DNA from: a virus
DNA: 42,508 bases
Virus record (IMG/VR): IMGVR_UViG_3300035005_000003
Coordinates: 1-42,508 of that record
Strand: one strand, 5' to 3'
Shown: positions 1-42,508 of the stretch, in pieces
How positions within the stretch are numbered: the stretch's first letter is position 1
Layout: each line of letters opens with the position of its first letter
Translations under genes and position numbers: made by a program
Notes under the pieces: model-generated
What the model saw: only the letters and a program-made list of their open reading frames with translations
The model's database searches: none
What the model was told of the DNA's origin: nothing

Positions 1-324
1 ATGAACGATATCAAGCGTCCAATGATAAACGACGCACTTCGCTTGTTGCGCCTATATCTCGGATTGTCGCAAAAACAGATTGCGGTCGAACTTGACCTTT
101 CTCAATCTATGATTTCCGAGATTGAAAACGGAACAAAGACTGTTTCGATGGATGTCTTAGACAAGTATAGTGTGAAATTTAATGTCCGCATGTCGCAGCT
201 TTTGTTTTTTGCTGAAGAGTTGGATGGTGAACCTCTGAAAATGAGAGGCAAGCTCATCATTGCTAATCGGGTGCTCAAGTTACTAGAAAGGCTTTCGCCG
301 CGGGAAATCGCCGATGCCTCGTAG
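1..324 (+). CDS. XRE-family helix-turn-helix protein, partner of reverse transcriptase
   Basis: A 107-residue protein that is almost entirely one XRE/Cro-type DNA-binding domain. Residues about 13-67 hold the five-helix pattern, with the typical turn 'LSQKQIAVELDLSQSMISEIENG'-like segment split over residues 22-44. Its stop lies 11 bases inside the reverse transcriptase gene, so the two are translationally coupled. Small HTH proteins are known partners in some retron systems, where they serve as regulator or toxin-like effector; here I infer the same pairing but cannot tell which role applies. The first base of the window is the A of the start codon, so promoter and leader are not visible. 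Base composition is clearly less GC-rich than the phage genes to the right. It could instead be a simple autorepressor of the locus. Confidence 0.8.
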   Translation: MNDIKRPMINDALRLLRLYLGLSQKQIAVELDLSQSMISEIENGTKTVSMDVLDKYSVKFNVRMSQLLFFAEELDGEPLKMRGKLIIANRVLKLLERLSPREIADAS

Positions 325-1357
325 CGCCAAGCTGAAGCGCGTTGAACGGTATGAGCTTGAGCGGTCACCACTTGCGCAAAAGCCCACGCAACGCGAGATC
401 GCTGTCTTGCTGAGCGAAACAAGGGACGACCTGCGGCGGCTTGTAAACTACAAGAATGAGTTCATCGTTCGTCGGCAAATCACCACGGGGAAGAAGGGAA
501 AAGTCCGCGATCTGGCCTATCCTGTTTCGAGGCTCCGGGCGGCGCACGAACGTCTGAAATTTCATCTAAATAAAGTGAAACAGCCGAGCTATCTTTTCAG
601 CCCTCGTACTAAAAGGGGGCAGCGCGACAATGCAGCACTCCATCTGGATCAAGACCAGTATCTGACTCTCGACTTGAAGCAGTTTTATCCATCGACAAGC
701 GAAGACATGGTGCGGCGTTGGTTTCGCGATGAGCTCGGTATGTATGATGATGTGGCAGGTTTGCTAACACATCTTTGTACGATCGACGGCAAAGTTTCAT
801 TCGGCTCACCTTTGACTCCCGTACTGTGCACCTTAGTGCATCGTCGGATGTTTGATCAGATTGCCGATATATGTGACGCTCGTGGACTTCGATATTCAGT
901 TTGGGTGGACGACCTCACCATCTCGGGGCGCTTCGTTCCAGGGGAGGTTTTGAGGCGGATACGGGCTGTCGTGTGTGCGGCAGGATTGAAATCGCACAGC
1001 ATAAGGTACCGCAGTGGGAACCGCCCGGTTTTCATAACAGGTATCGGAGTTGTTGGTTCGAGGCTCGTTGCTCCCAACTCCCTCAATCTGAAGATCAGGG
1101 AATGCTGGGCTGAATATCATGACGCGGAAACTGATTATGAGCAGGATTTTCTGACCCAGCGTCTCCTGACTTACCTTGGTACCGTAAGGCAAATTGCTGG
1201 TGCGAAATCAGAGGTCGGTCGTAAAGTCGCTGACGAAATGAACTCCCTCCGGCAAAAGCGGAACAGAAGATATTTAGCTGCGGAGGAGCACCGTCGCCTC
1301 AGGCGCGAGGAACAGTCGAAAGTGGTCACCACGGAGATAGGTGCCGCGCCATTCTAG
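314..1357 (+). CDS. Retron-type reverse transcriptase
   Basis: A 347-residue RNA-directed DNA polymerase. Visible RT motifs in order are NAALH at 106-110, which matches the retron-specific NAxxH of region X; LTLDLKQFYPS at 117-127 with catalytic Asp120; FGSPLTPVL at 163-171; the catalytic pair WVDD at 197-200; and VFITG at 239-243, equivalent to the VTG of retron region Y. The usual Tyr/Phe of the YxDD box is Trp here. The length fits stand-alone retron RTs and no maturase or endonuclease domain is seen, which argues against a group II intron. It overlaps the XRE gene by 11 bases. The template RNA (msr-msd) should lie upstream of base 1 or, less likely, in the 287 bases downstream. Retrons act as abortive-infection defence systems; that role is inferred here. 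Confidence 0.85.
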   Translation: MPRSAKLKRVERYELERSPLAQKPTQREIAVLLSETRDDLRRLVNYKNEFIVRRQITTGKKGKVRDLAYPVSRLRAAHERLKFHLNKVKQPSYLFSPRTKRGQRDNAALHLDQDQYLTLDLKQFYPSTSEDMVRRWFRDELGMYDDVAGLLTHLCTIDGKVSFGSPLTPVLCTLVHRRMFDQIADICDARGLRYSVWVDDLTISGRFVPGEVLRRIRAVVCAAGLKSHSIRYRSGNRPVFITGIGVVGSRLVAPNSLNLKIRECWAEYHDAETDYEQDFLTQRLLTYLGTVRQIAGAKSEVGRKVADEMNSLRQKRNRRYLAAEEHRRLRREEQSKVVTTEIGAAPF

Positions 1358-1644
1358 CCTTTGAAAGCACACGCGCTAAGGTTCGCTACGGTGATTTGGT
1401 CATCTGATCGTTTGCTTTACTAGAAGCGGTACCGACGGCGCGGGCATGATGATGGTTGAGCCAAGTTCGCATATCGGCGATCAGCAGTGTTGACTGCTTC
1501 TTATCGAGAACAGACAGCCTTGCACACGGTATCGCTTACGTCAGTCCAGTTTGTGAGGCGGAGATACTGCTCACAGCTTGAACCCCAGACCGCTCACGCG
1601 CAAGCTTGCCGGTTGGTTGAAGCTGAAGCGTCTGATACCCACAG
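1358..1644. other. Intergenic region probably holding the left prophage end
   Basis: No convincing ORF spans these 287 bases between the RT gene and the convergent phage repressor. Mu-like phages have their repressor close to the left end, so the TG-starting terminus and the A-protein binding sites should lie here. I could not match it to any inverted copy near the right side and do not assign the exact base. A downstream structured RNA of the RT gene is possible but I saw no long stem. Confidence 0.3.
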
Positions 1645-2277
1645 TCAATCCACCGCGTAGCGAAGCATCATGACGAAACCGCCGAGCAGGCGCACGACGA
1701 TGTCCTCGGCCTCGATCGGGATCGGGCGCATGTCGACGGCGAGGTCGGCGGTGTGCATCATCAGGAAGGGCGGCTTGTAGATGCGCAGGACGGTTGCGAG
1801 ATTGCCGTCGCCTTTGCGTATCTCGGCGACGACCGGCTCGCCGTCGCGCGGTTTCTTCGTCGCGCTGAATTCCAGGATATCGCCGGGCAGATAGCCGGCC
1901 AGTTCGATGGCGCGGCTCATCACCCGCCAGCGCGAGCGGCCGGCCTGTGGCCGTGCCCCGAAAGCGAGGGTGGTGCCGCCATAGGGCGCGACATCGCTGC
2001 CGTCGCCGCGCGCCGGGGCGGCATCCACCCGCGCCTGTTCCGGTAGCCAGTCCATCGGTTCGGCGCAGCTATCGGCGATGCGGCGCAGATAGTCGAGGTT
2101 CGGCTTCAATGTGGTGCCGTTCAGGTAATTCTTCAGTGTCTGCAGCGGGATCTCGGCCAGCCGGGCAATGGCCGACGGGCCGCCATGGCTGCCGACCACG
2201 CGCTTCAGCCAGCGCCGCCACGGCTCGTCGCCTCTCGGCCATTCGGACTGGTGATTGTTGTTTTCTTGGTTATCCAC
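1645..2277 (-). CDS. Phage repressor, HTH plus degenerate S24-like domain
   Basis: A 210-residue leftward protein starting at GTG. Residues about 28-70 form an HTH: 'PSAIARLAEIPLQTLKNYL' is the recognition region. The C-terminal half resembles the LexA/CI-type S24 fold, with the tell-tale segment 'AGYLPGDILEF' and a following 'RDGEPVVAEI'. The Ser nucleophile usually found in the SMxP box and the later catalytic Lys are not evident, so self-cleavage is doubtful. It is divergent from the Ner-like gene, the standard layout of a Mu-like immunity switch, and should repress the early promoter from operators in the 114-base gap between them. I infer that it is the lysogeny repressor (Mu c analogue by position, not by sequence). 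Confidence 0.82.
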   Translation of the reverse strand: MDNQENNNHQSEWPRGDEPWRRWLKRVVGSHGGPSAIARLAEIPLQTLKNYLNGTTLKPNLDYLRRIADSCAEPMDWLPEQARVDAAPARGDGSDVAPYGGTTLAFGARPQAGRSRWRVMSRAIELAGYLPGDILEFSATKKPRDGEPVVAEIRKGDGNLATVLRIYKPPFLMMHTADLAVDMRPIPIEAEDIVVRLLGGFVMMLRYAVD

Positions 2278-2391
2278 CGGCGCTATGGTCCAATTCTGTT
2301 GACTTTAGTCCATTTCTGGACCATCTGGAAAACCAGAAACTGCTCTCGACCGGTTCGGCGGCGGGCCGCCCGGTCACTTCAGGGTAGAGCC
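2278..2391. promoter_or_regulatory. Early operator/promoter region between repressor and ner
   Basis: The divergent gap carries clustered GTCCA-type half sites: GGTCCA at 2287-2292 and a perfect inverted pair GTCCA-TTTC-TGGAC at 2308-2321. A second overlapping pair is TTCTGG (2314-2319) with CCAGAA (2333-2338). TTGACT at 2299-2304 is a good -35 for the rightward early promoter, although no strong -10 follows. On the other strand TTCCAG and TAAAGT are spaced by 17 bases and could serve the repressor. The overlap of half sites with both promoters fits a repressor/Ner-controlled switch; binding is inferred. Confidence 0.5.
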
Positions 2392-2703
2392 GTGCACAAG
2401 GGCAAGCACACGACCCGATACGACCGACACGCGATCCTGGCGGAGATCAAGCGCCGGCATGGCACTTTAAGCGCCTTCGCCCGGCATACGCCCGTCTCCG
2501 CCTCGGAAATCTCGGCCGCGCTCGGCTCATCCTACCCGAAGGCGGAGAACGCGATCGCGGCGGCGCTCGGCATACCGGTGCAGACCCTATGGCCCGACCG
2601 CTATTGGCCGAACGGCAGGCGGCGTCTTTTCCCTAGCACCGCGCCGGTAAAGGAAGCGAGTCAAAAGGCTCGAAGTGGTACGGACCAGGAGGGGGTTCGA
2701 TGA
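2392..2703 (+). CDS. ner: Ner-like DNA-binding protein
   Basis: A 103-residue protein read from GTG at 2392. Its centre (residues about 10-60) is a classic Ner/Nlp (SfsB-like) winged-helix-turn-helix: 'DRHAILAEIKRRHGTLSAF' followed by 'SASEISAALGSSYPKAENAI' and ending in 'TLWPDRY', the signature end of the family. In Mu, Ner is the first gene of the early operon and represses both early and repressor transcription during lytic growth. The position here, first rightward gene and divergent from the repressor, is identical. The C-terminal tail after residue 75 is Lys/Arg-rich and unstructured. Its stop overlaps the start of the next gene (ATGA at 2700-2703). An ATG is absent in the conserved part, so the GTG is the only reasonable start. 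Confidence 0.88.
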   Translation: MHKGKHTTRYDRHAILAEIKRRHGTLSAFARHTPVSASEISAALGSSYPKAENAIAAALGIPVQTLWPDRYWPNGRRRLFPSTAPVKEASQKARSGTDQEGVR

Positions 2704-2951
2704 TGCGACGGCGGTCCGAAAATCGCGACGAAACCGACAGAAACCGCATCTTCGGTGCGCCGGAACCGGCGCCGCGGCGCAACTGGCCGATCGTGCTTAT
2801 CGCTTTGGTGCTGATCGCCTCCAACATCGTCGCCGCCGTGCTTTCCATCGACCTCATGATGGGCGGCTCGACGCTTGCCCATATCGTCGCCGGCGCTGTC
2901 GGGCTGATCTGCCTGTCGCTGGCCATCTGGCTGATGAGGAAAGCGCTTTGA
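2700..2951 (+). CDS. Small two-helix membrane protein of the early operon
   Basis: An 83-residue protein coupled to ner by an ATGA overlap. The first 28 residues are charged and Arg-rich, followed by two hydrophobic segments at about 29-48 and 59-79 with a short polar turn between them, so it should be an inner-membrane hairpin with both ends in the cytoplasm. I do not recognise a family. Its place between Ner and the early terminator suggests that it is made early and perhaps also in lysogens, which would fit superinfection exclusion or a similar membrane role; this is inference only. Confidence 0.65.
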   Translation: MMRRRSENRDETDRNRIFGAPEPAPRRNWPIVLIALVLIASNIVAAVLSIDLMMGGSTLAHIVAGAVGLICLSLAIWLMRKAL

Positions 2952-2964
2952 CCGCCTTCCAATC

Positions 2965-2996
2965 CGTGACCGTTTGCCCCCCATCGGTCACGGTCG
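2965..2996. repeat. Inverted repeat before early terminator
   Basis: CCGTGACCG and CGGTCACGG form a perfect 9-base inverted repeat around a pyrimidine-rich loop. It sits directly after the membrane-protein gene and directly before a strong terminator. It may be a protein-binding site or the upstream arm of a folded leader that influences termination. Confidence 0.6.
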
Positions 2997-2998
2997 GT

Positions 2999-3038
2999 GC
3001 GCCCGCCGCTCCACCCCCAGGCGGCGGGCGCATTTTTT
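2999..3038 (+). terminator. Rho-independent terminator after ner and membrane gene
   Basis: TGCGCCCGCCGC and GCGGCGGGCGCA pair perfectly over 12 bases around a C-rich loop and are followed by six T residues. This is the clearest intrinsic terminator in the window. It lies inside the early region, between the ner unit and the ParB-like and transposase genes, so it should end or attenuate early transcription there. Confidence 0.85.
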
Positions 3039-3069
3039 CGACTAGGCAAGCTGCTGGGGAGGGGCGCTG

Positions 3070-3918
3070 ATGCCGGGCGCGCGGGCGACGTTCAGGCGCA
3101 TCGCGGTCGCGCTGATCGACGTGCCGGAAGGCCGGTTGTCGGCAGCGCGCGCCGCCCGCGTCGAAACCATTGCCAAGACATCGCGCGCCATCGGCCTCTT
3201 GCAACCGGTCAATGTCGAGGCCGGCGAGGATGGTCGTTTCCGGCTGATCGCTGGTGCCAAGCGCCTGGCGGCACTGATAAAGGCCGGCGAGGCAGAGATC
3301 GATGCCCGCGTCATCGCAGCCGGAACGCTGGACGAGGCTGGCCGGCGGCTGATCGAGATCGTCGAGAACCTCGACCGGCAGGACCTGACCAAATTGGAGA
3401 GGGCCGAACATCTGGTGGCGCTGAAATCGGCGCATGAGGTGCGGTTCCCAGACACAAAACGGGGCGGACGGCGCGGCAACCAGCACAGCGGCGGCGTCGT
3501 CCGGCAAAGCGAAATCTTTGCGTTCAGCCAGGAGGCCGCCGAAATGACCGGCCTGTCGCGCCGCGCCATCGAGGTGGCCGTGCAGATCGTCTCGGCGCTT
3601 TGCGAAGACAGCAAGGTCCGCCTGCGCGGCAGCTGGCTGGAAGACCACCAGGCCGGCCTGAAGCTTTTGTCGGAACAGAAGCCGGCAGTGCAGGGGCGTA
3701 TCCTCGACATTTTGTTCGCCTCGCCGCCGGAGGCTGCCAGCGTCGCCGATGCGCTTGCCTTGGTCGAAGGGCGGCGCCTTTTGTCCACGGCCGAAAAACT
3801 GTTCGCCTCGACGCTCGGAAACTGGTCGCGGCTGTCGGAACGCCAGCGCGCATCCTTCCTCGACACGCATGAGGCGGCGATCAGGGCGCACGCCAGGGCG
3901 CGCGGATGGTTTCGATGA
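3070..3918 (+). CDS. ParB/Spo0J-type N-terminal domain protein
   Basis: A 282-residue protein with the ParB-like nuclease/CTPase fold at about residues 10-115. 'GRFRLIAGAKRLAALIKAG' corresponds to the GxxRxxAaxxaG motif and 'EIVENLDRQDLTKLERAEHL' (113-133, split here) to the ENxxRxdl box. An HTH follows around 155-185 ('AAEMTGLSRRAIEVAVQI'). A strong ribosome site (GGGGAGGGG) precedes the ATG. ParB-like proteins commonly stand before the transposase in B3-like and alphaproteobacterial transposable phages, where their role is unclear; regulation or partition-like DNA binding is plausible. It lies just after the terminator and overlaps the next gene by ATGA. Confidence 0.85.
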   Translation: MPGARATFRRIAVALIDVPEGRLSAARAARVETIAKTSRAIGLLQPVNVEAGEDGRFRLIAGAKRLAALIKAGEAEIDARVIAAGTLDEAGRRLIEIVENLDRQDLTKLERAEHLVALKSAHEVRFPDTKRGGRRGNQHSGGVVRQSEIFAFSQEAAEMTGLSRRAIEVAVQIVSALCEDSKVRLRGSWLEDHQAGLKLLSEQKPAVQGRILDILFASPPEAASVADALALVEGRRLLSTAEKLFASTLGNWSRLSERQRASFLDTHEAAIRAHARARGWFR

Positions 3919-4364
3919 AGGCTCGCGACCGCCTCACCGCCGACTTGTTCGATTGGCAGCCGCCCAAGGTGGCGGTGGGGTTCGAAGCAGACCTTTCCGG
4001 CAACCGGCTGGGCTCACGCATCAGCCGCGCCGTTTCCCTGGCGCTGAAGGAATGCGGCAAGAGCCGCGTCGAAGTGGCCGAGGCGATGAGTATGGAACTC
4101 GGCTACCCGGTCAGCGCCGATATGCTCGACGCCTATGCTTCCGAAGCCAAGGAAGGCCACCGCATCACGCTGGAGCGTTTCGTGGCGCTGGTCACCGCCA
4201 CCGGTTGCCTCGACCTGCTCGGTTTCGTCGCCGGCCTGTTCGACCACGTCGTGGTGCCCAGCCGTTACCAGTCGCTGATCGAGCTGCATCTGATCGAGGA
4301 GCATGAAAAGGACCTCGCCAGGATGAAGCAGACGGTCGAGGCGAAGTGGAGGGCCGGCCGATGA
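3915..4364 (+). CDS. Early transposable-phage protein of unknown function
   Basis: A 149-residue protein. I chose the ATG at 3915 because it overlaps the preceding stop as ATGA, like its neighbours; an in-frame ATG at 3906 is also possible. The middle (residues about 30-90) is helical and suggests an HTH ('SRISRAVSLALKECGKSRVE' then 'LGYPVSADMLDAYASEAKEG'). This pattern fits a Cro/XRE-like domain. The last 30 residues are a charged helix. Its place between the ParB-like gene and transposase A matches small accessory regulators in related phages. No firm function can be named. Confidence 0.75.
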   Translation: MKARDRLTADLFDWQPPKVAVGFEADLSGNRLGSRISRAVSLALKECGKSRVEVAEAMSMELGYPVSADMLDAYASEAKEGHRITLERFVALVTATGCLDLLGFVAGLFDHVVVPSRYQSLIELHLIEEHEKDLARMKQTVEAKWRAGR

Positions 4365-6490
4365 AGGTCTGGTTCACCGCCGCCGAATTCGCAGCCCTTG
4401 CCGCAGCCGGCGAACTGCCGGGCCTGCCGACGACCAAACGCGGCATGAACATGCTGATCGCACGCGAGGGCTGGGACCGGCACGCCAGCCTGTGCCGCCG
4501 GCGCGAGGGCCGCGAGGGTGGCGGCGGCACCGAATTCCATCTCGACCTGTTGCCGCTGTCGGCCAGGCTTGCCCATGCCGGGCGCCATTGCCGCATCGAA
4601 CAGGACGATGTGCGGCCGGTCCTGACCGATGGCGATGCCTTGACCATGCGGGCGCGCGGCGAACGCGACGCCCGGCTAGCGCTCACTGCCGTGGCCGACC
4701 GGTTCCGCCGCGAGCAGGGGCTTTCGCAAGCCGCCGCCGACGAATTGGTGGCGAACCTGTTCAACAGCCGTTCAATCGCGCTTCCCGCCTGGGTGCAGAC
4801 GCAGGTCAAACGCGCCAGCGGCCGTTCGTTGGCACGCTGGCGCTCCGCCCGCGACGCCGGCCAGGCCGACCGGCTCGGCCACGATCCGGCGGTTGCGCGC
4901 AAGGGGTCGAGCCAGCTCGACCGGGCGCTGGGCGGACAGGTGCGCAGCGTACTCCTGGCGGCGATCGCCAAGATGCCGTTCCTGTCGGCCGGCCGAGCGC
5001 TGGAGCTGATCCGCGACCGTTTCGGCGAGACCTTCGAGACGCCGGCGCTGAGGACGCTGCAGCGCCAGCTCGCCATCTGGCGCCAGGACTACAGCCACGA
5101 GCTGATGCTGCTCACCGATCCCGACGGGTTCCGCAGCCGCATCGAATATGCGGCGGTGGGCGCGACCAGGGCCGAGCGGCTGAACCAGCTTTGGCAGATC
5201 GACGCCTCGCCGGCCGACATCATGCTGAAAGAAGGCCGCCATTCGATCTATCTGGCGATCGACGTTTTTTCCCGCCGCATCAAGGTCTTGGCGACACCGA
5301 CGCCACGCGCCGCCGGCGTCGGCCTTTTGATGCGCAAATGCCTGCTCGCCTGGGGCGTGCCGGAAAAGATCAAGACCGACAACGGCTCGGATTTCACCGC
5401 GCAGGCGACGGAGCGGCTTTTCGCGCTGCTCGGCATCGAGACGGAACTGTCGCCGCCTTACCAGCCACGCTCGAAAGGCATGGTCGAACGCGCCATCGGC
5501 ACCTTCCAGCGCGATCTCGCCGGCCTGCCGGGTTTCGTCGGCCATTCGGTCGCCGACCGCAAGAAGCTCGAAGGCCGCAAGGCGTTCGCGCAACGTCTCG
5601 GCGCCGATCCATCTGAACTGTTCGGCGTCGACATGGACATCGTCGAGTTCCAGACCTGGTGCGACGACTGGGCGGACACAATCTATGCCTCGACGCCGCA
5701 TGAAGGGCTCGGCCGGCGCACTCCGTTCCAGGCCGCGGCGAGTTTTTCCGGGCCGATCCGGCGCATCGACAATCTTGCGGCGCTCGACATCCTGCTTGCG
5801 CCGGTTGCCGGCAAGGACGGTTTGCGCACCGTCGCCAAGACCGGTATCCGCATCGACGGCGCGCATTATTTGTCCGGGTCGGTCATGCCTGGCCGCACGG
5901 TGTTCTGCCGCATGGACCCGGCCGACATGGGTCGCATCCTTTTGTTCGAACCGGACGGCACCAGCTTCCTCGGCGAGGCGGTCTGCCCGGAACTCGCCGG
6001 CCTCGATCCCGTCGCCACCATCGCCCGCGTCAAGGCGGCGCAAAAGGCGCATCTCGACGACCGCATCAAGGACATCCGCCAGGAGATGCGCCGCATCGGT
6101 CCGCGCGCCGTGGTCGACGCCATGCGCCGCTCCGGCGAGAAACGGGCGGGTAATCTCGTGACCTTCCCGCGGCCGTCACAGGCGCATGTCACGCCGGCGC
6201 TCGATGCCGCGGCGCGGGCGACGGCACGCAACGAACCCGCCGCGCTCTCCGAAGAGGCCGCCAGTGTGCATGCGCGGCTTCTGGCCGATGCCGGTCCGGC
6301 AGTCGTCGCCTTGCCGGAAACGCGCGAGCAGCGCTTTCGGCGCGCGCTCGATATCGAGGAGCGCGTTGGTCGCGGCGAGCCGGCGCGGCAGCAGGAGCTG
6401 GTCTGGCTCGGCGGTTACCGCCAGGGCTCCGAATACCGGGCCATGCGGCAGATGCTGGATGAATTCGGTCGCGCCGCGCTCAGTCTTTAG
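4361..6490 (+). CDS. Mu-type DDE transposase A subunit
   Basis: A 709-residue transposase that catalyses integration and replicative transposition. The N-terminus (1-65) resembles the MuA winged-helix DNA-binding domain ('VWFTAAEFAALAAAGELPGL'). The catalytic core has an RNase H fold with Asp281 in QIDAS, Asp340 in KTDNGSDF and Glu376 in GMVERAIGTF, which gives D-D-35-E spacing. A beta-barrel domain follows at about 470-560, and the C-terminus after about 590 should contact the B protein. MuA is 663 residues, so the size fits. The start at 4361 overlaps the previous stop (ATGA); an ATG at 4346 would add five residues. The B gene follows after 78 bases. Confidence 0.96.
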   Translation: MKVWFTAAEFAALAAAGELPGLPTTKRGMNMLIAREGWDRHASLCRRREGREGGGGTEFHLDLLPLSARLAHAGRHCRIEQDDVRPVLTDGDALTMRARGERDARLALTAVADRFRREQGLSQAAADELVANLFNSRSIALPAWVQTQVKRASGRSLARWRSARDAGQADRLGHDPAVARKGSSQLDRALGGQVRSVLLAAIAKMPFLSAGRALELIRDRFGETFETPALRTLQRQLAIWRQDYSHELMLLTDPDGFRSRIEYAAVGATRAERLNQLWQIDASPADIMLKEGRHSIYLAIDVFSRRIKVLATPTPRAAGVGLLMRKCLLAWGVPEKIKTDNGSDFTAQATERLFALLGIETELSPPYQPRSKGMVERAIGTFQRDLAGLPGFVGHSVADRKKLEGRKAFAQRLGADPSELFGVDMDIVEFQTWCDDWADTIYASTPHEGLGRRTPFQAAASFSGPIRRIDNLAALDILLAPVAGKDGLRTVAKTGIRIDGAHYLSGSVMPGRTVFCRMDPADMGRILLFEPDGTSFLGEAVCPELAGLDPVATIARVKAAQKAHLDDRIKDIRQEMRRIGPRAVVDAMRRSGEKRAGNLVTFPRPSQAHVTPALDAAARATARNEPAALSEEAASVHARLLADAGPAVVALPETREQRFRRALDIEERVGRGEPARQQELVWLGGYRQGSEYRAMRQMLDEFGRAALSL

Positions 6491-6568
6491 CCGGCCAGTT
6501 GTCTTGCGTGCGGGTTGTTGGCGTCGGGCCGCGAATGCGGCGGATCGGCTTTCGAGGGGTGGTGTGGA

Positions 6569-7333
6569 ATGAACGGATATTCTGTTTCGCATGCGGTCAG
6601 GCCGGGATCGGTGGCGCCGCTCAAGAATGTCGCCTCGTGCCTGGCGCTGGTCGACACGCTGGTGCACCGGGCGCCGCATCTGCCCAATATCGGCGTCTTT
6701 TCCGGCTTCTCCGGCTACGGCAAGTCGATGGCGGCGCAATATTGCTGGAACCGCACCGGCGCGCTGTTCGTCGAGGTGTTCGATTTCTGGACCCGCAAGA
6801 AGTTCTGTCAGGCGCTGCTGGCCGAACTTGGCGTGGCGCGGCCGCGCGGCACCATCGGCGACATGATGGACGAGATCATCGCCCGCCTTGGCGACGATCC
6901 GGCGCGGCCCGTCATCATCGACGAGGCCGACAAGCTGGTCGACAAGGGCATGATCGAACTGGTGCGCGACATCAACAAGGCGGCACAAGTGCCTGTTTTG
7001 CTTGTCGGCGAGGAATTGCTACCGCAGAAGCTGGAGCAATATGAACGCGTGCACAACCGCGTGCTGGAATGGGTTCTGGCGCAACCCTGCGACCTCGCCG
7101 ATGCGCGCGCGCTGGCCGATTTCCTCTATCCGCGGCTCGGCATCAGCGACGAACTGCTCGACCTGATCCGCGACCAGACCGGCGGCAAGGCACGCAAGAT
7201 CGCCACGACATTGAACGCCGCCGCCTCCTTCGCGCTGACCGCCGGCGTCGGCGAACTCACCATTGCCAATTATCGTGGCCGCGTCTTCACCGGCGAGACG
7301 CCGAAACGCTTTTCGGCGCGGAGGGCCGCCTGA
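6569..7333 (+). CDS. MuB-like transposition ATPase
   Basis: A 254-residue AAA+ protein that delivers target DNA to the transposase and prevents self-integration. Walker A is GFSGYGKS at 46-53, Walker B is VIIDEAD at 115-121, and a sensor-like 'VPVLLVGEE' follows. The start was set at ATG 6569, in frame with a longer reading that has no conserved residues. It is shorter than MuB (312 residues) because the N-terminal HTH is missing, as is usual for the B3-like class. It follows transposase A closely and its stop overlaps the next start (TGATG). Confidence 0.92.
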   Translation: MNGYSVSHAVRPGSVAPLKNVASCLALVDTLVHRAPHLPNIGVFSGFSGYGKSMAAQYCWNRTGALFVEVFDFWTRKKFCQALLAELGVARPRGTIGDMMDEIIARLGDDPARPVIIDEADKLVDKGMIELVRDINKAAQVPVLLVGEELLPQKLEQYERVHNRVLEWVLAQPCDLADARALADFLYPRLGISDELLDLIRDQTGGKARKIATTLNAAASFALTAGVGELTIANYRGRVFTGETPKRFSARRAA

Positions 7334-7971
7334 TGCCGCCCGCCCTCAAACTGACGGTGGCCAAGGCCGAACCGCTCTATCGCGGCCGCGACCATTTCTG
7401 GCGGGTGATCCGGGCGCTTGGCGCTGACGGACGCTGTTTCACCGCCGCCGAAGTGCGCGGCGTATGCGACGAGCCGCAGCGCGGCACCATTCCGACGCTG
7501 CTACGCCGGCTTGAGCGCGACGGTTTCGTCGAGGCTTGCGGCGAGCGCCGCAGCGCTGCCGGCAAGCTCGAGAAGGAGTGGCGCCTGATAAAGGCGCCGA
7601 AAGCTGCGCCGACCGTGTCGCGCGATGGCCGCAGGCGCCGTCCGTCCACTGCCCAGCAGCAGATGTGGAACGTCATGCGCGGACCGCTGGCGCGCGCCGG
7701 CTTCTCATTCGCCGATCTCGTCGCCTATGGCTCGACCGACGACCTGACCGTGCCGGCGGTGACGGCGAAGAGCTATATCGGGGCTTTGTCGAAGGCGGGC
7801 TATCTGCTGCAGCTCGATCCGGGCGGGCCGGGGCGACCGGCGCTTTGGCGATTAAGGCCTTCCATGAACAGTGGCCCGCTGCCGCCGATGGTGCTGCGGG
7901 CCAAGCTGGTCTTCGACCAGAACCGCCACCGTGTCGCCGGCGAGGTATTGGCCGAGGAGGTAGCGCCATGA
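7333..7971 (+). CDS. Tandem winged-helix early phage protein
   Basis: A 212-residue protein that appears to contain two winged-helix units. The first is at residues about 15-80 ('FWRVIRALGADGRCFTAAEV' leading to 'LLRRLERDGFVEA'). The second is at about 110-178 ('MWNVMRGPLARAGFSFADLV' leading to 'YIGALSKAGYLLQL'). Both share the order W-V-R-x-L, F-(T/S)-A-A/F-D-L/V, then L-x-x-x-G-(F/Y). An Arg/Lys-rich linker separates them. It lies immediately after the B ATPase with overlapping start (TGATG) and overlaps the next gene by ATGA, so it belongs to the replication/transposition operon. A role in DNA binding is inferred; I do not recognise a characterised homologue. Confidence 0.8.
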   Translation: MPPALKLTVAKAEPLYRGRDHFWRVIRALGADGRCFTAAEVRGVCDEPQRGTIPTLLRRLERDGFVEACGERRSAAGKLEKEWRLIKAPKAAPTVSRDGRRRRPSTAQQQMWNVMRGPLARAGFSFADLVAYGSTDDLTVPAVTAKSYIGALSKAGYLLQLDPGGPGRPALWRLRPSMNSGPLPPMVLRAKLVFDQNRHRVAGEVLAEEVAP

Positions 7972-8381
7972 AGCGCGGGCCTCGCGCCGGCGGTACCACG
8001 CCCGGCCGCAGCTTCGCCGACAAGGCGCAGGCTGCCTGGGCGCCAGCGCCGGACTGGGTGAGCGAACTCGCCGCCTTCTGCGACCGCGAAGGACTGCGCG
8101 GGGCGGAAAAGCGCGTCGGCTATTCGCCTTCGGCGCTGTCGACAGTGATCTCGCGGCGTTATCCCGGCGACATCGCCCGCGTCGAGGAAAAGGTGCGCGG
8201 CGCGCTGATGGGGCAGATGGTGCTCTGCCCGGCGCTGGGTGAGATTGGCCGCAACGTCTGTCTCGACTGGCAGAAGAAACCCTTTGCCGCCACCTCGTCG
8301 GTTCGCGTCGCGGTCTACCGCGCCTGCCGTTCCGGCTGCCTGCATTCGGCATTGAAGCCGAGCCATGAAGGAGGCGGCTGA
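7968..8381 (+). CDS. Small HTH early phage protein
   Basis: A 137-residue basic protein. Residues about 30-75 look like an HTH of the XRE kind ('LAAFCDREGLRGAEKRVGYS' then 'PSALSTVISRRYPGD'), followed by a helix 'IARVEEKVRGALMG'. The C-terminal third has four Cys residues (CPALG, NVCLDW, RACRSGC), which could bind metal or form a small zinc-stabilised domain. It is coupled on both sides (ATGA before, TGATG after). Similar proteins occur in the early operon of transposable siphophages; the function is not known. Confidence 0.75.
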   Translation: MKRGPRAGGTTPGRSFADKAQAAWAPAPDWVSELAAFCDREGLRGAEKRVGYSPSALSTVISRRYPGDIARVEEKVRGALMGQMVLCPALGEIGRNVCLDWQKKPFAATSSVRVAVYRACRSGCLHSALKPSHEGGG

Positions 8382-8722
8382 TGCGCACCGAGCGTCAATT
8401 GGCGACCGCCGCCGGGTTGGCCGGCCTGCTGCCGCCGGCCGCGCTGGCAAGCGACCGCGCCGCCAGGATCGCCAGCGACATCGCACCGGCCATCGCGGCG
8501 GCGATCGCCGCCGAGATCGACATGCTGCGCCAGCTGCGGGCGGCGCGCGAACGCGAGGAACAACGCATTTTCGAGGCCTGCCGCAGCGTCGGTCTCGCCG
8601 TCGACCGGCTGGAGCAGGCGCGTTTCACCGCCGCCGAGCCGGCGGCAAGACGCGGGTTGGAACAGGCGGCGAAAACCTTGCGCCGCGCCATCCAGGCCAA
8701 GGACGTGCATGCGACGCGATGA
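8381..8722 (+). CDS. Helical early phage protein, unknown function
   Basis: A 113-residue Ala- and Arg-rich protein predicted to be almost wholly helical. Residues 30-80 could form a coiled coil. The start overlaps the previous stop (TGATG) and the end overlaps gam (ATGA). No family recognised. Placement directly before gam suggests a small accessory of replication or DNA protection. Confidence 0.65.
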   Translation: MRTERQLATAAGLAGLLPPAALASDRAARIASDIAPAIAAAIAAEIDMLRQLRAAREREEQRIFEACRSVGLAVDRLEQARFTAAEPAARRGLEQAAKTLRRAIQAKDVHATR

Positions 8723-9255
8723 ACGGGAAGGAGGACGACGTGGCGAAAGCGAAGGCAATGAAAAGGGTGCCGCAGGGCAGGGAGGACGCGGTGTGGACGG
8801 TCGGCCGCATCGGCACGCTCCGGCGCGACATCCAGGCGCGCAAAGCGGCGGCCGACGAGCAGATCCGCACCGTCGGCGAAATGGTCGAGGGCGCGCTGGC
8901 GCCGCTCGCCGAGGAGCTGAAGCAACTGGAAGAAGGCATGCAGGCCTATTGCGAGGCGAACCGGCTGACGCTGACCGGCGAGGGCAAGGTCAAGTTCCAC
9001 GATTTCGGCACCGGTCGCGTCGCCTGGCGCCAGCGTCCGCCCAAGGTCGGCATTCGCGGCGTCGACGCGGTGATCGAGGGCTGCAAGCGGCTCGGGCTCA
9101 CTCGTTTCCTGCGCGTCAAGGAGGAGGTCAACCGCGACGCCATGCTGGCCGACCCCGATGCCGCCCGCCAGCTCGCCGGCGTGACCATTTCCTCGGAAGG
9201 CGAGGATTTTGTCATCGAACCGGTGGAGCTGGAGGTGGGACAAAACGGAGGTTGA
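8719..9255 (+). CDS. gam: Gam-like host-nuclease inhibitor
   Basis: A 178-residue Mu Gam-family protein; Mu Gam has 174 residues. These proteins are Ku-like, bind double-stranded DNA ends and protect linear phage DNA from exonucleases such as RecBCD/AddAB. The family pattern is visible: 'VGRIGTLRRDIQARKAAADE', a long helix 'LAPLAEELKQLEEGMQAYCE', and then the beta-rich 'KFHDFGTGRVAWRQRPPKV' with the closing 'RFLRVKEEVNRDAMLADPD'. It is the last gene of the rightward early block and is followed by a leftward gene. Confidence 0.93.
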   Translation: MNGKEDDVAKAKAMKRVPQGREDAVWTVGRIGTLRRDIQARKAAADEQIRTVGEMVEGALAPLAEELKQLEEGMQAYCEANRLTLTGEGKVKFHDFGTGRVAWRQRPPKVGIRGVDAVIEGCKRLGLTRFLRVKEEVNRDAMLADPDAARQLAGVTISSEGEDFVIEPVELEVGQNGG

Positions 9256-9304
9256 TGAACAAATGATGTCGGTGGCGATCATCGTTCGAGCAGCGCCGGG
9301 GTCG

Positions 9305-9946
9305 CTACTTATAGAGCCGTCCCAAATGTTCCAGCGCATCGGCGAATTCGTGACCCATCTCTTGGATGGCGTCTGTGTCCCGTCGAACTCTAGCCAACGC
9401 AATGGTCGTGTTGTCACCTGCGACCAATCGGACAATTTGTTCGGGCAGATTTTCCACTATCAAGCCCCGCAGAATTTCCAGATGGCTGGCCAGCGGTGCA
9501 TCGAAAAGATCTTCTGCTGCCTTGATCAGTGGATGATCGAATTCCTTTTCCGCCCATTCATTCCACAAAACGAGCTCGTTCGAAAAATCGACCGTCGCGG
9601 CATAATCGTCCACTATTGTTGGCTCCGTTGGGATGGCGTCGACGACCTCGCGAATGTGCCCTGCAAGGTAGGCTGCGCGTGCCGCCCGCAATCTATCCGC
9701 ACGCAGCGACAGATCGACCAGCTCCCGGTGCCGCTTCTCCTGCTTTTCATCGGATATCCGCATCTGGCTCAGCGTGAACGCGGCGGCGAGCAGCGCGATC
9801 ATCGCCGCCAGCAACGTCTCCCATTTCTTCACCCAAAGCGTGAGCGGATCGGTATCGCTGTTCAGGATCATGGCGAAGAGAACCAGACCGATCGGCAAAA
9901 GCAGGCCGAAGAACGCCAGAAGGCGCCTTTTCTGTTCGTCCAACAC
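9305..9946 (-). CDS. Leftward two-helix membrane protein, probable moron
   Basis: A 213-residue protein, transcribed against the operon. I chose GTG at 9946 because GAGGGGG stands seven bases upstream; longer readings run antisense into gemA. Residues about 8-28 and 37-57 are hydrophobic transmembrane helices. The remaining 150 residues are a charged cytoplasmic helical domain ('EKQEKRHRELVDLSLRADRL' onward). Codon use is less GC-biased than in the flanking genes. Opposite orientation, own ribosome site and odd composition fit a lysogen-expressed cargo gene, perhaps for superinfection exclusion; there is no recognised family, so that function is a guess. Confidence 0.8.
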   Translation of the reverse strand: MLDEQKRRLLAFFGLLLPIGLVLFAMILNSDTDPLTLWVKKWETLLAAMIALLAAAFTLSQMRISDEKQEKRHRELVDLSLRADRLRAARAAYLAGHIREVVDAIPTEPTIVDDYAATVDFSNELVLWNEWAEKEFDHPLIKAAEDLFDAPLASHLEILRGLIVENLPEQIVRLVAGDNTTIALARVRRDTDAIQEMGHEFADALEHLGRLYK

Positions 9947-9984
9947 GGCAATTCCCCCTCGCAATCCCTTGCGGAGTGTGGCCG

Positions 9985-10605
9985 ATGAACGCGCTGGCCG
10001 CAATCCATGTCGCCCGCAGGGAGCTCGGCCTCGACGAGGACACTTATCGCGCACTCGCGCTGCGCATCACCGGCAAGGCCTCGGCCGGCGCCATGAATGC
10101 CACGGAGCGTGGCCGGCTTCTGGAGGCGCTGCGCCGGCACGGCTTCAAGGGCGCGAAAAGAGGGCTTGAAGGCCCGTTCGCGCGCAAGCTGCAGGCTCTC
10201 TGGATCTCGGCCTGGCATCTCGGCCTGGTGCGCGACCGCTCCGATGCCGCGCTGCTCGACTTCGTCCGGCGCCAGACCGGTATCGACCACACCCGCTTCC
10301 TCGTCGATCCGGTGGACGCGGCCAAGGCGATCGACGCGCTGAAGGCCTGGACGGCACGGGAAGGCGGCGTCGACTGGAGGCTCGGCGCCTCGGTGCCGGC
10401 CTGGCAAAGGCTGCCCGGCGCCAAGATTGTCATCGCGCAATGGGCGTTGCTGCAAAAGGCCGGCCTGGTCGAGCCGGGTTTCAAGACCTTCGCGGCCTAT
10501 ATCCAGGACCATGCCTTCAACCCGATCGACAGGATGGGCCCGAAGGAGTGGGCCGGCGTCATGGCGACGCTCGGCACGCGGCTACGCAAGGCCACCCGGC
10601 GATGA
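9985..10605 (+). CDS. gemA: GemA/Mu gp16-like regulatory protein
   Basis: A 206-residue member of the Mu gp16 (GemA, DUF1018) family. The hallmark start 'IHVARRELGLDEDTYRALAL' is followed by 'ITGKASAGAMNATERGRLLE', and then by 'KLQALWISAWHLGLVRDRSD' and a C-terminal 'WGAVMATLGTRLRK'-like segment. In Mu, GemA modulates host gene expression and DNA supercoiling. The ATG at 9985 has GGAG nine bases upstream; a GTG at 9976 would add three residues. It is convergent with the small leftward gene that follows. Confidence 0.92.
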   Translation: MNALAAIHVARRELGLDEDTYRALALRITGKASAGAMNATERGRLLEALRRHGFKGAKRGLEGPFARKLQALWISAWHLGLVRDRSDAALLDFVRRQTGIDHTRFLVDPVDAAKAIDALKAWTAREGGVDWRLGASVPAWQRLPGAKIVIAQWALLQKAGLVEPGFKTFAAYIQDHAFNPIDRMGPKEWAGVMATLGTRLRKATRR

Positions 10606-10610
10606 GAGAC

Positions 10611-10901
10611 CTATTTCGCCCAGTCGCTGTCCTTGGCGTCCTGACGCATGTCGGCGCAATGGGCGGCGCGCCATTTCGGCGGCGCCTGGCGGATGCGCTC
10701 GATGGCCCTTCCCATCGCGTAGGCAACGTCTTCGGCAAAGCCGGGATAGCGGTTTTCGGCCCTGCGCAGAATTTGCCTGAGCAGTTCCTCGTCGAGCTTG
10801 AAACCGCATTCGGCCGAGGCCGCCATCATGGCGCCGATGCCGCGCGCCTCCATGTCGTGGCCGTCGGAGGCGATGATCAGGAAAGCGAACAGGATCCCCA
10901 T
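10611..10901 (-). CDS. Small leftward phage protein, unknown
   Basis: A 96-residue protein on the minus strand, convergent with gemA. It starts at ATG 10901 with AAGGA six bases upstream. Residues 1-12 are hydrophobic and the rest is helical and amphipathic: 'LDEELLRQILRRAENRYPGF' then 'AMGRAIERIRQAPPKWRAAH'. It reads like a true protein, whereas the opposing plus-strand frame is low in complexity, so I call this strand. No family recognised. Interrupting the rightward middle operon, it may be a separately controlled regulator. Confidence 0.65.
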   Translation of the reverse strand: MGILFAFLIIASDGHDMEARGIGAMMAASAECGFKLDEELLRQILRRAENRYPGFAEDVAYAMGRAIERIRQAPPKWRAAHCADMRQDAKDSDWAK

Positions 10902-10930
10902 GCCGTCCTTGCTAGCGGAGTGCGGCGCTG

Positions 10931-11146
10931 ATGCAAAGGGTGCACCTGCCGGACAGCCCGCCGCCGCTTTTGATCTGGCGCGAACGTTCGGCACTCGACC
11001 AGCTGGAGCGCGATGCCCAGGCGCTTGCCGGGCGCATCGCCAGGCTGCGGCCGCATTGCCACCACCGCATCGAGCTGGAGGCGCGGCTGCGCGAGCTACG
11101 TTGCCGGCAGATGCGGCTGGAATGCCAGCTGAAGGGCAGGTCGTGA
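10931..11146 (+). CDS. Short coiled-coil phage protein
   Basis: A 71-residue protein. After a Pro-rich start, residues 18-70 are a continuous Arg/Leu/Glu-rich helix with heptad character. Its stop overlaps the GTG of the Mor-like gene (GTGA at 11143-11146), so the pair is coupled. Similar small ORFs stand before mor in related prophages. Function unknown. Confidence 0.65.
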   Translation: MQRVHLPDSPPPLLIWRERSALDQLERDAQALAGRIARLRPHCHHRIELEARLRELRCRQMRLECQLKGRS

Positions 11147-11511
11147 GCGAAACGCGGCTCTCCTCGCTTCTGTTGTCGCTGCTCGGCGCCGAGGGGCTGG
11201 TGCGGCTCGCCGAACGGCGCGGCGGCACCCGGCTCTATGTGCCGGCCGAAGGCAATGGCCAGCTTGCCGCTGACATCGGTGCCGCCGCCGCCGGCAGGCT
11301 CGCCGACCGCTATGGCGGTTTCTACATTCGCGTGCCGCTTGCGCGTGAATTGCGCGCCAGGCACTATCGCGCCGCCGGCTGCTCCAACGCGGAAATCGCG
11401 CTCAGGCTTGGCATGAGCGAAAGCGGCGTCGACCGCCTGTTCTACGCCATGCCGAACAAGCCGGCCAAGGGTTCCGGCGATCCGCGCCAAGGCGACCTAT
11501 TCCCCAGATGA
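11143..11511 (+). CDS. mor: Mor-family middle transcription activator
   Basis: A 122-residue Mor/C-family activator; Mu Mor has 129 residues. The family layout is visible: a helical dimerisation part 'LGAEGLVRLAERRGGTRLYV', a beta strand, then an HTH at about 78-110 ('LRARHYRAAGCSNAEIALRL' followed by 'GMSESGVDRLFY'). Mor binds the middle promoter and recruits RNA polymerase to switch on middle or late genes. It begins with GTG overlapping the previous stop and sits immediately before the lysis and head genes, which it should help turn on. No separate C gene was found. Confidence 0.88.
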   Translation: MSETRLSSLLLSLLGAEGLVRLAERRGGTRLYVPAEGNGQLAADIGAAAAGRLADRYGGFYIRVPLARELRARHYRAAGCSNAEIALRLGMSESGVDRLFYAMPNKPAKGSGDPRQGDLFPR

Positions 11512-11519
11512 CGATACCG

Positions 11520-11539
11520 ATGCCCGCCTCGGCGGGCAT
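11520..11539. repeat. Perfect hairpin before lysozyme gene
   Basis: ATGCCCGCC and GGCGGGCAT form a perfect 9-base stem with a 2-base gap. It lies 60 bases before the preferred start of the muramidase. No T-run follows, so it is not a plain intrinsic terminator. It may be an operator, an RNA-stability element or part of the lysis-gene leader. Confidence 0.5.
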
Positions 11540-11600
11540 GGCTGCCGCGCGCGGCGACGCTCATGCTCCAGGCCATTTCCAGCCGCCGGAGCCGCCCGCC

Positions 11601-12353
11601 ATGCGCCAGAATTTCGAGGCCAGTCTCAAACTTACGCTGAAGCATGAGGGCGATTGGGCCGATCATCCGCGCGACCCTGGCGGCGCCACCATGAAGGGCA
11701 TCACGCTCGCCACCTATCGTCGTTTCGTGCCCAACGCCACCAAGACCGCTCTGCGCAACATCGCGCCGGCCATGGTCGCGCGCATCTACCGGCTCGACTA
11801 TTGGGACAAGGTCGGGGCCGACCGGCTGGCCGCCGGCGTCGATCTCGCCGCTTTCGATGCCGGCGTGATGAGCGGGCCGGGCAGGGCGAGAAAATGGCTG
11901 GCCGCTTCGCTCGGCGGCGCCGACCACCAGACGGTGATGAGGCTTTGCGGCAAGCGCCTCGGTTTCGTGCGTTCGCTCGCCATCTGGCGCAGTTTCGGCG
12001 GCGGTTGGGGCAAACGCATCGCCGCGATCGAGGCCAAGGGCGTTGCCTGGGCGCTGGCCGCCTCGCTCCCCGGTCATGAGGTCAAGGCGGCGCTCGCCGA
12101 CGAACATAGGGCGGCGCAGGCCAAGGCAAGGACACTCGCCGCCGGTGGCGGCGGCACCGGTGCTGCGACGGCCGGCGGCGGTGGCGATCTCGTGCTTAAC
12201 CCCGGCCATGCCGAGCAGCTGGCCGGCTGGTCGATCGCAGCACTTCTGGCGGCCGGCATGCTGGTGGCGCTGGTCTTCGCCGTTCGCGCCGTCCTGCATC
12301 GCCAACGCGCCGCCGCCTATCGCGCCGAGATCGAAGCGATGGGGGACGCCTGA
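11601..12353 (+). CDS. GH108-family phage muramidase (endolysin)
   Basis: A 250-residue peptidoglycan hydrolase. The N-terminus 'NFEASLKLTLKHEGDWADHP' then 'RDPGGATMKGIT' is the GH108 signature, with Glu16 as the catalytic acid; the second half of the catalytic unit is the peptidoglycan-binding-3 type ('VDLAAFDAGVMSGPGRARKW'). After a Gly-rich linker (about 180-200), residues 215-237 are a hydrophobic helix, so the enzyme may be membrane-tethered. I prefer ATG 11601 because it starts exactly where homologues do and has GGAG upstream. A longer reading from 11508, coupled to mor by ATGA, would run through the hairpin. The holin follows with a TGATG overlap. Confidence 0.9.
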   Translation: MRQNFEASLKLTLKHEGDWADHPRDPGGATMKGITLATYRRFVPNATKTALRNIAPAMVARIYRLDYWDKVGADRLAAGVDLAAFDAGVMSGPGRARKWLAASLGGADHQTVMRLCGKRLGFVRSLAIWRSFGGGWGKRIAAIEAKGVAWALAASLPGHEVKAALADEHRAAQAKARTLAAGGGGTGAATAGGGGDLVLNPGHAEQLAGWSIAALLAAGMLVALVFAVRAVLHRQRAAAYRAEIEAMGDA

Positions 12354-12874
12354 TGGATCCGCTGGTCGGCTCGGTCCTCGTCGAGGCGGCGCGCAAGGTC
12401 GGCGCGCCGCTGGTCAAATCGGTGCTGGAGCGTTTTCTTGGTGGCGAGGCGGCCGATATCGGCGGCGTCGTCATCGACAGTGTCGCCGAAAAGCTCGGCG
12501 TGCCGCCAGGCCAGATCCCGGCGCAGCCGCCCGAAAGCATCGAGGCGGCCGTCGCCGCAACCGAGGCCGAGACGCCTGACCTGATCGCCGCCGAAGTGGC
12601 GCGCATGAAGGCCGGCCATGCCTTTGTCCAGGACAAGGCGACGCCGGCATGGGTGCCGGCCTGGCAATGGTTCATCATGGCGCTGTGGGCTTACAGCTGG
12701 GTGCTGGTGCCGGTCGTCAACGCCGCTACCGGCGCCGTGATCGAGCGGCCTTCGATCGCCGACCTGATCTGGCTTACCACCTGCTACCAGGTGCTCAACA
12801 TGGGCGGCAACACGGTGCTGCGACTGGCCGACAAGGCGCGCGACCTGTGGGGCGCAAGGCCGGGGAGCGCCTGA
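12353..12874 (+). CDS. GTA-type holin-family membrane protein
   Basis: A 173-residue protein of the alphaproteobacterial 3TM holin family. The N-terminal half is amphipathic and Ala/Glu-rich. It is followed by 'WVPAWQWFIMALWAYSWVLV' (about 99-119) as a clear membrane helix, and 'IADLIWLTTCYQVLNMGG' as a further hydrophobic segment. It lies directly after the muramidase and overlaps its stop, which fits release of the endolysin during lysis. The third helix is weaker than in typical members. Confidence 0.82.
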   Translation: MDPLVGSVLVEAARKVGAPLVKSVLERFLGGEAADIGGVVIDSVAEKLGVPPGQIPAQPPESIEAAVAATEAETPDLIAAEVARMKAGHAFVQDKATPAWVPAWQWFIMALWAYSWVLVPVVNAATGAVIERPSIADLIWLTTCYQVLNMGGNTVLRLADKARDLWGARPGSA

Positions 12875-13263
12875 TGCCGGAGACCGTCAGCGAATGGCTG
12901 TCCTTCGCGCTTTCCTTCATCGCGCTCGCCGTCATCGTCTATGGCTGGTTCACCTCCGGCGAGAAGACGATCGCGAAGGATCTCGACAGCCACAAGGAGA
13001 CAAGCGCCAAGGCGCTGACCGCCATCGATGCCGGGCTCGATGCGCATGAGCGCCGCATCCAGGCGCTGGAGACCGAACTGAAACATCTGCCCGACCGCGA
13101 ACAGGCGCACCGGCTGGAGCTCGCCATGGTCGAATTGACCGGCTCGATGACGGCACTGGACGAGCGCCTGTCCGGCCGCATCGAGGCGTTGAGCGAAAGG
13201 CTGCAGCCGGTGCAGGCGATCGCATCGCGGTTGCAGGAGCTCGAACTCGAGAGGAAACGATGA
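12874..13263 (+). CDS. DUF2730 family membrane-anchored coiled-coil protein
   Basis: A 129-residue protein with one N-terminal membrane helix (about 9-27, 'FALSFIALAVIVYGWFTS') and a long coiled coil from 40 to the end. This arrangement is typical of DUF2730 proteins found after the lysis genes in Mu-like phages, where they may act as spanin-like or lysis-timing accessories. Coupled on both sides (TGATG before, ATGA after). Confidence 0.82.
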   Translation: MPETVSEWLSFALSFIALAVIVYGWFTSGEKTIAKDLDSHKETSAKALTAIDAGLDAHERRIQALETELKHLPDREQAHRLELAMVELTGSMTALDERLSGRIEALSERLQPVQAIASRLQELELERKR

Positions 13264-13562
13264 GCCTGGAGCGCATCATTCGCGAGGAGGCGCGCCTGAT
13301 CATCTTGCGCGCGCTAGCCGAGGAGCCGAACGAGAGCGCCACCTCGAGCGCGCTGCGCGAGCATCTGGCAGACATGTTCATGATCGTGCGCGAGCGCGAA
13401 TGGGTCGAGCGCGAACTCTTCTGGCTGAAGGAGATGGAAGCGGTGCGGCTGACGCCGGCCGGAACCGTCGTCATCGCCACGCTTCAGCCGGCCGGCACCG
13501 AACATCTTTCGCACCGGCGTTTCCTTTCCGGCGTCAAGCGCACCAGCCAGCCGGTGTGTTGA
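13260..13562 (+). CDS. Small winged-helix phage protein (VpaChn25_0724-like)
   Basis: A 100-residue protein starting 'LERIIREEARLIILRALAEE', followed by 'SSALREHLADMFMIVREREW' and a short wing ('LTPAGTVVIATLQPAGTEHL'). This is a winged-helix shape seen in a conserved family that always stands just before the DUF3486 small terminase in Mu-like phages. DNA binding is likely; the exact role is not known. Overlaps the previous gene by ATGA. Confidence 0.78.
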   Translation: MSLERIIREEARLIILRALAEEPNESATSSALREHLADMFMIVREREWVERELFWLKEMEAVRLTPAGTVVIATLQPAGTEHLSHRRFLSGVKRTSQPVC

Positions 13563-13563
13563 G

Positions 13564-14127
13564 ATGGCCGAGCGCCGGGTTCTCTCCTCGCTCGACCTGT
13601 TGCCGGAAGAGTGCCAGGACGATGTGGCGTGGGCGCTGTGCCAGCTCAACCAGCGCAGCCGCACCCAGGTCGACATTCTTGCCGATCTGAACGGCCGTCT
13701 CGCCGAGAAGGGGCAGGGGCCGCTGTCGCGCTCCGCCTTCTCGCGCCGCAATGTGCGGCTGAAGCGCCGCCGCGACCGGCTCGAGGAGCGCAGCGCCATC
13801 TATGCCGGCATCGTCGAACAATTGCAGCCGGACAAGGTCGGCGATGCCGATCTGGTGCTGGGCGAACTGATCAAGACCCTGATCGACGACCTGCTCGACG
13901 AGGCCAAGACCACCAAGCAGGCGCAGGAACTTGCCGCCGCCTACAAGAATGTCGTCACCGGCCAGCAGGTCTCGGCCGACCGCCGCGCGACGGAAAACCG
14001 CCGCGCCGCCGAAAAACTCGACCGCACCGTGGAAAAGGTGGCCGAGGAGGTCGGCAGGACCGGCCGGCCGATCGACGCCGAGCAGGTGCTCGAACTGATC
14101 CGCAAGGCCTACCGGGAGGGCGCCTGA
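13564..14127 (+). CDS. Small terminase subunit, DUF3486 (Mu gp27-like)
   Basis: A 187-residue protein of the DUF3486 family. The N-terminal HTH spans about 1-60: 'LDLLPEECQDDVAWALCQLN' followed by 'TQVDILADLNGRLAEKGQGP' and 'SRSAFSRRNVRLKRRRDRLE'. The rest is long helices for oligomerisation. In Mu this protein recognises pac near the left end and presents the DNA to the large subunit. It overlaps the large terminase (TGATG). Confidence 0.92.
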   Translation: MAERRVLSSLDLLPEECQDDVAWALCQLNQRSRTQVDILADLNGRLAEKGQGPLSRSAFSRRNVRLKRRRDRLEERSAIYAGIVEQLQPDKVGDADLVLGELIKTLIDDLLDEAKTTKQAQELAAAYKNVVTGQQVSADRRATENRRAAEKLDRTVEKVAEEVGRTGRPIDAEQVLELIRKAYREGA

Positions 14128-15506
14128 TGCGGCCGATCCTTTATGGCTACCAGCGCCGCTGGTTCGACGACCGGTCCCGCTTCAAGCTGGGCAAGTTCGC
14201 GCGCCAGACCGGCAAGACCTTCACCACGACGCTGGAGACCGTCGACGACAGTTTCGAACATGTGGTCAGGCAGGCGCGCACGCGCTGGGTGATCCTGTCG
14301 CGCGGCGAACGCCAGGCGCGCGAGGCGATGGACGAGGGCGTCAAGCTGCATGCCAGGGCCTATGGCATGACCTTCCAAGAATATGAGCAGGACTACGACA
14401 TCGGTGCGGTCAGATACACCGCGCTCGAAGTGGCGTTGCCGCACGGCTCACGCATCCTGGCGCTGCCCGCCAATCCCGATACGGCGCGCGGTTTTTCAGC
14501 CAATGTCTTCCTCGACGAATTCGCCTTCCACAAGGACAGCACCGCCATCTGGAAGGCGCTGTTTCCGGTGATCTCGGCCGGCTGGAAACTGCGCGTTACC
14601 TCGACGCCCAACGGCAAGTCGGGCAAGTTCTACGAGCTCGACACCGGTACCGACACTGCCTGGTCACGCCATGCCGTCGACATCTACCAGGCGGTGGCCG
14701 ACGGGCTGCCGCGCGACATCGAGGAATTGCGCGCCGGCCTCGCTGACGAGGATGCCTGGGCGCAGGAATACGAGCTCAAATATCTCGACGAGGCGTCGAG
14801 CTGGCTGTCCTACGAATTGATCAGTTCGGTCGAGGATGCGCGGGCCGGCGAACCGGAAGCCTATCAGGGCGGCGTCTGTTTCATCGGCGTCGACATCGGC
14901 CGCCGCAATGACCTCTTCGTCATCTGGGTGCTTGAACAGGTCGGCGACGTTTTGTGGACGCGCGAGATCGTCGAGATGAAACGCGCCACCTTCGCCGCGC
15001 AGGACCAGGCGCTGGACGAGGTGATGCGGCGCTACCGCGTCGGCCGCGGCTGCATGGACCAGACCGGCATGGGTGAAAAGCCGGTTGAGGATGCGCAGCG
15101 CCGTTATGGCGAACACCGCATCGAGGGCGTCCTGTTCACCGGGCCTAACAAGCTGGTGATGGCGACGGCCGGCAAGGAACGTTTCGAGGACCGCACCATC
15201 CGCATTCCCGAAGGGCGGCCGGCCTTGCGGTCCGACCTGCATAAATTGCGCAAGGTGGCCGGACCGACCGGTGCGCCGCGCTTCGTCGCCGAACGCGACG
15301 ACGATCATGCCGACCGCGCCTGGGCCTGTTTCCTGGCGGTCAATGCCGCTGCCGGCCCGCGTTACCAATATGGCTACGAGCCGGTTTCAAGCCGCCGTGA
15401 AGCGGCATTGAACAGGCGCGGCTTCGAGCGTGCCGACGACGACGATTTCGGCGACGACGACTTTCGCGGGCCGCTCGGCGCCTCGATCCGGGGAGGGAGC
15501 TGGTGA
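14127..15506 (+). CDS. Large terminase subunit (Mu gp28-like)
   Basis: A 459-residue DNA-packaging motor. The ATPase has a divergent Walker A ARQTGKT at 25-31, Walker B VFLDEF at 127-132 and coupling motif STPNGK at 159-164. The C-terminal RNase H-like nuclease starts at 'CFIGVDIGRRND' (251-262, Asp256 as first catalytic acid), with further acids in 'CMDQTG' and near 'ERDDDHADRAWA'. It cuts and translocates phage DNA, including flanking host DNA in Mu-type headful packaging. The last 30 residues are Asp-rich. The portal gene follows with overlapping start. Confidence 0.95.
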   Translation: MRPILYGYQRRWFDDRSRFKLGKFARQTGKTFTTTLETVDDSFEHVVRQARTRWVILSRGERQAREAMDEGVKLHARAYGMTFQEYEQDYDIGAVRYTALEVALPHGSRILALPANPDTARGFSANVFLDEFAFHKDSTAIWKALFPVISAGWKLRVTSTPNGKSGKFYELDTGTDTAWSRHAVDIYQAVADGLPRDIEELRAGLADEDAWAQEYELKYLDEASSWLSYELISSVEDARAGEPEAYQGGVCFIGVDIGRRNDLFVIWVLEQVGDVLWTREIVEMKRATFAAQDQALDEVMRRYRVGRGCMDQTGMGEKPVEDAQRRYGEHRIEGVLFTGPNKLVMATAGKERFEDRTIRIPEGRPALRSDLHKLRKVAGPTGAPRFVAERDDDHADRAWACFLAVNAAAGPRYQYGYEPVSSRREAALNRRGFERADDDDFGDDDFRGPLGASIRGGSW

Positions 15507-17070
15507 TGGCGCAGATCCTCGACGCCTATGGACGGCCGATCGACCGAAAAGCGCTGGTGCAAGAACGCGAGGGGCCGACGCTGACCGGCGTTCGCTCGCC
15601 GATGTCAGGTTATCCGGCCGACGGACTGAACCCGGTCAGGCTCGCCGCCATCCTGCGCGAGGCCGACCAGGGCGACCCGGTGCGCTATCTCGAGCTCGCC
15701 GAACAGATCGAGGAACGTGACTGCATTATCTCGGCGTCATCGGCACCCGCAAACGGTCGGTGGCGCAGCTCGAGGCGACGGTGGATGCGGCAAGCGATGC
15801 CGCCGCCGATGTCGAGAAGGCGGACCGGATCCGCGCCTGGCTGAACCGCGACGAACTGCAGGACGAGACCTTCGACGTGCTGGACAGCGTCGGCAAGGGT
15901 TATTCCTTCACCCGCATCCAGTGGGACACATCGGAAGGGCAATGGCAGCCGAAACGGCTCGACCGCTGGGATCAACGCTGGTTCCGTTTCGCCAGGCATG
16001 ATCTCACCACGCCCTTGATGCTGGACGAGGGCGGCCGCGAACTGCCGCTGCCGCCTGGTGAATTCATCTTCGCGGTGATGAAAGCAAAGTCCGGCCTGCC
16101 GATGCGTTCCGGCCTGGCGCGCGTCGCCGCCTGGGCCTGGATGTTCAAGGCCTTCGCCAATCGCGACTGGGCGATCTTCACCCAGACCTATGGCCAGCCG
16201 ATCCGCATCGGCAAATATGGCGCCGACGCCACCGACGACGACAAGCGCAAGCTCTACCGGGCGGTGGCCAATATCGCCGGCGATTGTGCCGCGATCATGC
16301 CGGACGGCATGGCGATCGAGTTCGTCGAGGCGAAATCGATCGGCGCCTCGATCGACCTTTATGAAAAGCGCGTCGACTGGCTGGATCGCCAGGTCTCAAA
16401 GGCGGTGCTTGGCCAGACCACCACGACCGACGCCATCACCGGCGGCCATGCCGTGTCGGAAGAACACCGCAAGGTGCAGGAGGACATCGAGCGCGCCGAC
16501 GCCCGCGCACTCGCCGCGATCCTCAACCGCGATCTGGTCAGGCTGTGGATCGACCTCGAATACGGGCCGCAAAAGGCCTATCCGCGCCTAACCATCGCCC
16601 GGCCGGAAAAGGAGGATCTGGCGCAATTGTCGACGGCGCTGTCGCAGCTGGTGCCGATCGGGCTCAGGGTGCAGGCTTCGGAGATCCGCGACAAGTTCGG
16701 CCTGGCCGAACCAGGCCCGCAAGACGAGGTGCTGGCGCTGGCGGCGCCGAAAGAGCCGGGCAATGCCGAGCGGTCCGACAAAACCCGGGAGAAGCCGGCG
16801 CTGCAGCATCAGCACGCGCCAGCCGCTGCCTTGCCTGACGAGTTGATTGGACAGCAGGGCGCGGATCTCGGCGCGCCGGCTATCGCTGCGCTGGTCGACC
16901 GCGTGCGCGGGCTGGTCGGCCGCGCCGGCAGCCTGGAGGCGGCCGAGGCAGCGCTGGCACGCGTTGCCGCGGCCGAGCGCGCGCCGGTCGAACTGGTGAA
17001 CGCGCTACGCCAGGCGATGCTTCTGGCCTGGCTGGCCGGCGAGGCGGAGGAGGCCGACCGTGGCGACTAG
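15506..17070 (+). pseudogene. Portal protein, DUF935 (Mu gp29-like), frameshifted
   Basis: The dodecameric portal through which DNA enters the head. The 5' part (from ATG 15506, with GGGAGG upstream) ends on family sequence 'YLELAEQIEERD' at 15720, and the same protein resumes one frame over as 'HYLGVIGTRKRSVAQLEATV' from 15724. GACTG appears where homologues need GAC CTG, so one base, most simply a C, is missing. With it restored the product would be 521 residues, normal for the family. No slippery heptamer is present, so programmed shifting is unlikely. If real, the lesion inactivates virion production; a sequencing or assembly error is the alternative. The 3' part includes the conserved 'VSKAVLGQTTTTDAITGGHA' loop. 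Confidence 0.85.
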
Positions 17071-17734
17071 CGGCGTGCGTTTCGACGAGGCGATCGATTT
17101 CCTCCGACGCCGGCTGGCGCTGCCGCCCGAACGCTGGCTGGAGTTGTTGCGCGCGGTCGATGCCGGTGCAACCGACCGCGCCGCCGGCATGAGCGATGCG
17201 CTGGTCCATGACATCACGCAGGCCGTGCTCGACGCGTTGGAGGAGGGCACTGGCCTGCAGGGGTTCCTGGCCGAGTGGGACCAGATCGTCGAGCGGCATG
17301 GCTGGGAAAGCGACGGCCGCCGCGCCGCACTCGCCTTCCGCATCGCCACCGCGCAGGCCTATGCCGCCGGGCGCTGGCAGCAGATCCAGCGGCTGAAACA
17401 TATCAGGCCCTATCTGCGCTACGTCCACGTCGACCCGGCGCTCACGCAACCAGGAAGCCGGGAAGAACACGCCGCCTGGCATGGGGTCATCCTCCCCGTC
17501 GACCACGACTGGTGGCAAACGCATTACCCGCCGAACGGCTGGAACTGCCGCTGCTATGTGCAGTCCCTGTCGGCACGAGATCTCGCTCGCTACGGCTGGT
17601 CGGTTAACGAGGGCGCGCCGCCCGAACGCACCGTCATCAAATGGTTTCGCGGCCGCCCGGTCGAGATGCCGGCAGGCATCGATCCGGGCTTTGGCGTGAA
17701 TGTCGGGGTCGCTGGGCTGCGGTTGCCGGGCTGA
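17060..17734 (+). CDS. Mu F-like (gp30) minor head protein
   Basis: A 224-residue head morphogenesis protein of the Mu F/SPP1 gp7 family. The diagnostic end 'REEHAAWHGVILPVDHDWWQ' then 'HYPPNGWNCRCYVQSLSARD' is present at about 134-175. It starts at GTG 17060, ten bases inside the portal end. Mu gp30 itself is about 425 residues; this protein stops soon after the conserved domain at 'DPGFGVNVGVAGLRLPG'. The cargo insertion begins directly after the stop, so the C-terminus may have been cut by the insertion. Short members of the family also exist. Confidence 0.88.
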   Translation: MATSGVRFDEAIDFLRRRLALPPERWLELLRAVDAGATDRAAGMSDALVHDITQAVLDALEEGTGLQGFLAEWDQIVERHGWESDGRRAALAFRIATAQAYAAGRWQQIQRLKHIRPYLRYVHVDPALTQPGSREEHAAWHGVILPVDHDWWQTHYPPNGWNCRCYVQSLSARDLARYGWSVNEGAPPERTVIKWFRGRPVEMPAGIDPGFGVNVGVAGLRLPG

Positions 17735-18107
17735 GCGCCGAAACGCGGCTGAAAGCGTTCAAAACCGCTTTAGCATACGGGAAAATCGGGAAACGAGTCT
17801 TGGCACAAGATGAGGCTGCGATGTGTGAGCAAAATCACAGAGGTAGAATAAACCCACCAATATAGGATCTATAGGCTCAATCATTGGAATAGAGATGGAG
17901 TTTACGACCATCTCGGGCCTGGTTGCAGAATATCGGCCGCGTTGAATATTGCCCGCGTCGTGCAGCTACCGATCCAATAGGCACCGGATTTAAGTCGAGA
18001 TTTCGAGGCGGTGGGGATCAATTATCGCATTCGACAAAGGCTATGCTGATCGCGCTCCGATCTTGGGCAGCCGACGCAAGCTTAGATCAGATTTTGGAGC
18101 AATCGCG
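17735..18107. other. Non-coding left edge of cargo insertion
   Basis: These 373 bases separate the F-like gene from the small secreted protein. Base composition drops sharply compared with the phage genes, and no ORF here has convincing start signals or coding pattern. It should include the left insertion junction and a promoter for the secreted protein, but I could not define either. Confidence 0.4.
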
Positions 18108-18404
18108 ATGTTTACATACGTAATTCGTGCATCTGCTGCAGTGGCTATTCTTGCAGCAAGTGCCTCATATGCAATGGCGGGGAAACTTACCTGTTCACAG
18201 GGGTCGGAAGCAGTCTGCGATGCCTGGTGTGGACACGTGGGTGGCGGGATGTCTTCGAACCCGGATGGCTCGGTGAGCTGCTCATACGCCATGGCTTCGT
18301 ACAAGGCGAAAATGGACGCCAAGAAAAAATACGACGTCACGAAATTGAACAAGGGCGACTGGAAAATCTCGGCTGTCTCAAAAAAGAAGCCGAAAGCTAA
18401 GTAA
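18108..18404 (+). CDS. Small secreted protein in cargo region
   Basis: A 98-residue preprotein. Residues 1-24 are a standard Sec signal peptide: basic start, Ala-rich core and an AMA cleavage site. The mature part of about 74 residues has four Cys (in 'LTCSQ', 'AVCDAWCGH' and 'VSCSY'), suitable for two disulphides, and ends in a very basic tail 'VSKKKPKAK'. The ATG has GGAG eight bases upstream. It is a single gene facing the large NTPase-nuclease gene, end to end across 232 bases that hold no supported gene. It resembles small periplasmic proteins of rhizobia but I do not recognise the family. It is unlikely to be a phage structural gene. Confidence 0.7.
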   Translation: MFTYVIRASAAVAILAASASYAMAGKLTCSQGSEAVCDAWCGHVGGGMSSNPDGSVSCSYAMASYKAKMDAKKKYDVTKLNKGDWKISAVSKKKPKAK

Positions 18405-18636
18405 GGCAATTTCAAACGTCTTTCCAATGTCGAGACTGCCTACTCAGGCCAAACAGAGTGCTGGGTTGGGCAGATTCTTGTCGGCGATAGCTGCTGCCGT
18501 GTCGATAGCGAGACGCCGATGGATGGTCTCGATATTGGAAGACGTTCTTCGATTGTTGTTGCCGTTGAGGGTGGAAGTAAGCGTTATCTCGACCGCCCTG
18601 GCCGGGTCGAATTATCGATATTGCTGACTAGCAGTA

Positions 18637-21600
18637 TTATTTGAGCTTATGCTTTCTAGACACGGAACCCGTAGGCCTCGGCAATGGCTTGCCACCGGGC
18701 CGCGAAACGTCGAATACGATGATATCGGTTTGGTCTCTCAGACCGGTGGGGAGATCGACACGAAGCATTTGTTCGAGCGCTTCAGCACTTGTCGGCTTAG
18801 TAGTCCTATCCGGCCGAGCAGGGAGAGGTTTCCAATCCAGACCGAACCAGAACACCAGGTAGATGCCGTACCCGTCTGCTCCAGGGTCTGCTGCGTAGCC
18901 CTGTAGCTGCGTGGATGCTGCCTTCCAGAGTCCGGGATGGTTATGGCGTTTCGCTTCGATTGGCAGGTTTCGCCCCGCTCCCGAGAGGATGAGCATGTCG
19001 GCTCGAGTGTTGTTCGCCCGTTGTCCCTCAGCTAGCGTAGCGGCGATCTGATACCGTCTTAGGCGCTCCTCTAACATCGTTCGCACGAAATCCCGACAGT
19101 CGTTTTCCAGCAACGCTTCTTCGCAATACTCCCCCCAAAATCGCTTCCAGAGCGTGTCGCTTGTCGTGCGAATATCGTTCTTCAAACGATGCAATTCGTC
19201 CACAGCGATAGCGCGAAGGTCTTGCGCATTGACAGGCGCTTTCCCGGATAGAGCGTCTAGGGTCTTTTTAGCGGTAGGATGACGAAAGTCTCTGTCACGG
19301 GCGTTCCCCGCCGCCTCGGCTAGTCTGGTTTTGAAACTGTTAGTCCAAATTGGCAGTGCGGCATCGCTGGAGAGTTCGCGAAGGACCTTGAGCGCCGGGA
19401 GGTCTGACGCTTCAACGAGATTTTGGAGCTCGCGCTCGATTAGATCGGCAAATCGGTGCCGCCCCGAACTCAGGTCGAACCTGTCGCTGGGGCTGCAACG
19501 ATCGCCCAACAAACCGATCAGGACCGAACTTCGCGTCGCGTCCTCTGTATTCGCGTTAACGAAGGTCGCGCAAAGGTCGCTAGCCCATACCTGCGCTGCG
19601 TGCTCGATTTCATCGGCATCGGAGCAGGTGACAGCGTAACTGTCGCCAAAAGCTGTGGAGTCGAGTGCAAACTCAATGAACCGCCAAAAGGCCTTTTGTT
19701 GACGACCGACTGCGGCGTTCGATAGAGCTCGCTTCGCGAGGCGCTGTAGCTCCTGTGCATCGAGTATCTTGATTGCCGATGTAAGAGTATCTTCAAGCGC
19801 TTTCGCATTCATGCCGGGCCGCTCGAACAAAATCGCTTCGATGGCATATCCGAGAGCCTCGCAATTGGTCTCCTTTCCAATATCTGTCAGGAGCCACAAG
19901 CTTTCGAGAGTTTCGTGGCCAGCATCAAGCATCGATTGCCAATAGCGAGATAGAATTTCTCCTCCCTTTTTCGGATCGCGACTGATGCAGTCTGCGGCGA
20001 ATGTTAGAATTTTCGCTCGACGCTGATCGTCCTCGGTGAAGGTCCAGCGGAGTAGGCTGAGTGCAGTCAAAGGGGAACAGGGAATAAGGTGAGGCGGACG
20101 GCCTTCTTGCAACAAGAAGTCAACCCCGGAAACCAGCGCCAATTCCGCTGTTAGGCCACCGTGCTTTCTATGGATCTCGCCTAGCGAAACCTCGTCTTGG
20201 CCCTCAATCCCATTTTCGAGCAACCGCTCCCAACCCTGTGCAATAGCGGCGGCGCACTCGCGATCCGATTTTTCAATGATCCGGTCAAATTCAAAGGTCG
20301 GCGGGTGGTTTCCGAAATCGAGATACCATTTTGCGGCAAGCGCCAACACACCCACATTTTTGCCGGCGCGGATTTCCGCTAACTGTGGATTGAGAGTTTC
20401 TACAATACGGTTCCGATCAGCAGCAGCCTTCTCTCTTGCGAGAGCCTTTCGCTTGCCTTCTTCCTGCCGCCACGGTTCGATTTCGCAGTTTACCAACGCG
20501 ACCATCACGCCCGAGAATTCTGGTTCATCGGACAACCAGTCGTAGAGAGCCCAGTAAGAGGGCTCGTGCCGCGAGGCTCGTGTAAGATGGACCGCTATCT
20601 CGGCTAACCGCTGCGCGCCTGAGGCTCCCCTCGATCGAGCGTTCACGAGGGCATATGCGCAGATCGCGGGTGTTGGAGCGCGGCCGGTGAAGTGTTCGTA
20701 GAAAACCTTGATCATCCAGGCATGTAGCGCGGTATCGTCCGAGGCAATCAATGCGGCTGCCAGTGACACATCTCGATCTTGCGCCGCGTCGAGCCACTGC
20801 TGGATCGCTTTTCGAACATCATCAACGGCGGATGTTCCGTAGGAGACGTGGTTCAGCCACGTCAACAGCTGTTCGCCGTCCGGTGTTGGCTCTCCCGTGA
20901 TAGCGGCGGCTAGAGCACGCTCTAGCAGATGATTGACCTCAGATGTTTGAGGAGGATTCTCGGTGTCGTCTCTCCAGTTTGAAACGGGTTCATTAAACAA
21001 TTCCGGTCTTGGATAGTCCCGTAGCTGCCGGTCTAGGCGATGGAGCCCGCCGCCATGATCGCTCCTTTGAACTCGTTCAAAATCGCGTAGAATCGCTTTC
21101 AGCTCATTAAGTGGCAAGAGAGTTGCTGGTAACCGAGCCGCGATGGATGCCCGCAATTCTTCGCGGTCAGCTGACGCGGTTTCTTCAGAAAGTGTTTCGA
21201 GCAATTGTCGAAGACGCTGGTTGGGATGATCAGCGCCGTTTAGCCAAGCATCTACCGCACTTAAGCGCAACCAATTTGGCGCCCTTCTATCGTACGCAAT
21301 ATTCCTAAGAAGCGGCTCAAGAGATTTGACGGGGCGGCCGACAGTCAGGGCACTCAAAACCGCATGCAGCTTTGCACTTGTTCCACCTGTGGTGAGGATG
21401 GTTCGAAATTCCTCCGCGAGATCCTCCCCGGCTAGCGCACCGATAGTTGTGACCCCCCGCATAAAGTATGCATAGGGGTCATCGCGATCGATCTTGTCGA
21501 GCAGCAGCTTCCGGCCTTCAGTGCCAAGAACAGCAGCATCTCCATAGGAGAGAACGGTTATCGGATCGCGTTCAATGAGTTCTGCCGCTCGTTTGAAATC

Positions 21601-22677
21601 TCCATTGAAGCCGAGGTGCGCCGCGACCCAGGCGAACAGCCCACGCAGCGCACTCGGCGGCATGCCATCAGGGCCGCAGATAAGTGCCATGGCCCGCGAC
21701 AAGGGCAGGGCGGCATGATCGGCATCGCCGTTCACCGCTGCAGCCAAGGCCATTGCCCCTAGGAATTCGGCAATTGATCGGTGCGCCGGTTGAAAGAGGC
21801 TGCCTTCACCACGAAATAGCGCTGTATCCAGCGTGCTCATGAGAAGTTTAGAGTTCAGCGCAAGATCGTCCCTAGTCAGAGGAGGACGATCACCGCTTGA
21901 TCTCGGTACGGCCAAATTGGAACGCCAAATGGCGCTTGCGCCGGTAGTCAGCTGAATTAGGCACGCTTTTGCCGCAGCTGATATCCTTTCATCTACCGAG
22001 TTGCGATCAACATGCGCATAATCAGGGTTACGTTCTTCCGCCATCTGCCGGATCGCCGCCTGGTAGATTTCGAAACGGGTTGGCGGAATCGCTCCATTGG
22101 CCAGCCAAGCCTCATACAACAGGCGAACCAACAGGGGATTTTCGAGGAAAGCGGGTGCACCGATCTTCTCCACCTGCTTGACGAGTGAGAGAGGCTCGGG
22201 CGCACCAAGCGCTTCCAGCACAGCCGCTGCTTCGAAGCGATCGAGCGGCTCGAGGCTTGCGACGACGATTTTTCCATCGCCAGTCGATCGTTGCAACTCC
22301 CTCAGATCGGATAGTTCACGCCAATCCTGTCCGCGGCATGAAAGCCACCAGCTTTGTAATTTTGCGCCCTTTATGGTCTCCGCCAACAGGCAAGCCTTGT
22401 CGGCTTCCCGTCCGTCCGAACGATACTCATCGAAAGAGTCAGCATAGAGACGTTTCGTCGGATCGATCTGAGCGCCGTTCAGCAATTGCCTAACGGTGAT
22501 CGGCTCCAGTCCTTGGAGCCTTGCTGTCCCCTCGAACACCGACGATTTTCCCATACCTGGCTCGCCGAGCAAAACCACGAAGGGCTCGGAAACTATGTCA
22601 CTAATACGCTTGTAATTCTTCTTGCCCTCCTCGTCGTAGATCGCGACGCGGCGGTCAATCATTGCAAGTTTCAGCAT
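18637..22677 (-). CDS. NACHT/STAND NTPase with C-terminal RecB-like nuclease, candidate defence protein
   Basis: A 1346-residue cytoplasmic protein in three parts. The N-terminal NTPase has Walker A GEPGMGKS (38-45), Walker B LYADSFDE (77-84), LSCRGQDW (112-119), LENPLLVRLL (178-187) and the winged-helix end HRSIAEFLGA (299-308), all typical of NACHT/STAND proteins. About 800 residues of helical repeat follow, a plausible sensor. The C-terminus carries a PD-(D/E)xK nuclease: Asp1227 in TRADMLIL, Glu1241 and Lys1243 in LPIEAKR, and Q1257xxxY1261, the RecB-like order. Known Avs proteins carry their effector at the N-terminus, so this order is unusual. It stands alone, against the late operon, in a low-GC insertion. 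Anti-phage function by nucleic-acid cleavage on sensing a phage product is inferred. Confidence 0.88.
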   Translation of the reverse strand: MLKLAMIDRRVAIYDEEGKKNYKRISDIVSEPFVVLLGEPGMGKSSVFEGTARLQGLEPITVRQLLNGAQIDPTKRLYADSFDEYRSDGREADKACLLAETIKGAKLQSWWLSCRGQDWRELSDLRELQRSTGDGKIVVASLEPLDRFEAAAVLEALGAPEPLSLVKQVEKIGAPAFLENPLLVRLLYEAWLANGAIPPTRFEIYQAAIRQMAEERNPDYAHVDRNSVDERISAAAKACLIQLTTGASAIWRSNLAVPRSSGDRPPLTRDDLALNSKLLMSTLDTALFRGEGSLFQPAHRSIAEFLGAMALAAAVNGDADHAALPLSRAMALICGPDGMPPSALRGLFAWVAAHLGFNGDFKRAAELIERDPITVLSYGDAAVLGTEGRKLLLDKIDRDDPYAYFMRGVTTIGALAGEDLAEEFRTILTTGGTSAKLHAVLSALTVGRPVKSLEPLLRNIAYDRRAPNWLRLSAVDAWLNGADHPNQRLRQLLETLSEETASADREELRASIAARLPATLLPLNELKAILRDFERVQRSDHGGGLHRLDRQLRDYPRPELFNEPVSNWRDDTENPPQTSEVNHLLERALAAAITGEPTPDGEQLLTWLNHVSYGTSAVDDVRKAIQQWLDAAQDRDVSLAAALIASDDTALHAWMIKVFYEHFTGRAPTPAICAYALVNARSRGASGAQRLAEIAVHLTRASRHEPSYWALYDWLSDEPEFSGVMVALVNCEIEPWRQEEGKRKALAREKAAADRNRIVETLNPQLAEIRAGKNVGVLALAAKWYLDFGNHPPTFEFDRIIEKSDRECAAAIAQGWERLLENGIEGQDEVSLGEIHRKHGGLTAELALVSGVDFLLQEGRPPHLIPCSPLTALSLLRWTFTEDDQRRAKILTFAADCISRDPKKGGEILSRYWQSMLDAGHETLESLWLLTDIGKETNCEALGYAIEAILFERPGMNAKALEDTLTSAIKILDAQELQRLAKRALSNAAVGRQQKAFWRFIEFALDSTAFGDSYAVTCSDADEIEHAAQVWASDLCATFVNANTEDATRSSVLIGLLGDRCSPSDRFDLSSGRHRFADLIERELQNLVEASDLPALKVLRELSSDAALPIWTNSFKTRLAEAAGNARDRDFRHPTAKKTLDALSGKAPVNAQDLRAIAVDELHRLKNDIRTTSDTLWKRFWGEYCEEALLENDCRDFVRTMLEERLRRYQIAATLAEGQRANNTRADMLILSGAGRNLPIEAKRHNHPGLWKAASTQLQGYAADPGADGYGIYLVFWFGLDWKPLPARPDRTTKPTSAEALEQMLRVDLPTGLRDQTDIIVFDVSRPGGKPLPRPTGSVSRKHKLK

Positions 22678-22821
22678 GTGTCCACCAACCCAGCTACATT
22701 TGGACTCGCAGACGTTGATTCTTCAAGCATATGGCGGCGCCTAAGAGTCTTAGCGCAAGAACCCGAGCCTTGACCCTGCTCGCTCGTTCGTGACAGCCTC
22801 GCGGCGATAGAGGTGTGCCAC

Positions 22822-22837
22822 GCCCGCGCCGGCGGGC
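22822..22837. repeat. GC-rich hairpin at right edge of cargo
   Basis: GCCCGC and GCGGGC form a 6-base stem around GCCG and are followed by GGCATGG-like sequence. The same arrangement, GCCCGCC-TC-GGCGGGC followed by ATGG, precedes the lysozyme gene at 11520. It marks the return to phage-like base composition. Confidence 0.4.
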
Positions 22838-22853
22838 ATGGTTTGAGCCTTTC

Positions 22854-22876
22854 CATGGCGGCAAGCTGCCGCCATG
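22854..22876. repeat. Inverted repeat containing the protease start codon
   Basis: CATGGCGGCA and TGCCGCCATG pair perfectly over 10 bases with a 3-base loop. The ATG of the protease gene (22874-22876) is the last triplet of the right arm, so in the mRNA the start codon would be held in a stem. This could limit translation when the message is read from outside. Confidence 0.55.
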
Positions 22877-23947
22877 CTTCGCTCCTCGCTTCATTCCACT
22901 GTAATCGCCAATGTGGCGCTCTGCGCCGCCGTCGGCCTGCCCGAGGGCGCGCCCGACTGGGTGCATCTTCTGCCGGCCGGCGAGATCCGCACCTGCGATG
23001 GTCGGGGGCCTTACCGCGTGCCCGACGCCGCCCGCCTGGCAACAGTGAGCCTTGGCGCCGGCGAGCGGCTGCCGATCGACGAGAACCACGCAACCGATCT
23101 GGCTGCTCCGCAAGGCCGGCCTGCGCCGGCGCGCGGCTGGATCGTCGAATTGCAGGCCCGCGCCGACGGCGTCTGGGGCAGGGTGGAATGGACCGAGGAC
23201 GGCCGCCACCTGGTCACCAGCCGCGCCTATCGCGGCATTTCGCCGGCGATCCAGCACGCCGCCGACGGCACCGTCACCGCCATTCTGCGCGCCTCGCTGG
23301 TCAACCGGCCGAACCTGCGCGGGCTGACCACACTTCACCAGGAGACAGAGATGAACCCGCTGCTCGAAAAGCTGCTCGCGGCGCTCGGCCTGCCCGCCGC
23401 CACCACCGAAGAGGCGGCGCTGACCGCTGTCACCACGCTGCATGCCGAAAAGGCGAAGTCCTCGACGGCGATGCAGGCCGCGCTCGATCCGATCGCGGTG
23501 GCCCTCGGCTTGCAGGCCGGCATCGATGCTGGCGCCGTACTGACCGGTGTCCAGGCGCTGGCCACCGGCAACGGCGGCAAGGACAGCGAGCAAGCCCTTA
23601 CCGCGCTGCAGAGCGAGCTCGCCACCGTCACCAAAAGCCTGAATTCCCTGCAGGAGACGACAAAACGCGAGAAGGCCGAGGCCTATGTCGACGGCGCCAT
23701 CAAGGCCGGTCGCGTCGGCGTCAAGCCGCTGCGCGACCGCTACGTCGCCATGCACATGGCCGATCCTGCCGGTACGGCCGAACTGATCGCCGGCCTGCCG
23801 GTGCTTGGCGGCGGCGGCGAGATCGTGCCGCCGCCGGTTCCGGCCGGCGAGATCGCGCTGCAGGCGGAGCAGCGCCAGGCCGCGCGCCTGCTCGGTATCG
23901 CCGAGAAGGACTATCTCGCGACGCTGAAGGCCGAACGCCAAGTTTAG
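22874..23947 (+). CDS. Mu I-like head maturation protease with scaffold domain
   Basis: A 357-residue protein of the Mu I (gp32) family. The N-terminal half (about 1-150) is the serine-type protease domain that trims the head during maturation; 'LPIDENHATDLAAPQGRPAP' and 'SRAYRGISPAIQHAADGTV' are its conserved segments, with His66 and Ser136 as candidate catalytic residues. The C-terminal half from about 160 is a helical scaffold. An internal start at 23351 probably makes the scaffold alone. It is the first phage gene after the cargo insertion, so its normal link to the F gene is broken and it must be read through the insertion or have its own promoter. Confidence 0.9.
   Translation: MLRSSLHSTVIANVALCAAVGLPEGAPDWVHLLPAGEIRTCDGRGPYRVPDAARLATVSLGAGERLPIDENHATDLAAPQGRPAPARGWIVELQARADGVWGRVEWTEDGRHLVTSRAYRGISPAIQHAADGTVTAILRASLVNRPNLRGLTTLHQETEMNPLLEKLLAALGLPAATTEEAALTAVTTLHAEKAKSSTAMQAALDPIAVALGLQAGIDAGAVLTGVQALATGNGGKDSEQALTALQSELATVTKSLNSLQETTKREKAEAYVDGAIKAGRVGVKPLRDRYVAMHMADPAGTAELIAGLPVLGGGGEIVPPPVPAGEIALQAEQRQAARLLGIAEKDYLATLKAERQV
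23351..23947 (+). CDS. Nested scaffold protein (Mu Z-like) from internal start
   Basis: In frame within the protease gene, an ATG at codon 160 has AGGAG placed seven to eight bases upstream, a better ribosome site than many gene starts here. The product would be 198 residues: helical, beginning 'MNPLLEKLLAALGLPAAT', with a coiled-coil centre ('LQSELATVTKSLNSLQETTK'). Mu makes its Z scaffold in the same way from the end of gene I. That this protein is produced separately is inferred from the site and the Mu precedent. Confidence 0.7.
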   Translation: MNPLLEKLLAALGLPAATTEEAALTAVTTLHAEKAKSSTAMQAALDPIAVALGLQAGIDAGAVLTGVQALATGNGGKDSEQALTALQSELATVTKSLNSLQETTKREKAEAYVDGAIKAGRVGVKPLRDRYVAMHMADPAGTAELIAGLPVLGGGGEIVPPPVPAGEIALQAEQRQAARLLGIAEKDYLATLKAERQV

Positions 23948-23980
23948 CCATTTCTTTCATCCGCCACCGGAGACAAAACC

Positions 23981-24415
23981 ATGACCGCCCTGACCGCCGA
24001 CCGCAACACGCCGAGGATGATCGGCGACGACCGTTCCGGCCCGATGGCGGCCGGCGTCACCATTTTCGCCGGCGCCATCGTCATGCGCGCGGCCACCGGC
24101 CATCTCACCAAGGGCCAAACGGCGGCCGGCCTGATCGGCGTCGGCCGCGCCGAGGAGCAGAAGGTCAATGCGGGCGCGGCGGGTGCGGCCGACGTCAAAT
24201 ACCGGGCGGGCATCTATCGTTTCGCCAATTCGGCCGCCGCCGACCTCATCTCCGCCGCCGATATCGGCGGACCGGCCTATGCCGTCGACGACCAGACGGT
24301 GGCCAAGACCAGCGCCACCAACACGCGCTCCATCGCCGGCTTCGTCGACGGGGTCGACGAGCTCGGCGTCTGGGTGCGTTTCGACGAGGCGCTCGCCAGG
24401 GCCTATCTCACCTGA
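23981..24415 (+). CDS. Head decoration-like protein
   Basis: A 144-residue beta-rich protein between scaffold and major capsid, preceded by GGAG. Small Ala/Gly-rich residues dominate, with strands such as 'GVTIFAGAIVMRAATGHL' and 'KYRAGIYRFANSAAADLISA'. This is the usual look and position of capsid decoration/DUF2190-like proteins in transposable siphophages. They stabilise the expanded shell. The assignment rests on position and general pattern. Confidence 0.7.
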   Translation: MTALTADRNTPRMIGDDRSGPMAAGVTIFAGAIVMRAATGHLTKGQTAAGLIGVGRAEEQKVNAGAAGAADVKYRAGIYRFANSAAADLISAADIGGPAYAVDDQTVAKTSATNTRSIAGFVDGVDELGVWVRFDEALARAYLT

Positions 24416-24462
24416 TCGCTTCCCGGTTCGAAAAGGCTTTCGCTTCAACAGGATCAACGTCC

Positions 24463-25356
24463 ATGCTCATCAACGCCGCCAATCTCGACAGCCTGCGCGT
24501 CGGCTTCAAGACCTCGTTCCAGGCCGGCCTCGGCCAGGCCTCGACCCTGCATTCGCGCATCTCGACCGGCGTGCCTTCGTCGACCAAGACGCAGAAATAT
24601 GGCTGGCTCGGCAAGATCCCCAATGTCCGCGAATGGATCGGTCCACGCGCCGTGCAGAACCTGCAGCAGCATGACTATTCGATCACCGAAAAGCCGTGGG
24701 AACTCACTATCGGCGTCGACCGCGACGACATCGAGACCGACAATCTCGGCATCTACGCGCCGATGTTCACCGAAATGGGGCAGTCGACGGGCGCCAAATG
24801 GGATCAGCTCGTCTTCAGCCTGCTGAAATCCGGCTTTTCCGAGAAGTGCTACGACGGCCAGTATTATTTCGACACCGACCATCCGGTGCTCGACGAGGCC
24901 GGCCAGCCAGTCTCGGTCGCCAACACCGATGGCGGCGCCGGCACCGCCTGGTTCCTCATGGACGCCTCGCGCGCGCTGAAGCCGGTCATCCTGCAGAAGC
25001 GCCGCGATTTCGACTTCCAGGCCAAGGACAAGCTCACCGACGACAATGTCTTCATGAACAAGGAATTTGTCTACGGCGCCGACGCCCGCGCCAATGTCGG
25101 CTTCGGCTTCTGGCAGTTCTGCTGGGGCTCGCGCCAGCCGCTCGACGCCGCCCGCTACGAGACCGCGCGTGTCGCCGTCTCGTCGATGAAGGGCGATTAC
25201 GGCCGCCCGCTCGGCCTTACGGCAAGCCTGATGGTGGTGCCGCCGGCGCTGGAAGGCGCGGCGCGCAAATTGCTCAACAACGACTATGGCGCCGGCGGCG
25301 AGACCAACCAGTGGAAAGGCACGGCCGAATTGCTGGTCGTGCCCTGGCTGGCCTGA
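24463..25356 (+). CDS. Major capsid protein (Mu T-like)
   Basis: A 297-residue major head subunit of the Mu gpT family. The N-terminus 'LINAANLDSLRVGFKTSFQA' and the motif 'WLGKIPNVREWIGPRAVQNL' are diagnostic, followed by 'YSITEKPWELTIGVDRDDIE' and the end 'WKGTAELLVVPWLA'. Mu gpT has 305 residues, so the length is normal. It forms the icosahedral shell on the scaffold encoded upstream. ATG 24463 matches the family start. Confidence 0.95.
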   Translation: MLINAANLDSLRVGFKTSFQAGLGQASTLHSRISTGVPSSTKTQKYGWLGKIPNVREWIGPRAVQNLQQHDYSITEKPWELTIGVDRDDIETDNLGIYAPMFTEMGQSTGAKWDQLVFSLLKSGFSEKCYDGQYYFDTDHPVLDEAGQPVSVANTDGGAGTAWFLMDASRALKPVILQKRRDFDFQAKDKLTDDNVFMNKEFVYGADARANVGFGFWQFCWGSRQPLDAARYETARVAVSSMKGDYGRPLGLTASLMVVPPALEGAARKLLNNDYGAGGETNQWKGTAELLVVPWLA

Positions 25357-25380
25357 CCGTTCCCGACCCGGAGACCGCTC

Positions 25381-25767
25381 ATGACCAGGAAATCGAAAGC
25401 CGCGGCCCAGCCGGCAGCGGAGACCCTTCAACCTATCCAGACATCCGCGCCGGCCCCGGAGCCTGCCGGCCCGGATGCCCCGCAGCCCGCCGTCGCTGCG
25501 GGGACCCCATTGCCCGACGATGCGCAACCAGGCGAGGAGGCGTTCCGTCTGCGCTTCCCGCGCCTGGCCGCGGCGCTTAAGGCTTGGCAGGCGGCGCACG
25601 ATGCCCCGCCATCCGGCCTGCGCGTCGTCTCGCGGATCGACGGCTTCCGCCGCGCCGGCATGGCGCACGGCATCGCGGCTATCGAACACGATCTGTCGGC
25701 CTTCCGTTTGCCGGAACAGCTCGAGGCACTGCTCGCCGAGCCGATGCTCACCGTCGAGTTCGTCTGA
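25381..25767 (+). CDS. FluMu N-domain-like phage protein (gp35 position)
   Basis: A 128-residue protein. Residues 1-50 are Ala/Pro-rich and disordered. The C-terminal part, 'GLRVVSRIDGFRRAGMAHGI' and then 'PEQLEALLAEPMLTVEFV', matches the short FluMu N-terminal-type domain often seen after the major capsid in Mu-like phages. A head-tail or head-closure role is likely by position. Overlaps the next gene by TGATG. Confidence 0.7.
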   Translation: MTRKSKAAAQPAAETLQPIQTSAPAPEPAGPDAPQPAVAAGTPLPDDAQPGEEAFRLRFPRLAAALKAWQAAHDAPPSGLRVVSRIDGFRRAGMAHGIAAIEHDLSAFRLPEQLEALLAEPMLTVEFV

Positions 25768-26198
25768 TGGCTACCTATTGCACGCTTGCCGAGCTGAAGG
25801 ACCGCTATTCGGAGCGGCTGTTGATCGAATTGTCCGATCGCGGCGAGGTGCCGGTGACGATTGTCGACGTCGCTCTGTTCAACCGGGCGATCGCCGACGC
25901 CGGCGCGCTGATCGACGGCCATCTCAAGCTGCGTTACGCGCTGCCGCTGGCAGAGGTGCCGCGCCTGGTCACCGATCTCGCCCTGCGCATCTCGATCTAT
26001 TACGCGCATGGCCGCGTCGCCGCCGAGAAGATCAAGGCCGATCACGATGCCGCGTTGAAGACGCTGCGCGACATCGCTTCGGGGCTGATCCGCCTCGACG
26101 TCGCCGGCGTCGAGCCGCCGGCCTCGGCTGCGGCCGAAGTCGTCACCAACGAGCCGGAGCGGCCGCTCTCGGCCGCGACGCTGAAGGGCTACATCTGA
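25767..26198 (+). CDS. Head-tail connector, DUF1320 (Mu gp36-like)
   Basis: A 143-residue DUF1320 protein. The family start 'YCTLAELKDRYSERLLIELS' and the helix 'IDGHLKLRYALPLAEVPRLV' are clear. These proteins form the adaptor ring under the portal. Coupled to the gene before (TGATG), and its stop overlaps the unusual start of the next gene. Confidence 0.9.
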   Translation: MATYCTLAELKDRYSERLLIELSDRGEVPVTIVDVALFNRAIADAGALIDGHLKLRYALPLAEVPRLVTDLALRISIYYAHGRVAAEKIKADHDAALKTLRDIASGLIRLDVAGVEPPASAAAEVVTNEPERPLSAATLKGYI

Positions 26199-26716
26199 GC
26201 GAGGCAGCGCGGGGCGCGCGGCTTGCCTTCGACGGCTACGAGGTCGTGCTTTCCGACCTGAAACAGGCCGCCGGCCGGGCCGAGCGGCCGCGCGAATTGT
26301 GGGACGAGGTCGGCGCCGCGCTCGTCGTCTCGACCCAGCAGCGTTTCGAGGACGAAGAGGACCCGCAAGGCAGTCCCTGGCCGCAATCGCTGCGCGCCCG
26401 TTTCTTCGGCGGCCGCACCCTGACCGATACCGCCAACCTGGTGCAGTCGATCACCCATGAGGCGAGCGACGACGGCGTCGCCGTCGGCACCAATGTGCTT
26501 TATGCCGCCATCCACCAGACCGGCGGCCGCATCGAGGCGAAGAAGGCTCGCGCGCTGCGTTTCCGGCTGCCGGGCGGTAACGGCTTCGTCACGGTCAAGG
26601 CGGTGACCATGCCGCAACGCGCCTTCCTCGGTCTAGATGAGGCCGCCGGCAAGGAAATCGCTGCGATCGCCGGCGCCTATCTCGGCGCGGAGGAGGGCGG
26701 CAATGCTGGTCGCTGA
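26195..26716 (+). CDS. Virion morphogenesis protein (Mu G/gp31-like), probable CTG start
   Basis: A tail-completion/head-joining protein of about 173 residues, identified by 'QQRFEDEEDPQGSPWPQSLR' then 'GRTLTDTANLVQSITHEASD' and 'VGTNVLYAAIHQTGGRI'. The reading frame has no ATG, GTG or TTG in the right place. CTG at 26195 overlaps the preceding TGA as CTGA, copying the ATGA pattern of the operon, with AAGGG six bases upstream. The only other in-frame choice near the N-terminus, GTG at 26246, would remove the first conserved strand. A point change of ATG or GTG to CTG, lowering expression, is possible. Confidence 0.82.
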   Translation: MSEAARGARLAFDGYEVVLSDLKQAAGRAERPRELWDEVGAALVVSTQQRFEDEEDPQGSPWPQSLRARFFGGRTLTDTANLVQSITHEASDDGVAVGTNVLYAAIHQTGGRIEAKKARALRFRLPGGNGFVTVKAVTMPQRAFLGLDEAAGKEIAAIAGAYLGAEEGGNAGR

Positions 26717-27143
26717 GCTCGTCGCCCGCATCGACAGCCGCGTGCCCGAGCTCGCCCGCCGGGTCGAGGGCGCCGCCGAACTGTCGGAACTGGTGCGCAA
26801 GGGCGGCCTGCCGCAGGCGCCACGGCATGCCTTTGTCCTGCCGCTCGGCCTAGTCGCTCGCAACCAGGGCGATGCGGCGGCCGGCGCCTTCACGCAACTG
26901 GTCGATGAAGTGTTCGCCGTCATGTTGGTGATCCACGCCGCCGGCGATATCGCCGGCGCCCGTTCGCTCGCCACCGTCGACCAATTGGTCTGGAAGCTGA
27001 TCGCGGCACTCGCCGGCTGGGGACCGGAAGAGGTGGTGGGCGTTTTTTCGCTGCGGCGCGGCCAGCTGCTGTCGGCTGAAGCCGGCACCGTCATCTACCA
27101 GCTCGATTTCGCTATCCAGAACCAGTTGAGGGTGCTGCCATGA
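26703..27143 (+). CDS. Tail terminator-like protein (gp37 position)
   Basis: A 146-residue alpha/beta protein. 'HAFVLPLGLVARNQGDAAAG' and 'FTQLVDEVFAVMLVIHAAGD' are typical of phage tail terminator/DUF1834-like proteins that cap the tail tube before head joining. Overlaps the gpG gene by 14 bases and the next gene by ATGA. Confidence 0.8.
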   Translation: MLVAELVARIDSRVPELARRVEGAAELSELVRKGGLPQAPRHAFVLPLGLVARNQGDAAAGAFTQLVDEVFAVMLVIHAAGDIAGARSLATVDQLVWKLIAALAGWGPEEVVGVFSLRRGQLLSAEAGTVIYQLDFAIQNQLRVLP

Positions 27144-27289
27144 GCAAAAAACCGGTCGTGGAAGACAAGGCTTTGCCACCTCCATTGCCGTCGTCCGGCG
27201 GCAGTTTCGCACGCCAGCCGGACGGTTCGCTGAAACGCGTCGAATTCACGGCCGAGCCGCCAGCCGGGGCGCCGTCGAAGGAGGCTTGA
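27140..27289 (+). CDS. Small Pro-rich phage protein
   Basis: A 49-residue ORF coupled by ATGA to the tail terminator gene. It is Pro/Lys-rich and probably unstructured ('VVEDKALPPPLPSSGGSFAR'). Its position matches short ORFs just before the tail tube gene in related phages. No function can be given; tight spacing on both sides is the main support. Confidence 0.6.
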   Translation: MSKKPVVEDKALPPPLPSSGGSFARQPDGSLKRVEFTAEPPAGAPSKEA

Positions 27290-27290
27290 A

Positions 27291-28223
27291 ATGCCGATCA
27301 AATGGAAATCGAAGATCCTGCTGTGCAAGCGCGAGACGGTCTATGGCGTCGACGCGGCGCCCACCGGTACGGTCGACGGCATCCTGGCCACCAGTGTCGT
27401 GCTGTCGCCAATGGAAGGGCAGGATGTCAGCCGAGAGCATGAATTGCCCTGGCTCGGCGCGCAGGCCACGGTGCCGACGCAGCTGGCGATGCGGCTGCAA
27501 TACCGCGTCGAGATGGTGCCGTCCGGCACCGCCGGTGTCCCGCCGGCCTGGGGAACCTCGCTCAGGGCCTGCGCGGTCGGCCAGACGATCACGGCCGCCA
27601 CATCCGTTGTCTACAATCCAATCAGCGACGGCCATGAAAGCGTCACCCATCATTTCTGGATCGGTCCGACCCGTTTCGTGCTGAAGGGCAGCCGTGGCAG
27701 CGCCGTGATGCGGATCGACGCACAGGGCATTCCTTATCTCGAATTCGATTTCCGTGGCCTGTTTTCCCTGCCCAGCGATCCCGGCGTCCGGCCGACCGTC
27801 GATCTGACCGCCTTCCTGGCGCCCGACATCGCCACCAGCCTCAACACGCCTGTTTTCACGCTCGGCGCCGTGCCGCTAGTCTTGCGCAATTTCTCGCTCG
27901 ACCTCGGCAATGACGTGCAGGGCCGTTTCCTGATCGGCGCCGAGAGCATCCTTGTCGTCGACCGCACTGATGCGATCTCGTGCCAGGTCGAGGCGGTGCC
28001 GCTTTCGACATTCGACCCCTTCGCCGCCGCCGCCGGCCAGCTGCGGACAGCGCTTTCCCTGCAGCATGGCCGCAGCGCGGGCCGCAAAGCGACGCTGGCG
28101 GTCGCCGGCGCGCAATTGCAGCGGCCGAGCTTCGCCAACCAGCAGAACATCCTGGAATGGGTGCTGCCGATGGTGCCGCTGCCGACCGCCGGCAACGACC
28201 AATGGACGCTGACGCTGACCTGA
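27291..28223 (+). CDS. Tail tube (major tail) protein
   Basis: A 310-residue beta-rich protein with the start 'KSKILLCKRETVYGVDAAPT' seen in long-tailed-phage tube proteins of the B3-like type. No contractile sheath gene precedes it, so the tail is predicted to be non-contractile, unlike Mu. The chaperone pair and tape measure follow in the usual order. Confidence 0.88.
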   Translation: MPIKWKSKILLCKRETVYGVDAAPTGTVDGILATSVVLSPMEGQDVSREHELPWLGAQATVPTQLAMRLQYRVEMVPSGTAGVPPAWGTSLRACAVGQTITAATSVVYNPISDGHESVTHHFWIGPTRFVLKGSRGSAVMRIDAQGIPYLEFDFRGLFSLPSDPGVRPTVDLTAFLAPDIATSLNTPVFTLGAVPLVLRNFSLDLGNDVQGRFLIGAESILVVDRTDAISCQVEAVPLSTFDPFAAAAGQLRTALSLQHGRSAGRKATLAVAGAQLQRPSFANQQNILEWVLPMVPLPTAGNDQWTLTLT

Positions 28224-28235
28224 CGGGAGGATTTG

Positions 28236-28562
28236 ATGTTTCGCCTCGATGCCAATCCGAGTTTCTGGACGACGGTTGCGGTGCGCTCGCCGGATGGCGA
28301 GACCGAGCTCGGTTCCTTCCGCGCCGAGTTCCGGGCGCTGACCATCTCCGAGCTGGAGCGTTTCGACATGACCACCGGCGCGGGCGCGCGGGCACTGCTG
28401 CAGGCAGCCCTTGCCGCCATCGACGAGGTCGAGGACGACGACGGTTCGCCGCTGGCGCTGACGCCGCAAAGCTTCGCGCGCCTCGCCGACAACAACCATG
28501 TTCGCCAGGCGCTGCTGACCGCCTTTCTCGGCGCCATCGGTGGAGCACGCCGGGGAAACTGA
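28236..28562 (+). CDS. Tail assembly chaperone, short form
   Basis: A 108-residue protein, ATG 28236 with GGGAGG upstream (a TTG at 28233 is also in frame). It ends at a TGA directly after the heptamer GGGAAAC. In lambda-like systems the short G form and the longer GT form, made by a -1 shift, chaperone the tape measure protein; position just before the tape measure gene is the same here. The C-terminus 'VRQALLTAFLGAIGGARRG' is helical. Confidence 0.85.
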   Translation: MFRLDANPSFWTTVAVRSPDGETELGSFRAEFRALTISELERFDMTTGAGARALLQAALAAIDEVEDDDGSPLALTPQSFARLADNNHVRQALLTAFLGAIGGARRGN

Positions 28563-28972
28563 ATGCGGCCGCGCGGGCCTGGGCGGCCGGCGGCCTCGTC
28601 GAGAAAAGCGCCCGCACCGATCTGGAGGATGTTTCCCATGCCGCGCTCGATGACGCGCGCGCCTTCGCCGTGCCGCAAAACCAGCTGCTTGCCCTGGCCG
28701 AACGGCTGGCCGGGCATCGGCCTGGCGGTTTTGCCGGCGTGTGGCCGGACAATGAAGCGGCGGTCGAAGCCTTCCTTGCCGCCGCCAGCCAATGGCGCAC
28801 GACGCTTGGCCTGGAGGACGGGAGGCTGCGCGCCGTCTTCATTGGCCTCGACTATGCCGGTGCCGCCGTCGCTTTCGGCGCAGCCGGCATCCACCTCGAC
28901 CGAAAGCTGCTGGCCGATCTGCAGACCCTCGAAGCCGCGGCGCGCGATGCGCTCAACGGGGCGCTGAGATGA
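28236..28972 (+). CDS. Tail assembly chaperone, frameshifted long form
   Basis: The same start as the short form, but after slipping back one base at 28553-28559 translation continues in the -1 frame from CTG 28559 for another 137 residues, for about 245 in all. The downstream frame has no start of its own near its beginning but a clear coding pattern: 'KLNAAARAWAAGGLVEKSAR' through 'HRPGGFAGVWPDNEAAVEAF'. It ends overlapping the tape measure start (ATGA). The shift efficiency is unknown; the long form should bind the tape measure and the tube protein. Confidence 0.8.
28553..28559 (+). promoter_or_regulatory. Slippery heptamer GGGAAAC for -1 frameshift
   Basis: G GGA AAC in the zero frame is a canonical X XXY YYZ slip site; the tRNAs re-pair on GGG AAA. 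It is followed at once by the zero-frame stop TGA, which often boosts shifting. Confidence 0.8.
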
Positions 28973-30933
28973 CGCTGAGGCTGGCGCTCGTCATCGACGG
29001 CGATGCCAAGGGCGCCCGCCAGGCGCTCGACGAGACGGCGCGCGGCGTCGAGGATCTCGGCAAGAAGGCGGTGAAGACGTCCGGCGACCTCGACAAGGTG
29101 ACGGCGCGCGACACCAAAAAGCCGATCGAATGGGCACCGGTCAACGAAGAGCTGGACAAGCTCTCCAGGAAGGCGCCGCCGGCGGCCGATGCGCTGGGCA
29201 AGGTTGGCGCCGGGCTCGGCGATACCGGGCGCGCGGCACCGGGCGCCGCAACCGGCCTCGGCGATGTCGGCAAGGCGGCCGGCGGCGCCGCCGACCATCT
29301 CGGCCGCTTCCGGGGCGCAACGGTCGGGCTGCTTGCCGGTCTCGCCGGCGGCGTTGTGGGTGCGGCCGTCGCCGCCGGCCTCGGCATCGCCACCGAGGCC
29401 TTCGTCTCCTATGCCCGCGAGGTGTTCGACAACACGCCGCGCATCAACCGCGATCTCAAGGAACACACCGAACTCATCCGTCGCATCAAGGGCGCCTATG
29501 ACGAGGCGAGGGGCGGGGCCTCCTCCTACGGCCTCGAGAGCAGCTCGCTTTTGCGCTTCCAGGCGCAGCAGGACATCGGCCGCCTCGAAAAGGACGTCGA
29601 ACTGGCGATCGGCGACTTCAACGGCCGCGACCTGTTCGGTCCGCTTGCGCTGCAGAACGGGCTCGAACGTTTCCTCGAGGATTTCGGCGCGGTTGGCGAG
29701 GCGGTGCTGAAGCTGCGCCGGCAGCTGGCCGACGGCAAGGCCGACCTCATCGCCTTCCGCAACGAGATCGGCAAGGCGGCCGAGGAACTGCCGGTCGGCT
29801 CGCCCTTGCGCCAGACCGCAGAGCGGCTGATCGCCGACACCGAGCAGGCGGCCAAATTGCAGGCCGAGCTCGCCCGCGCCAAGGATCTGTTGAAGGGGCT
29901 GACCGGCGATGCCGAGGCGGCCGCGACAGCGCTGGGCGGCTCGGCCGAGAAATATCGCGACATCGGGGGCAGTGCCGCCGCGGCCAACGCGCCGATTGCG
30001 GGCGTTTCGGGCGAGATCGCCGCCTCCGGCGATGCCGCCGGCGCGGCCAACGCGCAGCTTGCCGAATATGAGCGGCTGCTGCGTTCGATTTCCGGTCTTT
30101 CGGTGCAACCGGCACTGCCGGCGGGTCCGGGCGGATTGCCGGCGGGCGGTTTCGCCGCCGGCGGCTATACCGGCCATCTGCCGGCCGACCGCGTCGCCGG
30201 CTTCGTGCATGGCCGGGAATTCGTCTTTGACGCTGCCTCGACCGCCCGCATCGGCGTCGCCAATCTGGAAGCGATGCGCGCCGGCATCTCCGGTTACGCC
30301 TCCGGCGGTTTTGTCGGTAATAGTGCGGCCTATGCCCGGCGCGGCGGAGCGGGCGGCAGTGCGGCGGAACTCGCCGAGGAGTTCGGCGCGCTGCAAGGTA
30401 TCATGCATCAGTTCGGCATGACGGTCTGGCGGGCCGGCAGCGCCGGCGAGGCGCTTGGCGGCGTCATCCAGATGGTCTCGCAGCGTTTCCTCGATTTCTC
30501 GCTGCGCGCGCTCGACCAGGCCCTGTTCGGCGGTCGGGGCGGCGGGCTCGGCATGCTCGGCGACCTGTTTGGCCTCAACGCGCTCAACATGTTCCCGGCC
30601 GCTCCGGGCGCTCTTGGTGTCGGTCTCTACCATGGCGGCGGCTCCGTCGGTGCCGCGCCCGGACCCACGCGCCGGGTGCCGCCGTCGCTGTTCATCGGCG
30701 CGCCGCGCCTGCATGGCGGCGGCTGGCTGAAACCTGGCGAGCGGCCGGTGATCGCCATGGATGGCGAGGAGATCGGCTGGCCGGAAGACCTGCAGCGCAA
30801 ATATGGCGGCGGCCGGACGGTGGTCAACAACTGGCATGTCGAGACGCCGAACCCGAAGGCCTTCGCCGAAAGCCGAGCTCTCGCCGCCCGCGCCGCCGGC
30901 CGGCTGGCGGCGCGCAGCGGCAGGTATTCGTGA
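28969..30933 (+). CDS. Tape measure protein
   Basis: A 654-residue protein that sets tail length and is ejected with the DNA. It is helical and Ala/Gly-rich: N-terminal 'LRLALVIDGDAKGARQALDE', hydrophobic membrane-like segments at about 115-145 ('LLAGLAGGVVGAAVAAGLGI'), and repeated '(A/G)GGYTGHLPADRVAGFVHG'-type Gly turns at about 390-450 that tape measures commonly show. A short tape fits a short siphovirus tail. The start overlaps the chaperone stop. Confidence 0.92.
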   Translation: MTLRLALVIDGDAKGARQALDETARGVEDLGKKAVKTSGDLDKVTARDTKKPIEWAPVNEELDKLSRKAPPAADALGKVGAGLGDTGRAAPGAATGLGDVGKAAGGAADHLGRFRGATVGLLAGLAGGVVGAAVAAGLGIATEAFVSYAREVFDNTPRINRDLKEHTELIRRIKGAYDEARGGASSYGLESSSLLRFQAQQDIGRLEKDVELAIGDFNGRDLFGPLALQNGLERFLEDFGAVGEAVLKLRRQLADGKADLIAFRNEIGKAAEELPVGSPLRQTAERLIADTEQAAKLQAELARAKDLLKGLTGDAEAAATALGGSAEKYRDIGGSAAAANAPIAGVSGEIAASGDAAGAANAQLAEYERLLRSISGLSVQPALPAGPGGLPAGGFAAGGYTGHLPADRVAGFVHGREFVFDAASTARIGVANLEAMRAGISGYASGGFVGNSAAYARRGGAGGSAAELAEEFGALQGIMHQFGMTVWRAGSAGEALGGVIQMVSQRFLDFSLRALDQALFGGRGGGLGMLGDLFGLNALNMFPAAPGALGVGLYHGGGSVGAAPGPTRRVPPSLFIGAPRLHGGGWLKPGERPVIAMDGEEIGWPEDLQRKYGGGRTVVNNWHVETPNPKAFAESRALAARAAGRLAARSGRYS

Positions 30934-31565
30934 TGGCGATCCCGTTCCTCGAGGACCAGCTCTTCCCGGTCCATGTCTCGTCCGGTTCGGCCGGCGGGCC
31001 TGACTGGCCGGCCGAAATCGTTGAAAAATCCTCGGGCCATGAGGAGCGCAACACCCGCATCGCGCAGCCTTTGCGTTTCTACGATGCCCGCTACGGCGTG
31101 CGCACGCCGGACGAGCTCTATCAGGTGCTGGAGCTCTATTACATCGCCATGGGCCGGCTGAAGGGCTTTCGGCTGAAGGACTGGTCCGACTACCGTTCGC
31201 GCGGCCCGCACCAGCCGGTGAGCCGCACCGACCAGGATCTCGGCACCGGCGACGGCGTGCGCAGGACCTTCCAGCTCGTCAAACGTTATGCGCGCGGCCC
31301 GCATGAATTCTTCCGGCCGATCGGCAAGCCGGTGGCCGGCACTGTCGAGATCGGCATCGGCGGAGCGGCGGCCGCCGGCTGGACGCTCGATGCCGCCACC
31401 GGGATCGTCACCTTCGCCGTTGCTCCGGCCGCTAGTGCCGCGCTCAGCTGGGGCGGCGAATTCCACGTGCCGGTGCGCTTCGACTGCCGCCTCGACCAGA
31501 TCAGCCACCGCACGGCGACGCTCGGCGACATCCCGTCGATCCTGTTGAAGGAGATCCGGCCATGA
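30933..31565 (+). CDS. Distal tail protein, DUF2460 (GTA gp12-like)
   Basis: A 210-residue protein of the DUF2460/TIGR02217 family, recognisable by 'ERNTRIAQPLRFYDARYGVR' and 'YIAMGRLKGFRLKDWSDYRS'. In the Rhodobacter gene transfer agent the homologue gp12 forms the distal tail ring joining tube and tip. It starts the tail-tip cluster gp12-gp15 in the same order as the GTA, overlapping on both sides. Confidence 0.93.
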   Translation: MAIPFLEDQLFPVHVSSGSAGGPDWPAEIVEKSSGHEERNTRIAQPLRFYDARYGVRTPDELYQVLELYYIAMGRLKGFRLKDWSDYRSRGPHQPVSRTDQDLGTGDGVRRTFQLVKRYARGPHEFFRPIGKPVAGTVEIGIGGAAAAGWTLDAATGIVTFAVAPAASAALSWGGEFHVPVRFDCRLDQISHRTATLGDIPSILLKEIRP

Positions 31566-32440
31566 TGGTTCTGCCGCCGGGCCTCGCCGCGCTGGTCGCG
31601 TCCGGTGTCACCACGCTTTGCCATTGCTGGCGCTTCCAGCGTCGGGACGGGCTGGTGCTGGGCTTCACCGACCATGACCGCGACCTTGTCTTCGGCGGTG
31701 TCACCTACCAGGCCGAGACCGGTTTCACCGCCGCCGAGACGGAAAGCTCGCTCGGCCTTGCCGTCGACACCGACGAGGTTTCCGGCGCGGTCTCGACCGA
31801 TGCCATCGCCGATGCCGACATCGCGCTCGGCCTCTGGGACGACGCCGATGTCGAGATCTGGATCGTCGACTGGACGCAGGTCGATAACCGGTTGCTCGAG
31901 CGGGCGGGCTCGCTCGGCGAAGTGACGCGCGGCGACCTTGCCTACGAGGCCGAGATCCGCGGTCTCGTCCATCGCCTCAACCAGGACGAGGGCCGCACCT
32001 ATCAACGCCAGTGCGATGCGGTGCTGGGCGACGCCCGCTGCGGCGTCGACCTGACCAGTCCGGCCCGTCGCGGCTCCGGCACCGTGCTCGGCGCGAGCGA
32101 CGACCGACTGCTGTCGGTCTCCGGTCTCGCCGGTTTCGCCGGCGACCTGTTCACCCATGGCGTGCTTGCCTGGACCGCCGGAGCAAACCGAGGCGCCCGC
32201 GTCGAACTGCGCGGTCATTCGGGCGAGAGGTTGGTGCTGTGGCGTCGCGCCGCCCGGCCGGTCGTCGCCGGCGATGCCTTCATCGTCACCGCCGGCTGCG
32301 CCCGCACCTTCGACATGTGCCGTTCGCGTTTCGGCAACGGCGCCAATTTCCGGGGCTTTCCGCACATTCCGGGCAATGATTTCGCGCTCGGCGTCGCCAA
32401 GAAATCGGAGGTGAACGATGGTTCGTCCTTCTTCCGATGA
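31562..32440 (+). CDS. Tail tip protein, DUF2163 (GTA gp13-like)
   Basis: A 292-residue DUF2163/BR0599-family protein. Its N-terminal part has 'CHCWRFQRRDGLVLGFTDHD', typical of the family, and the C-terminal domain carries conserved Cys in 'YQRQCDAVLGDARCGVDL' and 'CARTFDMCRSRFGNGANFRG'. The GTA homologue is a hub protein with an iron-sulphur cluster; these four Cys could serve the same cluster. It overlaps the NlpC gene by 23 bases. Confidence 0.93.
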   Translation: MMVLPPGLAALVASGVTTLCHCWRFQRRDGLVLGFTDHDRDLVFGGVTYQAETGFTAAETESSLGLAVDTDEVSGAVSTDAIADADIALGLWDDADVEIWIVDWTQVDNRLLERAGSLGEVTRGDLAYEAEIRGLVHRLNQDEGRTYQRQCDAVLGDARCGVDLTSPARRGSGTVLGASDDRLLSVSGLAGFAGDLFTHGVLAWTAGANRGARVELRGHSGERLVLWRRAARPVVAGDAFIVTAGCARTFDMCRSRFGNGANFRGFPHIPGNDFALGVAKKSEVNDGSSFFR

Positions 32441-32873
32441 GGTTTTCCGCGCGGCAATCGTTGCCGAAGCGCGCGGCTGGATCGGCACGCCTTATCGCCA
32501 CCAGGCGTCGCTGAAGGGCGTTGGCGCCGATTGCATCGGCCTGGTGCGCGGCGTCTGGCGCGCTTTCCACGGCGAGGACCCCGAGCCGCTGCCGGCCTAT
32601 AGCGGCGACTGGGCGGAGACGACGGGCGAGGAGACCTTGCTCGACGCCGCACATAGGCACTTTGCAGCCGTGCCGGTCGCGGCGATGCTGCCTGGCGACG
32701 TGCTGGTCTTCCGCTGGCGGCCGTCGCTGCCGGCCAAGCATTGCGGCTTTCTGGTCGAGCCGGAACGGCTCCTGCATGCCTACCAGTCGGCAGGCATCGT
32801 CGCCGAAGGCTGGCTGGCGCCGCAATGGCGCGCCCGCATCGCCGGTGTCTTCTGCCTGCCGGGGAGGGCGTGA
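32418..32873 (+). CDS. NlpC/P60 cell-wall peptidase of tail tip (GTA gp14-like)
   Basis: A 151-residue cysteine peptidase. Cys39 in 'GVGADCIGLVRGVW' is the nucleophile and His108 in 'LPAKHCGFLV' the catalytic base; His120 may be the third polar residue. GTA gp14 and similar tail peptidases cut cell-wall peptides to let DNA through the envelope. Coupled to both neighbours. Confidence 0.94.
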   Translation: MVRPSSDEVFRAAIVAEARGWIGTPYRHQASLKGVGADCIGLVRGVWRAFHGEDPEPLPAYSGDWAETTGEETLLDAAHRHFAAVPVAAMLPGDVLVFRWRPSLPAKHCGFLVEPERLLHAYQSAGIVAEGWLAPQWRARIAGVFCLPGRA

Positions 32874-35800
32874 TGGCAACCATCCTGCTCGGCCTTGCCG
32901 GCGCGTCGTTGGGTGCGGCCTTTGGGCCGATCGGGCTGATCGCGGGCCGCGCCATCGGCGCGCTGATCGGCTCGATGGCCGACCAGGCGTTGGTTTCGGC
33001 ACTGACACCGGCGCAGAAACGCGAAGGCCCGCGTCTCACCAGCTCCGACGTGCAGACCTCGACCGAAGGCAGCCCGATCAACCGGCTTTATGGCCGCGCC
33101 CGCACCGCCGGCCAATTGTTCTGGGCGACGCGGTTCGAGGAGGAGATCCGCAAGGAGAAATCCGGCGGCAAGGGGTTTGGCGGGCCGAAGGTCGAGACCA
33201 CGACCTATGTCTACCATGCCAATTTCGCGGTCGGACTGTGCGAGGGGCCGGTCGCCGGCATCGGCCGCATCTGGGCGGACGGCAAGGAGATCGACCAGGA
33301 CGAGGTCGAATTCCGCTTTCACCCGGGTTCGGAAAGCCAGCTCGCCGATCCGCTGATCGAGGCCAAGGAAGGAGCGGCGCCGGCCTATCGCGGGCTTTGC
33401 TACATCGTTTTCGAACGGCTCGACCTGACCGCCTATGGCAACCGCATCCCGCAGATCAACGCGGAAGTGTTCCGCCTCGTCGGCGCGCTGGAAACACAGG
33501 TGGAGGCAGTGGCGCTGATCCCCGGCAACGAACATGGGCTGGACACGCGCCATGTCTGGGTCAAGGACGGCGAGAGCCAGAACCGCCACACGCTTCTGGC
33601 CGCGACCGATATCGCCGCCTCGATCGACCGGCTGCAAATGTTGTGCCCGGCGCTGAAGAGCGTGATGCTGGTCGTGTCCTGGTTCGGCACCGATCTGCGC
33701 TGCGGCGCATGTCGTATCGAGCCGCGCATCGAAACGGTCAAGACCACCGAGCCGGTGACGTGGCGCGTCGCCGGCCTGACCAGGCAGACCGCGACCTTGG
33801 TCTCCACCATTGAGGGCGCCCCCGCTTATGGCGGCACGCCGGACGACGCCTCGGTCATCCGCTGCATTCAGGCGCTGAAGGCGAGGGGGCTCGATGTCTG
33901 CCTGCTGCCCTTCATTATGATGGACGTGCCGCATGGCAATGCCTTGCCCCACCCCTATTCGGCGGGTGCGTCGTCTCCCGGCCAGCCGGCCTATCCGTGG
34001 CGCGGCCGCATGTCTTGCTCGCCGGCGCCGGGTTTCGCCGGTTCACCCGACAAGACGGCCGCGGCCGCCGATCAGGTCGCTTCCTTCGTCGGCACGGCGC
34101 GCGCCGTGCATTTCGGCGGCTCCGGCACCACCGTCACCTATTCCGGTCCGGCGGAATGGAGCTTCCGCCGCTTTATCCTGCACAATGCCAGGCTGGCGGC
34201 GCTGGCCGGCGGGGTGGAGTCCTTCCTGATCGGTTCGGAACTGGTCGGGCTATCGCAGGTGCGCTCGTCCGGCACGACCTATCCGTTCGTCGACGCACTG
34301 AAGACGCTGGCGGCCGAGGCGCGCGCCATGCTGGGCGCCGGCGTGAAGCTCGGTTACGCCGCCGACTGGTCGGAATATCACAGCCACCGGCCGGGCGATG
34401 GTTCGGGCGACGTCTTCTTCAACCTCGATCCGCTCTGGGCCGACGCCAATATCGACTTCATCGGCATCGACAATTACCTGCCCCTGTCGGACTGGCGCGA
34501 CGGCTCGGCGCATCTGGATTTCGACCCGGCCGGGCCATCGACCATCTACGACCAGGCCTATCTTCGCGGCAACGTCGCCGGCGGCGAATATTTCGACTGG
34601 TTCTACGCTTCGGAGGCCGCGCGCAACGCGCAGGCACGCACGCCGATCACCGACGGCGCCCATGGCGAGCCCTTCGTTTTCCGCAACAAGGACATTCTGG
34701 GCTGGTGGCGGAATGCCCATCACAACCGGCCGGGCGGGGTTCGGAGCGGCGGTTCTACCAACTGGGTGCCGCGCTCGAAGCCGCTGCGTTTCACCGAACT
34801 GGGCTGCCCGGCCGTCGACAAGGGCGCCAACCAGCCGAACCTTTTCCCCGACCGCCGCTCTTCGGAGGGCGGCTTTCCGTGGTTTTCCAGCGGTGCCCGC
34901 GACGACCAGATGCAGCGCAGCTGGCTGGAGGCGATGATCGGTCATTATGCTCAGGCGGCCAACAATCCGGTCTCTCCGGCCTATGGCGGCCGCATGGTCG
35001 ATCTCAGCCATTCCAATATCTGGTGCTGGGACACTCGGCCCTGGCCGTCCTTCCCGGTGAGTTCGGGCCTGTGGGGCGATTGGCGCAACTGGCAGACGGG
35101 ACACTGGCTGTCCGGCCGTCTGGGCACCGCGCCGGCGGCCGAGACCATTCGCGCCATCCTCAACGATGCCGGTTTCAGCCACTATGTCGTCGAGCCGATC
35201 CCCGGCGTCGTCGACGGCGTGACGGTCGGCAACCTGACCTCGGCGCGCGCGCTGCTCGATGCGTTGCGGCCCGCCTACCAGTTCGACGCGGTCGAAAGCG
35301 GCGGTGCCGTCAAGTTCCTCGCCCGTCATGGCCGCGCGCCAATCGCCACCATCACGGCCGACGAACTGGTGGTAGCGAGCGACGCGCCGGCGCGTTTTCG
35401 CCGGACGCGGGCGCAGGAGACCGACCTGCCCGACGCGGTCAAGCTGCGTTATGGCGACCAGGCGCGCGACGACCAGGCCGGCGCTGCCGAAGCGCGGCGC
35501 TCGGCCGGCTCGTCGCGCCGGGTCGTCGATTTCTCGCCGCCCGTGGTGATGGGCGAGACCCGCGCCCGCGAGATCGCCGAGCTGGAGCTCAATGCCGCCT
35601 GGGTCGGCCGCGAACGTTATGCCTTTGCGTTGGCGCCGTCGCGGCTGGCGCTGGAACCGGGCGACGTTGTCGCCTTTCAGCCGGCCGGGCAGGCGGTGCG
35701 CATCGAGCGCGCGGCGATCGGCGAGGCGCGCCGCGTCGAGGCCTTCGAGGTCGATCCGCTCGCCGGCGGCAGTTTCGGCACCGACCCGACCGGCGGCCAG

Positions 35801-36760
35801 CAGCCGCCACGGCAGACGATCGTGCCGGCGCAGGTGATTATCGCCGACGCGCCGCTGCTGCGCGATGGCGATGTCGCGCACGCGCCTTATGTCGCCGGCG
35901 TTTTGTCGCCGTTCCGCACCGGCATCGCCTTGTGGCGTTCGCCCTCCGATGCCGGTTTCGAGCTCGACACGCTGCTGCCGGTGCCGGGCGCGATCGGCCG
36001 CATCGCTTCGCCGCTCCATAGTGGGCCGGTCGGCCGCTGGGACCGGGTCAACCGGCTCGACGTCGAGTTGGCGCGAGGCACACTCGCCTCGGTGCCGGAG
36101 CTTGCCGTCTTCAACGGCGCCAACGCCATGCTGGTCGAGAATGCCGATGGCGAATGGGAGGTGCTGCAATTCGCCAACGTCACGCCGACCGGCGCGCGCA
36201 CCTTCCGGCTTGCCGGGCTTCTGCGCGGCCAGCGCGGCTCGGAGCACGCAATGCGCGCGCCGGTCGCCGCCGGCGCACGCTGCCTGGTGCTCGATCCGAG
36301 CGTCGCCCAGGCGACGTTGCCAGCCTCGCTGCTCGGCCTGCCGCTCAACTGGCGCGCTGGCTCGGCCGAACGCGGCGTCGCCGATCCAGGCGTGTCGTCC
36401 TTCACGATGACGCTGCGCGGGCGCGGGCGGCGACCACTTTCCCCAGCGCGGCTGATCGGTCGCCGCGGCGAGACCGGCGACTGGCGGCTCACCTGGATCA
36501 GGCGCAGCCGCATCGGCGGTGACAGCTGGGACGAGGTGCCGCTCGGCGAGGAACGCGAGGCCTACCGGCTGGAAATCCTCTCCGGCGCCGGCGGTGCGGT
36601 TCTGCGTGCCTTCGAGACGACCGCGCCCGAGCAGATTTACACGGCCGCTTTGCAGGCCGCCGATTTCGGCGCGCCGCGCACCGCCTTCCATGCCCGCATC
36701 GCCCAGCGCAGCACCAGCTACGGGCCGGGCATCTTCCTTGAAACCCTGATCACCATCTGA
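32873..36760 (+). CDS. Host specificity/tail tip megatron protein (GTA gp15-like)
   Basis: A 1295-residue tip protein. The N-terminus has a Gly-rich hydrophobic stretch ('ASLGAAFGPIGLIAGRAIGA') followed by 'SSDVQTSTEGSPINRLYGRA'. The centre, about 300-750, is the GTA TIM-barrel-like domain ('GIDNYLPLSDWRDGSAHLDF', 'RFTELGCPAVDKGANQPNLF'), and the phage-tail_3 domain and beta-rich C-terminus follow. In the GTA it caps the tail and probably binds the host surface. It is the longest phage gene and completes the gp12-gp15 block. Confidence 0.95.
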   Translation: MATILLGLAGASLGAAFGPIGLIAGRAIGALIGSMADQALVSALTPAQKREGPRLTSSDVQTSTEGSPINRLYGRARTAGQLFWATRFEEEIRKEKSGGKGFGGPKVETTTYVYHANFAVGLCEGPVAGIGRIWADGKEIDQDEVEFRFHPGSESQLADPLIEAKEGAAPAYRGLCYIVFERLDLTAYGNRIPQINAEVFRLVGALETQVEAVALIPGNEHGLDTRHVWVKDGESQNRHTLLAATDIAASIDRLQMLCPALKSVMLVVSWFGTDLRCGACRIEPRIETVKTTEPVTWRVAGLTRQTATLVSTIEGAPAYGGTPDDASVIRCIQALKARGLDVCLLPFIMMDVPHGNALPHPYSAGASSPGQPAYPWRGRMSCSPAPGFAGSPDKTAAAADQVASFVGTARAVHFGGSGTTVTYSGPAEWSFRRFILHNARLAALAGGVESFLIGSELVGLSQVRSSGTTYPFVDALKTLAAEARAMLGAGVKLGYAADWSEYHSHRPGDGSGDVFFNLDPLWADANIDFIGIDNYLPLSDWRDGSAHLDFDPAGPSTIYDQAYLRGNVAGGEYFDWFYASEAARNAQARTPITDGAHGEPFVFRNKDILGWWRNAHHNRPGGVRSGGSTNWVPRSKPLRFTELGCPAVDKGANQPNLFPDRRSSEGGFPWFSSGARDDQMQRSWLEAMIGHYAQAANNPVSPAYGGRMVDLSHSNIWCWDTRPWPSFPVSSGLWGDWRNWQTGHWLSGRLGTAPAAETIRAILNDAGFSHYVVEPIPGVVDGVTVGNLTSARALLDALRPAYQFDAVESGGAVKFLARHGRAPIATITADELVVASDAPARFRRTRAQETDLPDAVKLRYGDQARDDQAGAAEARRSAGSSRRVVDFSPPVVMGETRAREIAELELNAAWVGRERYAFALAPSRLALEPGDVVAFQPAGQAVRIERAAIGEARRVEAFEVDPLAGGSFGTDPTGGQQPPRQTIVPAQVIIADAPLLRDGDVAHAPYVAGVLSPFRTGIALWRSPSDAGFELDTLLPVPGAIGRIASPLHSGPVGRWDRVNRLDVELARGTLASVPELAVFNGANAMLVENADGEWEVLQFANVTPTGARTFRLAGLLRGQRGSEHAMRAPVAAGARCLVLDPSVAQATLPASLLGLPLNWRAGSAERGVADPGVSSFTMTLRGRGRRPLSPARLIGRRGETGDWRLTWIRRSRIGGDSWDEVPLGEEREAYRLEILSGAGGAVLRAFETTAPEQIYTAALQAADFGAPRTAFHARIAQRSTSYGPGIFLETLITI

Positions 36761-36771
36761 CGGAGCCGCCG

Positions 36772-37494
36772 ATGCCCGAAACGCTCAAACTGAAGCTGCA
36801 GACCATCGCGCCCGACCAGGCGCAGAAACATATCCCGGTCAACGAGGCGCTGCATCGGCTGGACGCTTTGGTGCAGCTTGCCGTGCTCGACCGCGATCTC
36901 ACCGTGCCGCCGGCAGCGCCTTCCGAGGGCGACCGCTATATTCCGGCCTCCGGTGCTTCCGGCGTCTGGCTGGGCTGGGATTTCAACATTGCACTCTTCG
37001 CCGACGGTGTCTGGACCAAGATCGTGCCGCGCCAGGGCTGGCTCTGCTTCGTGGCCGACGAGGGGCTGCTGCTGGTCCATTCCGGCACCGCCTGGCGCGA
37101 AACGGCGGCAGTCGGCGCCACCATCGCCTCGGAAAGCCCGAACGGCGCCCGTAACGTTCTGGCGGTCGCCGAGACGCTGGTCTCGGGGCTGTCCGGCGCC
37201 TTTGCCGACACCGTGATTTCGATCCCGAACCGCGCAATCGTCTTTTGCGTCTCGACCCGCACCGTCACTGCTATCACGGGTGCTGCCTCCTATGATTGCG
37301 GGTTGGCCGGCGAGCGTTCGAAATTCGGTGGCTCGCTGAGCATCGCCGCCGGTTCGAATAATGCCGGCGTCATCGGCCCGACCGCCTTCTACGCCGACAC
37401 GCCGGTCCGGCTATCGGCCAATGGCGGCAATTTCACCGGCGGCGCCGTGCGCGTCGCCATCCACTACATCCTGCCGAGGGTGCCGCAGACATGA
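36772..37494 (+). CDS. DUF2793 tail protein
   Basis: A 240-residue protein. The DUF2793 domain, residues 1-115, shows 'APDQAQKHIPVNEALHRLDA' and 'GWLCFVADEGLLLVHSGTAW'. The last 100 residues form a beta-rich C1q-like or fibre-tip domain ('GSLSIAAGSNNAGVIGPTAF'). Such proteins follow the GTA-type host specificity gene in alphaproteobacterial phages and are probably receptor-binding or fibre parts. It ends the rightward structural operon. Confidence 0.88.
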   Translation: MPETLKLKLQTIAPDQAQKHIPVNEALHRLDALVQLAVLDRDLTVPPAAPSEGDRYIPASGASGVWLGWDFNIALFADGVWTKIVPRQGWLCFVADEGLLLVHSGTAWRETAAVGATIASESPNGARNVLAVAETLVSGLSGAFADTVISIPNRAIVFCVSTRTVTAITGAASYDCGLAGERSKFGGSLSIAAGSNNAGVIGPTAFYADTPVRLSANGGNFTGGAVRVAIHYILPRVPQT

Positions 37495-37509
37495 CCGAAT
37501 GAACGGGTG

Positions 37510-37605
37510 GCCAGCGCCGAGGCGCTGGCGGCGGGCCGATCGCCAAACCAGTCCCGCCTGACGATGATCCGAGATAACCGCCACACCCGCTGCCCGGCCG
37601 GGCAG
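37510..37605. repeat. Two GC-rich hairpins after the structural operon
   Basis: GCCAGCGCC-GA-GGCGCTGGC (37510-37529) and the perfect palindrome CTGCCCGGCCGGGCAG (37590-37605) lie between the last tail gene and the methylase. Neither has a T-run, but together they may end late transcription or protect the mRNA end. Confidence 0.5.
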
Positions 37606-37637
37606 GACGAGAGTGGCCGATTCTCGAAAGCACTGAA

Positions 37638-38444
37638 ATGAGCCTTGAAGATGAGTTTACGGCGGTCGAAACAGCGCAGCCGCCAGCGCCCTATATCGGC
37701 GGCAAGCGTCGCCTTGCAGCACATATCGCCGCGCGAATTGCCGCAATTCCGCATCGAACCTATGCCGAAGTTTTTGTTGGCATGGGTGGCGTCTTCTTTC
37801 GTCGACGGCAGCGGCCGCGGTCAGAGGTGATCAACGACCGCAGCGGCGAGGTGGCGAACCTGTTCCGCATCCTGCAGCGGCACTATCCGCAGTTTTTGGA
37901 CACGCTGCGTTTCCAGATCACCGGCCGCAAGGAATTCGAGCGGCTGAAGGCGTCCGATCCGGTGACGCTGACCGATTTGGAGCGGGCAGGCCGTTTTCTC
38001 TACCTTCAACGGATCGCCTTTGGCGGCAAGGTTTCCGGTCGAAACTTCGGCGTCGACCCGGGCTCGGGCGGTGCATTCAACCTGTCGCGCTTGGAGCCGC
38101 TCCTGGCCGACGTGCATGAGCGTCTCGCCGGCGTGGTGATCGAATGCCTTGACTGGCTGGACTTCATCGATCGCTACGACCGGCCGGAGACGCTGTTCTA
38201 TCTCGATCCACCCTATTTCGGCTCGGAAGGCGACTACGGCCGCGATTTGTTCGGCCGCGAGCAATTCGCACTGATGGCCGAGTGCTTGGCGCGCCTAAAA
38301 GGCCGCTTCCTGCTCTCCATCAACGATGTGCCCGAGATCCGCACTGCCTTCACTGGTTTTGCCTTCGAAGAGGTTGAACTGAATTATACGGTCGCAGGCG
38401 GTCGTGGGGCGAAACCGGCACGGGAGTTGATAGTCTCATCTTGA
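37638..38444 (+). CDS. Dam-type D12 class DNA adenine methylase
   Basis: A 268-residue N6-adenine methyltransferase. Motif I-like 'PYIGGKRRLA' (18-27) and 'EVFVGMGGVF' (44-53) bind S-adenosylmethionine, and the catalytic DPPY is at 190-193 in 'LFYLDPPYFGSEGDYG'. Phage enzymes of this kind protect DNA from host restriction or adjust regulation. It stands just after the tail genes, where Mu carries its own DNA-modification gene. Its end overlaps the end of the KAP gene by 9 bases. Confidence 0.93.
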   Translation: MSLEDEFTAVETAQPPAPYIGGKRRLAAHIAARIAAIPHRTYAEVFVGMGGVFFRRRQRPRSEVINDRSGEVANLFRILQRHYPQFLDTLRFQITGRKEFERLKASDPVTLTDLERAGRFLYLQRIAFGGKVSGRNFGVDPGSGGAFNLSRLEPLLADVHERLAGVVIECLDWLDFIDRYDRPETLFYLDPPYFGSEGDYGRDLFGREQFALMAECLARLKGRFLLSINDVPEIRTAFTGFAFEEVELNYTVAGGRGAKPARELIVSS

Positions 38445-39935
38445 AGTGTCGTCGTTGAGAACCCTTCCGGCGCTTTGGATAAGAGAACGCAATGATAGCA
38501 GGATACTTGGGCCCTGCTGATGTGCAATCCGGGCATTGAACTCGCGTGAGAGGTAGCGCTGAATGTATTCATCGGCGGGATTGGGGCCGGCAGATCGTCC
38601 GACGACCCCGCTGTATAGGTCACCGGACTGGGCCAGCAAATTGACTGTCATTCCAAAGACATCAATTCTTTGTGGCTGTTGCTCATAGTTTCTCGAAGAC
38701 GTGAACATCCATCGGCCTCTGACAGACTCAAAGAACACATTCGTATTGAAATCCTGCCGTTGGTGATAACAGGTGCTCAGAAGTAGTAGGGAAGCGGTGT
38801 CAATTGGCAGCTTCGATGACCACGCCGAGATCGTGGCGGTGATGATCTCGATGATCTGCTCGACGGAGCGCAATGGCATGGGCTGCAATGCCTGGAAGCC
38901 GTGAATTATAGTTTCGCGCGGCTTTTCCAGGCCGCTGTCCAGCTTCGAAAGGTCGAGGTCGACTATGCGGCTGGCGACAAATTGGTTGACGTCGGGCTCG
39001 GCGAACACATAGCGCCGGTCGAAAAAGCGGGTAAGGTAGCCGCTACCATCGAAGTCGCCACCGTAGACGCCGCGCACGGCATGCTGCAATTGACCTGCGT
39101 CGGTTGCGAAGATGAATGCGACCCCGTCTGCTTCGAACAAGTGCTTGGCACGTTCGAGCAGCGAAATGGCATAGGTCGGCCGGCACCGATCCAGTTCGTC
39201 GACTAGAACGAAAAGTGGCGCCTTCCGATCAGCCTCGGCCATGGTCTTGGTGATGGCGGCCATGTTGCCCCGGAAACCGGAAATTGACTTGCTCGTGGTG
39301 TTGAATTTGGCAATCAGCGCGTCGGCCGCTCGATCAGTTAGCGACGAAATCTCCTTCGTCGCCTCTTCCAGGGCCGTACCGATGACATCCTCGCTCGCTG
39401 GTTTCGCCGAGGGTGTCTTGTTGTCCTTCTGCTTTGTCTCTTCCGCTTCTAAGATCAAGTCCTCGACGCTCTCACCGACATATCGTTTTAGCGCCGTTTT
39501 GGCAGCAGCGACCGCTACTTTTCCCGCAATTCGCACACCGTTGGTCTTGGCCGCGCCCCAGGCAGCAGAGATCTTGCCGGGTTTCTTCAGATAGGGATCG
39601 AGGACTTTTTCGATGGCGGCCATCAACGATATGAGCGGATCGTCTGAGTGATCGTCTCTCCACGCGTTGACCTCCGCAACCAGATGCCCCTCAAATCTCA
39701 ATTGCTCGGCCAGGCGGGACAGGAAGAACGACTTGCCGCCACCCCATGGTGAATCCACGTTGAGAACGTATGAAGCAACTCTCCCGTTTTTTCTGCGGAG
39801 TTCGATTTGCCCCCTGATGAAATCGGAAACAAACCGGGCATCTTCGCGACGACCCAGGTGGTCGTCCGCCCAAATGAGGTCCAAAGGGTCGTTCTCCGCA
39901 GTTTCCGCTGCGGTCTCCGATATGCCATCGTTCAC
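38436..39935 (-). CDS. KAP-family P-loop NTPase, candidate defence or moron
   Basis: A 499-residue protein from GTG 39935 (GGTGAG just upstream); a TTG at 39995 would add 20 residues. Walker A is SPWGGGKSF at 62-70, with the first Gly of the motif replaced by Ser. Walker B with the family tail is 'LFVLVDELDRCRP' at 241-253, the KAP signature. Between them lies an insert of about 100 residues with a hydrophobic stretch 'VRIAGKVAVAAAKTALKRYV', in the place where KAP proteins have membrane helices. Some KAP NTPases, such as PifA of plasmid F, exclude phages. It is convergent to the methylase and sits in a lower-GC block, so it is probably accessory cargo. Confidence 0.88.
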   Translation of the reverse strand: MNDGISETAAETAENDPLDLIWADDHLGRREDARFVSDFIRGQIELRRKNGRVASYVLNVDSPWGGGKSFFLSRLAEQLRFEGHLVAEVNAWRDDHSDDPLISLMAAIEKVLDPYLKKPGKISAAWGAAKTNGVRIAGKVAVAAAKTALKRYVGESVEDLILEAEETKQKDNKTPSAKPASEDVIGTALEEATKEISSLTDRAADALIAKFNTTSKSISGFRGNMAAITKTMAEADRKAPLFVLVDELDRCRPTYAISLLERAKHLFEADGVAFIFATDAGQLQHAVRGVYGGDFDGSGYLTRFFDRRYVFAEPDVNQFVASRIVDLDLSKLDSGLEKPRETIIHGFQALQPMPLRSVEQIIEIITATISAWSSKLPIDTASLLLLSTCYHQRQDFNTNVFFESVRGRWMFTSSRNYEQQPQRIDVFGMTVNLLAQSGDLYSGVVGRSAGPNPADEYIQRYLSREFNARIAHQQGPSILLSLRSLIQSAGRVLNDDTSR

Positions 39936-40051
39936 CCTGCTCACCCCCAACTGTTGCCCAGTACAGAGGTAGCGTATTTCTTTGCTGCGCTTCAACGCGA
40001 TCTCGTCTGTTCGCGACGGTATTCACAGAGAGGGGGCTGTTGGAGCTATCA

Positions 40052-40089
40052 CCGAAGCTACAGGCTTTATTGCATCGGGTTAGCTTCGG
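40052..40089. repeat. Inverted repeat between KAP gene and integrase
   Basis: CCGAAGCTA and TAGCTTCGG form a perfect 9-base inverted repeat around 20 bases. It lies in the 168-base gap between the start of the KAP gene and the end of the integrase gene. It may be a terminator stem for the integrase, an operator for the KAP gene or an integrase arm site; the sequence does not decide. Confidence 0.5.
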
Positions 40090-40103
40090 GAAATCGTGCA
40101 AAC

Positions 40104-41393
40104 TCACCGCACCAGCGAAGCGAACTTGTCGCGGATCTCTGCTTTGCGGATGTCTGGTGCAAGATGGCCATAGGTGCGGCTGACCGTATCGATGTTGGCG
40201 TGGCCGAGCTGTTCGGCGACGACGATCAGCGGCGTGCCGTCCTGGACAAGTTGGCTAGCATAGGTGTGGCGCAAGCCATGGAAACAGAAATCTTCCGGCA
40301 ATTCAGCGTCAAAGACAGCGCGTTTGAAGCCTGGACGGTGGTTGGTGTACCATTGTCTGCCGTCCTTTCGCACGAATAGCAGGTCGTTGGGTTTCTTGCC
40401 GGCCGCTAACTTCTGGAAGAAGGCGAGCCCCTCGTCGGGCAGCATCACCACACGCGGGCGGTAGCATTTGACAGGTGTGACATAGACGCCCGGACCGTCG
40501 CGACCGAAATGCGACGCCTGCATGTTGAGCAATTCCTTAATGCGGCACCCGGTGTAGAGCGCGCCCAGAACCAGGGTTCGCAAATCCGGCGCGCAGTGTT
40601 CGAGCAGCCGGAAGCACTCCGGTCGGCTGAGATGCAGCATGCGCGGTCGGTCGACATTGTTCAGCCGGCGTATGCAACGCCAGGGACGATCCGATTCTAT
40701 ATAGCTGTTTTCCCAGGCCATCAGCAGCGCCATACGCAGCACTCCGATCAGCGTGTTGGTCGTCTTCCTGCGTTTTCTGAGTTCTTCCTCCGACATGGCC
40801 TCGATCGGTCGCCGTGGTTTGAGTGGCTGGTTTCCCCTTTTAGGCGGCGTTTCGAGAACGTCCTTGATGAAGAACCGCAGTCGTTCCGAATTCATGTCTT
40901 TCGCGGGAAGAGAGAACAGCCGCGGCACGAAGTGGAGGTTGATCAGGGTGACAAGGGCGACAAAATGCGAGCGCGCGGCAACCACGCGCTTCCACTCGAT
41001 GTAATCGCCCAAGGCACGTCCTACTGTGTAGACATCGCCGATCGGAGAGGCTTTCAGAAAGTCGATTGAGCCGATTGGCCTGGCGTCGGTAGCCAGGTGT
41101 TTGAAGGGGTTCGCAGCGAACCATTCCTGGGCAGCTTCACAAGCGGCTTCGAACGAAAGCCCTTGGTCGCCAATGTCCGGATTGTCTTCGGTGAAGGCAA
41201 GCCGGTGTTGTTGATAGCTTGCGTCCTTCAGCCTGATCTTGGCGACCCAATGGGTCACGCCGGAGCGATATATTTGGTAGCCGACGGCGCGGCCATACTC
41301 CAAAGTCTGCCAATAGGGTGCGTAACGCCCGCGTAGCGATTGACGCAGTTCGACGTCCGATAGATCAAAGCCGAAGACGGTTTTTCCAGCCAT
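40104..41393 (-). CDS. Tyrosine recombinase/phage-type integrase
   Basis: A 429-residue site-specific recombinase. The catalytic set is present: Arg284 in 'LYTGCRIKELL', His372 and Arg375 in 'FHGLRHTYAS', His398 in 'LGHANIDTVS' and the nucleophile Tyr408 in 'RTYGHLAPD'. An N-terminal DNA-binding part and a SAM-like core-binding domain precede it. I set the start at ATG 41393; a reading from 41468 is also open but overlaps the divergent gene. A DDE-transposing phage does not need this enzyme, so it probably belongs to a neighbouring island or prophage. No tRNA or att repeat was seen next to it. Confidence 0.92.
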   Translation of the reverse strand: MAGKTVFGFDLSDVELRQSLRGRYAPYWQTLEYGRAVGYQIYRSGVTHWVAKIRLKDASYQQHRLAFTEDNPDIGDQGLSFEAACEAAQEWFAANPFKHLATDARPIGSIDFLKASPIGDVYTVGRALGDYIEWKRVVAARSHFVALVTLINLHFVPRLFSLPAKDMNSERLRFFIKDVLETPPKRGNQPLKPRRPIEAMSEEELRKRRKTTNTLIGVLRMALLMAWENSYIESDRPWRCIRRLNNVDRPRMLHLSRPECFRLLEHCAPDLRTLVLGALYTGCRIKELLNMQASHFGRDGPGVYVTPVKCYRPRVVMLPDEGLAFFQKLAAGKKPNDLLFVRKDGRQWYTNHRPGFKRAVFDAELPEDFCFHGLRHTYASQLVQDGTPLIVVAEQLGHANIDTVSRTYGHLAPDIRKAEIRDKFASLVR

Positions 41394-41446
41394 GTTCGCA
41401 TCCCAGCGCCTATCGTGGTCGGACAATGGCATTGTAGGGTGACAAT

Positions 41447-41854
41447 ATGACGAGCCCGTCTGATGCACTGCATGCGGTGATGGTGGCCCGGTTGAGGGCG
41501 TTGGACATGATGCCGGTTGCGATTGCAGAGGCGAGGCCGCGTGAAGAGCCGAGGGAATTTCCCTATGCTTCGATCGGTGTCACCGGGGCCGACGAAGATA
41601 GCGGCAGCATCAGTTTGCTGGCCACCGTGCATTTCTGGGATCGTTCGGGCGACGCATCCACCAGGAAGCTGCTCAAGAAAATCCAGTCTGCCTTCGTCGA
41701 ACCGCCGACGGTTGACGGCTACGAATTCGTCACCTGGGCGCCGGACTACTCCGAAATCAGGGCAGAAGATGAGTATTCGGCCTTCCATGGGTTGGCGCGG
41801 TTCAGCGCCCAGATCCAACGAAGGCCTGATTGGCAGCAGGAGTCAGCTGTCTGA
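41447..41854 (+). CDS. DUF3168 tail-completion-like protein
   Basis: A 135-residue protein of the DUF3168 kind, known from the GTA and many siphophages as a tail terminator. Diagnostic pieces are 'FPYASIGVTGADEDSGSISL', 'HFWDRSGDASTRKLLKKIQS' and 'SAFHGLARFSAQIQRRP'. It is divergent from the integrase, with AGGGTG five bases before the ATG. The Mu-like phage has its own tail terminator at 26703, so this gene probably comes from another prophage. Confidence 0.8.
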   Translation: MTSPSDALHAVMVARLRALDMMPVAIAEARPREEPREFPYASIGVTGADEDSGSISLLATVHFWDRSGDASTRKLLKKIQSAFVEPPTVDGYEFVTWAPDYSEIRAEDEYSAFHGLARFSAQIQRRPDWQQESAV

Positions 41855-41905
41855 TCCACACTCAGTGCCGCCAGGTGACAATGTCTCCAGCAACAGGAGG
41901 CAAAA

Positions 41906-42025
41906 ATGAACCGCTTTGAAATCTCGATCTTTGGAGTTCGGCTCATCGCGCGCGGTTATGCCGGCATTGTTGGCGCCATCGTCGTCACCGCCATGCTTCT
42001 GGCCTATGCTGTGGGTTCGACATGA
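41906..42025 (+). CDS. 39-residue single-helix membrane peptide
   Basis: A short ORF with a very strong ribosome site (AGGAGG six bases before ATG). The peptide has an amphipathic start and one membrane helix at about 18-36 ('YAGIVGAIVVTAMLLAYAVG'). It lies between the DUF3168 and nuclease genes on the same strand. No family recognised; similar tiny membrane ORFs are common in rhizobial prophage regions. Confidence 0.6.
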   Translation: MNRFEISIFGVRLIARGYAGIVGAIVVTAMLLAYAVGST

Positions 42026-42115
42026 GGTGTCGCGATGGCGGCGATCGCCTGAGCTCAACACAGTGCCTTGGCTGCCCTAGTGTCGGCCGGGCATTGAACC
42101 GAACGGGAACTCCGC

Positions 42116-42508
42116 GTGAAGACACTTTGGGTATTGGTCATAGCATGGGCGAGCGTAGCGCCAGCGGCAGCCATGCCCGTTTGTTCCGGAGGGCATCGGG
42201 TCAATTGCGTCGTGGACGGTGATACATTCTGGTGGCGCGGCAAGAAGTACCGCATCGCCGATGTCGATGCGCCCGAGACGGATGCATCCTGCGAGGCCGA
42301 GAGGCGGCTGGCGGCAAAAGCAACATCGAAGCTGAAGGGTCTGCTGGCGAATGACTTCGCCGTCGAACCTACAGGCCGGTTCGATCGCTACGGGCGGCGG
42401 TTGGTGATCGTGAAGATCGACAACAAAAGTGTCGGCGAGACTTTGATAGCAGCTGGACTGGCGCGCCGTTGGCAAGGACGCAAGGAACATTGGTGCCCTG
42501 CACCGTGA
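42116..42508 (+). CDS. Secreted thermonuclease-like (SNase) protein
   Basis: A 130-residue preprotein from GTG 42116. Residues 1-19 are a signal peptide ending in APAAA. The mature part is a staphylococcal-nuclease-like OB fold: 'NCVVDGDTFWWRGKKYRIAD' then 'VDAPET', and later 'RFDRYGRRLVIVKID' and 'GETLIAAGLARRW'. Arg residues at the expected active-site positions are present but the Glu position is less clear, so activity is uncertain. Such proteins are widespread in alphaproteobacterial phages and islands. The window ends at its stop codon. Confidence 0.87.
   Translation: MKTLWVLVIAWASVAPAAAMPVCSGGHRVNCVVDGDTFWWRGKKYRIADVDAPETDASCEAERRLAAKATSKLKGLLANDFAVEPTGRFDRYGRRLVIVKIDNKSVGETLIAAGLARRWQGRKEHWCPAP

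Follow-up and report, generated by a model that had tools for sequence, protein, structure and literature searches.

Frameshifted tail assembly chaperones in tailed phages

Among the closest described systems, the gpG/gpGT pair of lambda arises from a -1 slip at GGGAAAN near the end of the chaperone gene that precedes the tape measure gene. An excerpt of the review PMC5009743 puts the ratio in lambda at 30:1 and states that the T part binds the major tail protein; it also gives G_GGA_AAC and A_AAA_AAC as motifs used by archaeal viruses. According to an excerpt of PMC3556154, phiCbK and Colossus use AAAAAAC and GGGAAAC. In Burkholderia phage KL1 (gp18/gp19) GGGAAAC stands directly before TGA (excerpt of PMC3483164), and in Acinetobacter phage Loki (gp12/gp13) AAAAAAC adjoins the stop codon (excerpt of PMC5313236); however, these excerpts describe both as siphoviruses, not as Mu-like phages, and an extra gene separates the frameshifted pair from the tape measure gene. 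Coliphage Mu has a Mu-like genome and a frameshifted pair of tail assembly genes ahead of its tape measure gene, but its tail is contractile and the reported shift is -2 (excerpt of PMC2628397). A brief look at the chaperone genes of B3 and D3112 revealed no heptamer standing directly before the stop.

Rhodobacter phage RcapMu (NC_016165, genes 49/50) is Mu-like with a siphoviral tail and has the order chaperone, DUF1799, tape measure. It carries GGGAAACTGA at the junction, and in its GenBank record the first base of GGGAAAC is annotated as a 'potential -1 frameshift'. It is a divergent homologue, whose own DUF1799 gene is annotated separately from an internal start. The frameshift trick itself is already known from many phages, and the locus analysed here very probably has a particularly tidy form of it.

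Site and layout in the window

The window, that is, the whole stretch of DNA analysed, is a 42,508-base virus record. The features around the site are as follows.

27291-28223, + strand: probable tail tube/major tail protein gene (phrog_290, 1.8e-23; Phage_tube_2, 4.7e-5, under the curated cut-off)
28236-28562, + strand: zero-frame putative tail assembly chaperone (G-like), 108 aa, C-terminus ...RRGN-stop (phrog_569, 5e-14)
28553-28559, + strand: slippery heptamer G GGA AAC in the -1 slip phase (from the sequence; conserved in relatives)
28560-28562, + strand: zero-frame TGA stop, flush with the heptamer (a flush stop in 101 of 110 distinct heptamer loci)
28559-28972, + strand: -1 extension (T-like), 137 codons and TGA, DUF1799 (PF08809, 1.1e-9; phrog_680, 1.8e-13)
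28566-28589, + strand: possible stimulatory stem-loop, 6 nt beyond the heptamer, in which 28566-28572 and 28583-28589 pair as an outer stem of 7 bp (family-wide excess structure here)
28969-30933, + strand: tape measure protein gene, its ATG overlapping the -1 frame stop (phrog_24, 3.8e-12, and other tape measure PHROGs)

The sequence-only reading had proposed a programmed -1 frameshift at GGGAAAC, and its description of the site holds in each detail. The heptamer lies in the -1 slip phase right before the stop, the last zero-frame codons being CGG GGA AAC TGA. The -1 frame is open from 28559 for 137 codons to TGA 28970-28972, with the tape measure ATG at 28969. As had also been said, it opens away from any start codon: ATG, GTG and TTG are absent from this frame over 28469-28669, the first being GTG 28670, and the frame does contain CTG 28559, which overlaps the stop, and CTG 28622. 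The heptamer at 28553-28559 is the only in-phase one of the zero-frame gene, and the expected fusion junction reads ...GGARRGN-LNAAARAW...

The same reading had called this the lambda G/GT design. The layout part of that claim stands: the pair is preceded by the probable tail tube gene and followed by the tape measure gene, an in-phase heptamer stands near the end of the first ORF, and the second ORF is in the -1 frame. Three details depart from lambda, namely the last base of the heptamer, the position of the stop and the -1 part: in lambda, examined for comparison, the heptamer is GGGAAAG and 5 codons separate it from the stop, whereas the window has GGGAAAC with a flush stop and, unlike lambda, a -1 part belonging to DUF1799.

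The assignment of the record to a Mu-like transposable phage is borne out by Mu transposase domains, Gam, Mu portal, F and protease I homologues. The tail module is siphoviral and GTA-like, with DUF2460, a phiJL001 Gp84-type hub, NlpC/P60 and a GTA TIM-barrel protein. Elsewhere in the record, the low-GC left end (314-1357, + strand) encodes a 347-aa reverse transcriptase matching the PADLOC type VI retron RT (2.8e-59), which is likely a phage-borne defence gene; an Rfam search of the window gave no match. At the low-GC right end, a 519-aa ORF (38436-39995, - strand) matches the PADLOC candidate family PDC-S20 (1e-73). A low-GC stretch that separates the Mu F-like gene from the protease gene holds a 1346-aa ORF (18637-22677, - strand), which has no Pfam or PADLOC match and looks like cargo.

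Coding and chance at the single locus

When the codons of the zero-frame gene were shuffled, 29% of the permuted genes had an in-phase heptamer at some position, 0.31% had a flush heptamer and 0.015% a flush XXXAAAN. The 15 main ORFs together hold 6 in-phase heptamers over 6341 codons, the chaperone's own counted. The chance statistic of this single gene is modest, and it is conservation (110 of 113 loci, see below) that decides.

In nine close relatives, mismatches at the three codon positions are 0.42, 0.40 and 0.55 for the zero frame upstream of the site, and 0.35, 0.32 and 0.54 for the -1 frame downstream. Since the peak falls at position 3 of the expected frame on each side, both frames are conserved as proteins. 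This measure replaced pairwise identity per reading frame, which failed to discriminate between the frames and, on the upstream side, scored the -1 frame higher, probably since columns are lost when an alignment is out of frame.

Conservation of the heptamer among DUF1799 loci

Loci with a match in the DUF1799 frame were collected from IMG/VR contigs, genome contigs, whole genomes and named phages. Whole genomes with a match were 17 of 385, 29 of 398 and 17 of 397, five matches of one of these sets coming without loci; among phage records 176 matched, from which five new ones were taken besides RC1 and RS1. The 135 loci were collapsed at 90% identity to 113 distinct ones, six loci repeating the window or another included locus (L008-L013) having been removed before this count, and RcapMu (L141) stands outside it. 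The junction rule was X XXA AAN with YYY = AAA only, a zero-frame ORF of at least 80 codons upstream and a stop within 40 codons.

Conservation of the heptamer in homologues had been named as a check by the sequence-only reading, and the result upholds it: an in-phase X XXA AAN stands at the junction in 110 of the 113 distinct loci, although these are related by descent, so that the counts are not independent. A single unshifted ORF, which would have spoken against the reading, occurs in 0 of the 112 loci with upstream sequence. In the exception L135 the contig starts inside the DUF1799 domain. In L098 (about 2920-2960) GGGAAACTGA is intact and the -1 frame is broken just downstream, which is either a sequence error or a decayed prophage gene. 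Pectobacterium phage Taid (L036, 1465-1800) has the same layout without a heptamer; T CAA AAG is directly followed by TAA there, an arrangement compatible with a single tRNA slipping on A AAG.

The 110 heptamers comprise GGGAAAC (58), AAAAAAC (49), AAAAAAT (1), AAAAAAG (1) and GGGAAAT (1), so that 107 end in C, 2 in T and 1 in G. A conserved -1-frame leucine, whose codon begins with this last base, may be enough to explain the C; the effect of the leucine and selection for weak slipping are inseparable here. GGG accounts for 25% of the glycine codons in the -1 parts and AAA for 40% of the lysine codons; despite these shares, the heptamer is kept via GGG-AAA and AAA-AAA alike. In six of six aligned close loci GGGAAACTGA is identical and forms the longest invariant run of their alignment. 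A second heptamer within 45 nt is found in phase 0 in 5 of the 110 loci, in phase 1 in 5 and in phase 2 in 25, the last probably being overlapping A-runs.

The flush stop

In 101 of the 110 loci the zero-frame stop directly follows the heptamer (TGA 83, TAA 10, TAG 8). The idea that a flush stop is never TAG was rejected on the 8 TAG cases. Every junction CTG is followed by A (81/81), as against 83 of the 483 CTG codons found at other places in these -1 parts, and CTA accounts for 19 of 107 Leu codons at the junction versus 49 of 1226 elsewhere in the -1 parts; stops are 2.6% of zero-frame codons further on. The codon choice at the junction is therefore far from background, and the flush stop is not a by-product of the protein sequence. 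Common descent inflates all these figures, though the sites have diverged in other respects. Nine of the 110 loci keep the heptamer without a flush stop, the codon there being CTC, CTA, CGG or GAA.

A flush stop could also serve termination and reinitiation, with ribosomes stopping at TGA 28560 and restarting at the overlapping CTG 28559, so that DUF1799 would be made as a separate protein. CTG overlaps the stop in the window and stands at this place in 81 of 110 loci, and the RS1 and RC1 records start the downstream gene at it. However, CTG is a poor start, CTA takes its place in 19 of 110 loci, and the nine loci without a flush stop have no usable start either. No ATG, GTG or TTG is conserved: within 30 nt of the heptamer one of them is found in the -1 frame in 25 of 110 loci and none in 85. 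Restarting needs no GGGAAA or AAAAAA ahead, and the retention of these runs would go unexplained. This route is consequently very improbable beside programmed -1 frameshifting.

Downstream RNA structure

Across the loci, the RNA that follows the heptamer folds more stably than permuted versions of itself. In 50-nt stretches beginning 5 nt after the heptamer, the mean z across loci against dinucleotide shuffles is -1.20 (s.e. 0.17), and at nine other offsets it ranges from -0.35 to +0.04. The stricter test permutes synonymous codons inside each -1 part. Under it, codons 2-14 give z -0.91 (s.e. 0.16, n=110), with 46 of 110 loci below -1 and 8 above +1; the values for three control stretches are +0.07, -0.19 and +0.14. 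The AAA group shows a stronger excess (-1.28) than the GGG group (-0.59).

For the window by itself, synonymous permutation gives no significant signal (z -0.56), nor is the stretch 28563-28592 significant (MFE -18.1 kcal/mol, z -0.52); a structure claim from the window alone was dropped, as z against dinucleotide shuffles was positive in longer stretches. The 7-bp G+C stem six nt after the heptamer is the obvious candidate structure.

Transcriptional slippage in an A-run, yielding mRNAs in both frames, is conceivable for the 49 of 110 loci with AAAAAAC, where the polymerase could slip. The window and 57 further loci of the 110, however, have only the run GGG AAA, and such slippage needs neither the flush stop, nor the slip phase, nor the downstream structure, which leaves it even less credible than reinitiation.

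The two proteins

The -1 product exceeds the curated cut-off of DUF1799 (PF08809) with 38.8 bits vs 26 (1.1e-9), and DUF1799 is matched by 37 of 37 aligned sequences at E<=0.1. Phage_TAC_4 matches the zero-frame product at E 0.014, under its cut-off; of the 37 sequences aligned, 18 match it at E<=0.1, the best at 7.4e-5. The chaperone function is suggested by the position, the design and this weak relation to Phage_TAC_4. Both phrog_569 and phrog_680 carry the label 'tail length tape measure protein', which we think is a labelling error.

Structure predictions, which took 37 sequences each, gave the two parts confident folds, with mean pLDDT values of 90.9 and 88.9. No solved structure in the PDB matches either predicted fold at E<=0.001, and PDB sequence searches also gave no usable relative; kinship or homology to lambda G or T therefore stays unsupported by sequence or fold. 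Weak matches to ribosomal L20 (best E 0.015) were taken as chance. Against named phages, tblastn of the -1 part found no match and tblastn of the zero-frame part found only RC1 and RS1 (four records); the zero-frame part as query against viral contigs found no relative.

In the aligned DUF1799 sequences a conserved L-x-x-A-A-R-x-W block starts right at the junction. Two independent proteins, the second from a start inside the -1 frame such as GTG 28670, would accord with the internal starts annotated in S-CBS1 and vB_ThpS-P1, but would lose this block and have next to no probability. As a separate observation, the -1 part of L017, whose heptamer is AAAAAAT followed by TGA, contains downstream of the block a tandem repeat of an NCLQENC-like peptide (about 1340-1480).

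Proposed mechanism

Programmed -1 ribosomal frameshifting very probably explains this site, judging from a sequence that joins the signal and two conserved frames to a kept heptamer with flush stop and a family-wide excess of downstream structure. We infer that slippage occurs, at a rate and with roles for both proteins as follows. Most ribosomes would read GGA AAC UGA and release the 108-aa chaperone, while a minority would re-pair on GGG AAA and go on with CUG AAU GCG to give a 245-aa chaperone-DUF1799 fusion. Carrying over the roles of lambda gpG/gpGT, one may expect the short form to coat the tape measure protein and the extension of the rare long form to recruit the tail tube protein.

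As an A-site codon, AAC re-pairs poorly in E. coli; together with the immediate stop, this suggests that shifting would be infrequent, would rely on the stem downstream and would be sensitive to release factor. An excerpt of PMC4066793 places G_GG.A_AA.C among the low-efficiency motifs in E. coli, which counts against the frameshift reading. A tentative and rather doubtful extension of it is that DUF1799-class chaperones use the heptamer, the flush stop and the stem after them as parts of a single integrated signal, through which the ratio of chaperone to fusion, and hence tail assembly, might follow the termination capacity of the host.

Meaning for annotation and for the family

In open-licence papers no description was found of a family-wide flush stop or of a synonymous-site structure signal for DUF1799. 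In the records examined, DUF1799 genes are called separately from weak or internal starts, or are labelled tape measure protein; in RS1 and RC1 (L004 2830, L005 2830) the gene starting at the frameshift-site CTG bears that name. The finding offers a correction, namely that a DUF1799 gene ahead of a tape measure gene should be taken as the C-terminal part of the tail chaperone, reached by frameshifting. In addition, the family supplies more than 100 natural variants of one simple bacterial frameshift signal in which the position of the stop codon is fixed, and with these variants one could measure, on native sequences, how a stop in the A site and release factor affect -1 slippage.
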